Shown in pieces: positions 1 through 64,000 of a stretch of 64,000 bases of DNA. The DNA lies in the NCBI RefSeq assembly GCF_013378075.1, contig NZ_CP051131.1, positions 2,368,501 through 2,432,500 on the forward strand, written 5' to 3'. The stretch's first letter is position 1. Each line of letters starts with the position of its first letter. Origin of the DNA: Parasphingopyxis algicola. Its GTDB lineage: Bacteria > Pseudomonadota > Alphaproteobacteria > Sphingomonadales > Sphingomonadaceae. The position numbers and the translations under genes are program-made. The notes beneath the pieces are model-generated. The model saw only the letters and a list, made by a program, of their open reading frames with translations, was not told where the DNA came from and searched no databases.

Positions 1-162
1 CATGCGGCGCATTACCACGCGGCCGGGCTGGTCGACGATCCGGTCCGTACGCTCGAAATCGATGGACTCGGCCGCAACGATGCGGACGGTGGCGCGGGCC
101 TGCGCGATCGCACCGGATTCGGGCAGCACGGCGAGCAGCAGGAGGGCGGACGGGACAGCCAT
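1..162 (-). CDS. Secreted protein, N-terminal fragment, function unknown
   Basis: The reading frame starts at an ATG at 162 and runs off the left edge. The first ~22 residues (Met-Ala-Val-Pro, then a Leu-rich stretch ending Ile-Ala-Gln-Ala) look like a Sec signal peptide, and the frame then stays open to base 1. Only 54 residues are visible, so no family can be named. It lies beyond tRNA-Leu from the pilus locus, so co-transcription with the usher gene is possible but not shown. Confidence 0.45.
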   Translation of the reverse strand, partial: MAVPSALLLLAVLPESGAIAQARATVRIVAAESIDFERTDRIVDQPGRVVMRRM

Positions 163-368
163 GCGGCCGGGCTAGGCCGTTCGCCGCCAGCCCGGAAGGT
201 AAAGAAATGGTTAAACCGGCCGGAAAAGAGCGTTAACGCAGGTATTTGCGCGATAATTCGCATAGGCGCGGGGATTCGCATGCGTTCGCCCATTGCGCCC
301 GCCCGCGCCCTTTGCTAGAGGCTCGCGCCTGCCAGAGGCCGGTCCATGACCGGCGTTCAGGAAAATGT

Positions 369-455
369 GCGGTCGTGGCGGAACTGGTAGACGCGCAACG
401 TTGAGGTCGTTGTGGGCGAAAGCCCGTGGAAGTTCGAGTCTTCTCGACCGCACCA
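369..455 (+). tRNA. tRNA-Leu (anticodon GAG)
   Basis: An 87-nt class II tRNA. The 7-bp acceptor stem pairs 369-375 with 445-451, followed by discriminator A and an encoded CCA at 453-455. The anticodon loop TTGAGGT, closed by CAACG/CGTTG, gives anticodon GAG, which reads CUC and CUU Leu codons. A long variable arm (GTGGGCGAAAGCCCGT region) is typical of tRNA-Leu, and the T loop is TTCGAGT. It is followed closely by a hairpin terminator. Confidence 0.95.
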
Positions 456-487
456 TTTTCCAGATTCTCAGACATTCAGAGAACCGG

Positions 488-510
488 AAAGTCGCGCCGC
501 ACGACTTTTT
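488..510 (+). terminator. Intrinsic terminator after tRNA-Leu
   Basis: AAAGTCG at 488-494 pairs perfectly with CGACTTT at 502-508 around a 7-nt loop, and the T run extends to 510. It lies 33 bp after the CCA end of tRNA-Leu and also separates it from the convergent usher gene. Confidence 0.6.
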
Positions 511-554
511 GTCTGTCGGGAAATCGCCACAGGTTTCTCGTCAGACTCAACCCG

Positions 555-3233
555 TCACGGCGTTTCGGAGGACGATACCGCGTTCCCGCCAATGGCGACG
601 GTCCCGAGCCGGACGCTGTCATTCTCGTCGGTAACGAAAGCCCGGCGGCCGAGCGCCGCGATCGCGCCGAGCGCCTGCGCCGAAAGTTCGGCCATCCGCA
701 CCGAATATTGGCCGTAGGGGACGCTCTGGAAGACGAAAAAGCCGTCGAAATCGGTCCGCACGACCTGCACGACGCGGCCTTCGATATCGACCAGCTCGAG
801 ATCGACGCCTTCGAGCGCACCGCCGCCTGCGCGGACCAGCATGCCGTCAATCTCGCCGGCGCTGACCAGCGGCAGCTCCACGGCCGCCGCGGTTCCGGGC
901 CGCGGCGTGACCACGACGCCGGGGCCACGCGGCTGGACGAAGGGGTCGGCGAGCGAGGAGGTGTCGATGCCCACGAGGATCGGCCGGTACGGCGTCAGTC
1001 CGGTCACCACGGCGAGCCCGTTCTCGTCGGTCGGATCGTTGGCCGGCGCCCGGCCGGTCGTGATCTGTACCCCTTCTTCAAAGGGTTCGTTCGGCTGCCG
1101 CACGCCGTCATTGTTCAGATCGCGATAGACGCGCGCGACCGTCTGGCCACTGCTCGCGAGCTTGTCGGCGGTCATATGGACGCCGCCGCGCGGATCGGGG
1201 CCGATGCTGAAGGCGAGGTTGAGCCCGGCCGCTACCGATCCGTCGGTCGCCGTCTCGGCCGAGGCGGTCAGCGCGAACCGGTTGAAGCGCCGGACATAGC
1301 CGATGCTCGCCCGGGCGCGATCGAGCGTCGCCTGATAGCCGAGTTCGGAGCGCCAGGCGCTGTTTTCGCCGCCCCCCCAATCGGCGGTGAGCGACGCGCT
1401 TTCGAACCGGCTGCCGGGAGAAAGTCGCCAGCGCGCCTCGCCGCGCAGGCGGACGCGCCCGATCCGGCCATTGGCCAGGATGGCGGCATTGGTCTGGTCG
1501 GGCGGGTCGAGCCCGTCCGCCGTGCCCGCGCCCTGCCGCCGGTATCCGATCTCCCCGGTCAGCGCAAAACGGCGCATATTCGCAGAAATCCGCGCCGCGC
1601 CGTCGAGCTGGTCGGCGCCGTCCTCCCGCGTCTGATAGGTGGCTTGCACCCGGACCGGCATCACGACGCGGCCGAGATTGACGCTATGATCGACGGCCAG
1701 GCTGTGCCGGCCCGTCGTATCGATACCATAGCGTTCGGTGCGGAAATCGCGGGCGACCACCGATTCCGCGTTTATATAGGCGCGTCCGAACCGCCCGAGC
1801 AGCTGCGCGCGGGCCGCATAGCCGCCATTATCGGCCCAGGCGGCCGTCACTTCGACCAGCGCCGGCCCGATCGCCCGGCGGACCGAGCCCTCGACAACCG
1901 TCATGCGGTCATCCGCGATGACCATGTTGTTGAGCTGGAATGCCAGCGAAGTCCGGGGGTTGAGCCCCCTTTCGAGCCCCAAGCCCGCGCGCCAGTTGGC
2001 GTCGCGCGCCAGATCGCGATTATCGAGACTGACGAGATCACGATCATCCTGGCTGGCGCCCGCCCAATACCAGGTCTGGCGCGGCGGAATGCTGGCCGCA
2101 CCGACGTTGATGATCTCGGTTTCGCGGCGAATCTGGCCCTGGGGGCCGTACAGGACGACTTCAAACCGGTTGATGCCGTAGCGCAGCTCGACATCGACGA
2201 ACTCGTAGCGACCGTCGCCGCGATCGCGCGAAAAGGCCAGCAACTGGCCGTTGCGGTAGAGTTCGGCTTCCCAGCCTTCCGGCAGTTCGCCACGGAAGGT
2301 GCGCCGGTCGAAGCTGTCGGGCTGGTCGAGCGGGCGGTTGGTGACAATCCCGCCGCGCCCGGGCGTCGGCTGGGCGGCGATCGGCGAGGACTGGCTGGAG
2401 ACATCGCCGATCGCGAAATGGGTGGCGCCCAGCGGGCCCAGCAAATTCGCCTCGTTGGAGCTGCGAAACGCGCGCATGCGCAGCGATTGCGGCACCCCAC
2501 GATCATCCGAGGCAAGCCGCGCATCGACCGAGGCGGTCAGGATCTCGCCCACCGCGTAAATCTCGTAGCGCCGCTCGAACCCGCTGCTGCGGCGCTGGCG
2601 ATCGCGCAATCCGCCGAGCGAAACGACGATGTCGACGGAGGGCGTGCGCCACATGCGATAGGGAGTGTCGGCCTGGGGCAGCGCGGACAGGTCGAAATCG
2701 ACGCGCGGGCGCAGCGAGGCCGCCCGGGCGCGCCGCTCGAGCCCGCGTTCGACGGGCAAGGGCTGGTCGGAACGCAGCAGGAGCACCGCATTGCGCAGAT
2801 CGGCCTCCATCGTAACGCCGAGCCACGCGGCGAGCGTCTGGGTCGTCACGCACCAGCCTTCCGGCGTGTCGAAAATGGTGCCGTTCGGCAGATCTTCGGC
2901 GGATTCGCCGAACCGGACGCGATTCCGGTTGCGATCGATAACTATCTCGTTTTCTTCGGCAAAGGCCCATCCTTCGGCCCGGTTGGCCGCCTCGTCGATG
3001 GCGATCGGCAAATCGAGCGCCGCAATCGTATCGGCAAGATCGATGCAAACGCCTTGCGGAGTCTGATAGCCGCGCACGGCATCGCCGAGCCGATATTCGC
3101 CGAGCCGGACTTCGAGCAGCAGGGAATCGTCGGGATGGGCATCCCACGCGACCTGGGCCGAGGCGCTGGCGGCCGTGCACAGGGCGACGAGACTCGTCTG
3201 GATATGTTTCGCGCGATGTCCCCAGCGAAGCAT
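555..3233 (-). CDS. Usher-like outer membrane pilus assembly protein
   Basis: The 892-residue protein has a short N-terminal signal region ending near Ala-Ser-Ala-Gln. Small globular N-terminal modules are followed by a long beta-rich middle with alternating aromatic and charged strands, as expected of a beta-barrel. The C-terminal part holds carboxypeptidase-regulatory-like beta sandwiches with a Leu-Asn-Asn-Asp-Gly-Val-Arg-Gln-Pro-Asn-Glu type motif, as seen in ushers of non-classical chaperone-usher systems. The gene follows a periplasmic chaperone and DUF4402 subunit genes on the same strand, so it is inferred to secrete and assemble those subunits at the outer membrane. It differs enough from PapC/FimD that the usher call leans partly on context. 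Confidence 0.7.
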   Translation of the reverse strand: MLRWGHRAKHIQTSLVALCTAASASAQVAWDAHPDDSLLLEVRLGEYRLGDAVRGYQTPQGVCIDLADTIAALDLPIAIDEAANRAEGWAFAEENEIVIDRNRNRVRFGESAEDLPNGTIFDTPEGWCVTTQTLAAWLGVTMEADLRNAVLLLRSDQPLPVERGLERRARAASLRPRVDFDLSALPQADTPYRMWRTPSVDIVVSLGGLRDRQRRSSGFERRYEIYAVGEILTASVDARLASDDRGVPQSLRMRAFRSSNEANLLGPLGATHFAIGDVSSQSSPIAAQPTPGRGGIVTNRPLDQPDSFDRRTFRGELPEGWEAELYRNGQLLAFSRDRGDGRYEFVDVELRYGINRFEVVLYGPQGQIRRETEIINVGAASIPPRQTWYWAGASQDDRDLVSLDNRDLARDANWRAGLGLERGLNPRTSLAFQLNNMVIADDRMTVVEGSVRRAIGPALVEVTAAWADNGGYAARAQLLGRFGRAYINAESVVARDFRTERYGIDTTGRHSLAVDHSVNLGRVVMPVRVQATYQTREDGADQLDGAARISANMRRFALTGEIGYRRQGAGTADGLDPPDQTNAAILANGRIGRVRLRGEARWRLSPGSRFESASLTADWGGGENSAWRSELGYQATLDRARASIGYVRRFNRFALTASAETATDGSVAAGLNLAFSIGPDPRGGVHMTADKLASSGQTVARVYRDLNNDGVRQPNEPFEEGVQITTGRAPANDPTDENGLAVVTGLTPYRPILVGIDTSSLADPFVQPRGPGVVVTPRPGTAAAVELPLVSAGEIDGMLVRAGGGALEGVDLELVDIEGRVVQVVRTDFDGFFVFQSVPYGQYSVRMAELSAQALGAIAALGRRAFVTDENDSVRLGTVAIGGNAVSSSETP

Positions 3234-3260
3234 GACGCCCCGCTCCCCCCGGATGCCGCG

Positions 3261-4097
3261 CTAGCGCAGCACCGCTTCGGTTTCGGCGATCAGGCTCCCG
3301 CCTGCACCGTCGGGTTCGCGGTACTGGATGCGAACCGGACCGGCGAGACTGCCCTGAAACTCCTCGGACACGGGCAATATTACCGAACGGCTGCCGATTT
3401 CGGCATAGACCGCGACGCCGCGCGCCCGTGCCAGCGGCACATCGACGCCGGGCCGCGTCACGGTGACCTCGCCATAAACCGACCGATCACCGAGTCGGCT
3501 AAGGTCGAAACCGACGGCTTGGACGCCGTCTTCCTCTACAATCCGCGGATTGGCGATGGCCGCGGTCGCCGTCAGATTGCCGTGACGGACGATAATCGGG
3601 ATGGTCACGCCATAAACGGGGATCAGCCGGATCTGGAAACCCTCGCCAGCGCCCTCGGTCTCGGCGGCGACCGGACGTGGGCGTGGAATCGCACGGAACA
3701 GCATGTGGACGCGATATTCGCCGTCGGAAATACCCTCGGGCGCGCGGACACCGATGCGGATCGCCTGAGGCTGATTCGGCGGCAGGACGACGCGGCGCGG
3801 CGCATAGCGGATCATCCCGAGCGCCGATTCCTCGCTGTCATTCGGGATTTCCACCTCTTCCAGCCCGCCGTCAGCGGTCATCCGTCGCAGCTCGAGCGAA
3901 ATCCGGTAGGCAGCTTCTTCGCTGCCGATATTGTTGAGAATGACTTCGGTCCCGCGCGCGCCGTTGAGCACGACCCGAGTGGGCGCAATAAGCAGATCGT
4001 TGGCCTGGATAGGCGCGGGCGCGGCGATCAATGCGACAACAAGGGCTAGCGCCGCAGCTCCCGCTCGGACGCTGTTCGACAAATTTTCAAGGATCAT
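3261..4097 (-). CDS. Periplasmic pilus chaperone
   Basis: A 278-residue Sec-exported chaperone. The start at 4097 (Met-Ile-Leu-Glu) is preferred to an upstream ATG at 4130 because GGAGACC lies just upstream and a signal peptide follows directly, ending near Gln-Ala-Asn. The mature part has the PapD-type pattern: an early 'LLIAPTRVVL' strand, 'LPPNQPQAIRIGVR' and 'DGEYRVHMLF', which match the subunit-binding and hydrophobic-core strands of archaic pilus chaperones. It lies 27 bp before the usher gene and would hold DUF4402 subunits in the periplasm until usher docking. Confidence 0.82.
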   Translation of the reverse strand: MILENLSNSVRAGAAALALVVALIAAPAPIQANDLLIAPTRVVLNGARGTEVILNNIGSEEAAYRISLELRRMTADGGLEEVEIPNDSEESALGMIRYAPRRVVLPPNQPQAIRIGVRAPEGISDGEYRVHMLFRAIPRPRPVAAETEGAGEGFQIRLIPVYGVTIPIIVRHGNLTATAAIANPRIVEEDGVQAVGFDLSRLGDRSVYGEVTVTRPGVDVPLARARGVAVYAEIGSRSVILPVSEEFQGSLAGPVRIQYREPDGAGGSLIAETEAVLR

Positions 4098-4216
4098 GAA
4101 AGGTCTCCGTCTCGACTGTCCGGGAACCATTCGGCATCTTGAAATCCCCCCCGGAAATTCGAGGAGAATGTCGCAAAAACTGGTTACTTTTCCGTCAAGA
4201 ACCGCCGGTCGGGCCG

Positions 4217-4248
4217 AGAAAACCCGGCAGCACCTTAATGCTGCCGGG
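4217..4248 (-). terminator. Intrinsic terminator between major pilin and chaperone genes
   Basis: CCCGGCAGCA (4223-4232) pairs with TGCTGCCGGG (4239-4248). On the minus strand the stem is followed by TTTTC, which is AAAA at 4219-4222 on the + strand. It lies downstream of the DUF4402 subunit gene and before the chaperone gene, so it probably lets the subunit be made in excess of the assembly machinery. Confidence 0.75.
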
Positions 4249-4292
4249 CGCAGGTCGGCAAAAAGAGTCCGCGAACCGCGGAGCCCGTATGC

Positions 4293-4802
4293 CTATTGGT
4301 AATCGACGTTGACGGTAAACGAACCGCTGTAAACGCCAGCCGGCTGATTGACTCCGATCGTAAGGTCGCCGCCGACATAGAGCGCAACGGCCGAACCGGT
4401 CATCGCAAGGACATTGGACGACGCCGAGAGCGAAATCGGCATGGTGTTCGCGCCGTCGCTCAACTGCGTCAGGCTGCCGATACCGGTCACATCGACGTTC
4501 AGGCCATTGGCGCCGGTCACGTCGAAAGCCGCCGAGGAAACGCTGGTCGCACCAGCGCAGGTCAGGTTGGCAGCGCAGGTGCGCGTGCCGGCTGCATTGG
4601 CGGCAACGTTGACATTGCCCGAAGCGGTCGAATCCGGCACGATCGTGCCGAAGTTGAGATCGGCGGTCTTGGCGATCTGGACCTGCTGCAGGATCTCGGC
4701 CGTCGCATCGGCCGTCGCAGTCGCGGCGTTTGCAGCGCTTCCGACGATGCCAAGCGTAGCCGCCGCGGAACCAGCCGCGAAAACGGTGATTAACTTTTTC
4801 AT
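4293..4802 (-). CDS. DUF4402 major pilin-like subunit
   Basis: A 169-residue secreted protein with a clear signal peptide (Met-Lys-Lys-Leu, hydrophobic core, Ala-Asn-Ala cleavage near residue 26). It has the DUF4402 hallmarks: 'DLNFGTIVPD' near residue 50, a Cys pair (CAANLTC), 'AAFDVTG', and a C-terminal 'GVYSGSFTVNVDYQ' strand, the kind exchanged between subunits in chaperone-usher fibres. AAAGGA lies 8 bp before the ATG. A terminator directly downstream suggests a high-abundance monocistronic product. It is inferred to be the main structural subunit of the locus. Confidence 0.85.
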   Translation of the reverse strand: MKKLITVFAAGSAAATLGIVGSAANAATATADATAEILQQVQIAKTADLNFGTIVPDSTASGNVNVAANAAGTRTCAANLTCAGATSVSSAAFDVTGANGLNVDVTGIGSLTQLSDGANTMPISLSASSNVLAMTGSAVALYVGGDLTIGVNQPAGVYSGSFTVNVDYQ

Positions 4803-4948
4803 TGAATTTGTTCCTTTTCCACTTTCCGAATGTTGTTCGAACGGAACGTGTCCCCCGCACCATTCACCAGTGGTTCTGACGATCTATGTTTTAGATTTGA
4901 CCAACAGCCATGGTTAACGCCAGTTTAGGATGTCTCGACCGGGCGTGA

Positions 4949-5479
4949 TCATTCATACTCGGCGCTGACTCTTATTCTGCCCCGGAAACGGCCGAAATCC
5001 TCGCCGTCGACATCGATCCGGCCGCCAAAGGAAAACCGCAGCACGCCATCGCTTCCGATTCGTGGTTGGGCCGGCAGATCGCTGCGCATGTCGCGCAGTT
5101 CGACGCGCCGCCCGCCGGGCGCGCGCATCACGACTTGGTCGGGAAGGTCGATTCGCACCGCACGGCCGGGTTCGCCGCGAATCGTTACCGTACCGCGCAT
5201 TGCCACGCCGCCAAGATCGAGCAGACGGGTCAGCCGGCGCTGGCCGGTCAGCGGATCGATCTCCGCCGCGCCGCCCTGATAATCGATCAGCGCCATGCGA
5301 TCAAAATCGATGCCGGTGTCGATATCGATCTGGAGAGGCCGGGCCGGGCGGGCCCGGGCCACGATCGGCGCCTCATCGTCGCACAGACGGCAGGCGGCCT
5401 GCGCCGCAACCGCCGAGGGCGCCGCAAGGGGCAGCGTTCCGGCGAGCAGAACCGGCAAAAAGAGGTCCAGACGGGCCAT
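4949..5479 (-). CDS. DUF4402-like minor pilin or adhesin subunit
   Basis: The 176-residue product starts at 5479 (Met-Ala-Arg-Leu), where a signal peptide begins; a run AAAAAGGGGG directly abuts this ATG, so initiation is not certain and an ATG at 5548 is in frame. The mature part has a Cys-Arg-Leu-Cys pair, 'IDFDRMALIDYQGG' in the place of the DUF4402 'FG.I' strand, 'GRAVRIDLPD', and a C-terminal 'RGRIRVSAEYE' strand. It lies upstream of the major subunit on the same strand and is inferred to be a second subunit of the same fibre. Confidence 0.65.
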   Translation of the reverse strand: MARLDLFLPVLLAGTLPLAAPSAVAAQAACRLCDDEAPIVARARPARPLQIDIDTGIDFDRMALIDYQGGAAEIDPLTGQRRLTRLLDLGGVAMRGTVTIRGEPGRAVRIDLPDQVVMRAPGGRRVELRDMRSDLPAQPRIGSDGVLRFSFGGRIDVDGEDFGRFRGRIRVSAEYE

Positions 5480-5546
5480 CCCCCTTTTTCGCGCGCCACC
5501 AATCAATATATCGTTAACGATCAAACCCTGCCATGAGGGGTTCATC

Positions 5547-5606
5547 ATGTCCGTTGCGTCGATTACGAAAGCGTCCTGCTGTGCCGATTCCCACGCCCCA
5601 TATTAA
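5547..5606 (+). CDS. Possible 19-codon leader ORF overlapping the PKS start
   Basis: ATG at 5547 has the best ribosome-binding site in this stretch (GAGGGG at 5535-5540, 6-nt spacing) and opens a frame of 19 codons ending TAA at 5604-5606, in a different frame from the polyketide synthase. The ORF contains Cys-Cys and covers the GTG proposed as the synthase start. It could be a leader peptide coupling translation, or mark a frameshift in the sequence. Expression is unproven. Confidence 0.3.
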   Translation: MSVASITKASCCADSHAPY

Positions 5607-6651
5607 CGGCATCGGCGCTGCGACGCCCGATCACGACATTCACCACGCCTTTATCGGCTGGGCGGCCGAGCAACTGTCCGATCCGCGCGAACGCGGCGTT
5701 TTCGCCCGCATGGCCGAGCGCGCGGGGATCGACCATCGCTGGTCGGTGCTGCCGCGCGGCGCGGACGGCGGATCGCCGATCAATCCGGGCGGTTTCTACG
5801 CCAGGGGCATGCCGCCGACGTCGGCGCGTATGCAACTCTATGCAAACGCAGCGCCGCGGCTCGCGGTCCAGGCCGTCGCCAACCTGCCCGAGCCGCCCGA
5901 TCCCGCCGACGTCACCCATCTCGTCGTGGCGAGCTGCACGGGCTTTACCGCGCCCGGCCTCGACCAGCTGATCGCCCGCGAACTCGGCCTAGACGGGTCG
6001 ATCGAACGCACGCTGGTCGGTTTCATGGGCTGTTACGGCGCGGTTACGGCGCTGCGCAACGCCTATCACATTGTCCGTTCCGAGCCAGGGGCGCGCGTTC
6101 TCGTCATCAGCGCCGAACTGTCGACGCTCCACCTGCAGCCCGACGATACGCTCGAGCCGCTGCTGGCCATGCTGCTGTTCGGCGACGGCGCCGCGGCGGC
6201 GGTCGTCAGCGCCGAGCCCGAGGGCCTCGCCATGGACCGCCAGTTCGCCGCGACCTTGCCGGAATCCGAAGAGCTGATCCAGTGGCATGTCGGCGATACC
6301 GGCTTTGCCATGCATCTGTCGGGCGAAGTGCCCGGGCGGATCGGCGAGGCGCTGGCGAGCCCGGAATTCCGCTCTGCGGTCTGCAACGGCACCAGCCCGG
6401 ACGCCGTCGACAGCTGGGCCGTGCATGGCGGCGGACGCTCGATCCTCGATGCCGTCGAAAAGGGTCTCGGGATCGCGCCGGACGCGCTGGCGATCTCGCG
6501 CGCCATCCTGCGCGAGAAGGGCAATATGTCGTCGGCCACCTTGATGTTCGCGCTGGAGCGGGTCCTGCAGGGGCGGCCGGTCGAGCAAGGGGTCGCCATC
6601 GCCTTCGGGCCCGGCCTCGCCGCCGAGGGCTTCGGGTACCGGAGCGCCTGA
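5581..6651 (+). CDS. Type III polyketide synthase (chalcone/alkylresorcinol synthase family)
   Basis: A 356-residue thiolase-fold homodimeric synthase. The catalytic Cys lies in 'VASCTGFTAPG', the His in the 'FAMHLSGEVPGRI' region or nearby, and the C-terminal 'VHGGGRSILDAVEKGL' and 'GNMSSATLMFALE' segments carry the His and Asn of the Cys-His-Asn triad. GTG at 5581 is chosen because homology begins at 'HINGIGAATP'; an in-frame ATG at 5533 lacks a ribosome site. It would condense an acyl-CoA or acyl-ACP starter with malonyl-CoA. Its stop overlaps the methyltransferase start (ATGA), so the two are co-translated. The product is unknown; resorcinols or pyrones are the likeliest classes. Confidence 0.85.
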   Translation: MPIPTPHINGIGAATPDHDIHHAFIGWAAEQLSDPRERGVFARMAERAGIDHRWSVLPRGADGGSPINPGGFYARGMPPTSARMQLYANAAPRLAVQAVANLPEPPDPADVTHLVVASCTGFTAPGLDQLIARELGLDGSIERTLVGFMGCYGAVTALRNAYHIVRSEPGARVLVISAELSTLHLQPDDTLEPLLAMLLFGDGAAAAVVSAEPEGLAMDRQFAATLPESEELIQWHVGDTGFAMHLSGEVPGRIGEALASPEFRSAVCNGTSPDAVDSWAVHGGGRSILDAVEKGLGIAPDALAISRAILREKGNMSSATLMFALERVLQGRPVEQGVAIAFGPGLAAEGFGYRSA

Positions 6652-7343
6652 TGGCCCGCCTCGCCCAGCGCGCCATTGCCGAGGAGCAGATGGATGCGCC
6701 GGGCCTCCCGCCGGACATCTATGCTGCGGTGCTCGCCGATCTCGAAAAGGCGAACCGCTGGACCTTGTCCGCCCGGCCGACGCTCGGCTTTCTCGAGCGC
6801 GCCGCCGGAACCCTCGACAGCTTCAGCCTGCTCGATGTCGGTTATGGTGAGGGCGGGATGCTCCGCGCGATCGCGCGCTGGGCGGAGAAGCGCGGGATCG
6901 CGGCGCGGCTGATCGGCATCGATCTCAACCCGGAAAGCCGGGCGGCAGCCGAGACCCAGACGCCGGAAGACATGGGAATCGACTATCGCACCGGCGACTA
7001 TGCCGATTGCGAACCGGTCGATTTCGTCGTCTCCAACCTCGTCGCCCACCATATGACCCATGGCCAGCTGGTCATTTTTCTCCGCCATATGGAGGCGAAT
7101 GCGCGGCGCGGCTGGCTGATCAACGATCTCCACCGGCACCGGCTGTCCCATTTCAGCTATCCGCTGCTTGCCCGGCTGATGGGCTGGCACCGGATCGTGC
7201 GCGAGGACGGGCAGCTGTCGATCGCGCGCAGCTACCGGCCGCGCGAATGGCCGCCCATTCTTCAAGAGGCGGGAATCGCACCCGGCACGGCCGAGGTCGT
7301 CCGGCGTTTCCCGTTCCGGCTGTGCATCGAACGGCGGCGCTGA
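6651..7343 (+). CDS. Class I SAM-dependent methyltransferase of the PKS operon
   Basis: A 230-residue Rossmann-fold methyltransferase. Motif I is 'LLDVGYGEGGMLRAIA' near residue 63, with a SAM-binding acidic residue in 'LIGIDLNPESR', and 'VDFVVSNLVAHHM' fits motif post-I. It starts within the stop of the polyketide synthase (ATGA at 6651) and its 3' end overlaps the oxidoreductase, so all three form one operon. It is inferred to methylate the polyketide (O- or C-methylation cannot be told from the sequence). Confidence 0.8.
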   Translation: MARLAQRAIAEEQMDAPGLPPDIYAAVLADLEKANRWTLSARPTLGFLERAAGTLDSFSLLDVGYGEGGMLRAIARWAEKRGIAARLIGIDLNPESRAAAETQTPEDMGIDYRTGDYADCEPVDFVVSNLVAHHMTHGQLVIFLRHMEANARRGWLINDLHRHRLSHFSYPLLARLMGWHRIVREDGQLSIARSYRPREWPPILQEAGIAPGTAEVVRRFPFRLCIERRR

Positions 7344-8419
7344 TCGCAGGCGGCGGGCCGGCGGGCCTGACCGCCGCCATCGCCTTGGCGCGCGGCGGGG
7401 CCGAGCCGCTCGTCTTGGAACGCCATGCCGAAACGCCCGATCTGCTCTGCGGCGGGTTCTTGAGCTGGCAAACGCTGGAGACGCTGAAGCGGATCGGGCT
7501 CGAATCCGGCCGGCTGGGCGGGCATGCGATCGACCGGGTCGGGATCTTTGTCGGGGACCGGTCGCGCATCGCGCGGCTGCCGAGGCCCGGCATGGGACTC
7601 TCGCGGCGGCGCCTGGATACGCTGCTGCGCGAGGAAGCCGAGGCGGCGGGCGCCGAGATCCGGCGCGGGGTGGCGCTGAGCCGAGCGGACGGCCCGGGCG
7701 ATATCCGGCTGGGAGATGGCGGCGCGATTTCGGCAGACGCGCTGTTTCTCGCAACCGGGAAATATGAGCTGCGCGGACTCAAGCGTCCGGTCGAGCGGGA
7801 GGACGGGGACGCGTGGATGGGCCTGCGCTGGCGGATTCCGGCATCGGCGAAACTGCGCAAGACGATCGCCGGCGCGATCGAACTGCATCTGTTCGGCCAT
7901 GGCTATGCGGGACTGTTGCTGCAGGAGGATGGCAGCGCGAATCTCTGCATGGCCGTGCGCCGCTCGCGGCTGCGCGACGCCGGCGGCGATCCGATGGATC
8001 TGCTGGACCGGCTGGCTCTGGAAACGCCCAGTCTCGGCGAGCGGCTCGCCGGCGAAACCTTGCCCGGCAGCGCCGATGCGGTGAGCCGCGTCCCCTATGG
8101 CTGGCGGATGCGGGACGGGCGGCACGGGCTGTTCCGGATCGGCGACCAGGGCGCGGTGATCCCCTCGCTCGCCGGCGAAGGGATCGGCATCGCGTTGGCG
8201 AGCGGCGAGGCAGCCGCCCAGGCCTATTTGCGCGGCGGCCCCGCCGCAGCCGTCGATTTCCAGCGGAATTTCGCCCGCGCGGCGCGCCGCCCGATCGCCG
8301 TCGCGAGCGCGCTCAAGAAGCTGGCCGATCACCCGCGCCTCGCCCGCCATGCCATCGGCCTCGCCGCTATGCCCGGCCTGGTCGGTCTTCTCGGCGAGGC
8401 GACGCGCATCCGCGCTTGA
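7322..8419 (+). CDS. FAD-dependent oxidoreductase/hydroxylase of the PKS operon
   Basis: A 365-residue flavoprotein of the geranylgeranyl-reductase / aromatic hydroxylase type. The FAD dinucleotide motif [10 protein letters not shown] follows the start at once, and a second FAD motif '[21 protein letters not shown]' lies near residue 275. GTG at 7322 is the only sensible start: it lies inside the end of the methyltransferase gene and puts the Rossmann motif at residue 9. It probably oxidises the methylated polyketide ring, by analogy with the SrsA-SrsB-SrsC phenolic lipid pathway of Streptomyces griseus. That analogy is functional; the methyltransferase there is of another family. Confidence 0.78.
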
Positions 8420-8451
8420 TCGCCTGCGGCCCGCCGCCCATATTCGCAGTC

Positions 8452-8853
8452 ATGGAAAAACTGGACCTCACCGAAGCCGAATGGCGCGAACGCCTGACCC
8501 CCGAACGCTACCATGTGTTGCGCGAAGCCGGCACCGAACCCGCCTTTGCCGGCGATCTCTACAACAACCATGAGGCGGGCGATTATCTTTGCGCGGGCTG
8601 CGGCCTCACACTGTTCGAGAGCAAGACCAAATATGACAGCGGATCGGGCTGGCCGAGCTTCACCCAGCCGGCCAGCGAAGATGCGGTGACCGACCATCAG
8701 GACACCAGCCACGGCATGGTCCGCACCGAATCGCGCTGCGCGCGCTGCGGCGGCCATCTCGGCCATGTTTTTCCGGACGGTCCGCCGCCGACCGGTCTAC
8801 GCTATTGTATCAACAGCCTCGCCCTCGAATTCGAACCCGCTGGCGAGAGGTAG
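8452..8853 (+). CDS. msrB: Peptide-methionine (R)-S-oxide reductase MsrB
   Basis: The 133-residue product has the full MsrB signature. Zinc ligands come as CAGC and CARCGGH, the substrate motif is '[10 protein letters not shown]', and the catalytic Cys is in '[10 protein letters not shown]'. It reduces the R-epimer of methionine sulfoxide in oxidised proteins, using thioredoxin. It has no export signal, so it acts in the cytoplasm. It is separate from the PKS operon by 32 bp and may be read through from it. Confidence 0.95.
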
Positions 8854-8966
8854 TTCGGCCCGTCGCGAGACCGGCCCATGCTGCGGAATTGCTGTGATTC
8901 AGCCCACATTCAGTCATATTAGGCGCTTGTGACCGGCTGGGTAGGCGCATAGGGCAGACAATCAAT

Positions 8967-11087
8967 ATGGCGGCATCTCGAGCATCGACGCGCGGGCCGG
9001 TCTGGCGCATTGCGATCGGACTGGTCAAGTTCGGCCTGTACGCCGCTTTTCTCGGTTTCGTCGCGCTGGCCGTCGCGGTCGGCATCGCGATGTCCTCGCT
9101 TCCCGATTTCGAGACCCTGCAATCCTCGCCCAACGGGCAGACCGTGCGCGTGCGCGCCGCCGACGGCACGGTCATCTTCGCGATGGGGCCGAGCTACGGC
9201 CAATGGCTGCGGCATGAGGAAATCCCTGAAATCATGCGCAACGCGATGGTCTCGGTCGAGGATCGCCGGTTCGAAAGCCATCTCGGCGTCGATCCGATCG
9301 GCATCGCCCGGTCTGTGGTCGTGCGCGTCGAACGCGGCAGCTGGGTGCAGGGCGGATCGACGATCACCCAGCAGCTCGCCCGCAACCTGTTCCTCACCAA
9401 CACCCGCACCTTCGGCCGCAAGATTCGCGAGATCATCCTCGCGCTCGCGATGGAGCGGACCTTCACCAAGGACCAGATCCTCGAACTCTATCTGAACCGC
9501 GTCTATTTCGGCGGCGGCGCCTATGGCATCGACGCGGCCTCGCGCCGCTTCTTCGGCCATTCGGCACGCGAGCTCGATCTGTCCGAGGCGGCCGTCGTCG
9601 CCGGGCTGGTCAAGGCGCCGTCGCGCTATTCGCCGACCGCCGACGCCCAGGCGGCGATCGGGCGGGCGGGCGTCGTACTCGACCTGATGGTCGAGACCGG
9701 CCAGATCAGCGCCAGCGAAGCGGCGGCAGCGGCACCCAACGACGTCGCGCTCGCGCCCCAGCCGCGCCGGAACTCGGTCCGTTATTTCACCGACTGGGCG
9801 CTGAACCAGCTCGATCTGCTGATCGACGAAACCCGCGCGCCGATCGACGTCTGGACGACGCTCGATCTCGAAATGCAGGCGCAGGCCGTCAATTCGGTCC
9901 GCGCCCACACGCCCGAGGGCGCGCAGGGCGCGCTCGTGGCGCTGGACCGCGACGGGGCCGTGCGCGCGATGGTCGGCGGGACCGATTATGTAACGTCCAA
10001 TTACAACCGCGCGGTCACCGCGGTTCGGCAGCCCGGTTCGTCCTGGAAGCTGTTCGTCTATCTCGCCGCGCTGGAGAACGGCTATACGCCCGGCGACCGG
10101 GTCGTCGACGAACCCGTCGACTGGAACGGCTGGCGGCCACGCAACAGCTCGGGCCGCTTTTCCGGCGAGATGGATGTCCGCAGCGCCTTCGCCTATTCGG
10201 TCAACACGGTCGCCGCGCAACTCGGCGCGGAAGTCGGGCTCCATACGGTGGCCAATATGGCGCAGCGGTTCGGGATCACGACGCCGGTCAATACCCATCC
10301 CTCGATGGTGCTCGGCACGTCGGAAGTGCGCGTGATCGACATGGCGCGCGCCTTCGCTTCGGTTTCGGCGCGCGGCACGGCGATCGAGCCTTATGGCATT
10401 GTCCGCGTGACGATGGAGGATCCCGATACGCGCGAGGAAATCGAGCTGCACCGCGCCGAGATCGACCAGTCGCGCGTCCTTGTGGCGCCCTATGTCGCTG
10501 CCGAGATGACCGACCTGCTGCAAACCGCAGTCGCCACCGGCACGGGCCGCGCCGCCCAGATCGGCCGACCGGTCGCGGGCAAGACAGGCACGACGAGTTC
10601 CAACCGGGACGGCTGGTTCGTGGGCTTTTCTTCAGGCCTCACCACCGCGGTCTGGATGGGCCGCGACGATGCGCGTCGCGTCGCCGGGCTGCAGGGCGGT
10701 CGCGCCCCGGCGCGCGCCTTCGCCGATTTCATGCGCTACGCGGTATCCAGCCGCCCGGTCGAGGAATTCGAAACGGCGGTGACCTTGCCCGAATGGCAGC
10801 TTGAGGACGAGGACGACGCCTATTTCGGAGATCCTCTCCGGGACGAGATTTTCGTCGACGAAAACGGCATGCCGATCGGCGATCCGGGCGTATATGGCGA
10901 AGACCGGCGCTACGAGGATATCGTCGCGCCCGACGATATGAACGAGGAGTGGCTCGACGAGGTACTCCGGCGCAGCGAGGGCGAACGGCGCGCGGAACGG
11001 CAGCGCGACGATCCGGTGCCGCAAAACGATCGCGACGGACTATCGGTGCCGCCGATCCGGACTCAGGAAGAAGAACCGACCCAGTAA
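8967..11087 (+). CDS. Class A penicillin-binding protein 1 (glycosyltransferase/transpeptidase)
   Basis: A 706-residue bifunctional murein synthase. One transmembrane anchor (residues ~15-42) is followed by the GT51 domain with 'SVEDRRFESHLGVD' (catalytic Glu) and 'QGGSTITQQLARNLFL'. The transpeptidase domain has the active-site Ser in 'PGSSWKLFVYLAALE', 'YSVNTVAAQ' as the SxN motif, and 'AGKTGTTSSNRDGWFVGFS' as the KTG motif. An acidic C-terminal tail of about 90 residues follows. It polymerises and cross-links peptidoglycan in the periplasm. Its 3' end overlaps the convergent metallopeptidase gene by 25 bp. Confidence 0.93.
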   Translation: MAASRASTRGPVWRIAIGLVKFGLYAAFLGFVALAVAVGIAMSSLPDFETLQSSPNGQTVRVRAADGTVIFAMGPSYGQWLRHEEIPEIMRNAMVSVEDRRFESHLGVDPIGIARSVVVRVERGSWVQGGSTITQQLARNLFLTNTRTFGRKIREIILALAMERTFTKDQILELYLNRVYFGGGAYGIDAASRRFFGHSARELDLSEAAVVAGLVKAPSRYSPTADAQAAIGRAGVVLDLMVETGQISASEAAAAAPNDVALAPQPRRNSVRYFTDWALNQLDLLIDETRAPIDVWTTLDLEMQAQAVNSVRAHTPEGAQGALVALDRDGAVRAMVGGTDYVTSNYNRAVTAVRQPGSSWKLFVYLAALENGYTPGDRVVDEPVDWNGWRPRNSSGRFSGEMDVRSAFAYSVNTVAAQLGAEVGLHTVANMAQRFGITTPVNTHPSMVLGTSEVRVIDMARAFASVSARGTAIEPYGIVRVTMEDPDTREEIELHRAEIDQSRVLVAPYVAAEMTDLLQTAVATGTGRAAQIGRPVAGKTGTTSSNRDGWFVGFSSGLTTAVWMGRDDARRVAGLQGGRAPARAFADFMRYAVSSRPVEEFETAVTLPEWQLEDEDDAYFGDPLRDEIFVDENGMPIGDPGVYGEDRRYEDIVAPDDMNEEWLDEVLRRSEGERRAERQRDDPVPQNDRDGLSVPPIRTQEEEPTQ

Positions 11088-11803
11088 AGCGCCGCGCCGT
11101 TTTCGCGCAACCAGGCACGTTCGGGTGCCGGGTCGCGGCCGAAAATCTCCGCCACCAGCGCATGGAATTCGGATCCGTGATGCATATGGACCCGGTGCGC
11201 AACCTCATGCGCGGCCGTAGCGCTGAGCACATCGGGCGGCGCCATGACGAGCCGCCAGCTGTAGCGGATATTGCCGCTGGCGGCGCAGCTACCCCAGCGG
11301 CTGCGCGCGTCACCGATGCTGATCCGCCCGATCTCGACGCCCGCGCGGCGGGCATAGCGGAGGGTCTCCTCTTCGAGGATCCGGCGCGCCTCGGCCTTCA
11401 GCCAGCGCAGGACCCGCGCGCCAATCGCTTCCTCGGGGCCGCCCAGCGTCAGACGGTCGTCGTCGAGCTTCGGCGTTCGCAGGCGCCCGGGCGCCCAGTC
11501 GATCCGGCGGTCGCGGCCGCGATAGGGCACGGTTCCGCCCGCCTCGATCGGTTGGATCCCCGGCAGTTTGGCCAGTTGCCCTTCGATCCAGTCGCGCTGG
11601 GTTTCGGCCCATTGCCGCGCCTTGGTAAGGCTCGAGCGTTGCGGCAGGCTCAGCAGCACACGTCCATCGCGCGGATCGACGCGCAGGCGGAAGGAGCGCG
11701 CCCGCGGATGCCGTTTCACCGTCAGGGTCCGGCGATGGGCGCCGCCTTCGAAGACCGGATCAGAGGACGCGGTCGACACAATGATGCTCGAGATCGCCCG
11801 CAT
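11063..11803 (-). CDS. DUF45 (YgjP-type) zinc metallopeptidase
   Basis: A 246-residue cytoplasmic protein with the DUF45/M48-like catalytic helix 'AAHEVAHRVHMHHGSEF' (HExxH plus downstream His) near residue 200, and the family marker 'ARSRWGSCAASGNIRYSWRL' just before it. The ATG at 11803 overlaps the upstream YcgN-like gene by 44 bp; a GTG at 11779 is an alternative start. The biological substrate of this family is not settled. Confidence 0.85.
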   Translation of the reverse strand: MRAISSIIVSTASSDPVFEGGAHRRTLTVKRHPRARSFRLRVDPRDGRVLLSLPQRSSLTKARQWAETQRDWIEGQLAKLPGIQPIEAGGTVPYRGRDRRIDWAPGRLRTPKLDDDRLTLGGPEEAIGARVLRWLKAEARRILEEETLRYARRAGVEIGRISIGDARSRWGSCAASGNIRYSWRLVMAPPDVLSATAAHEVAHRVHMHHGSEFHALVAEIFGRDPAPERAWLRENGAALYWVGSSS

Positions 11804-12194
11804 CGAGCTCGGAAACCGTCCACCCGCGCACCGATTCCCCGGCCCGGTGGACCGCGTCGCGATCGCCGCTCACCAGATAGTGCCAGTCGGGCAGCGGTTC
11901 GCCGCGCGCCAGCAGTCGATAGGCGCAGGTGCGCGGCAGCCACGGAAAATCCTGCATGTTGCGCGCGCTCAACCGCAGGCAGTCGGGCACCCGGATCCGG
12001 CGATGTTGGTAGTCGGTGCAGCGCGCGGTTTCGCGGTCGAGCAGTTTGCACGCGACATTGGTCGCCTGGACCGCTCCGGTATCGGCATCTTCAAGCTTGT
12101 GCAGGCAGCATTTTCCGCAGCCGTCGCACAGCGATTCCCATTCGTCCCGCGTCATCCGGTCGAGCCGCTTGGTTTCCCAGAAATTGCCGCTCAT
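11760..12194 (-). CDS. YcgN/UPF0260 family Cys-cluster protein
   Basis: A 144-residue protein with 'LCDGCGKCCLHKLED' near residue 20 and further Cys residues at 'ACKLLD', 'ARCTDYQ', 'PDCLRL' and 'RTCAYR'. The spacing is that of the UPF0260 zinc/iron-chelating family. The start at 12194 (Met-Ser-Gly-Asn-Phe-Trp) matches the usual family N-terminus. The end 'LEHHCVDRVL' is also family-typical. It is probably co-transcribed with the metallopeptidase gene, which it overlaps. Function is unknown. Confidence 0.88.
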   Translation of the reverse strand: MSGNFWETKRLDRMTRDEWESLCDGCGKCCLHKLEDADTGAVQATNVACKLLDRETARCTDYQHRRIRVPDCLRLSARNMQDFPWLPRTCAYRLLARGEPLPDWHYLVSGDRDAVHRAGESVRGWTVSELDAGDLEHHCVDRVL

Positions 12195-12204
12195 CGGCCG
12201 GCTC

Positions 12205-12807
12205 TCACCGGGCCCAGCGAACCAGGGTTTCGGCGATCGCGTCCGGACTGTCCTGCAGCGGCAGGATCGCCAGCGGTTCGCCCTCGGGACCGAACAGCAC
12301 GGCATTGTTGCTGTGATCGACGAGATAGTTGCCCGAACCGTCATCCTCGCCCAGCTGGTAATATACGCCGTAACGCTCGGCCGCCGCGTCGATTGCGGCG
12401 CGCGAGCCCGACAAGCCGACCATGCGCGGATGGAAGCTGTCGGTGAACTGGGTCAGCACCTCGGGTGTGTCGCGGGCAGGGTCGACGCTGACGAAGATCG
12501 GCGTGATCCGTTCGGCAAGCGCCGGATCGCTCTCCTCGAGCACCCGCATCGCCTGGCCGAGTTTCTGCATATCGACCGGGCAGACATCGGGACAAAAGGC
12601 ATAGCCGAAATAGACGACGCGGTTCTGGCCTGCGAAATCGGCCTCGCGGACCGTATCGCCATTCTCGTCGACCAGTTCGAAATCACCGCCGATCGCGGCG
12701 CCTTCGAGCGGCGGCGATGCCGGGGCGGTTTCGCCGGAACAGGCGGTGAGCGCGATCGATGCGAACAGCGCCAGCGCGTGAATTTTCAGGGGTTTGAGAT
12801 CGTTCAT
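12205..12807 (-). CDS. SCO1/SenC family copper-binding lipoprotein
   Basis: About 200 residues with a lipoprotein signal (Leu-Thr-Ala-Cys) followed by a thioredoxin-like fold. The metal-binding CPDVCP motif and the distant His in 'VDHSNNAVLFG' are intact. SCO proteins deliver copper to the CuA centre of cytochrome oxidase, or act as thiol reductases, at the inner membrane. An in-frame ATG at 12822 is an alternative start. It lies 10 bp upstream of the YcgN-like gene in the same direction. Confidence 0.9.
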   Translation of the reverse strand: MNDLKPLKIHALALFASIALTACSGETAPASPPLEGAAIGGDFELVDENGDTVREADFAGQNRVVYFGYAFCPDVCPVDMQKLGQAMRVLEESDPALAERITPIFVSVDPARDTPEVLTQFTDSFHPRMVGLSGSRAAIDAAAERYGVYYQLGEDDGSGNYLVDHSNNAVLFGPEGEPLAILPLQDSPDAIAETLVRWAR

Positions 12808-12868
12808 GACAGGGCCAGTCATGCTTTGCTAAAGGGCGAGTTGCAAGTATCAAACGGGGTAAGTTTTC

Positions 12869-13501
12869 ATGCGCGGGTCGACCATGTCACGATTGTCCAG
12901 GCGAGCCACGGCGATCCTCGTCGCGGCGCTCGGCGCGCTGCTCCTGCCGGTAGCGGCGCCGGCGCAGTTTTCCGACACCTACAATTTCCTGCGCGGGGTG
13001 CGCGATCGCGATTTCGCGACCGTGCGCGACCTCGTCGAACAGCCGAGCTCGACGGTGATCAACGTGCGCGACCGGTCGACCGGCGAAGCCGCGCTGCACA
13101 TCGTGACGCGGCGGCGCGATTCGCAATGGCTGCTCTACCTGCTCCGCCAGAACGCCAATCCCAATATCCGCGACAGCGAGGGGAATACCGCCCTGCATAT
13201 CGCCGCGCAGATCGGTTATCCCGATGCGGTGAACTGGCTTCGGATCGTCAATGCCGATCTCGACGCCCGCAACGATCGCGGCGAAACGCCGCTGATCCTC
13301 GCCGTGCAACAGCGCAATACCGGGGTCGTCCGCCAGCTCGTCGATGCGGGGGCGAATCCCGGCATCGCCGACAGCGTTGTCGGCCTTTCGGCGAGGGACT
13401 ATGCCGTGCGCGACGGCCGCTCTGCCGACATCGTCACGATCCTGGACTCGGCCGAAGCCGAGACCGAAGACGCGCCGGTGATGGGACCGACACCCAACTA
13501 G
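12869..13501 (+). CDS. Secreted ankyrin-repeat protein
   Basis: A 210-residue protein with a signal peptide ending around Ala-Pro-Ala-Gln. It has about four ankyrin repeats, visible as 'TGEAALHIVTRRRDSQWLLYLL', 'EGNTALHIAAQIGYPDAV' and 'RGETPLILAVQQRNTGVV'. GGGG lies about 9 bp before the ATG at 12869; an ATG at 12884 is in frame. It is inferred to be a periplasmic protein-protein interaction scaffold with no known partner. It converges on mmcB with 1 bp between stops. Confidence 0.82.
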   Translation: MRGSTMSRLSRRATAILVAALGALLLPVAAPAQFSDTYNFLRGVRDRDFATVRDLVEQPSSTVINVRDRSTGEAALHIVTRRRDSQWLLYLLRQNANPNIRDSEGNTALHIAAQIGYPDAVNWLRIVNADLDARNDRGETPLILAVQQRNTGVVRQLVDAGANPGIADSVVGLSARDYAVRDGRSADIVTILDSAEAETEDAPVMGPTPN

Positions 13502-13502
13502 A

Positions 13503-13985
13503 TTAGTCGAAGCCCGCCAGATGCGGATCTTCGGCCGCGAGCAACCGGGCCGCCGCCCGGCGGGCGAAACGCAACGTCTCGGCCCGGCGGCGCGCAGCGG
13601 CCAGCGGTTGTTCTGCTGCTTCGCGAACGATCGCCGCGTCATAGGGATCGGCCACGATCAGCCCCGAAACCTCCGGCCGCAATTCTTCGCGCGCACACAG
13701 ATCGAGATCGAAACCGGCGGGCACGGCCCAGAAGAAACGGTCGCAATACTCGAGATAGTCGGGCCATTTCCGGTCGCCGAGCAGGTCGGCGCGGCTGACC
13801 TTGATCTCGACGATCACGACATGGCCACTGGCGTCGATCGCCATGATATCCGCCCGGCGGCCGTTGCCGAGCGTGACCTCTGCGAGCGCGATCAGCTCCT
13901 GCCGGAAGAAGAGCCGCGCGACGCCGCGCGCGACGTGGGCGGCCTCCAGCCGCTCGTCGCTGCCGATAATCCCCGAATCCGCCAT
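13503..13985 (-). CDS. mmcB: MmcB family DNA repair protein (DUF1052 nuclease fold)
   Basis: The 160-residue product matches the MmcB family: 'ALAEVTLGNGRRADIMAID' and 'HVVIVEIKVSRADLLGDRKWPDYL' carry the Asp and Glu-x-Lys pattern of PD-(D/E)xK nuclease folds. In Caulobacter MmcB is an SOS-linked gene needed for resistance to some DNA lesions. No convincing LexA box was found just upstream by eye. Confidence 0.85.
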   Translation of the reverse strand: MADSGIIGSDERLEAAHVARGVARLFFRQELIALAEVTLGNGRRADIMAIDASGHVVIVEIKVSRADLLGDRKWPDYLEYCDRFFWAVPAGFDLDLCAREELRPEVSGLIVADPYDAAIVREAAEQPLAAARRRAETLRFARRAAARLLAAEDPHLAGFD

Positions 13986-14043
13986 GCGCGATATCTAGAA
14001 CAAAGATCGAACGAAAAAAAGAGGCGCCCGACCAGGCAGGGAT

Positions 14044-14385
14044 CTAGTCGGCACCGATGAAGTCTTCGAGCCAATCTTCGGGTTCGTCGAGATCGATTTC
14101 GACGACCCAGATATCGGGATCGAATTTGCGTCTATTTTCGAGATAGGCGGTGAGCGCCTCGGGATCGCCGGCATTTTCAGGTCCTGCCTCGACCCATCGA
14201 TAGCTGCCGTCCGGCGCGAGGCCGCGTTCGCGCATGCCGTTCACCACGCCGCGATCGGCAAGCGCCAGCAGCACCGCGCCCGATATCTCGTCGCCCTTGG
14301 TCAGGACCATCGCATGGCCGCCAGCCGCCTCGGCGCGCCGCCGCAAGGCGCCGACCAGCATCTTGCTCGTGATCCGGCTGCTCAT
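14044..14385 (-). CDS. DUF1491 family protein
   Basis: A 113-residue protein of the alphaproteobacterial DUF1491 family ('LVGALRRRAEAAGGHAMVLTKGD', 'DPDIWVVEIDLDEPEDWL'). The start overlaps the stop of the upstream thioesterase gene by 4 bp (ATGA-type), so the two are translationally coupled. No catalytic motif is visible and the role is unknown. Confidence 0.85.
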   Translation of the reverse strand: MSSRITSKMLVGALRRRAEAAGGHAMVLTKGDEISGAVLLALADRGVVNGMRERGLAPDGSYRWVEAGPENAGDPEALTAYLENRRKFDPDIWVVEIDLDEPEDWLEDFIGAD

Positions 14386-14861
14386 GCCGGCTGGCGATAG
14401 CCGTCGAGCGAAGAGAGCGCGATCCGCGATTTCATGAAGGTGCCGGTGCCGCGCGCCGCTTCCTCGCCCTCGGCGTCGATCAGCCGTGCTTCGGCGACGA
14501 ACACACGGCGCTGGCCGCTGACCCAGCGTCCTTCGGCGGTGACCGAACCGCCCGTCATCGGCCGGGTGAACAGCAGGTTGAAGCCGGTGGTCAGCAGGAA
14601 TCGGTCCGAAACGAGGCTGTTCGCCGCATAGAAGGCCGCATCGTCGAGCATCTTGAAATAGCTCGTGCCGTGCACCGCGCCCGCCGCGTGAAAATAGCGT
14701 TTGTCGAGATCGAAGTGGATTCGCGCGAATCCGCTTTCGACGATCTCGAGCCGGGATCGCCAGATTTCGTTGATCGGCGCCGAATCGTATAGCGATTCCA
14801 GCGCCCGGAAATGCGCCTCGGCACCGGCCAGCGGCGCGCCCTTTTTCGGCGCGTCAGGCAG
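14382..14861 (-). CDS. PaaI-type hotdog thioesterase
   Basis: A hotdog-fold protein of about 159 residues with 'RYFHAAGAVHGTSYFKMLDDAAFYAANS' (the His-Gly and Asp region of PaaI/DUF4442 thioesterases) and the strand 'GFNLLFTRPMTGG'. Homology begins right after the proposed CTG at 14861, which has GAGG about 9 nt upstream and overlaps the ptsN stop. The nearest in-frame ATG is at 14894, inside ptsN, without a ribosome site. It presumably hydrolyses an acyl-CoA in the cytoplasm. Confidence 0.75.
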   Translation of the reverse strand: MPDAPKKGAPLAGAEAHFRALESLYDSAPINEIWRSRLEIVESGFARIHFDLDKRYFHAAGAVHGTSYFKMLDDAAFYAANSLVSDRFLLTTGFNLLFTRPMTGGSVTAEGRWVSGQRRVFVAEARLIDAEGEEAARGTGTFMKSRIALSSLDGYRQPA

Positions 14862-15318
14862 CGTCCGCCGCCTCGAAACTGGCGAGCAGCGCATAGACGG
14901 CGTCGGTCGAACGCGCACCGCGAAGCTTGGCGACGAAATCGCCGTCGCGCAGGCGGCGGCTGATCCGCGCCAGGGCACGCAGATGCGCCGCGCCGTCGGC
15001 CTCGGGCGAAAACAGAGCGAAAACGCAATCGACCGGCAAATCATCGACCGAATCATAATCGACCGGGTCGTTCAGGCGCAGAAAGATGCCGAACGGCTTT
15101 TCCAGACTGTCGATCCGGCCATGCGGAATCGCGACTCCTTCGCCGAATCCGGTCGAACCCAGTTTCTCGCGCGCAATCAGCTGCTGCTCGAGGGTTCCGG
15201 CATCGAAATCGGCGATATGCGCCGCATGGCTCGCGATCAGGCGGAACAGTGCGGCCTTGCTGTCCACAGCGTCGGCGAAAACGACGAATGCGGGACTCGG
15301 AAACTCATACTCGGACAT
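14854..15318 (-). CDS. ptsN: Nitrogen-PTS EIIA component PtsN
   Basis: The 154-residue EIIA-Ntr domain has its phosphorylatable His in 'GFGEGVAIPHGRIDSLEKP' near residue 66 and the following 'FGIFLRLNDPVDYDSVDDLPVD' strand. It accepts phosphate from NPr in the nitrogen phosphotransferase chain and regulates K+ transport and metabolism. It lies downstream of hpf on the same strand, as in the rpoN-hpf-ptsN clusters of many proteobacteria; rpoN is not present here. Confidence 0.93.
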   Translation of the reverse strand: MSEYEFPSPAFVVFADAVDSKAALFRLIASHAAHIADFDAGTLEQQLIAREKLGSTGFGEGVAIPHGRIDSLEKPFGIFLRLNDPVDYDSVDDLPVDCVFALFSPEADGAAHLRALARISRRLRDGDFVAKLRGARSTDAVYALLASFEAADAA

Positions 15319-15380
15319 GAAACACCTTGATTACGCGATGATGGTCCGGCGGAAGCCGGGGTTAGGGGGTCGACTTGTCT

Positions 15381-15968
15381 TCAGTTCGCGCGGTCGGGCT
15401 CGACCCAGCCGATGGATCCGTCCCGGCGCCGATACACCATATTATATACCCCGGTGTCGCTATTTTTGAAGAGCAGGGCGTTGGTGTTGCGCAAATCGAG
15501 CATCCAGACCGCATTGGATACGCTGGCATCGGGGACGTCGACGCTCGTTTCGGCGATGATCGGCGGATTATCCGGTACGTCCTCGACTTCGTCGCCACCT
15601 TGGAACACCGTATAGCCGGCGCTCGACTCGGGCAGCTCGGGCGGCATCTCGCCATTGGCGTGCTTGTGATGGTCCTTGAGCCTGTCCATATGCCGCCGCA
15701 GCTGCTTTTCGACATGGCCGGCGGCTTCCTCAAACGCAGCATGCGCATCGCCCTGGCTGGCCGCTTCGCCTTTCAGGATAACCCCCTGCATTACATGGGC
15801 GACGATCGCGCACCGGAATCCGTGATCGTGCGGGCCCTTGCCGAACGTCACCTTCGCGGAAATGGCACGGGCAAAATATTTGTCGGCGATCGCCGTCATC
15901 CGCTCCTCGACATGATCCTTCAGCGCATCACCGGTTTCGACCTGATGTCCCGATACACGAATGTCCAT
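15381..15968 (-). CDS. hpf: Ribosome hibernation-promoting factor, long form
   Basis: A 195-residue long HPF. The N-terminal S30AE domain begins 'MDIRVSGHQVETGDALKDHV', a charged linker follows, and the C-terminal dimerisation domain contains 'SNAVWMLDLRNTNALLFKN'. Long HPF dimerises 70S ribosomes into inactive 100S particles in stationary phase. The gene is followed by ptsN. Confidence 0.93.
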   Translation of the reverse strand: MDIRVSGHQVETGDALKDHVEERMTAIADKYFARAISAKVTFGKGPHDHGFRCAIVAHVMQGVILKGEAASQGDAHAAFEEAAGHVEKQLRRHMDRLKDHHKHANGEMPPELPESSAGYTVFQGGDEVEDVPDNPPIIAETSVDVPDASVSNAVWMLDLRNTNALLFKNSDTGVYNMVYRRRDGSIGWVEPDRAN

Positions 15969-16021
15969 TACGCTATTCCTTCATCATCATGCGTCCGCCC
16001 GGCGGGCGAGACGGCTTGCCT

Positions 16022-16732
16022 TCAACCCTTCGCCTGCCGTTCGGCCCATAGCGGGTCGGTCAGCCGGGCGATAAATGCGGCGTGGCGCGCCTGTTCTTCC
16101 GGCGATGCGGCATGCGGGCGCGGCTCGCGGACCGGGCGGCCGGGCGCCGGCGTCCGATCCACCATACGCGTTTCCGCGGACCCGCTCTCAGCCGTTTCTT
16201 CGGCCAGCACGAGACCGATCTGCCGCCCGCCCGTCAGCTCGACATAGACCTGCGCGAGCAACTGCGCGTCGAGCAGCGCGCCATGAAGGACGCGCTGGCT
16301 GCGGTCCACCCCGTAGCGCGTGCAAAGGGCGTCGAGACTGTGTTTGGCGCCCGGATGCTTGGTCCGCGCGATCGCCAGGGTGTCGATCATCCGCTCCATG
16401 CCGACCGCGGCATGACCCGCACGTTCAAGCTCGGCGTTCAGGAAGCCGAAATCGAACTGCGCATTATGCGCGACGAGCGGGCTGTCTTCGATGAAATCGA
16501 TAAAATTCTGGGCCTCGACCGAAAACATGGGCTTGTTGGCGAGAAAGGCGTCGGACAGCCCATGGACCTCGAACGCCTCGCTCGGCATCTCGCGCTCGGG
16601 ATTGCAATAAATGTGGAAGCTGCGCCCGGTTTCGACCCGGTTGACCATTTCAAGCGCGCCAATTTCCACCAGTCTGTGCCCGTCTGTCGGGCTGAGGCCG
16701 GTGGTTTCCGTATCGAAAACTATTTCACGCAT
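16022..16732 (-). CDS. dnaQ: DNA polymerase III epsilon subunit (3'-5' exonuclease)
   Basis: A 236-residue proofreading exonuclease. The DEDDh motifs are ExoI 'EIVFDTETTGLSPTDGHRLV', ExoII 'SPLVAHNAQFDFGFLNAEL' and ExoIII 'HSLDALCTRYGV'. The ATG at 16732 lies inside the end of coaE and is preferred to a TTG three codons upstream. It is the last gene of the ppsR-maf-aroE-coaE-dnaQ run, which reads away from the proposed origin. Confidence 0.94.
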   Translation of the reverse strand: MREIVFDTETTGLSPTDGHRLVEIGALEMVNRVETGRSFHIYCNPEREMPSEAFEVHGLSDAFLANKPMFSVEAQNFIDFIEDSPLVAHNAQFDFGFLNAELERAGHAAVGMERMIDTLAIARTKHPGAKHSLDALCTRYGVDRSQRVLHGALLDAQLLAQVYVELTGGRQIGLVLAEETAESGSAETRMVDRTPAPGRPVREPRPHAASPEEQARHAAFIARLTDPLWAERQAKG

Positions 16733-17334
16733 TGTTTGCAATATCGGACGTCATGCGCCCGTAAGCAAGTGACGAGAGCGTCAACCTGCGCGCGCGTCTT
16801 TTCAAGGGTCGTTCCGGTATCGATAATGAAATCCGCCCGCGCGCGCTTTTCCGCATCGGGGAGTTGCAAGCCGAGAATATGTTCGAATTTTTCGACCGTC
16901 ATGCCCGGGCGTTTGAGAACGCGCTCGCGCTGAATCTCGGCGGGCGCGGATACTACGATGACCGCGTCGAGCCCGGCATCGCCGGTTTTCTCGTACAGGA
17001 GCGGAATATCGAACAGAACCAGCGGGGCGTCGCGATGCTCTTCGAGAAAGGCGGCGCGGTTGAGCCCGACCGCCGGGTGGATCAACTCCTCCAGCGCCCG
17101 CAATTTTTCGCTGTCCCCCAGCACCGCCTTGGAGAGTTTCGCGCGATCGACGCCGTCGGGGCCGGTGGTCCCCGGAAACAGTTCCTCGATCGCCGCGACG
17201 AGCTCGCCGCCCGGTCCCTGGAGCCGGTGCACTTCGGCATCGGCGTCGAACACCGGCACGCCCGCGGCCGCGAACATCGCCGCGACCGTCGATTTGCCCA
17301 TGCCGATCGAGCCGGTGAGACCGAGCAGGATCAT
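16720..17334 (-). CDS. coaE: Dephospho-CoA kinase
   Basis: The 204-residue protein begins 'MILLGLTGSIGMGKSTVAAM', a perfect P-loop, and has 'FDADAEVHRL' and 'PLVLFDIPLLYEKTGD' as substrate and lid motifs. It carries out the last step of CoA synthesis, phosphorylating the 3'-hydroxyl of dephospho-CoA. Start and stop overlap aroE and dnaQ respectively (ATGA at 17331-17334). Confidence 0.95.
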   Translation of the reverse strand: MILLGLTGSIGMGKSTVAAMFAAAGVPVFDADAEVHRLQGPGGELVAAIEELFPGTTGPDGVDRAKLSKAVLGDSEKLRALEELIHPAVGLNRAAFLEEHRDAPLVLFDIPLLYEKTGDAGLDAVIVVSAPAEIQRERVLKRPGMTVEKFEHILGLQLPDAEKRARADFIIDTGTTLEKTRAQVDALVTCLRAHDVRYCKQCVK

Positions 17335-18167
17335 CGGATCAGTATCTCCCTCAGTTCCGCATCGTCATCGCGCGGGGCGGGCTCGCCGAAAAACAGTTCG
17401 AACGCGACCGCCGCCTGGCCGATGAGCATCTCGAGTCCGTCCACGGTCGCCAGATTCCTTTTCCGCGCCGTCGCCAGCAGGTCGGTTTCGAGCGGCGCAT
17501 AGACGAGATCATAGACGAGCGCGTCGGCGGGCAGCGGATCGAGATCAAGCGGCAGCGGCGGCTGCCCGCTCATGCCGAGCGGGCTTGCATTGACGAGTAG
17601 CGCGGCGGGCGGAAGCGGCGCGTCGAGCGGAAGCGCCTGGCCCTGGAGGCCGAACGCCGTCAACAATCCGGCGGCCTTGAGAGGGGTGCGGTTGAGCAGC
17701 GCGACTTGCGCCACGCCGGCCCGTTTCAGGGCGAAGAGCACGGCGCGCGCCGCGCCGCCCGCGCCGATCACCGCCACCGATGCGCCTTCCAGGTCCATGC
17801 CGGAAATCGGCGCGTAAAAGCCCGCCGCGTCGGTATTGGTTCCGATCAGGGCGCCGTCCTCGTCGCGCAGCACCGTATTGATCGCGCCGATGCTCGCGCG
17901 CAATTCGCCGCGGTCCTCGACATGGTCGAGCGCGGCTTCCTTGTGCGGGATCGTGATGTTGCAGCCGCGCCAGTCGGGATCCCGCTTCCGCCGCGCGAAA
18001 TAGTCGGCGAGACCGTCCGGCGTGACATGGGCCGCGCGATAATCGGCATCGATATCGAGCTTCTCCAGCCAGAATCCGTGGATCGCCGGCGATTTGGAGT
18101 GGGAGATCGGATCGCCGATCACCTCGGCATAGCCCGTCTTGAGCGAAGTCGAAGGGGGCTGGCTCAT
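17331..18167 (-). CDS. aroE: Shikimate dehydrogenase (NADP+)
   Basis: A 278-residue enzyme with the shikimate-binding 'GDPISHSKSPAIHGFWLE' at the N-terminus, catalytic Lys/Asp in 'NITIPHKEAALDHV' and 'NTDAAGFYAP', and the NADP motif 'VAVIGAGGAARAVLFAL'. It reduces 3-dehydroshikimate in aromatic amino acid synthesis. The ATG at 18167 overlaps the maf stop (ATGA), fixing the start. Confidence 0.95.
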   Translation of the reverse strand: MSQPPSTSLKTGYAEVIGDPISHSKSPAIHGFWLEKLDIDADYRAAHVTPDGLADYFARRKRDPDWRGCNITIPHKEAALDHVEDRGELRASIGAINTVLRDEDGALIGTNTDAAGFYAPISGMDLEGASVAVIGAGGAARAVLFALKRAGVAQVALLNRTPLKAAGLLTAFGLQGQALPLDAPLPPAALLVNASPLGMSGQPPLPLDLDPLPADALVYDLVYAPLETDLLATARKRNLATVDGLEMLIGQAAVAFELFFGEPAPRDDDAELREILIR

Positions 18168-18751
18168 TTCGGCATTATCCCGCGCGTGCGCAAATAGTCG
18201 AGCAACGGCAAAAGCGGCAGGCCGAGGATCGTGAAATGACTCCCGTCGATCCGCGCGAAGAGCTGGGCGCCGCGGCCCTCGAGCCGATAACCGCCGGCGC
18301 AACCGCCGATGGCCGGCCATTCGGCATCGAGATAGGTTTCGAGAAACCCGTCGGAAAAATCGCGCATCGCGAGCTTCGCGACGTCGATATGACGCCAGAC
18401 CGGCTTGCCGCCTTCGCAGATCACCGCGGCGCTCGTCTGGCTGTGCGTTTCTCCGCGCAGTGCCGCGAGATGCTCACACGCCTCTTCGCGCGATCCGGCC
18501 TTGTCGAAAATCCGGCCACCCAGCGAGGCGATCTGATCGCAGCCCAGAATCAGCGCTTCGGGAAAGCGGCGCGACAATTTGACCGCCTTAAGCTCGGCGA
18601 GCGCATCGGCGAGATTGCGCGCGGATATCCCGTCGGCGCGCAGCGACGCCTTGGCCGCTTCCTCGTCGACACCGGCGGCCATGGCGTCGAACGGGACGCC
18701 GGCGGCTTCGAGCATCGCGCGCCGCGTGCTGCTTTGCGAGGCGAGGATCAG
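18164..18751 (-). CDS. maf: Maf family nucleotide pyrophosphatase
   Basis: A Maf/YhdE family house-cleaning enzyme that hydrolyses non-canonical or pyrimidine NTPs. The family N-terminus 'ILASQSSTRRAML' is present only if translation starts upstream of the first ATG (18715). The in-frame CTG at 18751 overlaps the ppsR stop (CTGA) and gives a normal 195-residue protein. No ATG, GTG or TTG lies in frame between the ppsR C-terminus and that point. Later motifs 'ALILGCDQIASLGGRIFDK' and 'GCAGGYRLEGRGAQLFARIDG' are standard. Confidence 0.88.
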   Translation of the reverse strand: MILASQSSTRRAMLEAAGVPFDAMAAGVDEEAAKASLRADGISARNLADALAELKAVKLSRRFPEALILGCDQIASLGGRIFDKAGSREEACEHLAALRGETHSQTSAAVICEGGKPVWRHIDVAKLAMRDFSDGFLETYLDAEWPAIGGCAGGYRLEGRGAQLFARIDGSHFTILGLPLLPLLDYLRTRGIMPK

Positions 18752-19599
18752 CTGGGCGATATGGTTTCGTCCGGCTGCATATGGCCGTCCCTGTTCGACC
18801 GGTCGCTGACGATGTTGAGGATCGCGGCCGCACTTTCCTCGATCGAACGACGCGTCACGTCGATCACCGGCCAGTCATTGTCGGCGAAGATCCGGCGCGC
18901 AAACGCGACTTCGGCCTTGACCCGGTCCTGGTCGACATAGTCGGTTTCGGGCGTCTGGTTGAGGCTGAGCAGACGGTTGCGGCGGACCTGGACCAGCCGG
19001 TCCGGGCTTGTCGTCAGCCCGACGATAATCGGATTCCTGAGCCGGTACAGCGTGTCGGGCGGCGGCGATTCCGGCACGAGCGGCACATTGGCGACCTTGT
19101 AACCGCGATTGGCGAGATAGATGCTGGTCGGGGTTTTCGAGGTCCGCGACACGCCGGCGAGCACGATATCCGCGCGGTCCCAGTCTTCCGGCGCGACGCC
19201 GTCATCATGGGCGATCGTATACTGGATCGCCTCGACGCGCTGGAAATAGGCGGCATCGAGCGCATGCTGGCCGCCCGGCCGTTCCTTCGCTTCCATGCCC
19301 AGCAGGCGGGACAGCGCGTCGATCACCGGATCGAGCGCCGAAACCGCCGGCAGCCCCATTGCGCGGCACCGGGTTTCGAGCCGCCGCCGGACATTGTGAT
19401 CGACGAGCGTGTAGAGAACGAGGCCCGGCTGCTTGCCGATATCGTCGAACACGCGATCGACATGGCCTTCGCTCCGGACCATCGGCCAGAAATGCTTGAT
19501 CGTCTCGACATCGTCGAACTGGGCCAGCCCCGCCTTGGCGATGTTCTCCAGGGTTTCGCCGGTCGAGTCCGAGATCAGATGGAGATGGAGCCGGATCAT
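18748..19599 (-). CDS. ppsR: Bifunctional PEP synthase regulatory kinase/phosphorylase (DUF299)
   Basis: A 283-residue DUF299 protein beginning 'HLHLISDSTGETLENIAKAG' and carrying the P-loop-like 'VLAGVSRTSKTPTSIYLANRG'. Members phosphorylate and dephosphorylate PEP synthase or pyruvate phosphate dikinase using ADP and Pi. The gene is divergent from hemE. As I recall it, the Caulobacter gene at the same side of the origin is the DUF299/RP001-type gene, which supports the origin call. Confidence 0.92.
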   Translation of the reverse strand: MIRLHLHLISDSTGETLENIAKAGLAQFDDVETIKHFWPMVRSEGHVDRVFDDIGKQPGLVLYTLVDHNVRRRLETRCRAMGLPAVSALDPVIDALSRLLGMEAKERPGGQHALDAAYFQRVEAIQYTIAHDDGVAPEDWDRADIVLAGVSRTSKTPTSIYLANRGYKVANVPLVPESPPPDTLYRLRNPIIVGLTTSPDRLVQVRRNRLLSLNQTPETDYVDQDRVKAEVAFARRIFADNDWPVIDVTRRSIEESAAAILNIVSDRSNRDGHMQPDETISPS

Positions 19600-19630
19600 G
19601 CGATGCCTGTGTGACGGATTCGGAAGCGGA

Positions 19631-19869
19631 CAAGCCTGTGGACAAGCCTGAAGACGGCGCTAGCGGAACTGTCGGGATACAGGCAAGCCATCAGATCACA
19701 CCCGCAAGGCGAATTTTCCTCCCGCGTGCCATCCACAGGGAATGGAATCCGCACACAGCATGTGAATTACAGGGATAAGGGAATCGACTCCGGAGGGCAG
19801 CGGGATTCAATCATGAGTCAAGCTGTTGGCTTTACCGGCAGGGCCGATTAAACCCCGTTACCAAGCCTG
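19631..19869 (+). repeat. Three copies of CAAGCCTG in the origin region
   Basis: Exact copies at 19631-19638, 19643-19650 and 19862-19869. The first two are 12 bp apart and flank the DnaA-box-like TGTGGACAA, which they partly overlap. They may be part of extended DnaA sites or bind another origin protein. Confidence 0.5.
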
Positions 19870-19888
19870 CAACTGACTCCATCCATCT

Positions 19889-19910
19889 AATAATTATATA
19901 AGTATATATA
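19889..19910. other. A+T-rich tract, candidate DNA unwinding element
   Basis: Apart from a single G at 19902, the 22 bases consist only of A and T, in a chromosome that is clearly GC-rich, directly before the hemE GTG. Such tracts next to DnaA boxes are the usual site of initial melting. It could also serve as a hemE promoter -10 region (TATATA). Confidence 0.6.
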
Positions 19911-20969
19911 GTGATAGAAGAGCCTCTCGAAGCGTCGGACACCCGGCAAACGGATAAGAAATTGCTGGACGTCCTGCGCGGCGGGCGGGCGGATCCACCT
20001 CCCGTCTGGCTGATGCGTCAGGCCGGCCGGTACCTTCCCGAATATCGCGCACTGCGCGCCGAAAAGGGCGGCTTTCTCGATCTCGTTCATGACAGCGAAG
20101 CGGCAGCCGAGGTCACCCTGCAACCGATCAAGCGCTTCGGGTTCGACGGGGCGATCCTCTTTTCCGACATTCTCGTCATCCCGCATGCGTTGGGCCAGGA
20201 CCTGCGCTTCGTGGCCGGAGAGGGCCCGCGACTCTCGCCGCCGCTGGTCGATAGCGCGCTTGCCGCACTCGAAACGGCGCCCGAGCGCCTGGACCCGGTC
20301 TACAGAACGGTCGCCCTGGTTGCCGAAGCCCTGCCGCCCGCAACGACCTTTCTCGGCTTTGCCGGCAGCCCCTGGACCGTGGCGACCTATATGGTCGCGG
20401 GGCAGGGCAGCCGCGACCAGGGCGAGACCCGGCGCATGGCCTATGGCGATCCGGAGGCGTTCGGCGCGATCATCGATGCGATCGCCGACAGCACGATCGA
20501 ATATCTCGGCAGGCAGATCGATGCCGGGGTCGATGCGGTCCAGCTGTTCGACAGCTGGTCGGGAAGCCTGTCGCCGGCCCAGTTCGAACAATGGGTGATC
20601 GGGCCGACCGAGACAATCGTGTCCGCCCTGCGCGCCCGCCATCCCGATACGCCGATCATCGGTTTTCCCAAGGGCGCGGGCGAAAAACTGCCGGCCTATG
20701 CGCGCGAAACCCGTGTCGATGCGCTCGGCCTCGACGAGACGATCGATCCCGAATGGGCGGCGGAGGCCTTGCCGTCCGATCTTCCGGTGCAGGGCAATCT
20801 CGATCCGCTGGCGCTGATCGCCGGCGGCGAGCGGCTCGATCATGCCATCGACCGGATAAAAAGGGCTTTCGCCGGCCGCCCGCATGTGTTCAATCTGGGC
20901 CATGGAATTCTGCCCGACACCCCGATCGCCCATGTCGAGCATCTGCTGGCGCGGGTGCGCGAAGGATAG
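19911..20969 (+). CDS. hemE: Uroporphyrinogen III decarboxylase
   Basis: A 352-residue enzyme with the substrate-pocket motif 'PVWLMRQAGRYLPEYR' near residue 32, the catalytic Asp region 'AILFSDILVIPHALG', 'FAGSPWTVATYMVAGQGS', and the C-terminal 'FNLGHGILPDTP'. It converts uroporphyrinogen III to coproporphyrinogen III in haem synthesis. The GTG at 19911 follows an A+T-only tract with no Shine-Dalgarno sequence, so the message may be nearly leaderless; the first ~16 residues precede the conserved domain. hemJ follows 3 bp later. Confidence 0.95.
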   Translation: MIEEPLEASDTRQTDKKLLDVLRGGRADPPPVWLMRQAGRYLPEYRALRAEKGGFLDLVHDSEAAAEVTLQPIKRFGFDGAILFSDILVIPHALGQDLRFVAGEGPRLSPPLVDSALAALETAPERLDPVYRTVALVAEALPPATTFLGFAGSPWTVATYMVAGQGSRDQGETRRMAYGDPEAFGAIIDAIADSTIEYLGRQIDAGVDAVQLFDSWSGSLSPAQFEQWVIGPTETIVSALRARHPDTPIIGFPKGAGEKLPAYARETRVDALGLDETIDPEWAAEALPSDLPVQGNLDPLALIAGGERLDHAIDRIKRAFAGRPHVFNLGHGILPDTPIAHVEHLLARVREG

Positions 20970-20972
20970 GCG

Positions 20973-21416
20973 ATGACGGAAGTCCTGACGCTTGCCTATC
21001 CCTGGCTAAGGGCCGCGCATATCATCTTCGTGATCTTCTGGATGGCGGGCCTGTTCATGCTGCCGCGCTTCTTCGTCTATCATCAGGAAGCGCCCGAGGG
21101 GTCGGAGGAGGCAAGCCGCTGGATCGAGCGCGAGGATAAGCTGGCGACGATCATCCTGAACCCCTCGATGCTGATCGTCTGGGTGCTTGGGCTGACGCTG
21201 GCCTATTATCTCAATATCTGGAGCCAGCCCTGGTTTCACGCGAAGCTCTTCTTCGTGATCGCGCTGTCCGGCTATCAGGGCTGGCTGATGGCCTATCGCA
21301 AGAAGCTCGCGCGCGGCGAACGCCCGCTCTCGGGCAAGCGGCTCCGCATGCTCAACGAAGTGCCCGGAATTGCCGTGGCCGTGATCGTGATACTGGTCAT
21401 CGTTCGGCCCTTCTGA
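20973..21416 (+). CDS. hemJ: Protoporphyrinogen IX oxidase HemJ
   Basis: A 147-residue inner-membrane protein with about four transmembrane helices. Conserved His residues lie in 'LRAAHIIFVIFWMAGLFMLPR', and 'LARGERPLSGKRLRMLNEVP' is the UPF0093/HemJ signature. It oxidises protoporphyrinogen IX to protoporphyrin IX. It follows hemE directly, forming a two-gene haem operon. Confidence 0.93.
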   Translation: MTEVLTLAYPWLRAAHIIFVIFWMAGLFMLPRFFVYHQEAPEGSEEASRWIEREDKLATIILNPSMLIVWVLGLTLAYYLNIWSQPWFHAKLFFVIALSGYQGWLMAYRKKLARGERPLSGKRLRMLNEVPGIAVAVIVILVIVRPF

Positions 21417-21577
21417 CGCTCGGTCGGGCGCCGCTTTGTCTTGACTTGACCGGCATCGCTCCCTAATTCGCACGGCAAGCAACCGCCGCCCTTCCTTGCG
21501 CGGCGCGACACTTTTCCGGCGCATCTTTCTCAGGCACCGACGCTTTTCCAAATTCTATTTTCCGCCAGGAATCCATT

Positions 21578-22834
21578 ATGCATCTCAAAGACTTGAAACA
21601 GAAGAAGCCGGCCGAGCTGGTCAAGATGGCCGAGGATCTCGGCGTCGAGGGCGCCTCGACCCTGCGCAAGCAGGACCTGCTGTTCGGCATTCTCAAGGCC
21701 GAGAGCGAGAATGGCGAACAGATCATGGGCATGGGCACGATCGAAGTGCTGCCCGACGGCTTCGGTTTCCTCAGAAGCCCCGAAGCGAATTACCTCGCCG
21801 GCCCCGACGATATCTACGTCTCGCCCAACCAGGTCCGCAAGTTCGGCCTCAGGACGGGCGACACCGTCGAAGGCGAAATTCGCGGGCCCAAGGACGGCGA
21901 GCGCTATTTCGCGCTGACCAAGGTCACCGAGATCAATTTCGACGATCCCGAATATCTGCGCACGCGCGTCAATTTCGACAATCTGACGCCGCTCTATCCC
22001 GACGAAAAACTGACGCTCGACAGCGACGACCCGACGATCAAGGACAAGTCGGCGCGCGTCATCGACATCATTTCGCCGCAGGGCAAGGGCCAGCGCGCGC
22101 TGATCGTCGCGCCGCCGCGCACCGGTAAGACCGTGCTGCTGCAGAACATCGCCAAGGCGATCACCGACAACCATCCCGAAGTCTATCTGATCGTGCTGCT
22201 GATCGACGAGCGGCCCGAGGAAGTCACCGACATGCAGCGCTCGGTCAATGGCGAGGTCATCTCCTCGACCTTCGACGAACCGGCCCAGCGCCACGTCCAG
22301 GTTGCCGAAATGGTGATCGAAAAGGCCAAGCGCCTCGTCGAGCACAAGAAGGACGTGGTGATCCTGCTCGACTCGATCACGCGTCTCGGCCGTGCCTACA
22401 ACACCGTCGTGCCGAGCTCGGGCAAGGTGCTGACCGGCGGTGTCGACGCCAACGCTTTGCAGCGGCCCAAGCGCTTCTTCGGCGCCGCACGCAATATCGA
22501 GGAGGGCGGTTCACTCTCGATCATCGCGACTGCGCTGATCGACACCGGCAGCCGGATGGACGAGGTTATCTTCGAAGAGTTCAAGGGCACCGGCAACTCG
22601 GAAATCGTGCTCGACCGCAAAGTCTCCGACAAGCGCATCTTCCCGGCGCTCGATGTCGGCAAGTCCGGCACGCGCAAGGAGGAACTGCTCGTCGACAAGG
22701 ACAATCTCGCCAAGATGTGGGTCTTGCGCCGCATCCTCATGCAGATGGGCACCGTCGACGCGATGGAGTTCCTGCTCGACAAGATGAAGGATTCGAAGAC
22801 CAACGAGGATTTCTTCGACTCGATGAACCAGTAG
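21578..22834 (+). CDS. rho: Transcription termination factor Rho
   Basis: The 418-residue product is a standard Rho. The N-terminal helical domain starts '[21 protein letters not shown]', the cold-shock RNA-binding fold is '[21 protein letters not shown]', Walker A is '[17 protein letters not shown]', Walker B is '[16 protein letters not shown]', and the Q-loop/R-loop and arginine finger region '[20 protein letters not shown]' is intact. It is preceded by a 160-bp leader with no obvious gene, consistent with autoregulation known for rho. Confidence 0.97.
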
Positions 22835-22858
22835 GACGAACGGAACGTTGTCCGACCG

Positions 22859-23593
22859 ATGATCGATCTCTTCTCCCTCATCCATATCGCCAGCGACGCG
22901 GCGCAGGGCGGACTCGGGTCGCCGGCCGAGATCTGGCGGGCGATCATCCACGACTTTTCCAATCTGAACGAGCCTGCGGCCATGGCGGCGTTCGGCCAGG
23001 TCGTGTTGATCGATCTCGTCTTCGCCGCGGACAATGCAATCGTCGTCGGCGCGCTGGCGGGCGGTCTGCCCGCCGAGCAGCGGCGCAAGGTCATCCTGAT
23101 CGGTATCGGCGCAGCGCTCGTGCTGCGCATCTTCTTCGCGCTGATCGTCAGCGTGCTGCTCGGCATCGTCGGGCTAATCCTCGCGGGCGGCCTGCTGCTG
23201 CTCTGGGTGGCCTGGAAATTCTGGCGCGAGCTTCGGCATGAAGGCGAGTCCGCAGGCTCCGTGGAAATCGAGGGCGACGAGCATTCGGGTCTGAAACCGG
23301 CGCGCAGCTTCTGGGGCGCGGTCTGGGCGGTGACGGCGGCGGACGTCTCGATGAGCCTCGACAATGTGCTCGGCGTGGCCGGCGCGGCGCGCGAACATCC
23401 GGGCATTCTCGTCATCGGCCTCTTTTTGTCGGTGGCGCTGATGGGCCTCGCGGCGAATATCATCGCCCGCTATATAGAGCGCTACAAGTGGATCGCCTAT
23501 ATCGGCCTGCTGGTCATCCTCTGGGTCGCCGTCCGGATGATCTATGAAGGCACCATCGATCCCGAGATCGGGTTGATGACGCTGTTCGGTTAA
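22859..23593 (+). CDS. TerC family integral membrane protein (YjbE/YkoY type)
   Basis: A 244-residue protein with about seven transmembrane helices. The two acidic TerC motifs are 'VVLIDLVFAADNAIVVG' near residue 50 and 'VTAADVSMSLDNVLGVAG' near residue 160. Members export Mn2+ or insert metal into exoenzymes. No yybP-ykoY riboswitch can fit in the 24-bp gap to rho. Confidence 0.9.
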   Translation: MIDLFSLIHIASDAAQGGLGSPAEIWRAIIHDFSNLNEPAAMAAFGQVVLIDLVFAADNAIVVGALAGGLPAEQRRKVILIGIGAALVLRIFFALIVSVLLGIVGLILAGGLLLLWVAWKFWRELRHEGESAGSVEIEGDEHSGLKPARSFWGAVWAVTAADVSMSLDNVLGVAGAAREHPGILVIGLFLSVALMGLAANIIARYIERYKWIAYIGLLVILWVAVRMIYEGTIDPEIGLMTLFG

Positions 23594-24480
23594 GTCGGCT
23601 CACGCGCGATCAGCAACCGGTTGCGCGGATAATCGATGATGAAGCGCCGGTCGGCGAGGACGTCGGCGCTCAACAGCATGGCCGGGCCGTCGCCGATTTC
23701 CAGCGTATCGAACACCGCGAGGTCGGTGATTCCGACGCGCGAACTGCCGAACGCCATATCGCCGATCCGGAACCGGCTGATCTCGAGCTGGTTCATGTCC
23801 TGAACATGGCCCGATGCGCCGGTGATCGGCTCGCGGGATTCGCTGTCCGGGAAAAGGCGCAGACCCAGTCGCCGGGCCGCCTCGTGATTGACGATGTTCT
23901 GGACGGCGCCGGTATCGAACAGCGCCGGCATCCGGACACGCCCGATCGAGACCGGAAGGATCAGCAGACCGTCGGCGCGTTCGTGGAACGGGACGATGAC
24001 CCAACTGCTTGCGCTCCGCGTGAAATCGGCGCGCCGGTCGAACAGGCGCAACCGCCGGGCCGGCAGATCGAACTCCACGACATGCTGCCGCAATATATCG
24101 GCGCCGATCAGTCCGTCCGCCTCGACCGGCGCGGCGAGGCGCGGAAAGCTGTAGGCGCCGAGCTTGCGATATTCGCGCTCTCCGAGCCGCAGGCTGCCGA
24201 GTTCGAAATATTCGATGGGACTGTTGCCCGTGGCGCCCGCCAGTTCGGCCGGCTCGCCACGGCCTTCGAGGCCGAGCCGCAGGATCGTCTGGTCTGTCAG
24301 CACCGTCTCGCTGGCGGCGGTGTCGACGATGAAGCGCGCGTCGACCGTGCCGTTGAGCGTCACCTCGACCTGGGGCAGGCCCAGCCAGGGCGTCGCGACC
24401 GCCAGGCTCGTCACCCGCTGCGCGGGGCTGGCAGTGGCAACGCAGATAGCCAGAATCAGGACGAACAAACGCATTACCAT
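23590..24480 (-). CDS. Secreted retropepsin-like aspartyl protease with two domains
   Basis: The product of about 296 residues has a signal peptide ending near Ser-Pro-Ala-Gln. Two pepsin-like half-domains are visible: 'ARFIVDTAASETVL' (Asp-Thr-Ala) and 'MPALFDTGAVQNIVN' (Asp-Thr-Gly), each followed by a hydrophobic 'LIGADIL' or 'LLSADVL' strand. It is inferred to be a periplasmic aspartic peptidase. Starts at 24480 and 24474 are both plausible. It converges on the TerC gene with a 4-bp overlap. Confidence 0.85.
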   Translation of the reverse strand: MVMRLFVLILAICVATASPAQRVTSLAVATPWLGLPQVEVTLNGTVDARFIVDTAASETVLTDQTILRLGLEGRGEPAELAGATGNSPIEYFELGSLRLGEREYRKLGAYSFPRLAAPVEADGLIGADILRQHVVEFDLPARRLRLFDRRADFTRSASSWVIVPFHERADGLLILPVSIGRVRMPALFDTGAVQNIVNHEAARRLGLRLFPDSESREPITGASGHVQDMNQLEISRFRIGDMAFGSSRVGITDLAVFDTLEIGDGPAMLLSADVLADRRFIIDYPRNRLLIAREPT

Positions 24481-24536
24481 GGCGGTTGAGTGCGGCCGGA
24501 CGCGTGAATAGCCGTTGAATGACAAGGGTTAACCCG

Positions 24537-24935
24537 TCAGCCCGCTTGTTTTTCGAGCTGTGCCGCCATCATCTTCCAGAGCATGTTGATCGCTTTCAGC
24601 GGGCGGACCATGACCTTGAAATCGTCGATCAATCCGTTCGCGTTCCAGTGGATGATATCGATGCCGTTGATATGGATCCCGTCCAGTTCTGCGGTGAATT
24701 CGAGCATCGCATCGTCGCCGTCGACGATCGTCCGGACATATTCGAACGAACCATTGCCGAACACCGTATCGGCCGCGCTCAGATAGGCAGTCGTGAGTTC
24801 GATGCCTTCTTGCGGCGTATGGACGACAGGCGAATGGAAAGTCGCGTCCTCGGCCAATAGCGGGCGGAGGCTATCGACGCTCCGGTCGCCCTCCATATGA
24901 TCGAGCCAGCGTTGCAAGCGGGGATCGGCGCTCAT
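24537..24935 (-). CDS. SnoaL-like (NTF2-fold) protein
   Basis: The 132-residue product has the cone-fold pattern of SnoaL/NTF2 proteins: an N-terminal helix 'LQRWLDHMEG', 'LLAEDATFHSPV', 'FEYVRTIVDGDDAMLEFTAEL' and 'GIDIIHWNANGLIDDFKVMVRPL'. It starts inside the stop of the dienelactone hydrolase gene (4-bp overlap), so it is co-translated with it. Substrate unknown. Confidence 0.82.
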   Translation of the reverse strand: MSADPRLQRWLDHMEGDRSVDSLRPLLAEDATFHSPVVHTPQEGIELTTAYLSAADTVFGNGSFEYVRTIVDGDDAMLEFTAELDGIHINGIDIIHWNANGLIDDFKVMVRPLKAINMLWKMMAAQLEKQAG

Positions 24936-25639
24936 CTAAGATTGTCCGCGAAGAAGGATTCGGTGCGGCTGTCGGCAAGTTTGGCCGCCTCGTCGTTCCG
25001 GCGATTGCCGAATTCGGTCGCGAAGCCGTGATCGAGCCCTTCATAATCGTGCAGGGTGACCTTCGGATGATCGTCGAGGCCTTCATGCATCGCCGCTTGC
25101 GCTTCGGCGGGGACGAAACCGTCGGCGGTCGGGATGTGCAGCATCACCGGATGCGCGATCGCGTGTTTCTCGCCGAGCAGCCCGTCGATGCCGACGCCAT
25201 AATAGCCGACGCTCGCATCGATATCGGTGCGGGCCGCGGTCATGAAGGCGAGCCGGCCGCCGAGGCAATAGCCGACGCAGCCAACCTTGGCGCGCGTCTC
25301 GCCGCCAATCTCGTCGCGCGCCGCATGGATCGTGGCTTCGATATCGCGCACGCCCTGGTCCTGGTTGAACTGACCCATCAGATCGAGCGCGGCCTGGAAC
25401 TCGCTCTCGACATCTGGATCGAGCTCGACGCCGGGCTTCAGCCGCCAGAAAAGATCGGGCGCGAGGGCGAGATAGCCGTGGCTCGCCCAATGATCGCATT
25501 TGGCGCGAATGCCCGCATTAACGCCGAAAATCTCCTGGATGACGATGATGGCCGCCTTCGCCTCGCCCTCCGGCGCGGCGCGATAGGCACCGAACATCTC
25601 GCCGCCGCTCAAAGTCGGGATTTTGGTCATGCTGCCCAT
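24932..25639 (-). CDS. Dienelactone hydrolase family protein
   Basis: A 235-residue alpha/beta hydrolase with the nucleophile Cys in 'VGCVGYCLGGRLAFMTA', Glu in 'IVIQEIFGVNAGI', and the late His in 'EGLDHGFATEFGNRR'. The ATG at 25639 is chosen for AGGAGG 7 bp upstream, and it overlaps the ogt stop by 13 bp. A role in hydrolysing lactones or esters is likely, but the true substrate cannot be read from sequence. Confidence 0.9.
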   Translation of the reverse strand: MGSMTKIPTLSGGEMFGAYRAAPEGEAKAAIIVIQEIFGVNAGIRAKCDHWASHGYLALAPDLFWRLKPGVELDPDVESEFQAALDLMGQFNQDQGVRDIEATIHAARDEIGGETRAKVGCVGYCLGGRLAFMTAARTDIDASVGYYGVGIDGLLGEKHAIAHPVMLHIPTADGFVPAEAQAAMHEGLDDHPKVTLHDYEGLDHGFATEFGNRRNDEAAKLADSRTESFFADNLR

Positions 25640-26103
25640 TGGCTGGCCTCCTGCTTGTTCTCGTGGGTCAAAAGAAAACGCTTGGTCGATATGCCCGCGC
25701 CGCCCGAATAATAGCCGATCTTTCCGCCTGCGGCGATCACGCGATGGCAGGGCACGACCAGCGGCAAGGGATTGTGGCTGCACACCCGGCCGATCGCGCG
25801 GGGGCCGGAATCGGCGCGGCGCGCGACCTCGCCATAGCTTTGTGCCTCGCCATAGGGGATCGCTATGACGGCGGCGCGCAATTCGTCGCCGCGCCTGGTC
25901 GAGGCGGGCGCGAGCGGAAGGTCGAATTGCCGCAGATCGCCGGCGAAATAGGCATTGAGTTGGCGGGCGGCTTCCTTGAGCAGCGGATGCTCGGTCGTAT
26001 CGGGCTCGGCCGATGCGCCGAGCATGTCGACCGACACCAGCGCATCATCGCTGGCCGAGAGCGCGATGACGCCGATCGGACTGGCAATGATATGGCAGGT
26101 CAT
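25627..26103 (-). CDS. ogt: Methylated-DNA-protein-cysteine methyltransferase
   Basis: The 158-residue product has the methyl-acceptor Cys in 'PLVVPCHRVIAAGGKIGYYSGG' and the DNA-binding 'IPYGEAQSYGEVARRADSGPRAIGRVC'. It repairs O6-alkylguanine by irreversible transfer to Cys. Start at 26103 (Met-Thr-Cys-His) fits the family; in-frame ATGs at 26121 and 26142 are possible. It heads a three-gene minus-strand operon. Confidence 0.93.
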   Translation of the reverse strand: MTCHIIASPIGVIALSASDDALVSVDMLGASAEPDTTEHPLLKEAARQLNAYFAGDLRQFDLPLAPASTRRGDELRAAVIAIPYGEAQSYGEVARRADSGPRAIGRVCSHNPLPLVVPCHRVIAAGGKIGYYSGGAGISTKRFLLTHENKQEASQWAA

Positions 26104-26170
26104 GGACGGGGTTTCGCGCATTGCGTATGGAAAGGCCAGCATTTTGCGGCCAGCAGCTGAGGAGCGCCCC

Positions 26171-26404
26171 ATGAAAGTCACCGTCGATGTCGATTGCACG
26201 CCCGAAGAGGCGCGCCGCTTTCTGGGGCTGCCGGACCTTACCCCGGTGCACGATCTCTATCTCGACAAGATGAGGGAGACGATGGAGGAAGGGATCACGC
26301 CCGATACGATCGAGAAACTGATGCGAAGCTGGGGCCCGATGAGCGAAGCCGGGCTTTCGATGTGGACGCGCTTCTTCGACCAGATCGGCGGCACCAAGAA
26401 GTGA
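26171..26404 (+). CDS. DUF6489-like small protein
   Basis: A 77-residue soluble protein starting 'MKVTVDVDCTPEEARRFLGL', with 'VHDLYLDKMRETMEEGITPD' and a C-terminal 'SMWTRFFDQIGG'. It resembles small sphingomonad proteins (DUF6489) found next to mnmE. It is divergent from ogt and 10 bp ahead of mnmE. Amphipathic helices suggest a binding protein, perhaps polyhydroxyalkanoate-associated; that is only a guess. Confidence 0.75.
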   Translation: MKVTVDVDCTPEEARRFLGLPDLTPVHDLYLDKMRETMEEGITPDTIEKLMRSWGPMSEAGLSMWTRFFDQIGGTKK

Positions 26405-26414
26405 CGCCATCGCC

Positions 26415-27719
26415 ATGGCGCTGACAGGAGACGACAGCGCGACGATCTTCGCGCTGTCGACGGCCGGACTTCCGAGCGCAATCGCCATCATCCGCCTGAG
26501 CGGGCGCCGGAGCGGGGCCGTGCTCGAAGCGCTGACCGGCCGGACGTTCGAACCGCGCCGGACATCGCTGGCGCTGCTGCGGGATCCGGACGACGGCGAA
26601 CCGATCGACCGGGCGCTGGTGCTCTGGTTTCCCGGCCCAGATACGGCGACCGGCGAGGATATGGCGGAATTTCATGTTCATGGCAGCCGCGCGGTGGCCG
26701 CGAAAATGCTCGACATGCTGGCCGGGATGCCGGGGCTGCGGGACGCCGAGGCGGGGGAATTCACTCGCCGCGCCTTTCTTAGCGGCCGGATGGATCTGTC
26801 GGAAACCGAGGGATTGGGCGATTTGCTGGCGGCCGAAACCGAGAGCCAGCGCCGGCATGCGCTGGCCATGGCCGAAGGGGGACTGGCGCGCCATATCGCC
26901 GACTGGCGCGAGCGGCTTGTGACCGCCGAAGCGCGGCTGGAAGCGGTGCTCAACTTTTCGGATGAAGGCGATGTCGATGAAGGTGATGAGCGGCTTGCGC
27001 TGAATGTCGCACGGAATGTTCACGGTGAAATCCTCGAGATGCTCGAAACGCCGCCGGCCGAGCGGCTTCGGGACGGTATTCGCGTCGCGCTGGCCGGTCC
27101 GCCGAATGCCGGCAAGTCGACATTGTTCAATGCGCTGGTCGCGCGCGAAGCCGCGATCGTTTCGCCGACCGCCGGAACGACGCGCGATGTGATCGAGGCG
27201 CCGGTCGAGATCGACGGTCTCGCCTTTGTCTTCAGCGACACGGCGGGTCTGCGGGACAGCGGGCACGCGATCGAGGACGAGGGCGTCCGGCGTGCGTTGC
27301 GGACCTCTGAACAGGCCGATATCCTCCTATGGTTGGGGGGGGGCGATGAAGCGCCCAACGGGGATTATGTGGTTATCCTTCATCCGCGCGCCGACGAGCC
27401 GGATCGAGACGCAAAGCCCGAGAGAGCGGCGCTCGCCATTTCTGCGAGAACCGGGAAGGGGATGGACGCGTTGCGGACGCTGCTTTTGGAGCGCGCCCGC
27501 ACGATGTTGCCACGGGAGGATCAGCTCGCGCTCAATCAACGGCAGCGCCAGGCGCTGCGCGAAGCCGCAGCGGCTCTGGGGGATGCAGCCGGCGGAGATT
27601 GGATTCTGCTCGTCGAGACCATACGCCAGGCGCGAACGGCGCTGGACCGGTTGAGCGGGAGGGGAGGCGTTGAGGACATGCTCGACGCATTGTTCGGGCG
27701 ATTTTGCATCGGCAAATAG
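26415..27719 (+). CDS. mnmE: tRNA modification GTPase MnmE
   Basis: A 434-residue protein that, with MnmG, installs cmnm5 on U34 of tRNAs. It has the N-terminal folate-binding domain ('IFALSTAGLPSAIAIIRLSG'), P-loop 'VALAGPPNAGKSTLFNALV', G2/G3 'PTAGTTRDVIEAP' and 'VFSDTAGLRDSGHAIEDEG', and the C-terminal 'FGRFCIGK'. The G4 NKxD motif is not recognisable: the expected place reads 'ILHPRADEPD'. A 9-G run at 27335-27343 encodes Gly-Gly-Gly there. Confidence 0.95.
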   Translation: MALTGDDSATIFALSTAGLPSAIAIIRLSGRRSGAVLEALTGRTFEPRRTSLALLRDPDDGEPIDRALVLWFPGPDTATGEDMAEFHVHGSRAVAAKMLDMLAGMPGLRDAEAGEFTRRAFLSGRMDLSETEGLGDLLAAETESQRRHALAMAEGGLARHIADWRERLVTAEARLEAVLNFSDEGDVDEGDERLALNVARNVHGEILEMLETPPAERLRDGIRVALAGPPNAGKSTLFNALVAREAAIVSPTAGTTRDVIEAPVEIDGLAFVFSDTAGLRDSGHAIEDEGVRRALRTSEQADILLWLGGGDEAPNGDYVVILHPRADEPDRDAKPERAALAISARTGKGMDALRTLLLERARTMLPREDQLALNQRQRQALREAAAALGDAAGGDWILLVETIRQARTALDRLSGRGGVEDMLDALFGRFCIGK

Positions 27720-27724
27720 ACTGG

Positions 27725-27740
27725 CGTTTCACGTGAAACA
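27725..27740. promoter_or_regulatory. parS centromere site 1
   Basis: CGTTTCACGTGAAACA matches the 16-bp parS palindrome TGTTTCACGTGAAACA in 15 positions. It lies between mnmE and mnmG, about 8 kb from the proposed origin and 3 kb from parAB. ParB would nucleate here for chromosome segregation. Confidence 0.9.
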
Positions 27741-27777
27741 TCTTGGACTCCCACAACCGCGCTGATAAAGGCGCGGC

Positions 27778-29652
27778 ATGGCAAAAAACGGGATCAGCGA
27801 GCGGTACGACGTGATCGTCGTCGGCGGCGGCCATGCGGGCTGCGAGGCGGCGGCCGCGGCGGCGCGGATCGGCGCGCGAACGGCGCTCGTCTCGATGCGG
27901 CACGACATGATCGGGGCGATGTCCTGCAATCCAGCGATTGGCGGCCTGGGGAAGGGACATCTGGTTCGCGAGGTCGACGCTTTCGACGGTTTGATCGGCC
28001 GCGCTTCGGACGCCGCAGCGATCCACTACCGCATGCTCAATCGCAGCAAGGGCGCCGCGGTGCGCGGGCCGCGGATCCAGGCGGATCGCATGCTCTACCG
28101 GGAATCGATTCACGCGATGCTTGCCGAGGAGGCGTTGCTGGAGATCGTCGAAGCGGAGGCGACGGCACTCGATCTGGTGGAGGACGGGCTGACAGTGCGC
28201 GGGCTCGTCCTCGATAATGGCCGCCGCACGATAGCGGCACCTTCGGTTGTGTTGGCCACAGGTACGTTTCTTGGCGCAAAGCTCCATTTCGGCTTGGATA
28301 ATCATGCTGGCGGGCGCGTCGGCGAACGGGCGGCCACCGCGCTCGCCGAGCAGCTCCATGCCGCCAAACTGCCGCTGGCGCGACTGAAGACCGGGACGCC
28401 GCCGCGTCTCGACGGCCGCACTATCGACTGGGCCGGCCTCGAAATCCAGCCATCGGACGATGATGACTGGACGATGGCGCTCGGAACGGAGCGGCGGACC
28501 AACCCGCAGCTCTTCTGCGCGATCACGCGAACGAACCGGCGGACGCACGATATCATCCGTGGATCGCTCGACCGGTCGCCGCTGTTTTCCGGCGAGATTC
28601 AGGGGCGGGGACCGCGCTACTGCCCGTCGATCGAGGACAAGATCCATCGCTTCGGCGATCGCGACGGCCATCAGATTTTTCTGGAGCCTGAGGGGCTCGA
28701 TGATCCCAATGTCTATCCGAACGGCATCTCGACGTCGCTTCCGGCGGATGTCCAGCTGGACTTCCTCCGCACCATCGACGGGCTGGAGCACGTCGAAATC
28801 GCGCAGCTCGGCTATGCAGTCGAATATGATCATGTCGATCCGCGGATTCTCGGCCATGACCTCGGCGTCCGTACGATGCCCGGCCTCTATCTCGCCGGGC
28901 AGATCAACGGCACGACCGGTTATGAGGAGGCGGCGGCACAGGGACTTGTAGCGGGTATCAACGCGAGCCGGCATGCGCTCGACAAGGACCCGGTGAAGTT
29001 CGATCGCGACGACAGCTATATCGGCGTGATGATTGACGATCTCGTTTTGCAGGGCGTGACAGAGCCTTACCGGATGCTGACAGCGCGCGCCGAGTATCGT
29101 CTGCGGCTGCGGGCGGATAATGCGGTGACGCGGCTAACGGGTAAGGCCGCGGAGTGGAGCTGCCTGGGCGACGGCTACAAAAAGCTTGTGGCGGCACGAG
29201 CCGCGCAACGGACGACTGTCGACGACGTCATGGAACAGCGCGTTGACGCCGATCGCATCGAAAGCGCGGGCCTCTCGATCGGCCAGCATCGGGAGACGCG
29301 AACCCTGGCGGAATGGCTCAAGCTACCGGGCGCCGACGCCCAAATGCTGCGCTCGCTCGACACTGGGCTCGAACCGGTTCGAGGCGCAGTGATCGATGAG
29401 GCAATCGAGGACGTCCGCTACGCGCCCTATCTCGAACGGCAGGCTGGCGAGATTGCGCGAGCGAACGCGGACGAGCGGGTCCCGATACCGGCCGAGCTCG
29501 ATTACGCGTCGATCGCCGGGCTCTCCAACGAGATGGTCGAAAGGCTCGAACGGGCCCGCCCGGCGACACTCGGCGAAGCCGGCCGCGTTCGCGGCGTGAC
29601 GCCGGCCGCGCTTGCCGCGATCCTCGTCCATGCCCGCAAGCGTGCCGCCTGA
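27778..29652 (+). CDS. mnmG: tRNA uridine-5-carboxymethylaminomethyl modification enzyme MnmG
   Basis: A 624-residue FAD protein. The dinucleotide motif is '[20 protein letters not shown]', the GidA signatures are '[20 protein letters not shown]' and '[21 protein letters not shown]', and '[18 protein letters not shown]' is also present. It partners MnmE in U34 modification. The start is an ATG at 27778, 37 bp after parS site 1. Confidence 0.96.
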
Positions 29653-29657
29653 CGGCG

Positions 29658-30296
29658 ATGGAGGAATCGGACGTAAGAAAATGGATTGCCGACAGCTTCG
29701 ATGTTTCACGTGAAACATTCGAACGGCTCGATCTGTTCGTCGTGCTGCTGCTGGAAGAGGCGCAGCGACAGAATCTGATTTCGCGCTCGACGGTCGGGAG
29801 CCTCTGGGATCGCCATATTCGGGACTCCGCGCAACTCCTCAGCCTCGTGCCGTCGGAGTGCCGGAAGGGCCGTTGGATCGACTTGGGCTCGGGGCCCGGG
29901 CTGCCCGGCCTGGTATTGGCGATCATCGGCGGAATGGACATGACGCTCGTCGAGGTTCGGGCGCGCCGCATCGCCTTTCTCCAACATGTTCGCGAGCGGT
30001 TGGATCTGGGAAATCAGGTACGGATCGAGGGTCGCAAACTCGAGCGCGTCGAGACAGCGCCCCATGACATCATAACCGCGCGCGCTTTCGCCCCCTTGCC
30101 GAAGCTATTGGAGCTTTCGCACCGTTTTTCGCACGCCGGAACGCAATGGCTCTTGCCAAAGGGCAAAAGCGCGCAAGAAGAACTGGAAGAGGCGCAGCGA
30201 ACATGGCAGGGTGATTTCGCGCTTGTGCCAAGTCAGACCGATGAATACGCGTTCATCGTTACGGCGCGCAACGTGAGGCCTAGGAGACGTTCATGA
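29658..30296 (+). CDS. rsmG: 16S rRNA (guanine-527-N7) methyltransferase RsmG
   Basis: The 212-residue product has the SAM motif 'WIDLGSGPGLPGLVLAI', 'MTLVEVRARRIAFLQHV' and 'DIITARAFAPLPKLLELS'. It methylates G527 of 16S rRNA; loss gives low-level streptomycin resistance. A perfect parS site lies in codons 15-20, where it is read as Asp-Val-Ser-Arg-Glu-Thr. The stop overlaps the parA ATG. Confidence 0.95.
   Translation: MEESDVRKWIADSFDVSRETFERLDLFVVLLLEEAQRQNLISRSTVGSLWDRHIRDSAQLLSLVPSECRKGRWIDLGSGPGLPGLVLAIIGGMDMTLVEVRARRIAFLQHVRERLDLGNQVRIEGRKLERVETAPHDIITARAFAPLPKLLELSHRFSHAGTQWLLPKGKSAQEELEEAQRTWQGDFALVPSQTDEYAFIVTARNVRPRRRS
29702..29717. promoter_or_regulatory. parS centromere site 2, inside rsmG
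   Basis: TGTTTCACGTGAAACA is a perfect 16-bp parS consensus within the 5' coding part of rsmG, 0.6 kb from parA. Coding and centromere functions share these bases. Confidence 0.95.
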
Positions 30297-31075
30297 TCCG
30301 TATCGCGATTGCCAATCAGAAGGGCGGGGTTGGCAAGACGACGACGGCGATCAATCTCGCAACGGCGCTCGCAGCCTCGGGCTGGAAGGTCCTGCTGCTC
30401 GATCTCGATCCCCAGGGCAATGCATCGACGGGCCTTGGAATCAGTCATGACCAACGCGGGGTTTCCAGCTATGATCTGCTCACGGGCGACGCAACTGTGG
30501 GGGAAGCGGCGATCGCAACCCGCGTCCCGCGGCTCGATGTCGTGGCCGCAACGGTCGACTTGTCGGGCGCCGAAATCGAGCTTGTCGACTATGAAGCTCG
30601 AACCGAGCGGCTCAATATGGCGCTCGCCGACGCGCCTGCGGGGCGCTGGGACGTCTGTCTGATCGATTGCCCGCCTTCCCTGGGCCTGCTGACGATCAAC
30701 GCGCTTGTCGCGGCACCGTCTCTGCTCGTGCCGCTGCAATGCGAATTCTTCGCGCTCGAAGGATTAAGCCAGCTTTTACAAACGGTTGAGCGGGTCCGCG
30801 AACGGTTCAATCCCGATATCTCGATCTTCGGCGTCGTTCTCACCATGTACGATCGGCGCAACAATCTGTCGGGTCAGGTCGCCGAGGATGTGCGAGCCGT
30901 GCTCGGCAAGCTCGTGTTCAAGACGGTGATTCCGCGCAATGTCCGCCTGTCCGAGGCCCCGAGCCACGGCCTTCCGGCGCTGATCTACGATTATCGCTGC
31001 CCGGGGTCGGAGGCCTATATGGCGCTCGCGCGCGAAACCATCGCCCGGCTGCCCAAAAAGGCGAAAGCCGCCTGA
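30293..31075 (+). CDS. parA: Chromosome partitioning ATPase ParA
   Basis: A 260-residue Walker-type ATPase beginning 'RIAIANQKGGVGKTTTAINL' (deviant Walker A), with 'VLLLDLDPQGNAST' (A') and 'VCLIDCPPSLGLL' (Walker B). It forms the DNA-bound gradient that moves ParB-parS complexes. It overlaps the rsmG stop by 4 bp and precedes parB by 11 bp. Confidence 0.96.
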   Translation: MIRIAIANQKGGVGKTTTAINLATALAASGWKVLLLDLDPQGNASTGLGISHDQRGVSSYDLLTGDATVGEAAIATRVPRLDVVAATVDLSGAEIELVDYEARTERLNMALADAPAGRWDVCLIDCPPSLGLLTINALVAAPSLLVPLQCEFFALEGLSQLLQTVERVRERFNPDISIFGVVLTMYDRRNNLSGQVAEDVRAVLGKLVFKTVIPRNVRLSEAPSHGLPALIYDYRCPGSEAYMALARETIARLPKKAKAA

Positions 31076-31086
31076 AAGAGACGCAT

Positions 31087-31998
31087 ATGACCGAAGGCAA
31101 GACCAGCAAGAAAAAGGCGCCGGCGCGCAAGAAGCCGAGCGGCCTCGGCCGCGGCCTGTCCGCGCTGATGGGCGAGGTCGAAAAGGAGGCGCCGATCGAC
31201 GCGTCGCCCGATGAAAGCGCGGTGCAGATGCTGCCGGTAGGCAAGATCGCGCCGCATCCGGATCAGCCGCGCCGCCATTTCGACGAGGAAGCGCTTGGCG
31301 AACTCGCGCGTTCGATCGAGGCCCGCGGCATGATCCAACCGATCGTCGTCCGGCCGCAAGGTGCGGGTTTCCAGATTGTCGCCGGCGAACGGCGCTGGCG
31401 GGCGGCACAACGCGCGCATCTCCACCAGGTGCCCGTCATCGTCCGCGATTTCGACGACGCCGAAACGCTCGAGATTGCGTTGGTCGAGAATATCCAGCGC
31501 GAGGATCTCAACGCGATCGAGGAAGCCGAAGCCTATAAGCGGCTGATCGACGATTTCGGACACAGCCAGGCGGCGCTGGCGCGGCTCGTTCACAAATCGC
31601 GCAGCCATGTCGCCAATCTCTTGCGGCTGCTCGATCTGCCGGATGCCGTGCGCGCGATGGTCGTCTCGGGCGAACTCGATATGGGCCATGCGCGCGCGAT
31701 CATCTCCGCACCCGATGCCGAGGCACTCGCGCGGCTGATCGCGGCGCAGGGCCTGTCGGTGCGCGAAGCCGAAGCCCTGGCGCGGCGGGCCAAGCCCGGC
31801 GGTGAAGCCCAGCCGAAGAAACGGGCGCCGAGCGAGCGCGATGCAGATATCGTGGCGCTCGAACGCCAGTTGGGCGAGGCGATCGGACTGTCGGTGGCGA
31901 TCGACTATAACGGGAAAACGGGGACGGTGAGCGTCGCCTATAGTTCGCTCGACCAACTCGATCTCATCTGCCAGCGGCTCTCGGGCGAAAAAATTTAA
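31087..31998 (+). CDS. parB: Chromosome partitioning protein ParB
   Basis: A 303-residue CTP-dependent clamp. A Lys-rich N-terminus with 'SGLGRGLSALMG' leads to the ParA-contact region, then the CTPase motifs 'PRRHFDEEALGELARSI' and 'IVAGERRWRAAQRA', 'ALVENIQREDLNAIEEAEAY' and the helix-turn-helix 'QAALARLVHKSRSHVANLLRL'. The C-terminal dimer domain ends the protein. Its sites are the two parS sequences upstream. Confidence 0.96.
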   Translation: MTEGKTSKKKAPARKKPSGLGRGLSALMGEVEKEAPIDASPDESAVQMLPVGKIAPHPDQPRRHFDEEALGELARSIEARGMIQPIVVRPQGAGFQIVAGERRWRAAQRAHLHQVPVIVRDFDDAETLEIALVENIQREDLNAIEEAEAYKRLIDDFGHSQAALARLVHKSRSHVANLLRLLDLPDAVRAMVVSGELDMGHARAIISAPDAEALARLIAAQGLSVREAEALARRAKPGGEAQPKKRAPSERDADIVALERQLGEAIGLSVAIDYNGKTGTVSVAYSSLDQLDLICQRLSGEKI

Positions 31999-32009
31999 AT
32001 TACAATGAT

Positions 32010-33035
32010 TTAGCGGAGCGTTCGTGCCTTACGGGCGATCGCAAACAGCTCTTCGTCGGCAGCCACCATGCCGGGGCCGCCGGAGCTTTTGAGCGTCCGT
32101 TCGGCGTCGCTCGCCCGGTTGATCGCGATCGCCAGGGCGTCGCTCCGCCAGCGCTCTACCTGATCGGTGATGACCGGCTTGTCCTTCCAGAAGATCGCGC
32201 GCCCCGCCTTGGCGATCACCGATTGCGCGCTGTTGCCCTGCTCGACCTCCGCCCGCAGTTTCGCAAGCAGCAATAGCCGCCGGAGAACAGCACGCAGGAG
32301 CGGGATTCCGACCAGTCCTTCGCTGGCCAGTTGCGTCAGCTCGCGATCGAGTGCAGGCAGATCGCCCGAAAGCACCACGTTCGCAAGGCGGGAGAGATCG
32401 CCTTCGTCGGCATTGGCGGCCAGCGCGTCGAGCGCATCATGCTCGATCCGGCGCGGCCGGTCCGGCGCGGCATCGAGATAGAGTGCCAGTTTCGCGAGTT
32501 CGCTGGCGAGGATCGCGCGATCGCCATGGCATCCGCGGGCCAGACGCTGGGCGATATCGGGCGCGATCTGCAGTCCGGCCTCCTGGCCCATTTCGATCAC
32601 AAGCCGGTCGGCATCGCGACCCTCCGGCGCATAGCTTGCACAGGCCATGGCCACATCGCTGCCAAAGGCCAGTTTGACCAGCTTGTTCGTCGCACGCAGC
32701 GCGCCGGCGACGGCGACCACCGGATTACCGGCCTTTTCGGCCTCGATCAGCGCTTCGACCGCCGCGAAAATCTCGTCCCCGGCCGGGTCTATCCGGATAT
32801 AGCGCGCGCCGCCGAACAGCGAAATCGCCGCCGCTTCGTCCGCGAGTTTCGCCGGATCGGCCTTGAGCTCGGGGCCCGAAAAATCGATCCGCTCGGCCTC
32901 GTCGCCCATCGCCTTTCCCAGCAAAGCGGCGAGCGCTTCGGATCCGGAGCGGTCGGGTCCGTAGAGCAGGTAGAAACGGACATCGTCGCCGGGCGCCGAC
33001 AGCGCGCGCGCGATCTGGCCGCGATTGGCCTTCAC
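32010..33035 (-). CDS. holA: DNA polymerase III delta subunit
   Basis: The 341-residue HolA has the N-terminal 'RFYLLYGPDRSGSEALAALLG' fold of the clamp-loader AAA domain and the C-terminal collar with 'LRAVLRRLLLLAKLRAEVEQG'. It opens the beta clamp during loading. It is the last gene of leuS-lptE-holA and converges on parB with 11 bp between stops. Confidence 0.9.
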   Translation of the reverse strand: MKANRGQIARALSAPGDDVRFYLLYGPDRSGSEALAALLGKAMGDEAERIDFSGPELKADPAKLADEAAAISLFGGARYIRIDPAGDEIFAAVEALIEAEKAGNPVVAVAGALRATNKLVKLAFGSDVAMACASYAPEGRDADRLVIEMGQEAGLQIAPDIAQRLARGCHGDRAILASELAKLALYLDAAPDRPRRIEHDALDALAANADEGDLSRLANVVLSGDLPALDRELTQLASEGLVGIPLLRAVLRRLLLLAKLRAEVEQGNSAQSVIAKAGRAIFWKDKPVITDQVERWRSDALAIAINRASDAERTLKSSGGPGMVAADEELFAIARKARTLR

Positions 33036-33563
33036 CTAGGGCAGCTCCGCGGCCGGTTCCGCCGCGCGCTGTTCCGCACGCCGCGTCGCATAGAGCGCGA
33101 TCCGCGCGACGATTTGGTCGGCGACCTGCTCGGTCAACCGCTCGAGCGCCGTGTTCTCCGCCGCGATCGTTGCATATTCGGACGAGACGACATCGACGCC
33201 GGCATCGGCGCCCGCCGTTGCGTCGAGCAGTACGGTTCCGCGATCGGTCGTGACCAGCTGGAATCGGGCGCGCAAGGTGCGGCGTTCGCGCGTCACCGCA
33301 TTGTCGGCGCGTACGCCGAACCCTTCGATCCGGTCGTCGAGCGTCACTTCGAGCCGGTAGCGCGGCGTTTCGTTGCCCGCCGCGCCGAGCCGCTGCTCGA
33401 GCGCGCCGCGCATCAGATAGCCCGCACGGCCCGGAATTCCGCCGACCTCGACCGCTCCCAGCGTTTCACGCGCCGGCGATTGCGCACCGCCATAAAGTGG
33501 GCGGAGGCCGCAGCTGGCCAACAAGGGCATGAGCAACAGGCAAAGGACGGCAATGCGGATCAC
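33036..33563 (-). CDS. lptE: LPS assembly lipoprotein LptE
   Basis: A 175-residue lipoprotein with lipobox Leu-Ala-Ser-Cys (Cys 19) followed by 'GLRPLYGG', the usual LptE opening. It plugs the LptD barrel in the outer membrane. The start overlaps the leuS stop by 4 bp and the stop abuts the holA start, an arrangement conserved in many proteobacteria. Confidence 0.9.
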
Positions 33564-36076
33564 GCGACGATATTTACCAGACGATCGGGCACGACGATAA
33601 TCTTTTTGGGCGTCCCGCCATCGAGCTGCCGCATAATCTTTTCCGATCCCAGCGCCAGCGCCTCGAGATCCGCCTTGGAAGTGCCCTTTGCCGCGGATAC
33701 CGTATCGCGCAGCTTGCCGTTGACCTGCACGGCGATCGTCACCTCGTCGTCGACGAGCAGCGCGGGATCGGCCTCAGGCCATGCCGCGTCGGCCACCATG
33801 CCGGTTTCGCCCAGCGCCTCCCAGCCCTGTTCGGCGAGATGCGGGGCCATCGGCGCGACCAGGCGGACTAGCGTGCGGACCGCGAAGTCGCGACTGGCGC
33901 TGGCGCCGGCCTTTTCGATCGCATTGGCGAGTTCATGGATTTTCGCGACCGCCTTGTTGAAGGACAGTGCCTCGATATCCTCGGCCATACCCGCGATCGT
34001 CCGGTGCAGCTTGCGGTCGAGATCCGGATCTTCCCCGGTACCCGCTTCATTGCTCTCGACGAGCCGCCACAATCGCTGGATGAAGCGCCATGCGCCCTCG
34101 ATTCCGGCCTCCGTCCAGGGCAGGTCGCGCTCGGGCGGGCTGTCGGACAGCATGAACCAGCGCACAGCGTCCGCGCCATATTGGTCGACGATCGGATCGG
34201 GATCGACGGTGTTTTTCTTCGACTTGGACATTTTCTCGATGCGGCCCGCCGTCACCGGTTCGCCACGTTCGATATGCACCCAGTCGTCGCCGTCGCGGCG
34301 CACTTCGTCCGGCGAGAGCCAGCTGCCGTCGCCGAGCTGATAGGTTTCGTGCGTCACCATGCCCTGGGTGAAGAGGCCGGCGAACGGCTCCTTCACGTCG
34401 AGCCGGCCGATCCGGTTAAGTGCGCGGGTCCAGAACCGCGCATAGAGCAGGTGCAGGATCGCATGTTCGACGCCGCCGATATACTGGCCGACCGGCAGCC
34501 AGGCCTCGGCTTCGGCCTTGTCGAACGGCTTTTCGTCGGGCTGGCTTGCGAACCGGATGAAATACCAGCTGCTGTTGACGAATGTGTCGAGCGTATCCGT
34601 CTCGCGCTGCGCCGGCTCGCCGCATGTGGGGCAATCTACATGTTTCCATGTCGGATGGCGGTCGAGCGGATTGCCGGGCGTTTCGAAATCGATATCCTCG
34701 GGTAACACGACCGGCAGCTGGTCCTCGGGAACGCCGACTGGACCGCACTCGGCGCAATGGGCGATCGGGATCGGCGTACCCCAATAGCGCTGGCGCGAAA
34801 CCCCCCAGTCCCTGAGCCGCCACTCGGTGGTGCCTTCGCCCCAGCCTTCCTCCTCGGCGCGCGCGATGACGGTCGCGATCGCTTCCTCGATCGACAGCCC
34901 GTCGAGCCAGCGCGAATTCACGATCACGCCGCCGCCCGTATAGGCTTCGTCGCCGACCGCTTCGTCCGCTTCGTCCGCGCTCGGCGCGACGACACGGTTG
35001 ACCGGCAGATCATATTTGCGCGCAAAATCGAGGTCCCGCTGATCCTGACCCGGCGCGCCGTAGATCGCGCCCGTGCCGTAATCCATGAGCACGAAATTGG
35101 CGATATAGACGGGCAGCGCCCATTCCGGTTCGAACGGATGGGCGGCGGTGAGCCCGGTATCGAAACCCAGCTTCTCGGCGCTTTCGATGTCGGCGGCCGA
35201 CGTGCCGCCAGCCTGGCACTCGGCGACGAAGGCGGCGGCTTTCCGATCCTTGGCCGCGACCGCTTCGGCCAGCGGATGATCCGCGGCGACGGCGACGAAG
35301 CTTGCGCCGAAAATCGTATCGGGACGGGTCGTGAAGACCTGGAGCTGGCTCTGGCCGGTGATCGGTTCGCTCAGCTTGAACCGGAAGCGCAAGCCGCGGC
35401 TCTTGCCGATCCAGTTCTCCTGCATCAGCTTGACCTTGTCCGGCCAGTGGTCGAGCTCGTCCAATCCGGCCAGCAGATCCTCGGCGAAATCGGTGATCTT
35501 GAGGAACCATTGGCTCAGCTTGCGCCGCTCGACGGTCGCGCCCGAGCGCCAGCCCTTGCCATCGATCACCTGTTCGTTGGCGAGCACGGTCATGTCCACC
35601 GGATCCCAATTTACCGCCGATTCCTTGCGATAGACGAGGCCGGCCTCGTAGAGATCGAGGAACAGTGCCTGTTCATGGCCGTAATATTCGGGTTCGCAGG
35701 TGGCGAGTTCGCGCGTCCAGTCGAGCGCGAAGCCCAGCCGTTTCAGCTGGGAGCGCATCGCGGCGATATTGGCGCGCGTCCATTCGCCCGGATGGACCTT
35801 CTTTTCGATCGCGGCATTTTCGGCCGGCATGCCGAAGGCGTCCCAGCCCATCGGGTGAAGCACTTCGTGGCCGGTCATCCGCCGATAGCGCGCCAGAACA
35901 TCGCCCATCGTATAGTTACGGACATGGCCCATATGGATGCGCCCCGAGGGATAGGGGAACATCTCGAGCACATAGCTTTTGGGTTTCGGAGCAGCGGTAT
36001 CTGCGGTGAAAGTCCCGGCCTCTTCCCAGACTTTCTGCCAACGCGTGTCTACCGCTTGCGGATTGAAGCGTGACAT
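33560..36076 (-). CDS. leuS: Leucyl-tRNA synthetase
   Basis: The 838-residue class I synthetase has HIGH as '[18 protein letters not shown]', the editing domain with '[20 protein letters not shown]', the zinc-binding insert '[20 protein letters not shown]', and KMSKS as '[20 protein letters not shown]'. It charges tRNA-Leu, including the GAG isoacceptor encoded at the left of this window. A hairpin repeat lies just upstream. Confidence 0.97.
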
Positions 36077-36100
36077 TATGAGTAAACTTCCGTTTGAGGC

Positions 36101-36178
36101 GGCACCGGCCCGCTCCCTCTCCCGGCCTCCCGTCGCGTGTACCCTGTGGTGGACTGGGAGGGGATGCGGGCCGGTGCC
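36101..36178. repeat. Dispersed hairpin repeat, copy B (imperfect)
   Basis: A 78-bp intergenic inverted repeat upstream of leuS. The outer arms GCACCGGCCCGC (36102-36113) and GCGGGCCGGTGC (36166-36177) pair exactly; the inner part carries mismatches. It shares the centre GTGTACCCTGT and most of both arms with the perfect copy at 44208-44292, so the two belong to one repeat family. Confidence 0.8.
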
Positions 36179-36197
36179 GAAACCACAATTCTGTGTT

Positions 36198-36638
36198 TTA
36201 GCCGATTACGGTGTTGCGGCGCAGTTCGCGCGCACGGGTGAGGATGATTTCCTCGAGCCGCTGCACGGTTGCCGCCTGGACCGGTGCCTCGAGCCATTGC
36301 GTGCCGTTATACAGCTGCCGCGAGGCGGCGACCGACAGCGCATCCGCGCGCAGATCGGTATCGAGAATGGTCACTGTCAGCTTCATCCGCTCGGTCGGAG
36401 CCGCCGGATTGGCGTACCAGTCGGTCACGATGACGCCGCCAGACGAATCGGTCTGCGCAAGCGGCATGAATGACAGCGTTTCGAGCGACGCGCGCCAGAG
36501 GTAGCTGTTGACGCCGATCGTTGCGATCTGGGCCGGTGCCAGCGTCTGGGACGGACGGTCCCCGCCGCCACAAGCGGCTAGCGCCAGCGGCGGAAGAGCG
36601 GCAAAAACGGCATTACGCAAACGGAACATGATACTCAC
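36198..36638 (-). CDS. DUF3576 lipoprotein
   Basis: A 146-residue lipoprotein (lipobox Leu-Ala-Ala-Cys near residue 23). '[35 protein letters not shown]' and '[11 protein letters not shown]' at the C-terminus are DUF3576 markers. The family is widespread in alphaproteobacteria next to leuS and of unknown function; an envelope role is inferred from export and context. Confidence 0.88.
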
Positions 36639-36838
36639 CTGCGAAGGAAATAAAAGCGAAACGATGGCCGGTTATAGACGCTTGCGCCATCCCCGCAAGC
36701 GGCCTTTTCCGGGCGTTTGAAAACGCGGTTGTGGAACTTGCGCAACACTGGGGTGGATTCGACTCCTCCTCATCCTAGATAGTGGTGCGACTCGCATGCT
36801 TCATGCTAGGGCAAGGTTGCAGGGAGAATAATAGGGCA

Positions 36839-37558
36839 ATGTACGGGCGCATCACATTGGCAGCTTTGGCGGGTTCCGCGCTGTTTGCCGTCGGTTTGAC
36901 GGCGATGCCGGATGCCGCCGAGTCGCAGGCCCGTTCCCTTTCGCTCAATGCGCCCGAGACGATGGGCACGTTCACGCCTGCTTCCGGCGATCCCGCGATG
37001 GCGCGTGCGCTGCGCCGTGCCGGTATTTCCAGCCGCGGCATGCGGTTTACGCCGTCCGCTTCGCGGCAGGGCGACCGTCCGGTCACCGTGGCGGTGCGCG
37101 CCCGCGCCTCGACCGCGGCCCAGGCGCAACGCAATGCCGAAATGGCGATGGCGACGGGTTCGCAGGCCGGCGTCACGGCGATCACGCCCTCTGCCTATAA
37201 TCTCGGCGTGTCCGTCGGCTGGCGGCGTTTCGCCATCTCCGGCGATGTCGCGCGGATCGACAATGGCATCATTCCGGGCCGCGCCCGCGAATCCGCCGAT
37301 GTCGGGCTCAGCTATTCGGGTCGCCGCTGGAGCACGCGGGTCCAGGTTTCGGCCGATCGGCCGACGGCTGAATCGGCGCCGAGCCTGATCGACAATGAAG
37401 AACGCGTCGCGGTCGATGTCGGCGGCTCCTACAGCATTGCCCGGAACATCGATATTACCGGCGGCGTCCGCTATCAGCGCCAGCATCGGCTCGAACAGCC
37501 CGATGACGAGCGCCGCGACAGCCAGGCCGTCTATATCGGGACTGCCTTCCGCTTCTAG
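36839..37558 (+). CDS. Outer-membrane beta-barrel-like protein, unknown
   Basis: A 239-residue exported protein. The ATG at 36839 begins a signal peptide ending near Ala-Glu-Ser-Gln-Ala. The second half shows alternating beta strands ('LGVSVGWRRFAISGDVARI', 'ADVGLSYSGRRWSTRVQVSA', 'DVGGSYSIARNIDITGGVRYQ') and ends in Phe-Arg-Phe, the terminal aromatic expected of a barrel signal. It is inferred to be a small porin-like barrel. It converges on the ThiE-like gene with a 4-bp overlap. Confidence 0.7.
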   Translation: MYGRITLAALAGSALFAVGLTAMPDAAESQARSLSLNAPETMGTFTPASGDPAMARALRRAGISSRGMRFTPSASRQGDRPVTVAVRARASTAAQAQRNAEMAMATGSQAGVTAITPSAYNLGVSVGWRRFAISGDVARIDNGIIPGRARESADVGLSYSGRRWSTRVQVSADRPTAESAPSLIDNEERVAVDVGGSYSIARNIDITGGVRYQRQHRLEQPDDERRDSQAVYIGTAFRF

Positions 37559-38106
37559 GATCCGCTCGGCGTCAGTGCGCCGACCGCAGCCCAGCCATAT
37601 ATCCCGAAAGGTTCTAGCGATTGCGCGCGTTCTTCGTCGATCCCGCCCAAAGCGACGATTGGAACCCGCGATTGGCGCGCGATCAAGCCAAAACGCCTGC
37701 GACCCATCGCCCGTCCGCCCGGATGCGAGGTCGTGGCGTAAACCGGCGATAGAAAGGCCAGATCGGCGCCGACGCGTTCGGCGAGACGCAGTTCGGCCAG
37801 GTTATGGACGGCTGCGGTACGGAGGAGCATCGGCGATCCGATATGGCTTGATCGCGCGTGGTACCCATCGGCTCGCGTCGCCAGCGCCAGCTTTTCCGGT
37901 CCGGCAACAACCATGACCAAGCGCCGCCTTCGAGCGATACGCCGGATACGAGCTATCAAGGCACGGCGCGCCGCTTTGCCTAGGCTGTAATGCCGTACGA
38001 TCACCCCGCTCCCGCGCGGCAATGCTCGAAGCGCCGGCCAGAGCCGGTCGCCCTGCCGTTCGTCGGTCATCAGCCATAGCGTCGGGAGAGGGTGGCGGCG
38101 TCGCAC
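37555..38106 (-). CDS. Thiamine phosphate synthase-like (ThiE/TenI) protein
   Basis: A 183-residue TIM-barrel fragment of the ThiE/TenI superfamily: 'LWLMTDERQGDRLWPALRAL', 'LAFLSPVYATTSHPGG' and 'VPIVALGGIDEERAQSL' line the phosphate site. GTG at 38106 is preferred because family members start with a short Arg-rich segment before 'LPTLWLMTDERQ'; ATG at 38070 is the alternative. The protein is shorter than ThiE (~210), so true thiamine phosphate synthase activity is uncertain. Confidence 0.75.
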   Translation of the reverse strand: MRRRHPLPTLWLMTDERQGDRLWPALRALPRGSGVIVRHYSLGKAARRALIARIRRIARRRRLVMVVAGPEKLALATRADGYHARSSHIGSPMLLRTAAVHNLAELRLAERVGADLAFLSPVYATTSHPGGRAMGRRRFGLIARQSRVPIVALGGIDEERAQSLEPFGIYGWAAVGALTPSGS

Positions 38107-38128
38107 GCGGCTTCCTATAGCAAGCGCG

Positions 38129-38800
38129 ATGACGACAGGCGATATCCCCGCGGATCGGCTCGACGCCGTGCACGAGCACATTGCGCGGGCGGCCAAACGC
38201 GCCGGTCGCGATCCTGCCGATATCACGCTCATCGCCATCTCGAAAACCCATGACGCGGAAGCGATCCGGCCCATAATTGCCGCCGGGCACCGTGTCTTCG
38301 GCGAAAACCGGGTGCAGGAAGCGCAAGGCAAGTGGCCAGGGCTGAAGGAAGAAACGCCCGATATCGAACTGCATCTTGTCGGCCAGCTCCAATCGAACAA
38401 GGCGGACGACGCCGTGGCACTGTTCGATGCGATCCACAGCGTCGACCGGTCGTCGCTCGTCAAGGCGCTCGCCAAGGCTTTCCGCAAGACCGACCGGCGG
38501 CCGCGGCTCTTCGTCCAAGTGAATATCGGCGAGGAAGAGCAAAAGGGCGGATGCGCGATCGCCGACTTGCCGGCTCTCCTCGACCGGGCCCGCGCGGCGG
38601 ACCTCGAAATCGCCGGGCTGATGTGCATTCCGCCCCAGGGGCGCGAACCTGCGCCCTTTTTCGCCCTGCTCGCCAAGCTTGCCGAGGATAACGGCGTGCC
38701 GCTGCTCAGCATGGGCATGTCGTCCGATTATGAAACCGCTGTCATGTGCGGCGCGACCCATGTCCGGGTCGGCACGGCCTTGTTCGGCACGCGCGGATAG
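38129..38800 (+). CDS. PLP homeostasis protein, YggS family
   Basis: The 223-residue product has the PLP Lys in 'ITLIAISKTHDAEAIRPIIAAG', then 'FGENRVQEAQGKW', 'IELHLVGQLQSNKA' and the phosphate-binding 'LLSMGMSSDYETAVMCGATHVRVGTALFG'. It controls pyridoxal phosphate levels in the cytoplasm and has no known catalytic activity. It is divergent from the ThiE-like gene with 22 bp between starts. Confidence 0.95.
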   Translation: MTTGDIPADRLDAVHEHIARAAKRAGRDPADITLIAISKTHDAEAIRPIIAAGHRVFGENRVQEAQGKWPGLKEETPDIELHLVGQLQSNKADDAVALFDAIHSVDRSSLVKALAKAFRKTDRRPRLFVQVNIGEEEQKGGCAIADLPALLDRARAADLEIAGLMCIPPQGREPAPFFALLAKLAEDNGVPLLSMGMSSDYETAVMCGATHVRVGTALFGTRG

Positions 38801-38809
38801 TCACCTGCG

Positions 38810-39889
38810 TTAAAGCTGGTGGCCGGTCCGGTCGCGCTTGGTGGCCAGATACTGCTCGTTATGGACATTCTCGCCATGGACATGTGCGACGCGCTCGGCG
38901 ACCGTGATCCCCGCGGCCCCGAGCCCCGCAACCTTGTCCGGATTGTTGGTCAGCAGCCGGATTTCCCGTTGGCCCAACAGCGCGAGCATCCGCGCCGCGA
39001 TCCCGAAATCGCGCTCGTCGACCGCGAAGCCGAGCCGCGTATTGGCGTCGACCGTGTCGAAGCCCTCGTCCTGCAGCGCATAGGCGCGCAACTTGTTGAC
39101 GAGGCCGATGCCGCGCCCCTCCTGCCGCAGATAGAGCAATATGCCCCAGCCCTCGCCCGCCATCGCGGCCATCGCGCCCGACAGTTGCGGCCCGCAATCG
39201 CATTTGAGCGACGCCAGCACATCGCCGGTCAGGCACTCGCTGTGCAGGCGGACGAGCGGCGGTTTCCCATTGGGCGCGCCGATCAGCAGCGCGATATGCT
39301 CGGCCGCATCGGCGCGGTGCCGAAAGGCGACGATCTCCGCCTGTTCGGCCGCGGCCACGGGAAGCCGCGCCCGCGCGGCGATCGCGAGATCGTCGGGGTC
39401 GTCATACGCCTCGATATCGGCCAGCGACAGGGCGTCGCCGTCGCCGGCTTCCGCGACGAAAACGGCAGGCAGCAGATTGGCGAGGCGGGCCAGTTTCAGC
39501 GCCGCCGCCGAGGCTTCGGGATGCGTCACGGCGAGCGCGCGGAACGGCCCCTTGAGCGGCGTGCGAAGATCAAAGGCCGGGTCTGCGATGGCGATTGCGG
39601 CGGCGAGGTCGTGCCATGCCTCACGCTGTACGCGCACCGGCGCTCCGGGCGTCGCGGCCTCGAGTTGATTGGCGAGCTTGAGGGTTTCGGCCCGCCCTGC
39701 ACCGATCAGAATGTCGGCTGGGCCATCGCCGTCGAAATCCGCCAGCCCCGCTTCGTCGGCGGTCTCGATCGCGAGAATGCGGATCGCGCCGCTGCCGTCG
39801 CCACAGGCGACGGGCCAGCCGCGCCGCAGCGCATCGATCGCGCCCGCGACCTTGCGGCTGTCACCGCTATCGGGGGCTGCTTCAGACAC
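38810..39889 (-). CDS. ribA: GTP cyclohydrolase II with a decayed RibB-like N-terminal domain
   Basis: The 359-residue C-terminal half is a normal GCH II: zinc ligands in 'ECLTGDVLASLKCDCGPQ', 'LRQEGRGIGLVNKLRAYALQD', and 'RLLTNNPDKVAGL'. It makes the riboflavin precursor from GTP. The first ~160 residues follow the layout of DHBP synthase (RibB), but the acidic metal-binding and catalytic motifs of RibB are not seen, so that domain is probably inactive. The gene overlaps xthA by 8 bp. Confidence 0.9.
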   Translation of the reverse strand: MSEAAPDSGDSRKVAGAIDALRRGWPVACGDGSGAIRILAIETADEAGLADFDGDGPADILIGAGRAETLKLANQLEAATPGAPVRVQREAWHDLAAAIAIADPAFDLRTPLKGPFRALAVTHPEASAAALKLARLANLLPAVFVAEAGDGDALSLADIEAYDDPDDLAIAARARLPVAAAEQAEIVAFRHRADAAEHIALLIGAPNGKPPLVRLHSECLTGDVLASLKCDCGPQLSGAMAAMAGEGWGILLYLRQEGRGIGLVNKLRAYALQDEGFDTVDANTRLGFAVDERDFGIAARMLALLGQREIRLLTNNPDKVAGLGAAGITVAERVAHVHGENVHNEQYLATKRDRTGHQL

Positions 39890-40676
39890 GGAACTCGGTC
39901 ACCAGCGGCACGTGATCGGAGGGTTTGTGCCAGCTCCTGCTCGGTTCATGGACGGTATGGGCAACTGCCTTTTCGGCGAGATCCGGGCTCGCCCACATGT
40001 GATCGAGCCGACGGCCCCGGTCCGATGCCGCCCAGTCCTTCGCGCGATAGCTCCACCAGCTGTAATAGCGCTCGGGCGGCGGGACGAAGCGGCGGCCAAG
40101 ATCGACCCAGTCATGCGACTGTTGCAGCCTGTCGAGCGTTTCCACTTCGATGGGTGTGTGACTCACCACCTTGAGCAGTTGCTTGTGGCTCCAGACGTCC
40201 GATTCAAGCGGCGCGACGTTGAAATCGCCCACCAAAAGCGTCTGCCGGTCGAGCGCTTTCGACCATTGGGTCATCCGGTCGAGGAAATCGAGCTTCTGGC
40301 CGAATTTGGGATTCTGGTCGCGATCGGGAATGTCGCCGCCCGCCGGCACATAGACATTTTCGAGATGGAATCCGGAATCGAGCCGGACGCCGACATGCCG
40401 CGCCTCGCCGTTTGCCTGCCAGTCGAGCCGGTTATCCTGGTGTATCGGCACCTTGCTGACGATCGCCACGCCATGATGCATCTTCTGGCCGTTCAGCGCC
40501 TGATATTCGTAACCCAGCGCCTTCAGCGCCTCAACCGGGAAGGTCTCATCGACGGTCTTCGTCTCCTGCAGGCACAGGATGTCGGGGGCCTCCTCCGCCA
40601 GGAAGCGTTCGACGATGCCGATGCGGAAACGGACCGAATTGATGTTCCATGTCGCGATTTTGAGGGTCGAAGCCAT
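39882..40676 (-). CDS. xthA: Exodeoxyribonuclease III
   Basis: A 264-residue AP endonuclease/3' exonuclease. Conserved motifs are 'KIATWNINSVRFR', 'DILCLQETKTVDETFP', 'LVGDFNVAPLESDVW', 'WWSYRAKDWAASDRGRRLDHMW' and the catalytic His in 'PSDHVPLVTEFRV'. It acts in base excision repair. It is upstream of ribA and overlaps it. Confidence 0.95.
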   Translation of the reverse strand: MASTLKIATWNINSVRFRIGIVERFLAEEAPDILCLQETKTVDETFPVEALKALGYEYQALNGQKMHHGVAIVSKVPIHQDNRLDWQANGEARHVGVRLDSGFHLENVYVPAGGDIPDRDQNPKFGQKLDFLDRMTQWSKALDRQTLLVGDFNVAPLESDVWSHKQLLKVVSHTPIEVETLDRLQQSHDWVDLGRRFVPPPERYYSWWSYRAKDWAASDRGRRLDHMWASPDLAEKAVAHTVHEPSRSWHKPSDHVPLVTEFRV

Positions 40677-40750
40677 GGCAAGAGCCTCTAGCGGCCAATC
40701 GCGGCCAGCGCCACTGGCAAGCGCGACAGGTGTGCGCGCGCCAAATAGAA

Positions 40751-40784
40751 GACCCCCGCTCCGGGGGCATTTGGAGCGGGGGTC
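40751..40784. terminator. Strong 12-bp GC hairpin between lolA and xthA
   Basis: GACCCCCGCTCC (40751-40762) and GGAGCGGGGGTC (40773-40784) pair perfectly around a 10-nt loop. The rest of the 319-bp gap 40677-40995 shows no gene. The hairpin lacks a T run on either side, so it may be a processing or Rho-linked structure. lolA ends at 40996 reading toward it, so terminating lolA transcription is the simplest role. Confidence 0.45.
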
Positions 40785-40995
40785 GAAACCTAGTCGTTCG
40801 TCACGCTAGGCGGGAGGTGCGGCGCAGGCGGGCAACAGGGGGAATCCCGCTCGGCCTTTAAGCGCCTCCACATCCTCCTTCTAGCGGGTTTTTCCTGACG
40901 GGCGGATGAATGACAGGGCCCTATCCGTCGCCGATTTCGCTCAACAGGGCGCCGGACTGCGCTATATGTGCGACGACCGGCGGCGACGGGTTAAT

Positions 40996-41631
40996 CTAAC
41001 GGCGGCGGTTGCGCGGCCGCGGATCGCGATAGCGGAACGTCCGGTCGGCGATCTCCATGCCGAACCGCTGATTGGCGAGGTTGATCGTCGTGAGGTTGTT
41101 CTGCGAATCGAGCACGGTCCAGCCCTGCAACATGAGACCGCCGGGGGCTGACGGATTGCGCAGGAAGGTGATCGTGATCGTGCCATACTCGGGATGTTCG
41201 GGATCGCGCGCCCGGACGCGAACTTCGCTGTTCCGGCCCGAATCGATGACCCGGGCGAAACGCGACAGGTCACGGTCGGGATTGAGCAGCACCGAAAGCG
41301 GCGAATCGCCGATCGGCCAGCGCTGGACCTGGCGGACGTCATAGTCGACGAACGTCAGCGCACGGCCGTCCGAAACGACCAACATGTTGACGCCCTCTTC
41401 GTAAGAGAAGCGGATCTTGCCCGGCCGTTTGAGAAACATCTCGCCGCGCACCGACTGGCCGGCCCGGTTGGTCTCGATGAAATCGGCCCGCATCGTGTTT
41501 ACCGACTGCAGGTGACGCTGGACCTGGGCGAGTACATCCTGCTGCGCTTCGGCGGGCGCCGGCGCGATCAGGGCGCTAGCGGTCAGCGCGAGCGGTGCGG
41601 CGGCAAGGGCAAGGGCGGTAAGGCGATGCAT
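40996..41631 (-). CDS. lolA: Outer membrane lipoprotein carrier protein LolA
   Basis: About 211 residues with a signal peptide starting at 41631 (Met-His-Arg-Leu) and ending Ala-Glu-Ala-Gln. The mature part has 'LQSVNTMRADFIETNRAGQSVRGEMFLKRPGKIRFSY' in pieces typical of LolA, and 'GTITITFLRNPSAPGGLMLQGWTVLDSQNNLT'-like strands. It ferries lipoproteins across the periplasm to LolB. An ATG at 41655 is an alternative start. It follows ftsK in the same direction, the usual order. Confidence 0.9.
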   Translation of the reverse strand: MHRLTALALAAAPLALTASALIAPAPAEAQQDVLAQVQRHLQSVNTMRADFIETNRAGQSVRGEMFLKRPGKIRFSYEEGVNMLVVSDGRALTFVDYDVRQVQRWPIGDSPLSVLLNPDRDLSRFARVIDSGRNSEVRVRARDPEHPEYGTITITFLRNPSAPGGLMLQGWTVLDSQNNLTTINLANQRFGMEIADRTFRYRDPRPRNRRR

Positions 41632-41742
41632 ATGTCTGTCCGTGTATCTATCCATTGGGGGATCGAGCGCGGGTAATGGGTTTTCCGCGTTGAATGCAAA
41701 CTGAACCCGGAAGTTCCCCGTCATTCAGCTGCATCGGCCCGC

Positions 41743-44037
41743 CTAAACCGGATTGCCTTCCTGGTCGATCAGTACTTCGCGGCGGCCGACATGGTTGGCG
41801 GCGCTCACCTTGCCTTCCGCCTCCATCCGCTCGATCAGCCGCGCGGCGTTATTGTAGCCGACACGCAGCTGGCGCTGGATGTAGCTGGTCGAGGCCTTCT
41901 GGCTTTCCGCGACGATCTGGCACGCCTTGCGGTAGAGCTGCTCTTCGGCCGAATCCTCGCCCGTCGGCTGGCCGTCGAACGTATAGCCGCCATCCTCGGG
42001 TTCCTCGGTGACCGCCTGCACATATTCGGGCTGGCCTTGTTCGCGCCAGTGATCGGCGACCCGGCGGACTTCCTCGTCGGACACGAACGGGCAATGGACG
42101 CGCGCGATCTGCTTGCCGCCCGGCATATAGAGCATATCGCCCTTGCCCAGCAGCTGTTCGGCGCCCTGTTCGCCGAGGATCGTGCGCGAATCGATCTTCG
42201 AGGTGACCGAGAAGCTGATCCGCGTCGGCAGGTTCGCCTTGATGACGCCGGTAATGACGTCGACCGAGGGGCGCTGCGTCGCCATGATGAGATGGATGCC
42301 GGCGGCGCGCGCCTTCTGCGCCAGCCGCTGGATCAGAAACTCGACTTCCTTGCCGGCCGTCATCATGAGATCGGCGAGCTCGTCGACGACGACGACGATC
42401 TGCGGCAGCGGCTCATATTCGAGCTCCTCTTCCTCGTAGACGGGCTGGCCCGTATCCGCATCATAGCCGGTCTGGACGCGGCGGCCGAGCGGCTTGCCCT
42501 TGGCCTTGGCGGCGCGGACCTTGTCGTTGAAACCCTGCAGCGACCGGACCGACAGCGATGCGAGCATCCGGTATCGCTCCTCCATCTGCTCGACCGCCCA
42601 TTTGAGCGCGCGCACCGCCTTGGCGGGTTCGGTCACCACCGGCGAAAGCAGATGCGGGATATCGTCGTAGATGCTCAGCTCGAGCATCTTCGGATCGATC
42701 ATGATCAGCTTACATTCCTCGGGCGTCAGTCGGTAGAGCAGCGACAGGATCATGCAATTGAGCCCGACCGACTTGCCCGAGCCGGTGGTGCCGGCGACGA
42801 GCAGGTGCGGCATCGGCGCCAGATCGGCGATGACGGGATCGCCGGCGATATTCTTGCCGAGGATGATCGGCAACTTGGCCGAATGGTCCTCGAACGCCGC
42901 ACTCGCGATCATTTCGGAGAGTACGACCATTTCGCGATGCTGGTTGGGCAGTTCGATCCCGATCACGCTGCGTCCCGGGATCACGGCAACGCGCGCCGAG
43001 ATGGCGGACATGTTGCGCGCGATATCGTCGGCCAGCTGGATGACGCGGCTCGCCTTGATCCCGCTCGCCGGTTCGAGCTCGTACATGGTGACGACGGGGC
43101 CGGGCCGCACTTCGACGATCTCGCCTTTCACGTGGAAATCGTCGAGCACCGATTCGAGCAGCCGCGCATTGCGTTCAAGCGCCGCCTTGTCGAGCGCCTG
43201 GCCCTGATCGTCGGGCGACGGGTTCAGCAGTTCGAGCGTCGGCAGGTCGTAATTGAGGTTGAGCGAGCGCTGGCGCGGTTTCTTGCCCGTCGGGGGCCGG
43301 CCCGCCTTCGGGTCGGTGATCACGGGGGCCCGCGCTTCGGGTTCGGGCGGAGGGACCTTCTTGCGCGGCTGGGGCGCTTTCTTGGCGGTTTCGCGCGCGT
43401 CGGTGATCTTGACCGGTTTCGGCCGATCGGCGCGGCGGAACAGGAAGGCGCGCTCATCCTCGTCGAGCGCGAGGCCGCGATACCAGAGATAGAGCCCGCC
43501 GCCGCCGAGCAGGGCGGCGAGCGCCCAGCCCAGATAACGGGCGAGATCCGGATTTCCGATCAGGCTCAGCAGACTGCCAAACACCGCGCCGCCGCCATAG
43601 CCGAGCACGCCGCCCCAGCCCAATGGAAGCCCGCGTATGCTGGCGCCCGCCAACAGGGTGAGCGCCGAACCGACCAGCATGATGGCGACCGCGATCAGCA
43701 ATACCGAGCGCGGCCAGCGGCCGAGCGGCGCATCGCGCCAGAGCCTGAGCGCGACGAGCGCCGCCAAGGGCAGTAGCAGACCGGCCAGCGGGCCGAACAT
43801 TATGAGCAGCGCTTCGGACACATAGGCGCCGCCGCCGCCCAGAAGATTTTGCGCCGGGCCTTCCGCGGCCGTGTTGAGCGCGGGGTCGCTGGGCCGGTAG
43901 CTGACCAGCGCCAGCGCGACGAGCACCGTCAGGATCAGCAGACCGAGCGATACGAACAGAGCAGTCGAGCGCGATGCCGCGCGCCGCATCGCTTCGCGCC
44001 AGGCCGGCATCTGCGCCGCCAATCCACCCTGTGCCAT
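41743..44037 (-). CDS. ftsK: DNA translocase FtsK
   Basis: A 764-residue translocase. Four hydrophobic helices lie in the first ~190 residues, followed by a Pro/Lys-rich linker and the RecA-like motor with Walker A 'LLVAGTTGSGKSVGLNCMI' and Walker B 'IVVVVDELADLMM'. The C-terminal gamma winged helix is 'ASTSYIQRQLRVGYNNAARL', which reads KOPS. It clears chromosome termini at division. Start 44037 is set by GGGAGG 7-8 bp upstream; an ATG at 44064 is in frame. Confidence 0.96.
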   Translation of the reverse strand: MAQGGLAAQMPAWREAMRRAASRSTALFVSLGLLILTVLVALALVSYRPSDPALNTAAEGPAQNLLGGGGAYVSEALLIMFGPLAGLLLPLAALVALRLWRDAPLGRWPRSVLLIAVAIMLVGSALTLLAGASIRGLPLGWGGVLGYGGGAVFGSLLSLIGNPDLARYLGWALAALLGGGGLYLWYRGLALDEDERAFLFRRADRPKPVKITDARETAKKAPQPRKKVPPPEPEARAPVITDPKAGRPPTGKKPRQRSLNLNYDLPTLELLNPSPDDQGQALDKAALERNARLLESVLDDFHVKGEIVEVRPGPVVTMYELEPASGIKASRVIQLADDIARNMSAISARVAVIPGRSVIGIELPNQHREMVVLSEMIASAAFEDHSAKLPIILGKNIAGDPVIADLAPMPHLLVAGTTGSGKSVGLNCMILSLLYRLTPEECKLIMIDPKMLELSIYDDIPHLLSPVVTEPAKAVRALKWAVEQMEERYRMLASLSVRSLQGFNDKVRAAKAKGKPLGRRVQTGYDADTGQPVYEEEELEYEPLPQIVVVVDELADLMMTAGKEVEFLIQRLAQKARAAGIHLIMATQRPSVDVITGVIKANLPTRISFSVTSKIDSRTILGEQGAEQLLGKGDMLYMPGGKQIARVHCPFVSDEEVRRVADHWREQGQPEYVQAVTEEPEDGGYTFDGQPTGEDSAEEQLYRKACQIVAESQKASTSYIQRQLRVGYNNAARLIERMEAEGKVSAANHVGRREVLIDQEGNPV

Positions 44038-44189
44038 CTCGCGCCTCCCGCCTTTTGTGCGCAATTTGTTCCTTGTTTAACCCTAATGCGCCTCCGCCGG
44101 ACTCGCCGTCAAGCACAAGCGGCTATGCGGCCCGCTTTCGCTGCGTTAAAGCGAGTCCCTATGGCGATGAACGGCGTTTGTTTGTCAGA

Positions 44190-44207
44190 ATTTCCCTATC
44201 GGGAAAT
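44190..44207. repeat. Small hairpin next to the 35-bp inverted repeat
   Basis: ATTTCCC (44190-44196) pairs with GGGAAAT (44201-44207) around a 4-nt loop and directly abuts the larger repeat. It may be part of the same element, although the second repeat copy upstream of leuS lacks it. Confidence 0.5.
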
Positions 44208-44292
44208 CGCCGCACCGGCCCGCACCCCCTCCCGGCCTCCCATTGAGTGTACCCTGTTGGGAGGCCGGGAGGGGGTGCGGGCCGGTGCGGCG
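44208..44292. repeat. Dispersed hairpin repeat, copy A (perfect 35-bp arms)
   Basis: Arms 44208-44242 and 44258-44292 are exact reverse complements, with a 15-nt loop containing GTGTACCCTGT. It lies in the 335-bp ftsK-ubiH gap (divergent genes), which holds no coding sequence. It is a second copy of the element upstream of leuS, so it is a genome-wide repeat rather than a local terminator. Confidence 0.9.
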
Positions 44293-44372
44293 TTCGACCG
44301 ACAGGTTGAGTCTGATCAAAAAACCGGCAAGGGTCAGCTGGGCTGTACTTCTGCGGAATCGGGCGACTTTTT

Positions 44373-45590
44373 ATGAATCAAAGCGACGTGATCATCCTGG
44401 GCGGCGGACTGGTCGGCCAGACTCTGGCGCTGGCGCTCGACGCGCACGGCCTGTCGAGCGCGGTGATCGACAGGATGCCGGCCGAAGCCCTGCTCGACAG
44501 CAGTTATGACGGGCGAGTGTCGGCGGTCGCGAGCGCGAGCTGGAACATGCTCGACGCGATCGGCCTTGGCGCGGCGCTCGAAGGAAAGGGCTGCGCGATC
44601 GGCTCGATCCGCGCGAGCGATGGCCTCGCGCCCGGCCGCCTCGATTTCGAACCCGGTGAGGGCGAGGGGCCGCTCGGTATCATGTTCGAAAACCGGCTGC
44701 TGCGGGCGACATTGTTCGAAGCGTCGCAAAGGGCCGAGCATATCGCGCTCCATATGGCGAAAAGCGCGGCCGATGTGCAGCGCGAACCGGGCGGCGTCAC
44801 GGTGACGCTCGACGACGGGACGGTGCTGAAGGGATCGCTGCTGATCGGCGCCGAGGGGCGGGGTTCGCCGACGCGCGATGCGGCCGGCATCCGCATCGCG
44901 CGCTGGAGTTACAAGCACCACGCCATCGTCGCGACGATCAACCACGAAAAGCCGCATGGCGCGATCGCTTACGAGATATTCTATCCGGCCGGGCCCTTCG
45001 CGCTCTTGCCGATGCTCGACGACGCGAACGGCCACCGCTCGGCGCTGGTCTGGACAGTGGACGAGAAGAACGGCCCGGCAATGCTCGCGCTCGGCGAGCG
45101 CGCCTTTCTTGCCGAAGCGCAGAAGCGGATGGGCAGCTTTCTCGGAGAATTGGCGCTGGCCGGCCCGCGCGGCGCCTATCCGCTGGGCTTTCACCATGCC
45201 GCGACGATCACCGGTGAGCGGTTGGCGCTGGTCGGCGACAGCGCGCACGGTATCCACCCGATCGCGGGGCAGGGCCTCAATCTCGGTTTCCGCGATGTCG
45301 CGGCGCTCGCCGAAGTGCTGGTCGAGGGCGTTCGGCTCGGCATGGATCCGGGCGATGCGCAGCTGCTCAAACGCTATGAGACCTGGCGCAGCCTCGACAC
45401 CCTGATGGTCGCGATGGCGACCGACGGGCTGACCCGGCTGTTCGGCATCCCGGGCAGGGCGGCGTCGAAGATCCGTCGTTTCGGCATGACGGCGGTCGAC
45501 CGCATCCCGCCGCTCAAGCGCCGCTTCGTCGATGAGGCGCGGGGCAGCAGCGGACGACTGCCGCTGCTGCTGCAGGGCGTCACCGTTTAG
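44373..45590 (+). CDS. UbiH/COQ6 family FAD monooxygenase
   Basis: A 405-residue flavoprotein with 'DVIILGGGLVGQTLALALDAHG' (FAD), 'YDGRVSAVASASWNMLDAIGL', the mid 'LLIGAEGRGSPTRDAAGI' (DG-like motif) and 'RLALVGDSAHGIHPIAGQGLNLGFRDVAAL'. It hydroxylates an intermediate ring of ubiquinone. Which ring position it modifies (UbiH, UbiF, UbiI or a broad UbiL type) cannot be decided from sequence alone. Confidence 0.92.
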   Translation: MNQSDVIILGGGLVGQTLALALDAHGLSSAVIDRMPAEALLDSSYDGRVSAVASASWNMLDAIGLGAALEGKGCAIGSIRASDGLAPGRLDFEPGEGEGPLGIMFENRLLRATLFEASQRAEHIALHMAKSAADVQREPGGVTVTLDDGTVLKGSLLIGAEGRGSPTRDAAGIRIARWSYKHHAIVATINHEKPHGAIAYEIFYPAGPFALLPMLDDANGHRSALVWTVDEKNGPAMLALGERAFLAEAQKRMGSFLGELALAGPRGAYPLGFHHAATITGERLALVGDSAHGIHPIAGQGLNLGFRDVAALAEVLVEGVRLGMDPGDAQLLKRYETWRSLDTLMVAMATDGLTRLFGIPGRAASKIRRFGMTAVDRIPPLKRRFVDEARGSSGRLPLLLQGVTV

Positions 45591-45592
45591 TC

Positions 45593-45625
45593 AAAAAAAC
45601 CGCCGCCCGCTCGAGGGGGCGGCGG
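45593..45625 (-). terminator. Intrinsic terminator of the urcA gene
   Basis: CCGCCGCCC (45600-45608) pairs with GGGCGGCGG (45617-45625). Read on the minus strand the stem is followed by seven T (45599-45593). It lies 45 bp after the urcA stop and may also stop ubiH transcripts, though that strand has no T run. Confidence 0.75.
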
Positions 45626-45669
45626 CAGTGGAGAGACCTGGAGGCGGTCCCGTTCAGAGGGGCCGGGCG

Positions 45670-45978
45670 CTATTCAACCGACGCCAGGGCATCGGAGCGC
45701 GGCAGTCTTACACTTTCGAGCGTCCGCGCCCGGCATTCGCGGACCGCGTTGCGTCCGCGCAGATCGAAATTATAGGCGGTTCCGCAGACTTCGCGTGCCG
45801 CGGCGCGGAGACGGCGCTGCAATCTGATACGGTCGGCGGGGTTGCCGAGATCGAGATCGGCATGGCTTACGGCCAGCGATGCGGGGTTCGCCGGTGCGAC
45901 CTGCGCGATTGTCGGGTGAGAGATGACGGTCCCCAAGAGCAGCGCTCCGGGGATCAGGAGAAGGTTCAGGGCTTTCAT
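45670..45978 (-). CDS. UrcA family secreted protein
   Basis: A 102-residue exported protein with a signal peptide ending Thr-Ile-Ala-Gln. The UrcA pattern follows: 'VSHADLDLGNPADRIRLQRRLRAAAREVCG', then 'NAVRECRARTLESV', with two Cys. The family is abundant in sphingomonads and has no known function. It is divergent from the LysR gene with 119 bp between the starts, a common regulator-target layout. Confidence 0.88.
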   Translation of the reverse strand: MKALNLLLIPGALLLGTVISHPTIAQVAPANPASLAVSHADLDLGNPADRIRLQRRLRAAAREVCGTAYNFDLRGRNAVRECRARTLESVRLPRSDALASVE

Positions 45979-46097
45979 GTGCTTTGTCCTTTTGAGGGGA
46001 GGAGAAAGCGTCGACGCGAGTGTTGGATAGCATAAGTTTCAAATTGAAACGAACAACTATGTTGCATGTGCGTTCTGCAAAAGTGCAGAATGGCCTC

Positions 46098-46988
46098 ATG
46101 TTGGACTGGAACGACCTGCGCTATCTGCTGAGCGTTGCCGAGACCGGCAGCACTTTGGGCGCCGGGAAGAGGCTGCGCGTCAGCCAGACGACGGCCGCGC
46201 GGCGCGTGGCCGCGCTGGAGCGCGAACTCGGCCTCTCCCTGTTCGAGCGCAGTCCGGCCGGTTATCGGCTGACCCCGGTCGGCGAAGCGTTGCTGGAAAA
46301 GGCGCGGACTGTCGAGGCAGCGGCGGCGGAGTTCGCCGATGCGGCGGCGTCCCAGGCCCGCGATGTCAGCGGCACGGTGAAGCTGACGACCATCGACATC
46401 TATGCCCTCACTTTCCTCGCGCCGATTCTGAACCGGCTGCACGAAGCCCTGCCCGCCATCCGGATCGAGGTCGACACCTCGCAGGAAACGCTCGATCTTG
46501 CGGCCGGCGAGGCCGATGTGGCGATCCGCACCAGCCCGGATCCGAAAGGGGGCGGGCTGGTCGGGCGCAGGATCGGGTACAATCGCTGGACCGTCTATTG
46601 CAGCCGAAACTATGCCGATGCCCATGGCGTGCCGCGTTCGCGCGAGGAACTGGCCAAGCATGATTTCATCGGCGGCGGCGGCAAGAATTTCTGGCCGCCC
46701 TATCTGAAATGGCTGCGCAAGAACAATCTCGAGGATGCGGTGACCATGCATCATGGCACGGGGATGGGGATATTGTCGGCCGTGCGCGCCGGGGCTGGCC
46801 TGGCCGTCATGCCAAGCTTTTTCGCCGATCGCGATCCCGATCTCATCCAGTGCCTGCCGCCCCATCCCGATGACGAGGGCGGGCTGTGGCTGCTCACCCA
46901 TGAACGGCTCCGCAACGTCCCGCGCGTTCGCGCGGTGCTCGATTTTCTGGCCCCGGAATTGCGGCGGCTGGCGCTCGGGGCTGGATAA
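46098..46988 (+). CDS. LysR family transcriptional regulator
   Basis: The 296-residue product has the N-terminal winged helix 'DWNDLRYLLSVAETGSTLGAGKRLRVSQTTAARRVAALERELG' (in pieces) and a C-terminal periplasmic-binding-like effector domain. ATG at 46098 starts at the standard 'MLDWNDLRYLL'; upstream in-frame ATGs at 46020 and 46059 add unrelated residues. It belongs to the branch with GcvA/YafC-like effector domains. It may regulate the divergent urcA gene. Confidence 0.9.
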   Translation: MLDWNDLRYLLSVAETGSTLGAGKRLRVSQTTAARRVAALERELGLSLFERSPAGYRLTPVGEALLEKARTVEAAAAEFADAAASQARDVSGTVKLTTIDIYALTFLAPILNRLHEALPAIRIEVDTSQETLDLAAGEADVAIRTSPDPKGGGLVGRRIGYNRWTVYCSRNYADAHGVPRSREELAKHDFIGGGGKNFWPPYLKWLRKNNLEDAVTMHHGTGMGILSAVRAGAGLAVMPSFFADRDPDLIQCLPPHPDDEGGLWLLTHERLRNVPRVRAVLDFLAPELRRLALGAG

Positions 46989-47165
46989 GCGCGCACATTC
47001 TGCCGAAGCCGCTGGCCTCGCTACCCGACGCTCAGCGGCGTCCGAACCCATCCCGACCGTGCGGGCGGGGCGACGCAGCCGCGCTGTCCCGCTCCACGAG
47101 TAACTCGGGTTCCGCGGCCGGGCTGAGATGGTTGTCCAAGAACTCGCCGCGCGCCCTGCCCGACT

Positions 47166-47348
47166 TCAGTCTCCGATCCGCCGCGCTTCTTCGACGAGCA
47201 TGATCGGGACGCCGTCGCGCACCGGATAGGCAAGGCCCGCTTCGTCGGAAATCAGCTCGTTGGCGTCGGCGTCGTAATGCAGCTTCGTCCGGGTGAGCGG
47301 GCAGAGGAGAATCGCCAGCAATTCGGGATCGAATGCGCTTTCGGTCAC
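47166..47348 (-). CDS. Trm112 family (UPF0434) small protein
   Basis: A 60-residue protein: '[21 protein letters not shown]' and '[20 protein letters not shown]' are the UPF0434/Trm112 signature. In other organisms Trm112 partners methyltransferases acting on translation components. The single visible Cys means the eukaryotic zinc site is incomplete, as is normal in the bacterial family. Confidence 0.92.
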
Positions 47349-47358
47349 CGCGCTGCTT

Positions 47359-47997
47359 CTATTGCAGGGTCGCGCGATCGTCCCCGCCCGCTTGCTGGTG
47401 CATGCGGAAGAACTGCATGAACTGGATCAGCAGTTCGGAGCGGTCGTCGATCGTCGGCGCTTCGAGCAGCGCTTGCTTCGCGACGGTGTCGAACGGCGCA
47501 ACCTGTGCGATCATGTTGACCAGCGTCTCGTCGTCCAAGGTGTCGACCGCCTCCCAATCCACCGCATAGCCAAGCGCGGCCGCGAATTTCTTCGATTCGT
47601 CGATCAGCCCGCCGCGCATCGCGATCGACAGCGGCTCGGCAACGGCATCGTCGCCGAATTCCTCGATCACGGCCTCGATCTGCCGGAACGGTGTCGTCGC
47701 ATCGAGTTCGCGCACCATGCGGAACCGGGTCAGGCCTTCGAGGATCAGGTTGAACCTGCCGTCGTCCATCGCCTCGACCTCGGCGACCTTGCCGATACAG
47801 CCGATATCGAACAGTGCCGGCGTGTCGCCGTTTTCCTCCCGCGGCTGGATCATCGCGATCCGCCGGTCGCGCGCCATCGCGTCCTTCACCAGCGCCTGGT
47901 AGCGCGGTTCGAAAATATGCAGCGGCAATTGCGCCCGCGGCAGCAGGATCGCGCCGGCCAGCGGAAAGATCGAAAGACGGATCGGGCTTTCGGCCAT
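47359..47997 (-). CDS. LON substrate-binding domain protein
   Basis: A 212-residue stand-alone Lon N-terminal domain: '[31 protein letters not shown]', '[30 protein letters not shown]' fragments are typical. No ATPase or protease domain follows. The ATG at 47997 overlaps the upstream YbbN-like stop (TGATG). The pairing of a Lon-N protein with a thioredoxin-TPR protein is conserved in alphaproteobacteria and suggests a protein quality-control role. Confidence 0.9.
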
Positions 47998-48911
47998 CAG
48001 CCGAACAGGATCGCCGACAGGCGCCGGCGCTGCGCGGCCACCCATTCGTCCTCGAGCCCGACCACTTCGAACAGCTGGAGCAGCTTTTGCCGCGCCGCGC
48101 CCTCGTTCCAGTCCCTGTCGGCCTCGATGATATGGAAAAGATGATCGGCGGCGGCGTCGCGCTCGTCATTTGCCATCAGCGCGGCGGCGAGTTCCATGCG
48201 CGCTTCGTGATCGTTCGGATCGGCATCCACTTTCGTCTGGAGCGGCGCGGTGTCTTCGGTCTCGGTTGCGTCGCCGGCCAGATCGACTGCTGATTGCGCG
48301 CGGGCGATCGCCGGGTCCTTGGCCACGTCTTCGGGAATCTGGGCGAGCATTTCCCTGGCTTCGTCGATCTTGCCCATCGCGACCAGCGCGCGAACGAAAC
48401 CGGAGATAACCTTGGGCTCGGCGGGCGCCATTTCCATGATCTGGCCGAAAATCGAGAGCGCGCGCTCGCCATCGCCTTCGGACAGCACCTGTTCGCCCAT
48501 CTCGATCAGCGGTTCGATCTCGGCCTGTTGCTGCTTCTCGTCGCTATCGATCGGGAGCTGCGTGAGGATCTGGTCGAGCATCTGTTTCAGCGAGCCTTCG
48601 GTGCGCGCCTGGCCGAGATCGGCGACGGGCTTGCCCTGGAACATCGCATAGACGGTGGGGATCGACTGGATCTGGAACTGCGACGCGATGAACTTGTCTT
48701 CGTCGACATTCACCTTTTTGAGGACGACGCCCTTGTCCGCATAATCGGCCGCCACCTTTTCGAGGATCGGCGTCAGCTGTTTGCACGGCCCGCACCATTC
48801 GGCCCAGAAATCGAGAATGACGAGCTTGGTCATCGACGGTTCGACGACATCGGTCCGGAATTTCTCGACTTCGGCCTTCTGATCTTCGGTCAGTCCCAAT
48901 TGCGTGGCCAC
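47997..48911 (-). CDS. YbbN-like thioredoxin/TPR co-chaperone
   Basis: A 304-residue protein with an N-terminal thioredoxin domain (active site WAEWCGPCKQ near residue 39, cis-Pro in 'QIQSIPTVYAMFQGK') and a C-terminal TPR-like helical domain with pairs of 'ARMELAAALMANDERDAAADHL' type. GTG at 48911 is chosen, with AGGAG about 10 bp upstream. Unlike E. coli YbbN the CxxC is complete, so it may be redox-active. It is inferred to assist chaperones. Confidence 0.9.
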   Translation of the reverse strand: MATQLGLTEDQKAEVEKFRTDVVEPSMTKLVILDFWAEWCGPCKQLTPILEKVAADYADKGVVLKKVNVDEDKFIASQFQIQSIPTVYAMFQGKPVADLGQARTEGSLKQMLDQILTQLPIDSDEKQQQAEIEPLIEMGEQVLSEGDGERALSIFGQIMEMAPAEPKVISGFVRALVAMGKIDEAREMLAQIPEDVAKDPAIARAQSAVDLAGDATETEDTAPLQTKVDADPNDHEARMELAAALMANDERDAAADHLFHIIEADRDWNEGAARQKLLQLFEVVGLEDEWVAAQRRRLSAILFG

Positions 48912-49114
48912 GATCTTTCGACTCCTGCGTGAATGTTTGCGCTTATATGGGGGAGACGGCCCCGGAACCCAAGAGGGAGGATTATTCGGTGGCCCGGTGC
49001 CCGAAGGTCCGCCCGGGACGCCCGATTTCCTCTTGCCCCGCTTGGCGACCCATGCTAGCTGCGCCGCCTCTTCACCGGATGGCAAGGCTTTGCCATTAGC
49101 GGGAAGAGCGCCGA

Positions 49115-49189
49115 GCGGGCGTAGCTCAGGGGTAGAGCACAACCTTGCCAAGGTTGGGGTCGGGCGTTCGAATCGCCTCGCCCGCTCCA
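49115..49189 (+). tRNA. tRNA-Gly (anticodon GCC)
   Basis: A 75-nt tRNA: acceptor GCGGGCG (49115-49121) pairs with CGCCCGC (49179-49185), discriminator T, encoded CCA 49187-49189. The anticodon loop TTGCCAA gives GCC. Its 3' 17 bp are duplicated at 58358, so it is the insertion site of the adjacent element; the tRNA remains intact. Confidence 0.96.
49173..49189 (+). repeat. attL core (tRNA-Gly 3' end)
   Basis: TCGCCTCGCCCGCTCCA, the T-arm end, acceptor strand and CCA of tRNA-Gly, is repeated exactly at 58358-58374. Confidence 0.9.
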
Positions 49190-49329
49190 AACGTTTTCCG
49201 GGACTTCCCGCCAAAACCCTCGGGTACGTGCGGGTTCACGGATTTTCGTACCGCTCCCCATCGTGGGTTTTCGGCTTTTGTGGCACATTCTGCGCAACAG
49301 AACGTGCAACAAGGCGGACCCGGCAGACG

Positions 49330-50733
49330 GTGCGAACAGACGACAGATATCTCCAGAAACGCGGGCAGCGCTGGCACTATGTCCGGCGGGTGCCGGGCCG
49401 CTTTGCCGATCTCGATGATCGCGGGACGATCCGGCTGGCACTCAAGACCAGCTCGCTTGAGGTCGCGCGCATGCGCCGCGACGCGATGGCCGAGGCCGAT
49501 GATCAGTTCTGGGCCAACCTCGTCGCTGCCGCCGACGAGGATGCCATTAGCGCACTACGCCGAGAGATCGCGGCCCGCCGCTATCGCGGGGCATGCTCGC
49601 GGGCTCTAGCGCATGGCTTTGTTTATGCCCCGGCCAGCGAACTGGCCGAGATGACCGACCTTGCCGAACTGCTCGTGCGCTTGAAGCTCGTCGATGCGAA
49701 GGATAGCGGCAAACCATCGGAACCCGAACGCGCCGAAGCCGAAGCGCTGCTCGGCGGCGTGGAACGGCCCGCCATCACGATCAGCCAGGCCTTCGACGTC
49801 TATTGCGAGGACATCGCTTATGGCGATTTCGTCAACAAGTCCAAAGGCCAGAGAAGGCTCTGGATGAAGACCAAGAAGCGCGGCATCCAGAACTTTATCG
49901 ATATCTGCGGCGATATGGCCTTGCGCGATATCACCCGCGCCGATGCGCTCAAATTCTACGACTGGTGGAAGCATCGGCTGATGCCCCAACCGGGCAAGCG
50001 CGGCCTCAACCCCAACACCGCCAATCGCGATATCGGCAATGTGCGTAAGCTCTACACCGACTACTTCCGCCACATCGGCGAGGACGAGCGCAAGAACCCG
50101 TTCCGCAATCTCAGTTTCGCGGTCACCAAGAAGAGCGATGTCCCGTGCTTCGAGAATGACTGGGTGCGCGAGCGTATCCTCAAGCCCGGCATCTTCGACG
50201 GGATCAACCGCGAAGCTGCATTGATCGTTTATGCGCTGATCGAGACCGGCTGCCGTCCGAGCGAGATCGCCAACCTCACGCAAGAGAATATCCGGCTCGA
50301 CTGCGATGTCCCGCACATCCGGATCAGGCCGACCGAGGGCCGCGAGATCAAGACGCGCTCGTCGATCCGCGACTTGCCCCTGGTCGGCGTGGCGCTGGAA
50401 GCGATGCGGCATGCCCCGGAGGGCTTTCCGCATTATCGCGACAAGCCGGACCTGCTCTCCGCCACCCTGCTCAAGGCGTTTCGGGTGCGCGAGCTTTTCC
50501 CGACCGATGAGCATGTCATCTACTCTTTTCGCCATTCGTTCGAGAAGCGGATGCTCGAAGGCGGCCTCGACTATGGTCTGCGCTGTACGTTGATGGGGCA
50601 TCACAATCCCCGGCCCGAATATGGCGACGGGGGATCGCTCGCATATCGCAGGGACGAGCTGTTGAAGATCGCGCATCCTTATCCCGAGGCGCTGTTCGGG
50701 GATCAGCGGAAGCGTCTGCAACGGGCGGCGTGA
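49330..50733 (+). CDS. Tyrosine site-specific integrase
   Basis: A 467-residue recombinase. The N-terminal 'DRYLQKRGQRWHYVRRVPGRF' is an arm-type DNA-binding domain, a core-binding SAM-like domain spans residues ~150-250, and the catalytic domain has Arg in 'ETGCRPSEIANLT', His/Arg in 'YSFRHSFEKRML', His in 'LMGHHNPRPEYG', and the presumed Tyr just after. GTG at 49330 fits the family start. Its gene reads away from the tRNA, 141 bp inside attL, and it is inferred to have inserted the island. Confidence 0.9.
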   Translation: MRTDDRYLQKRGQRWHYVRRVPGRFADLDDRGTIRLALKTSSLEVARMRRDAMAEADDQFWANLVAAADEDAISALRREIAARRYRGACSRALAHGFVYAPASELAEMTDLAELLVRLKLVDAKDSGKPSEPERAEAEALLGGVERPAITISQAFDVYCEDIAYGDFVNKSKGQRRLWMKTKKRGIQNFIDICGDMALRDITRADALKFYDWWKHRLMPQPGKRGLNPNTANRDIGNVRKLYTDYFRHIGEDERKNPFRNLSFAVTKKSDVPCFENDWVRERILKPGIFDGINREAALIVYALIETGCRPSEIANLTQENIRLDCDVPHIRIRPTEGREIKTRSSIRDLPLVGVALEAMRHAPEGFPHYRDKPDLLSATLLKAFRVRELFPTDEHVIYSFRHSFEKRMLEGGLDYGLRCTLMGHHNPRPEYGDGGSLAYRRDELLKIAHPYPEALFGDQRKRLQRAA

Positions 50734-50985
50734 GATAGGCGCTGAGACGCGCGGCTTTCGAATGGCGCGCGTCGAGCTCGCGTTCCAGACGCTCGAAAAT
50801 CGGCCAGTAGACCTCGCTATAGCGATCGATGATTCGCGCAGTGGTGCGGAGCGCAGTACGTATATCTGCGGAGCATATCGGCATCGCGTGACGATGGCCG
50901 AAAAGTATTCTACTAATCATCAGGAAAGCTGTGCAATCCCGGTCAGCGCGATGCGTTGCGTGGCCATGCGTTTCAACTTCTTGAG

Positions 50986-52482
50986 CTATGATCTCAAAAC
51001 AGCAATTTCGGCAGCTGCTGTGTTCCACCCGTGTAGTACTTCAGAGAAGGGGTGTATCAATACACCGCTATTAGATTGCCACGCTTGTGCATCCCAGCCT
51101 GCTTCGAGCAGGTCTGAAGCCGCGAAAATGAACTCTAACGCATGCGTGAGGAAAGCTATCAGGTGCCCATACTCGTGATAGTCAAAACTGCCGGCACTGC
51201 CGTGGACGAAGTGGTTTCTGCACTTGACTGCTTCATCAACCACCAACGGGAGATCGGTGAGCGGACTTCCAAGACCATTTGAGACAATTGTGGCGCGATG
51301 GAAGATTTTCTGACGCAACGTTCGGCGTCCCAATCGACCAAGCGCACCTAAAATTCCGTCCCGGTCCTCAGATTGAGGTAGTTGGAGAAAAAGAGAGCGG
51401 GCTGATTGCCTGGCATTGGCCAATTCCTCCTCCAACGGCGGATTGGGCGGCAATGCATCGTCCGGAAGAATGTCGAACATGTTTGCAGCCCCGACTAGGC
51501 GATCGATGCTTATCATATGCTGTTGGCCAAAGTTGCCTGAGAATCGCATCCGCGCCTCCGCGCGCGAAGAATCCATAGCAATCCATGATTTGAGCACGCG
51601 TTCGAAATGGTCCCGAGACCGAACAGCGTTGATAAGTATCTCGCTTGAATGAGGCTTGCGAGTCTCACCTTCCAGTTGCCGTCGTGGCTGCATGCACCAA
51701 TAAACGTCAAGCGGTGCCCGATACTCATCTCCGATTAAGTCGATTTTCGTCCATTCCATGTTCGGCGGGCGGCCAGCGATCATTTCTAGGAATCGTAGCA
51801 GCGTCCGAATTCGAGCGATCACGTTATCGAAGGTTTGCGGTTCTGCGAATGTCAGTTCAATCAAAATTCGATTCTCAATCGCGGCGCGGCGCGGACTAAA
51901 AAAGGGGTTGGTGAAAGGTCGATGCCTGACCGTTACGACTCCGATCGCAGTCTCGACAGATGCTATCTCTTTTTGTCCGGCGAAGTAGACTATCTCAGGG
52001 TTTGGACCGATCGGAATCTTGCGATTGATCCGCGTTTCGTTGCCTTTCACAACCGTCTCGATCAGCGGCTCGGGATCAAGTACAATTCCAAAAGCGTCGA
52101 AATCGTAGAAGATGTCTTCAGCATCATCGATACGAAACATGACGCGCTCGATCTCCGCCGCTTGTGGGTCGAAGTGTCGATGCCCGCTGGCCACGTAGTG
52201 CGGCTGAATTTCGCCGAACGTGTACCTCTCTTCGTATCGCCCTGCAGAACCCATGGTAGAGCGGATGACGCAACCGATTAGAGTGACCTTCGTGAGATCA
52301 TGCAGCGTACCCCGCAAGTCGCGATGTTGATCGTGATCCAGCGCGAAGAACTCTCTATCCTGTAGCCAGAGTGTCGTCGCGGAGCCATCAATTGAAAGTT
52401 CGCCGACGAGCTGTCGATCATCATTGAACTCGAACCATCCTCCGAGCTTCGCACCATCAACAATTTCAGATTTGGCGCTCAT
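50986..52482 (-). CDS. ApeA-like HEPN anti-phage protein
   Basis: A 498-residue protein. The N-terminal ~310 residues match the ApeA N-terminal layout: 'GGWFEFNDDRQLVGELSIDG', 'LRGTLHDLTKVTLIGCVIRS', 'YVASGHRHFDPQAAEIERVMF'. The C-terminal HEPN domain has Arg422-x4-His in 'VKCRNHFVHGS', the ribonuclease motif. ApeA is a single-gene defence system reported from systematic screens; HEPN proteins cleave RNA on infection. It has a good ribosome site (GGGAG) and reads alone in the island. I have not aligned it to a reference. Confidence 0.72.
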   Translation of the reverse strand: MSAKSEIVDGAKLGGWFEFNDDRQLVGELSIDGSATTLWLQDREFFALDHDQHRDLRGTLHDLTKVTLIGCVIRSTMGSAGRYEERYTFGEIQPHYVASGHRHFDPQAAEIERVMFRIDDAEDIFYDFDAFGIVLDPEPLIETVVKGNETRINRKIPIGPNPEIVYFAGQKEIASVETAIGVVTVRHRPFTNPFFSPRRAAIENRILIELTFAEPQTFDNVIARIRTLLRFLEMIAGRPPNMEWTKIDLIGDEYRAPLDVYWCMQPRRQLEGETRKPHSSEILINAVRSRDHFERVLKSWIAMDSSRAEARMRFSGNFGQQHMISIDRLVGAANMFDILPDDALPPNPPLEEELANARQSARSLFLQLPQSEDRDGILGALGRLGRRTLRQKIFHRATIVSNGLGSPLTDLPLVVDEAVKCRNHFVHGSAGSFDYHEYGHLIAFLTHALEFIFAASDLLEAGWDAQAWQSNSGVLIHPFSEVLHGWNTAAAEIAVLRS

Positions 52483-52742
52483 GCCGATCTCCCTTTCCCG
52501 CCCTAAGCTAGCTCGCGAGGATATGATGATAGTTTCAAATTGGAGTCCAATGTCGACGGTTAGCTAACTGCACTGGATTTCTAGTTCAGCGCATGTCGGA
52601 CATCTCGCCGCACTTTCTAGCGCGGTAAAACTTTTCAGGAAATGCGAGAAGAGTAGTGAGATTGCGGTCTAGGGTGGGCCGAGGGCAAGATTAAAGGACC
52701 GGTGCAAGGCACCGGATTTATCGGGTCTGCACATCGACTTAG

Positions 52743-52780
52743 CCCTGCACCTACACGGTGTTTTTACCGTGCAGGGTTTT
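52743..52780 (+). terminator. Hairpin with T run inside the defence island
   Basis: ACCGTGCAGGG (52766-52776) can pair with CCCTGCAC plus CACGGT on the 5' side, leaving a short bulge, and is followed by TTTT (52777-52780). It has no upstream protein gene on this strand, which suggests a short untranslated transcript. Confidence 0.45.
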
Positions 52781-52877
52781 CGCGGAATGCGGCGGAGATA
52801 CTGGACAAAAAGTTGCACCATGCGGGATTGGCGGTTTTCCTGGGATCGGGCGATCGGCCCCGATGGAAAGCAAGGAT

Positions 52878-52964
52878 GCGCGGTCTGCGCCCGGCGCTCA
52901 AGGCTCATGACCGCCGTGCGGCGCGCCTTCAGGCGCGACCTTGACCGCCGGGCGCAGACCGCGC
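52878..52964. repeat. Perfect 19-bp inverted repeat, 49-nt spacer
   Basis: GCGCGGTCTGCGCCCGGCG at 52878-52896 is the exact reverse complement of 52946-52964. The spacer has its own hairpin (GGCGCG arms around 52919-52937). The base composition is much more GC-rich than nearby island genes. Confidence 0.7.
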
Positions 52965-53072
52965 GAGAGGCTGGCAAGCGGGGCCGGGAAAGCTGTGGGC
53001 GGGAAGGACGATAGCGCGAGGGCGGATCGGTTATCCGTTGGCCTCGGACTCCTCTCTCGCTAAGCTCTTCCC

Positions 53073-53984
53073 GTGAAAAGCGATATCGATCATCTGCCGC
53101 AATCGAAGCAGCGCGAGCTGGAGCGCGCGGTCGAGATCATCCTCGCCGAGTTCGCCGATGCGATGAAGCAGGCCTCGTCCCAAAAGAAGAAGGATGGCCG
53201 CATCCTCAAGATCATCCTGTTCGGATCATACGCCAGAGGCGGCTGGGTCGATGAACCCCATACCGCCAAGGGCTATCAGAGCGACTTCGATCTCTTGATC
53301 ATCGTCAATCACGAGCGCGTCGTCGACTTCTCGACCTACTGGTACCGGGCCGAAGACCGGCTGATGCACGAGCCGACCATCAAGCGGCCGGTCAATTTCA
53401 TCGTCCACACATTGGGCGAGGTGAACAACGCGCTTGCCCAGGGGCAGTATTTCTTCTCCGACATCTTCCACGAAGGCATCGCGCTCTATGAGCTGAAAGG
53501 TGAGAAACCGCTGCTCACGCCGCAGCCGCCAAGTCCGGAAGCTGCACTGGAGACGGCCAAAAAGCACTATGAACATTGGATGGAGAGTGCGCGGCAGTTT
53601 CTAGGATATGCGAAGGATGGTTGCAAAAAGGGATGGAACAACAGCGCTGCTTTTCAGATGCATCAGGCCGTCGAACGATATTACATCGCCCTCCTGTTGG
53701 TTCTGACCAACTATTCGCCTGCGACTCACAACGTAAAATTCCTGCGCTCGCTGGCGGAAGAGCAGGACCCGCGCCTGATCGATGTCTGGCCGCGCGAGAC
53801 GAAGGCCGACCGCCGTGCCTTTGAACTTTTGAAACGCGCCTATGTCGAAGCGCGCTATTCGGAGCACTACACCATCACCGCCGACGAACTCGCTTGGCTT
53901 GGCGAGCGCGCCGAAGCACTCAAGGATATGGTCGAAACTATCTGCGTCGAGCGGATCAGGAAGCTAACGAAGAAGTTAGCTTAA
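53073..53984 (+). CDS. Fused nucleotidyltransferase-HEPN protein
   Basis: A 303-residue protein. The N-terminal minimal nucleotidyltransferase has 'ILFGSYARGGWVD' (Gly51-Ser) and 'SDFDLLIIV' (Asp71, Asp73). The C-terminal HEPN domain starts near residue 160 and has Arg261-x3-His265 in 'EARYSEHY'. Fused MNT-HEPN proteins are related to the HEPN-MNT toxin-antitoxin pair in which MNT di- or tri-AMPylates HEPN. The GTG start lacks a clear ribosome site. Composition is GC-rich, like the host. A toxin-antitoxin or defence role is inferred. Confidence 0.78.
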   Translation: MKSDIDHLPQSKQRELERAVEIILAEFADAMKQASSQKKKDGRILKIILFGSYARGGWVDEPHTAKGYQSDFDLLIIVNHERVVDFSTYWYRAEDRLMHEPTIKRPVNFIVHTLGEVNNALAQGQYFFSDIFHEGIALYELKGEKPLLTPQPPSPEAALETAKKHYEHWMESARQFLGYAKDGCKKGWNNSAAFQMHQAVERYYIALLLVLTNYSPATHNVKFLRSLAEEQDPRLIDVWPRETKADRRAFELLKRAYVEARYSEHYTITADELAWLGERAEALKDMVETICVERIRKLTKKLA

Positions 53985-53995
53985 ACGGAATTTCC

Positions 53996-54469
53996 CTAAT
54001 CGGGCATTAGTTTTGTAACGCCGGGAATTTCGACGAGCCAATCGCTCAGCCGTTGCAGCGAATTGGACTGCCCTTGCGTAATCTTCCCCCAAACTCCGGC
54101 ATGGCAGTCGTTTCCCGTTACTGGAACCATACCTATTTTCCAACGATCGTCGGCTTCATTGACTGAGTCTATCGATCGAAAATTCTCTATCGAAATGGTA
54201 AGGGCACCGGGCCACTGCGGAGTGGTTACATATTCGCCAGGATCGATACCTTTCGCGACTATGCATGGTGTTGAGTCGACTGACAGATGACCTCGCCTAG
54301 GATCGTGCTTGTAAACAGCCGATGATAGGCGATGGCCGCCACTGTTATGGTCAGGCACTACGTAGTCGTCGCTAATGCGGCGGATGATGTGCGCGCCATC
54401 AACCAGTTCGGGATGGTCGTGCGGAATAACCTCGCCGTCTTCATCTCGCGGCAGCTCAAAGTCACACAC
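53996..54469 (-). CDS. Uncharacterised small protein of the TIGR04255 operon
   Basis: A 157-residue soluble protein read from a GTG at 54469, 3 bp after the previous gene. Visible features are 'AHIIRRISDDYVVPDHNSGGHRLSSAVYKHDP', with a Ser-Ser pair and several His, and 'WPGALTISIENFRSIDSV'. No catalytic motif known to me is present. It is the third gene of a packed minus-strand operon and is visibly A+T-richer than the host. Confidence 0.65.
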   Translation of the reverse strand: MCDFELPRDEDGEVIPHDHPELVDGAHIIRRISDDYVVPDHNSGGHRLSSAVYKHDPRRGHLSVDSTPCIVAKGIDPGEYVTTPQWPGALTISIENFRSIDSVNEADDRWKIGMVPVTGNDCHAGVWGKITQGQSNSLQRLSDWLVEIPGVTKLMPD

Positions 54470-54472
54470 GAA

Positions 54473-54940
54473 TCAGGCGAGCTCCTGCAAAACCTCGCTG
54501 AGATCGTCAAATGAGCTCGTGAGTCGTTCATCCTCCAATGGCTCGCGCTCATCGGGATATTCGACGCTAAGCTCAGCCTCAAAAGGTGCAAAAATTGCGA
54601 GTTCGATATCAAATCCGCCAATATGCCATTCGAGCTGTAATCCACCTCCAGACATGGGAACTATCGATGGCGGAGGCGTTTCTGCGCTCATGACCGAGTC
54701 GAGAATTGATCGTGCAAAAGCGATTATGGAATGTTGTGGGGGCGCAGAGTTATATCCATCCCAGCCGGTCGGGTAGGCACTTAGCTGGGCGAGTCGCACT
54801 TCGACTGCGTACCGCCATGATTCCTCAATCGCAGCTACTTCGATCAGTTCTGGCCTTGCCTTTCGCGGCGCGATAGTTTCTCGCAAGCGCGCGAAAGTTT
54901 CGGTCAACGGCGATTGCTCGTGGACTAATGCAAGGTTCAT
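54473..54940 (-). CDS. Uncharacterised small protein with 'GWDGYNS' motif, TIGR04255 operon
   Basis: The 155-residue product starts at 54940, where ATG overlaps the TIGR04255 stop (ATGA) with GGGAGAGG upstream; an ATG at 54955 is less likely. Key features are 'LSAYPTGWDGYNSAPPQHSIIAFARSIL', 'PPSIVPMSGGGLQLEWHIGGFDIELAIF', and an acidic C-terminus. This pattern recurs in small proteins of unknown function that I associate with TIGR04255 genes. Function unknown. Confidence 0.65.
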   Translation of the reverse strand: MNLALVHEQSPLTETFARLRETIAPRKARPELIEVAAIEESWRYAVEVRLAQLSAYPTGWDGYNSAPPQHSIIAFARSILDSVMSAETPPPSIVPMSGGGLQLEWHIGGFDIELAIFAPFEAELSVEYPDEREPLEDERLTSSFDDLSEVLQELA

Positions 54941-55779
54941 TTCTGCCTCTCCCACATCATATGCGCTTCTTTAGATGTAATCTCGGTGAACGTCCGGACA
55001 ATTATTTCACGCTCGGCGTCGATCATCTCAAGAGATTTGTTGAAAGTTTGCTCTGCCGGATGACCCCTGACATGCAAGTTCAGTCTGGCTGATCGCCTGC
55101 TTTCCTCTTCAGTCCCGTATTCTAGGCTCACATGCAGACGCGCGACAGGTATTCCAGACTGGTTTTGCAGCACACGCCGGAATTTGAAGACGCCATCCTC
55201 AGTTGTGCCCATCATGCCAACTAACCAAGGAAAGACGTAGGACAAACCGCAGGCTTCGCCAGCACTATCGACCAACGGAATAATATTTACGTAAATCGCC
55301 TCGCACTGAGTCGGGCGAGGTTTCCCCAGACCCTCATCCCGCGACCAATCGCGAAGCATTTGAAACAAGCTTTCTATCTTCTCACGCACGTGAACGTAAC
55401 GTGGATACTCTTCTGCACCGGGACGTTTACGCCAATTGAAGAAAAGCCGATCCTTTTGGAGCTGAACAAGCTCGCTGTCGTCCTCGCTTATGAAGAAAAA
55501 GCGAGGTTGGATCGGAGCTTGAATCATTTGAAGCTCCGGGACACCCAAAGGGGCGCTTCTCGGGCCGAACGTTTCGAACGCTGGATCGAGAGGGGGACGC
55601 TCTTCGAGCCGGACGTACTTGTCTCGAATTCGCTCCCAAAAAGAAGCGGCATGCAGACTCTGGAAACCTTCCAGGCCTTCGAATTGGACCCCAATTGAGG
55701 TTTCGACGACTGGAGGGCTTTCATATTCTGGCAGAGCATCGGTGGGTGCCGACGCTTCGTCAGGAAATTTCAGTTTCAA
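54937..55779 (-). CDS. TIGR04255 family protein
   Basis: A 280-residue protein matching TIGR04255: near the N-terminus 'YESPPVVETSIGVQFE', 'LVQLQKDRLFFNWRKRPGAEEYPRY', 'CEAIYVNIIPLV', 'RLNLHVRGHPAEQTF', and at the end 'ERQK' after 'IVRTFTEITSKEAHMMW'. The TTG start at 55779 has GGAAG 7 bp upstream. The family is sporadically distributed and uncharacterised. It leads the three-gene operon 55779-53996. Confidence 0.78.
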   Translation of the reverse strand: MKLKFPDEASAPTDALPEYESPPVVETSIGVQFEGLEGFQSLHAASFWERIRDKYVRLEERPPLDPAFETFGPRSAPLGVPELQMIQAPIQPRFFFISEDDSELVQLQKDRLFFNWRKRPGAEEYPRYVHVREKIESLFQMLRDWSRDEGLGKPRPTQCEAIYVNIIPLVDSAGEACGLSYVFPWLVGMMGTTEDGVFKFRRVLQNQSGIPVARLHVSLEYGTEEESRRSARLNLHVRGHPAEQTFNKSLEMIDAEREIIVRTFTEITSKEAHMMWERQK

Positions 55780-56678
55780 AAGTTATCTTCCGCATGGTGG
55801 GTGCTTTTTAAGAGTTGATCTTGACGAGGTTGTCAAATCAGTCGCGCCGAATCGACCTATAGACGAGTCGAGCCGATGGAGCGACGAGCCGTTCAGATAA
55901 CATACGGCCCGGCGCCTCTCGTGCGGAACCGATCGCACAAGCGACTATATGGGCTAACGCTCTCGAAAGGCTTTTGCCATCGAAGGAGCGCCAAGTCAGC
56001 GTCTCTGCTTGACACCTTCTGCATCATAAAGGAGGCGAGAGCAGTTTCCCGCATTCGACATGGACTATTCGCTGACGAGCCGCATACGCGCCCGCTCATC
56101 GAAACACTTGAGGCCTGTCGGTATGCAGGCAGGCACGCGCTCGCCCGGAGTGCAAGCAACCGACCCGAGTAACGTGTGCTGCCGCCAAGAAAATCTATTC
56201 GGTGTGCCGACCGCCATAGATGCGCTCCTCCCATCCCTACTGAGTTCGATGATACAGCTCACGGTCGATACGGTCTCTGCCTCGGCAACCGCGCTTTCCG
56301 ATCGCACATCGGGCCCTTGGTCACGCTCCCGTTCGTCGATGAATGTCTGTGCGGAACGATAGCGGCTCGAAGTGCGCGGACTGGTATTTCGGGCCGCCCA
56401 GGCCCGAATACCGCGATGCACCAGCCTGGTGAGAAAAAGCTTCTTGATGCGGTCGGTCAGCTTCGTGCCGGGGAGGCTATTTGACGGCCGTCGGAAACCG
56501 AAAGGGGAGGCGTTGAAGAGTCGGAGAACTTTCTAGGCCAAATCTATTCTTAACCGGCACATTTGAAGTGATCCGACTTAGTCAAGAGCTTGGCTCGAAC
56601 AAACTTGTGAATTTGGCGGCTGATTGTTGCTCCGATACGACGTAGCACCTAGGCTCAGCCTCGGCATGGAGTAATTCA
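55780..56678. other. 899-bp gap without a convincing gene
   Basis: This lies between the divergent TIGR04255 operon and the P-loop ATPase gene. Short open frames up to about 118 codons exist on both strands, but none has a ribosome site, a recognisable fold, or composition that stands out. It may hold both promoters, an RNA gene or a decayed gene. GGAG at 56669-56672 belongs to the ATPase start. Confidence 0.5.
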
Positions 56679-58124
56679 ATGGGTCTTTTAGCTGAAATTG
56701 GAACTTTTGGAGACGTTGCGGCGGAAGATGATGACGCCGTCCTTTCGTACTTCTTAAAGACAGATGACGTCGACGAAATCGAAAACGGTTCATCTTTTGC
56801 TGTCATAGGGCGCAAAGGGTCGGGTAAGACAGCGATAACAAAGTATTTTTCTCAGCCGCAACCCAATTACGTAACTGCCTCGCCAACTTTGCGTGACTAT
56901 CCTTGGGCGGAGCATGCTAAGCGAAGAAATCTCGGAGCTTCCGATATAGAGGCATACGTTAGCTCGTGGCGATACCTGATCGCGGTGAAGGCGAATTCGA
57001 TAATTCTCGAAAAGCGTGGCATGAAGCAAATGACTGACGCGCAACGTACAGCCCGGGAATTCTTGAATGCGAACTACGGCGGCATAGTTCCGTCGCTGGC
57101 AGAAATAATGAGACCTGCACGCCTCAAAGTGACGAGGCGGACGTTCTCCCCCAGTGTCATGGGCACGAGTGTTGGAAGCATAGACATTGAGGACGAGAAA
57201 GGCGGTATTGCGCAAGAAATTGACGTAGTCACGCAGTCGTTGATGAAAAATGCAGCTGAGTTGGCGGATCAGGCCGGCATGGAGAAAATTTGCATCCATT
57301 TCGATGAGCTAGATCAGGGAATGAGCGAGCTTACCGATGACCGACGTTACATGTTGATTGGTCTGATCCTAGCGATACGCTCGATAAGAGGCAGCAAGGA
57401 AGGCGAAAAAGTTTTCCCCGTTTTCTATATTCGGACCGACTTATGGGATGAAATTCGGTTTTCTGACAAGAACAAGATCTCCCAATCATCGGCGGTGTTT
57501 CTGGAGTGGGATCCCGACAGTTTATTAGAAATGGTGAACGAGAGGATCAGAGCAAAACTGGGTGCGGAAAAGTCTTGGAATTCTATCGACGACGGAGCCG
57601 TCATGCGAGGCTCGCAGCCAAAATGGAATCACATAGTTACGCGGACGTTCTTGCGGCCTCGAGACGTGATTCAATTCCTGAACTATGCGCTCAAGATTGC
57701 ATTAAAGAGGGATCATGATGCAGATGTCTTTACTAACGAAGACATCCAAAATGCGCGCAATGCCTACTCAAAGTATTTGAGCCAAGAACTTGACGACGAG
57801 ATTGGTCCACATTGGCCCTGTTGGCGAGAAGCAGTGCAAGCTTGTTCGGCGGTGGCTACCGAAACTCTTTCGAGAGAACAGTTCGAGACAGCGTACGAAG
57901 GACGAAAAACGAAAGCAAACGATTTAGACACGGCTCAGGCGCTGGCGAAACTCTATGACTTTTCAATCATAGGTTACTTGAAATCGGTCGGCTTGGGCGG
58001 ATCGAAGTGGATATTCCATTATTCCCACCCTGATGCTGGATGGGACAGTGCTGCAAGCCGACTTAAGGTCCATCAAGGATTGAAAGAATTCGCTCAGCTC
58101 AGAGAAGCGCGCGCCGGCAGTTAA
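56679..58124 (+). CDS. Sll1717-like P-loop ATPase
   Basis: A 481-residue STAND/AAA-like ATPase. Walker A is 'VIGRKGSGKTAITKYF' (Gly44-Thr51), Walker B is 'ICIHFDELDQG' (204-214), then 'PVFYIRTDLWDEIRFSDKNK' and 'FLRPRDVIQFLNYAL', a sensor-like Arg region. No transmembrane segment or nuclease motif is seen; the C-terminal ~100 residues are unassigned. It is preceded by GGAG 6-7 bp before ATG. In other genomes such ATPases occur in defence loci. It is the last gene before attR. Confidence 0.75.
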   Translation: MGLLAEIGTFGDVAAEDDDAVLSYFLKTDDVDEIENGSSFAVIGRKGSGKTAITKYFSQPQPNYVTASPTLRDYPWAEHAKRRNLGASDIEAYVSSWRYLIAVKANSIILEKRGMKQMTDAQRTAREFLNANYGGIVPSLAEIMRPARLKVTRRTFSPSVMGTSVGSIDIEDEKGGIAQEIDVVTQSLMKNAAELADQAGMEKICIHFDELDQGMSELTDDRRYMLIGLILAIRSIRGSKEGEKVFPVFYIRTDLWDEIRFSDKNKISQSSAVFLEWDPDSLLEMVNERIRAKLGAEKSWNSIDDGAVMRGSQPKWNHIVTRTFLRPRDVIQFLNYALKIALKRDHDADVFTNEDIQNARNAYSKYLSQELDDEIGPHWPCWREAVQACSAVATETLSREQFETAYEGRKTKANDLDTAQALAKLYDFSIIGYLKSVGLGGSKWIFHYSHPDAGWDSAASRLKVHQGLKEFAQLREARAGS

Positions 58125-58357
58125 GTGCAGCCGCCCGTTTTTTGCGAACTGTCATCAAAAAAGTTATCGCTCCACTCTCGGCCGAATGGCGTCGCACGTC
58201 CCACCTTTGACAAGGTCCGCTAACTACGTTCTGCTGAAATCAGGAGATTGTTCATCGGACTTTGCTTGTGCAACAACCTCTTCACAGATTGTGCAGCAAA
58301 TGGTGGATGCGGATGAGCTAGGTTGCTGACGATAAATGGTTTTTAGAATTTCGTCAG

Positions 58358-58374
58358 TCGCCTCGCCCGCTCCA
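58358..58374 (+). repeat. attR core (displaced tRNA-Gly 3' end)
   Basis: An exact 17-bp copy of the tRNA-Gly 3' end, in the same orientation, 234 bp after the ATPase stop. The 316-bp gap 58125-58440 holds no other feature I can identify. Confidence 0.9.
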
Positions 58375-58440
58375 TTATTTCCTACATCTTCGTGGCCCAA
58401 AGGGGTGTTGCGCCTCGTCTCCGACTGAGGGATGGGTATG

Positions 58441-59352
58441 TCACAGCACCTCGGCCGGCTTTTCCGCGAGCTTGTCCGCCGTCTTCGTCTCGAAATCATT
58501 CGCGTCGTGCCGTTCGGGCAGCTGCGTCTCGGGCTCGCCCCAGACGCGGTTGACCATCCTACCGCGCTGCACGGCGGGGCGCTCGGCAATCTGGTCGGCC
58601 CAGCGGTTGAGATGTTTGTAATCCTGAACCTGCAGGAATTCCGCAGCCTCGTAGAGCACACCCTTGGCCATCCCGCCATACCAGGGCCAGATCGCCATAT
58701 CGGCGATCGTATAGTCGCTGCCCGCCATATATTCGTGATCGCCAAGGTGTCGGTCGAGCACATCCATCTGGCGCTTCACTTCCATCGCGAAACGGTCGAT
58801 CGCATATTCGATCTTCATCGGCGCATAGGCGTAGAAATGACCGAAGCCCCCGCCGAGATAGGGGGCGCTCCCCATCTGCCAGAACAGCCAGTTGAAGGCT
58901 TCGGTGCGCGCCTTGAGATCGCCGGGCAGGAAGGCGCCGAATTTTTCCGCGAGATAGACGAGGATCGAGGCCGACTCGAACACCCGTTGCGGTTCGGGCG
59001 CCGAGCGGTCGACCATTACCGGGATCTTGGAATTGGGATTGATGTCTACATAGCCGCTGCCGAACTGGTCGCCCTCGCCGATATTGATCAGCCAGGCGTC
59101 ATATTCGGCGCCGTCATGGCCGAGCGCCAGCAGTTCTTCGAGCATCACGGTCGCCTTCACGCCGTTCGGCGTGGCGAGCGAATAGAGCTGGATCGGATGC
59201 TCGCCGACCGGCAGGTCCTTGTCATGGGTCGGACCGGCCACTGGTCGGTTGATATTGGCGAAACGACCGCCGCTTTCCTTGTCCCAGGTCCAGATGGCGG
59301 GCGGCTCGTAGCCGGGCGGCTGATTTTCGGGGGTTTCGGTTTCGTCGGCCAT
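58441..59352 (-). CDS. yghU: Glutathione-dependent disulfide-bond oxidoreductase YghU
   Basis: The 303-residue GST-fold protein has a long N-terminal extension with 'FANINRPVAGPTHDKDLPVGEHPIQLYSLATPNGVKATVMLEEL' (Thr/Asn glutathione site of the Nu class) and 'NPNSKIPVMVD'. Members bind two glutathiones and reduce disulfides and organic peroxides. It ends close to attR, so it is the first host gene after the island. Confidence 0.92.
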   Translation of the reverse strand: MADETETPENQPPGYEPPAIWTWDKESGGRFANINRPVAGPTHDKDLPVGEHPIQLYSLATPNGVKATVMLEELLALGHDGAEYDAWLINIGEGDQFGSGYVDINPNSKIPVMVDRSAPEPQRVFESASILVYLAEKFGAFLPGDLKARTEAFNWLFWQMGSAPYLGGGFGHFYAYAPMKIEYAIDRFAMEVKRQMDVLDRHLGDHEYMAGSDYTIADMAIWPWYGGMAKGVLYEAAEFLQVQDYKHLNRWADQIAERPAVQRGRMVNRVWGEPETQLPERHDANDFETKTADKLAEKPAEVL

Positions 59353-59490
59353 GACAGCGATCCTTGTTCCGGGTGCGAAAAGAGCGTGTCGTGGTCGCGA
59401 AATCGCGGACGCGAGTCCACCTGATTTTTCTTGGCAGGGCTAAAGCCGGATGCCTATCGTCGGAGGACCGGGACGCAGGAAGGAACCACC

Positions 59491-60372
59491 ATGTCGAAAG
59501 CGCAGATCGAAGCCGTCGCCCAGATGATCGCCATTCCCGAGGAAGAGCCGTCGGTCGCCGAACAGCGCGGGGCGATGGAGCAGATGGCCGCCGCTTTTCC
59601 GTTTCAGGCGCAACATAGCGAAGCGGTCGAGATGGGTGGCGTCTCCTGCGAATGGATCTGGGACGATACGGCGCGGGACGATGTCGTGCTGCTCTATTTT
59701 CACGGCGGCGGCTATTGTCTCGGTTCGATCGCGACCCATCGCAATCTGATCGCGGCGCTCGCCAAGGCCGCCGGCGTCCGGGCGCTGGCCGTCGACTATC
59801 GCCTGGCGCCCGAAAATCCGTTCCCGGCGGCGGTCGAGGACGCGGTGGCGGTCTACACGGCGCTGCTCGAACAGGGGCGCGATCCGTCGAAGATCGCCGT
59901 GGCCGGGGATTCGGCCGGCGGCGGCCTGTCGCTGGCGTTGATGCTCTCGGCGCGCGAGCGGGACATGCCGCAGCCGACCTGTGCGGCCCTGTTGTCGCCC
60001 TGGACCGACATGCGCGCGGCCGGAGAGTCGTTCCAGACGCGAAGAGACGCAGATCCGATGATCGTGCGGGACCGGTTGCTCGTGATGGTCGGACGGTATG
60101 TCGGAGCCGCCAGCACCGCGGATCCGCTCGTTTCGCCCGTGCTTGCCGACCTGTCCGGCCTCGCGCCGCTGCTGATCCATGCCGGGGATGCCGAGCTGCT
60201 GCTCAGCGATTCGACCGATCTGGCGAAGCGCGCCGAGGCAGCGGGAGTGGATGTCGAGATCAAGGTCTGGGACGATATGGTCCACGTCTTCCAGGCCTTC
60301 TACCCCCTGGTCGACGAGGGCCGCGAATCGATTGCCGAGATCGGCGCTTTCATCCGCGAACGGACGGCATAG
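59491..60372 (+). CDS. HSL-family alpha/beta hydrolase
   Basis: The 293-residue product has the oxyanion-hole 'LLYFHGGGYCLGSIATHR', nucleophile Ser in 'IAVAGDSAGGGLSLALM', catalytic Asp in 'LLIHAGDAELLLSDST' and His in 'DDMVHVFQAFYP'. It is a hormone-sensitive-lipase type carboxylesterase. ATG at 59491 follows GAAGGAA; an upstream ATG at 59431 is in frame but lacks this site. Confidence 0.92.
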   Translation: MSKAQIEAVAQMIAIPEEEPSVAEQRGAMEQMAAAFPFQAQHSEAVEMGGVSCEWIWDDTARDDVVLLYFHGGGYCLGSIATHRNLIAALAKAAGVRALAVDYRLAPENPFPAAVEDAVAVYTALLEQGRDPSKIAVAGDSAGGGLSLALMLSARERDMPQPTCAALLSPWTDMRAAGESFQTRRDADPMIVRDRLLVMVGRYVGAASTADPLVSPVLADLSGLAPLLIHAGDAELLLSDSTDLAKRAEAAGVDVEIKVWDDMVHVFQAFYPLVDEGRESIAEIGAFIRERTA

Positions 60373-60385
60373 GCGCCACGATCGT

Positions 60386-60955
60386 CTAGACCCGGTCGGC
60401 GACGCCCAATGCCTCGAGCTGACTGGTGGCCCGTTCGACATCGCAGGACAGGATGACGATGTCGTGCAGCGCGCCGTCCGCATCGCGCACATGGTCGCGC
60501 AGCAACGCCTCGCCGCGGAAACCCAGTTCTTCGAACACGGTGATCGCGCCTTTCTGATCGACCGTCATCTGTGCCGTGAGTTTTTTGAGGCCTTTGCCGA
60601 GTGCGATACGGAAACAGCGTTCGATGAGCGCCCGGCCGAGCCCGTGCTGCCGTGCGGTCGTGGCCACGAGTACACGCACCTCGCCGACATGGGGGGACCA
60701 GCTGAGCGGATCGGTATAGAGCGCCGAACAGCCGACGATCTTGCCGTCCTGTTCGGCGAGCAATGTTTCGAACGATCCGGCTTCGGTCTGCGCGATCCAG
60801 GCGTCGACGACCCGGCGTTTCGTAATGTCGCGCCGCAGGAAAAGAAGGTCGTGCGGCGACAACGATCCGGCAAAGGCCAGGATCGCCGCCTTGTCGTCCG
60901 CCGTCATCGTCCGAAGTGTGTAGGAAACCTCTCCGACGGGTATCGTTTCTGCCAT
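60386..60955 (-). CDS. GNAT family N-acetyltransferase
   Basis: A 189-residue GNAT protein with 'LAEQDGKIVGCSALY' and the acetyl-CoA loop 'VLVATTARQHGLGRALIERCF'. The start abuts the phaC stop (60956), so it is the third gene of a putative PHA operon. The acceptor is unknown; a link to PHA metabolism is only contextual. Confidence 0.88.
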   Translation of the reverse strand: MAETIPVGEVSYTLRTMTADDKAAILAFAGSLSPHDLLFLRRDITKRRVVDAWIAQTEAGSFETLLAEQDGKIVGCSALYTDPLSWSPHVGEVRVLVATTARQHGLGRALIERCFRIALGKGLKKLTAQMTVDQKGAITVFEELGFRGEALLRDHVRDADGALHDIVILSCDVERATSQLEALGVADRV

Positions 60956-62035
60956 TTATACGGACCTTTCCGCCAGCCATTCATCCAGGGTCGGCCATAG
61001 CCGCCGCGCCGCATTGGGGCCGGCAATCAGGCTGATATGGCCGCCCTTGAGGGTGATTTCGGTTTTGTCTTCGGACCCCGCCAGCGCCACCAGATGCTTG
61101 CTGGCTTCATAGGGCACGATGTGATCGTGCAGCGCCACCGCGTGGAATAGCGGGACCGTGATATTGCCGATATCGACGGGCCGGCCGCCGACCTCCAGCG
61201 TGCCCTCGAGCAGCCGGTTGTCCCACATCAGCTTCTTCACCGTGTCGCGGAAATACTCGCCCGCCAGCGGCAGCATGTCGTTGCTCCAGCGTTCCATCTT
61301 GCGGTGAAATTCGACGAAATCGCCATTCCACATATTGTCCCACAACATCCGCTGTCCGGCGACGCGCCCCGAAGGGCGCAGCATGTCGAACGACGTCAGG
61401 AGCAGTTCGGGCGAGGCATTGCCCACGGCGTCGACCAGCCGGTCGACATCGAAATATTGGCGCTGGGACATGTGCGCGAACAGTTCCATCCGCGAGAAAT
61501 CGATCGGCGTGGTGAAGCAGACCAGATTCTTGATCGGCGCATCGGGATGCGTGGCCGCGTAGATCGTCGCAAGCACGCCGCCCATGCAATAGCCGGCGAG
61601 CGTCACCTCCTCCTCGCCCGTCGTTTCGCGCACCCGGCGCAGGCAATCGTCAATGAAGCGGTTCGCATAATCGTCGAGCGAGAGGGATTTTTCCTCGGGG
61701 CGCGGTGCGTCCCAGTCCATCACGAAGACGTCGTATCCGGAGTCGAGCAGGAAACGGACGAAGCTGTGGTCCTCGGAGATATCGAACACATAGCCGCGAT
61801 TGGTGGTCGCCATCACCATCAGTATCGGCACCCGGTAAATCTCGTCGGCGCGCGGCTTGTAGTGATAGAGGTTCAGCGTGCCGCGCTTGTAGATTGTCTC
61901 CTTGGGCGTCAGCCCCACCGGCGGCGCCGCGGACGCGAAATATTCGAGCCCCTTGATATTGCGCTGTATCGTCCGCTCGACGAGCCGGGCGATCCCGGCG
62001 CCGGCATCCGCCGTGCTGCTGGACGCGTCGGCCAT
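60956..62035 (-). CDS. phaC: Class III-like PHA synthase PhaC
   Basis: A 359-residue alpha/beta hydrolase-fold synthase with catalytic Cys in the lipase-like box 'LAGYCMGGVLATIYA', Asp in 'VALHDHIVPYEASK' and His in 'LKGGHISLIAGPNA'. The length fits class III PhaC (about 355) rather than class I (about 590). It polymerises 3-hydroxyacyl-CoA into granules. It lies 7 bp after the small PhaE-like gene on the same strand, as expected for class III. Confidence 0.88.
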   Translation of the reverse strand: MADASSSTADAGAGIARLVERTIQRNIKGLEYFASAAPPVGLTPKETIYKRGTLNLYHYKPRADEIYRVPILMVMATTNRGYVFDISEDHSFVRFLLDSGYDVFVMDWDAPRPEEKSLSLDDYANRFIDDCLRRVRETTGEEEVTLAGYCMGGVLATIYAATHPDAPIKNLVCFTTPIDFSRMELFAHMSQRQYFDVDRLVDAVGNASPELLLTSFDMLRPSGRVAGQRMLWDNMWNGDFVEFHRKMERWSNDMLPLAGEYFRDTVKKLMWDNRLLEGTLEVGGRPVDIGNITVPLFHAVALHDHIVPYEASKHLVALAGSEDKTEITLKGGHISLIAGPNAARRLWPTLDEWLAERSV

Positions 62036-62042
62036 GCGCGCC

Positions 62043-62423
62043 CTAATCCGATTTCTTTTTGGCGGCCTTTTTCGCCGGCGCCTTGCGGGTGCGCGGCGGG
62101 CCGGACGCGGTTCCAGCTTCGCTGGGCGCGATGCGCGACAGCGCCTCCTCGATCCGCACGAGCCGTTCGTCCATCGTCATCAGTCGCTCGCCGATCGCGG
62201 TGATATCGGCTCGGCTCGGCATGTTGAAGAATTCGAGATTCTTCGACATCTGGTCGGACACGCCCTTTTGAACCTTGGCACCGAGCTCCGTGCCGACGCC
62301 GGACGACCGGGCGAAAAGTTCGGTATTGAATATCGCTTTCGACATCTCGTCGAAGCGCGCTTCGAGATCGCTCATGGCTTTACGGATGGTATCGAGCGGA
62401 TCGGCGGGTGTGTTGTCGGCCAT
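62043..62423 (-). CDS. Short PhaE-like PHA synthase partner
   Basis: A 126-residue helical protein directly upstream of phaC. It contains 'NLEFFNMPSRADITAIGERLMTMDERLVRIEEALSRI', in pieces recalling the C-terminus of PhaE, then a Lys/Ala-rich tail 'RKAPAKKAAKKKSD' resembling phasins. PhaE is usually over 300 residues, so this is less than half the normal length. It could instead be a phasin-like activator. Confidence 0.6.
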   Translation of the reverse strand: MADNTPADPLDTIRKAMSDLEARFDEMSKAIFNTELFARSSGVGTELGAKVQKGVSDQMSKNLEFFNMPSRADITAIGERLMTMDERLVRIEEALSRIAPSEAGTASGPPRTRKAPAKKAAKKKSD

Positions 62424-62480
62424 ATAGTCCTCCCCTTCGGAGCTGCGGAGTATGGCGCGGGGCCGGCCGCGAGTCGAGCG

Positions 62481-63089
62481 TCACGCCGCGGCGGCGAAGA
62501 ACATCAGATAGACGAGCCGGCCCGTCTCCGGACTTTTGCCGAAGCCGGGTCCGGCATTATGGAACTGCCACGGCTTGAACAGGATCAGCCGGTTGAACCG
62601 CATCGGGATACGCGAGATGCGCTCCCATTTTCCCGGCTTCGTCGTGTCCGTGTTGACGACATCCTCGATCAGCATGTTGGGATCGGCATAGCCGGTTGCC
62701 GCCAGTTTGGCCGGATCGTCCGGCACGGCTTCGAGACCGGTGCGGCGGTGTCGGAAGAAATCGGTGCCGCCCCGGCAATGCTCGTCAAGGCTCAGATACA
62801 GGATGCCCGAATAGAAACAGGGATCGATATGCACGCCGCTCCGGCCCTTGTCGGCTTTCAGCGTCAGCCGGCAATGGCGGTGGCTGGTGCTGGGATCGGC
62901 TTTGACGGGCGTGCCGACGATCCGCGACACGCTGGTATCGAGTCCCTCGATCGGGAGCGGCCTGGTCGAGAGCAGCCCCGGATAATTGCCCTTCTTGAAT
63001 GCCGGATCGTAATCGAGAGCCAGCGCCTGACGGCGCGCGCCATGCGGATCGCGGAGGAAATCGTCGATAACGATAAGCGAGGGCAGCAT
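62481..63089 (-). CDS. DUF6445 family protein (2-oxoglutarate oxygenase-like)
   Basis: A 202-residue protein: 'LIVIDDFLRDPHGARRQAL' at the start, 'SGVHIDPCFYSGILYLSLDEHCRGGTDFF' with a His-x-Asp pair, and a late His in 'LILFKPWQFHNAGPGFG'. The His-x-Asp...His arrangement suits an Fe(II)/2-oxoglutarate hydroxylase, although DUF6445 members are uncharacterised. Confidence 0.78.
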   Translation of the reverse strand: MLPSLIVIDDFLRDPHGARRQALALDYDPAFKKGNYPGLLSTRPLPIEGLDTSVSRIVGTPVKADPSTSHRHCRLTLKADKGRSGVHIDPCFYSGILYLSLDEHCRGGTDFFRHRRTGLEAVPDDPAKLAATGYADPNMLIEDVVNTDTTKPGKWERISRIPMRFNRLILFKPWQFHNAGPGFGKSPETGRLVYLMFFAAAA

Positions 63090-63261
63090 GGACGAACACC
63101 TGGATCGCGGGCGGATAACGAACGGGCTCCGGCGTGTTTCATCGCCGGTCCACTGTCAAGCGGATGCCCGGCAATCAGGGGCTTTACGCATTTGCGCGGC
63201 CCCGGCGGTTCGGGCATGATCGAACTCGAATCAATAACCCCAGAAGATCGGGAGACAGATC

Positions 63262-63609
63262 ATGCATGCCGTCCTTACGTCCCGCGCGCCGCTCGCTCTT
63301 GCTCTTTTCACCATGGCTGGTCTGGCTGCCTGTGGCGGTGGTCCGACGCCCGGCCCCGGCGATTTTGCCGCGGCCTGCAATGCGAATGGCAATCTCTCGG
63401 CCGATATCTGCGATTGTCTCGATGAACAGGCGCAGGAACTTTCGCCTGAAACCCACGCGTTCGTGATCGCGACCATCGCCGAAGACGAGGCGGAGGCTCA
63501 GCGTCTGCGCCCCGATCTCGACGAAGCCCAGGCTTTGGCCGCCGGCCAGTTTATCTCGCGCGGTATTCAGGAGTGCATCATCGACCTGCCAGACATGGCC
63601 GAAGGATAG
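63262..63609 (+). CDS. Small lipoprotein, unknown function
   Basis: The 115-residue product has a lipobox (Leu-Ala-Ala-Cys, Cys 24) followed by Gly/Pro-rich linker and a Cys-containing helical part ('AAACNANGNLSADICDCLDEQAQEL', with four Cys in all after the lipobox). It may be an envelope protein with disulfides. A GGGAG at 63250-63254 precedes the ATG. Confidence 0.75.
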   Translation: MHAVLTSRAPLALALFTMAGLAACGGGPTPGPGDFAAACNANGNLSADICDCLDEQAQELSPETHAFVIATIAEDEAEAQRLRPDLDEAQALAAGQFISRGIQECIIDLPDMAEG

Positions 63610-63620
63610 ACGCCGCTTCC

Positions 63621-64000
63621 ATGTCGACCATTCCAAGAAGCTGGCTGTTCGTCCCGGCCGATAGCGACAAGAAGATCGCCAAGGCGCTCGGCGGCGAAGC
63701 CGACGCGATTATCCTCGATCTGGAGGATTCGGTCGCCGAAGCCAATAAACCGGCGGCCCGCGAAACCGCTGCGGCAGCGGTGGCCGACGCCGATCGTGAT
63801 CGGCCGCAGCTGTGGATCCGGATCAACCCGCCCGACAGCGGCTTGGCGGAAGCCGATCTCGCCGCCATTATTCGTACGCGGCCTTACGGCGTCATGGTTC
63901 CGAAAACCGAAAGCGGCTCGGATATCGATACGCTGCGCCGCATGCTCGACGCCGAGGAAGGCGCGCAGCGCGTGCAGGTCGGCTCGACGAAAATCAGCGC
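63621..64000 (+). CDS. CoA-ester lyase (HpcH/CitE family), N-terminal part
   Basis: The visible 126 residues start 'STIPRSWLFVPADSDKKIAKA' and contain 'ADAIILDLEDSVAE' (metal-binding Asp) and 'WIRINPPDSGLAEADL', the usual opening of malyl-CoA/citramalyl-CoA lyase or CitE-like proteins. 'YGVMVPKTES' is the third conserved strand. It runs off the right edge. The exact substrate cannot be told. Confidence 0.85.
   Translation, partial: MSTIPRSWLFVPADSDKKIAKALGGEADAIILDLEDSVAEANKPAARETAAAAVADADRDRPQLWIRINPPDSGLAEADLAAIIRTRPYGVMVPKTESGSDIDTLRRMLDAEEGAQRVQVGSTKIS

Follow-up and report, generated by a model that had tools for sequence, protein, structure and literature searches.

A coupled TIGR04255 gene trio on a tRNA-borne island of Parasphingopyxis algicola and its kinship to the defence candidate PDC-M32

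Closest Described Systems

CmdTAC is a three-gene anti-phage system composed of an mRNA ADP-ribosyltransferase toxin, an antitoxin, and a chaperone, in which the antitoxin is degraded when the toxin is set free (available text of PMC11618068; correction text, PMC11445053). Such toxin–antitoxin–chaperone (TAC) systems are characterized by a SecB-like chaperone and by an antitoxin that is stabilized by this chaperone and lost on infection. Within the larger ADP-ribosyltransferase (ART) superfamily, clades named H-H-h, H-Y-[EDQ], and R-S-E are distinguished, and phosphate is the acceptor for KptA and RES domains (available part of PMC9503650). Nuclease–protease pairs of demonstrated function have been acquired by several immune systems (available part of PMC12799240). 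Finally, PDC-M32 is a PADLOC defence candidate that, in the available part of PMC12429752, is listed by name only.

Here, we describe three adjacent genes, A, B, and C, in a 64,000-nucleotide stretch of the P. algicola genome (hereafter, the window). Like CmdTAC, the trio has three genes and, as proposed below for C, an effector with an ART fold (PMC11618068, available text). However, the CmdTAC chaperone is SecB-like, whereas no SecB-like chaperone was found for A among the matches listed; likewise, CmdT is aligned with exotoxin A in the available text (PMC11618068), whereas the best structural matches of C are to Tpt1. A literature search on three-gene ART-fold defence systems returned nothing recognized as the trio among the matches listed, which include the partly available PMC10853773 and PMC12799240, and the name TIGR04255 was not found in the literature search.

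The Three Genes

The genes are encoded on the minus strand in the order A, B, C:

54937..55779, minus strand: gene A, TIGR04255 family protein, 280 aa, TTG start at 55779
54473..54940, minus strand: gene B, acidic 'GWDG' protein, 155 aa, ATG start, homologous to the C-terminal domain of PDC-M32A
53996..54469, minus strand: gene C, 157 aa, GTG start at 54469, 3 bp after the stop of B, homologous to PDC-M32B

A sequence-only reading of this DNA had reported the order, starts, and tight spacing of these frames, all of which hold: A begins with TTG, the bases at the A–B junction read ATGA, so that the ATG of B overlaps the stop of A, and a 3-bp gap separates B from C. The likely start of B is the ATG at 54940; the list of open reading frames gives a longer alternative, GTG at 54955. 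The starts of B and C agree with those of their relatives, while the N-terminus of A is a few residues longer than in its relatives.

Gene A belongs to TIGR04255, with a match of 60 bits against a curated NCBIfam cut-off of 30 and an alignment of residues 19–276 to positions 2–251 of the 252-position model. It also bears a weak resemblance to TBP or guanido-kinase-like proteins, and has no match in PADLOC. For B, there was no match in Pfam or NCBIfam at E ≤ 1, but PADLOC aligned it with positions 255–330 of the 375 positions of PDC-M32A (4e-11); in PHROGs, it weakly matched phrog_30544 (0.01), which has no assigned function. The protein has a pI of 4.3 (median 4.8 over 36 rows). Gene C matched nothing in Pfam or PADLOC at E ≤ 1 or in PHROGs at E ≤ 0.1; its single NCBIfam row (0.25) is at the level of chance. 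Sequence searches of PDB chains with the three profiles gave nothing meaningful (best E 0.77 for A, 0.18 for B, 0.44 for C). The earlier statement that none of the three has a known function thus stands, with two additions: the resemblance noted for A and a possible ART fold in C.

A Mobile Island at tRNA-Gly

The trio lies among the following features:

48904..50733, plus strand: tyrosine recombinase ORF with a DUF6538 domain (PF20172 2.8e-7, PF00589 2.1e-5)
49115..49189, plus strand: tRNA-Gly(gcc), the integration target, whose last 17 bp (49173–49189) form one end repeat
50986..52482, minus strand: ApeA-type HEPN defence protein (PF18862 1.6e-25, PF18739 6e-9)
53073..53984, plus strand: nucleotidyltransferase–HEPN fusion (PF05168 1.8e-14, PF01909 9e-7)
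56679..58124, plus strand: Sll1717-family P-loop ATPase (NF047389, 295.8 bits)
58358..58374, plus strand: right-hand border of the element, a 17-bp repeat of the tRNA 3' end

Because the recombinase ORF overlaps the tRNA, its true start probably lies inside the frame. Nucleotidyltransferase and HEPN are usually encoded by separate genes, MntA and HepT; here they form a single protein. The Sll1717 ATPase also reaches the anti-phage model NF053860 (5e-15, 55 bits), far under its cut-off of 370. In a genome of the same genus (G122), the tRNA adjoins the right flank, and the two flanks join directly, sharing 17 bp at the tRNA end, which shows that the site is empty there. The G+C content of the trio is 52.6%, versus 63.5% for the window. 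The proposal of a tRNA-borne island with HEPN genes and an ATPase, in which the trio is A+T-richer than the host, is borne out. An Rfam scan of 49000–58500 found the tRNA only, and a promoter and terminator scan of 53900–56700 found nothing above shuffled sequence.

The window copy is thus mobile and sits in a defence-like island, though a single island carries no statistical weight.

Conservation of the Trio as a Unit

When named genomes were searched with A alone, 42 loci were recovered, and 32 of these carry A-B-C in the same order and on the same strand; three others have A-B and seven A alone, two of which are cut by contig ends. The set is partly redundant, as L059/L005 and L061/L004 are each one genome under two identifiers, and C is identical in L071/L024 and in L073/L027. 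The loci come from alpha- and gammaproteobacteria, Acidobacteria, Planctomycetes, Nitrospira, Gemmatimonadales, Polyangiaceae, Obscuribacterales, and others. Such regularity is more than chance would produce. A 4-base A–B overlap is possible in 20 of 31 trios, a lenient count in which the nearest in-frame start was chosen. One of the 32 trios (L086:2167-3429) has what was read by eye as a transposase gene between B and C. Five loci from Terriglobia/Bryobacterales (L076, L077, L078, L082, L095) have the A subfamily without any B or C profile match; in three of them, a gene that looks citrate-synthase-like by eye lies ~2.6 kb downstream.

The three proteins also diverge together. Over 34 loci, Mantel correlations were 0.859 for A–B, 0.804 for A–C, and 0.860 for B–C (permutation p 0.001 each), with distances that ignore host phylogeny and with some near-identical loci.

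Searches from the side of the small proteins gave a concordant picture. In the order, B was found in 4 of 296 genomes, and all four copies are full trios. In the class, seven of 289 genomes match B, four with full trios; the remainder are L035 (TIGR04255 upstream), L034 (an unassigned gene upstream, a C-like gene downstream), and a weak match within a 1029-aa frame. Gene C matches six of 289 class genomes, namely four trios, L041 at a contig start, and L042, a weak match in a 403-aa frame, and two of 299 phylum genomes (the window and G364), both with trios. The genes upstream of B in L034 and L052 were considered by eye as TIGR04255 relatives; NCBIfam gives no support for this. Together, the A-based loci, the searches with B and C, and the Mantel correlations strongly support the earlier suggestion that the trio works as one unit, with genes that are coupled, conserved, and co-inherited.

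TIGR04255 Beyond the Trio

Only part of the TIGR04255 family sits in operons of the A-B-C type. The family was matched in 18 of 289 genomes of the class, at 22 places, and in 21 of 249 genomes of the phylum, also at 22 places, of which four belong to the class set too. Downstream of the TIGR04255 gene, a B or C profile match (E < 0.01) was present at 11 class places and eight phylum places (two of the eight also class). In a scan of 42 neighbouring proteins at E < 0.01, 14 match B, all at gene 2, six of them by construction (those of L034, L044, L047, L051, L052, and L053, loci recovered with B or PDC-M32A as query), and seven match C, all at gene 3; among 462 shuffled or reversed sequences (42 proteins × 11), there was one match to B (0.0085) and none to C. 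For the phylum places, 17 of the 18 new loci were scanned; L151, where no A gene was found, was left out. That locus has a partial TIGR04255 match and two downstream ORFs (208 and 163 aa) of B-like and C-like size.

Elsewhere, TIGR04255 genes are accompanied by HTH genes and proteins with a 'TCD' motif, by a PemK toxin, by proteins that could not be placed, or by no visible partner. In L010, L026, L137, L140, and L144, the TIGR04255 gene precedes a small or HTH protein and then a ~190–260 aa 'TCD' protein (SNTCDM, SQTCDI/V); those of L137 and L144 have no match in Pfam. In L139, TIGR04255 stands with an HTH gene and a third gene of similar size but without the 'TCD' motif. In L138 (1483-2858), a 95-aa gene separates the TIGR04255 gene from a downstream gene for a PemK/MazF toxin (PF02452, 1e-18).

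Kinship of B and C to PDC-M32

In profile–profile comparison (hhalign), B scored 97.5% (E 6e-12) against the C-terminal part taken from four PDC-M32A proteins. For C against five PDC-M32B proteins, the values were 95.3% and E 2e-8. Each of the seven remaining pairings stayed below 1%, including A against the N-terminal part of the four PDC-M32A proteins (0.2%), so that A is unrelated to that part. PDC-M32 is therefore a B-C pair in which B is fused to an N-terminal domain unrelated to A. It resembles B and C in homology and gene order, and the R, S, and H positions discussed below are common to two aligned PDC-M32B proteins. It differs in that the B domain is fused to another N-terminal domain, whereas the B of the window is free-standing and preceded by TIGR04255. 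The TIGR04255 protein is thus replaceable by an unrelated partner. As to PDC-M32 membership, B carries the B domain, A lacks the N-terminal domain of PDC-M32A, and C is a PDC-M32B partner only as a remote homologue, the window C having no PADLOC match of its own. The C of trio L074 matches PDC-M32B at 0.0013.

Downstream of the B-bearing genes of L044 (PDC-M32A) and L047 (B fused to another protein), PDC-M32B was found at 3.6e-56 and 4.8e-53, respectively. In L044 (1-4106), the PDC-M32A–PDC-M32B pair is flanked by apparent genes of a type I restriction operon, hsdM on one side and hsdS on the other, as judged by eye. In L051 (881-3339), the gene for an ATPase (AbiLi 3e-77, AriA 3e-30) precedes a B-domain gene and then a C-like one with a weak score (0.024), perhaps a B-C pair with a different trigger module. 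A PDC-M32B protein matches phrog_31579 (5e-41), a phrog of no assigned function. In the Acetobacter persici plasmid L006 (3944-5249), the gene for a protein that by eye resembles a tandem B repeat overlaps an SspB-family gene (PF04386, 2.5e-11), a possible link of B to ClpXP adaptors; no A or C match was found in 8.2 kb.

Like the nuclease–protease pairs, B-C is a two-gene pair reused with unrelated partner modules, with one member also found fused; however, the protein families differ, and the function shown for those pairs is, for B-C, proposed (PMC12799240, available part). The description of the system as undescribed holds only in part, as B and C are distantly related to PADLOC PDC-M32A and PDC-M32B. 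The sequence-only reading would be refuted if homologues of the small proteins were rarely found beside TIGR04255: close homologues nearly always adjoin it, but distant B domains are fused in PDC-M32A, lie beside an ATPase, or occur without A and C.

A Possible ADP-Ribosyltransferase Fold in C

The structure of C was predicted with a pLDDT of 92.5 and a pTM of 0.87. The best 12 of 18 listed structural matches are Tpt1/KptA (six), AvrPphF ORF2, CC0527 (two), Xre-RES, a mosquitocidal toxin, and the SdeA mART, six kinds of protein that we take to belong, all of them, to the ART superfamily. The match to Tpt1 is restricted to its C-terminal part, from residue 72–88 on. R30, S63, R98, and H123 are kept in 36 of 36 close members of C; at the aligned columns of 16 divergent relatives, the histidine occurs in 16, S63 in 13, and R30 in 12. 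The invariant R30, S63, and H123, whose placement is tentative, would put a histidine where glutamate is expected, and this R-S-H set fits none of the H-H-h, H-Y-[EDQ], and R-S-E clades exactly (PMC9503650, available part).

RES/Xre, Tpt1/KptA, and DUF952 proteins provide top structural matches to C and differ from it in sequence, where similarity is undetectable: profile alignment of C with RES (13 rows), KptA (3), and DUF952 (9) gave nothing. This comparison is uninformative, because RES, KptA, and DUF952 also miss one another. An ART-like fold in C is possible on the basis of the model, and C may be an active enzyme. Alternatively, the predicted structure could reflect a common alpha/beta arrangement, with C as a structural or binding partner; we consider this rather unlikely, given that the 12 best matches, of six kinds, fall in what is presumably one superfamily, and given the invariant charged and polar residues.

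Genomic Context of the Relatives

Around 31 trio loci, 188 near and 116 far genes of at least 130 aa were collected. Among those of up to 650 aa, the 120 nearest and the 100 most distant were chosen; four and 16 of these, respectively, were truncated at a locus end and dropped, so that 116 near and 84 far genes were scanned. At E ≤ 1e-10, the near genes matched 81 PADLOC models (each by one member) and the far genes eight, counts which refer to models and not proteins, many being variants of a single family. As far as E 1.3e-24, the models named are Aga_Nuclease, Specificity_I, MTase_II, PDC-S01, and DpdF for the 116 near genes (among the best 25 of 81), and DUF499, mad3, and C3a156 for the 84 far genes. 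The 25 listed of 125 Pfam families in near genes are mostly metabolic or general; among them are two families of transposases and, matched by two members, a resolvase family.

Besides the window copy, a trio lies next to mobF on a plasmid of Mycobacterium paragordonae, and another, on a phage-like contig, close to genes that look by eye like those for portal and terminase. In viral contigs, one of 27 candidate stretches is a relative, and queries with A and C found no match in 50,697 phage records. With respect to whether the trio is found mostly in core, non-mobile contexts, the answer is accordingly mixed: these three copies sit on an island, a plasmid, and a phage-like contig, and the listed flanking families are mostly metabolic or general, such that many copies may not be on mobile elements. 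A role in defence or element maintenance, as first suggested, is plausible.

Possible Roles of the Trio

The reading that we put first, at somewhat below an even chance, is that the trio is inherited together as a mobile cassette and encodes a conflict module of three parts, with C as effector, B as holder, and A as sensor. C, a small effector with an ART-like fold, would use NAD+, either to modify RNA or protein or by consuming NAD+ itself. B, small and acidic, would be an adaptor or antitoxin that binds C and holds or positions it. A would be a sensor or ligand-binding subunit that senses a ligand or a part of an invader and decides on the release of B-C, which would end in growth arrest or abortive infection; alternatively, A would help the cell to retain the element. 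Put most economically, sensing would fall to A, coupling or restraint to B, and action on or with NAD+ to C. CmdTAC is a precedent for this logic. Two of the three genes are distantly related to a listed phage-defence candidate, and the set is therefore worth testing as a self-guarding or anti-phage system.

A wider version of this conflict module is possible but tentative. Here, B-C would be a portable pair based on ART-fold effectors of a new clade that bears a histidine, and it would be combined with several unrelated trigger modules (TIGR04255 proteins in several phyla, PDC-M32A by type I restriction genes, AbiL/PARIS-like ATPases), and the window trio would be the first described of a modular NAD-dependent immune family, with TIGR04255 as the common sensor.

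The trio could instead be a toxin–antitoxin-like addiction cassette that keeps an island or plasmid, in which C (or B-C) is toxic, A and/or B neutralize it, and no phage trigger is involved. Compact coupled genes, the sporadic occurrence of B in the order (4/296), the three copies on an integrated island, a mobF-bearing plasmid, and a phage-like contig, and the TIGR04255 gene of L138, two genes from a PemK toxin, would all fit. However, we regard this as unlikely: many of the listed flanking families of the named-genome trios are metabolic, and three coupled genes together with the replacement of A by other partners suggest sensing over simple addiction. An operon that processes small molecules or nucleotides and plays no part in conflict, in which A is a guanido-kinase/TBP-like enzyme, C a Tpt1-type RNA or nucleotide modifier, and B a subunit, is improbable in view of the very sporadic occurrence, the low G+C, the island, plasmid, and phage-like copies, and the kinship of B-C to a defence candidate that, in L044, lies inside an apparent restriction operon.

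As a conflict module, the trio would give TIGR04255, a family with no assigned function, a consistent set of partners and a testable role, and it ties the defence candidate PDC-M32 to a wider system. In C, R30, S63, and H123 are named as a candidate active site. More generally, these genes raise the question of whether there is an overlooked class of small three-gene immune or addiction systems.
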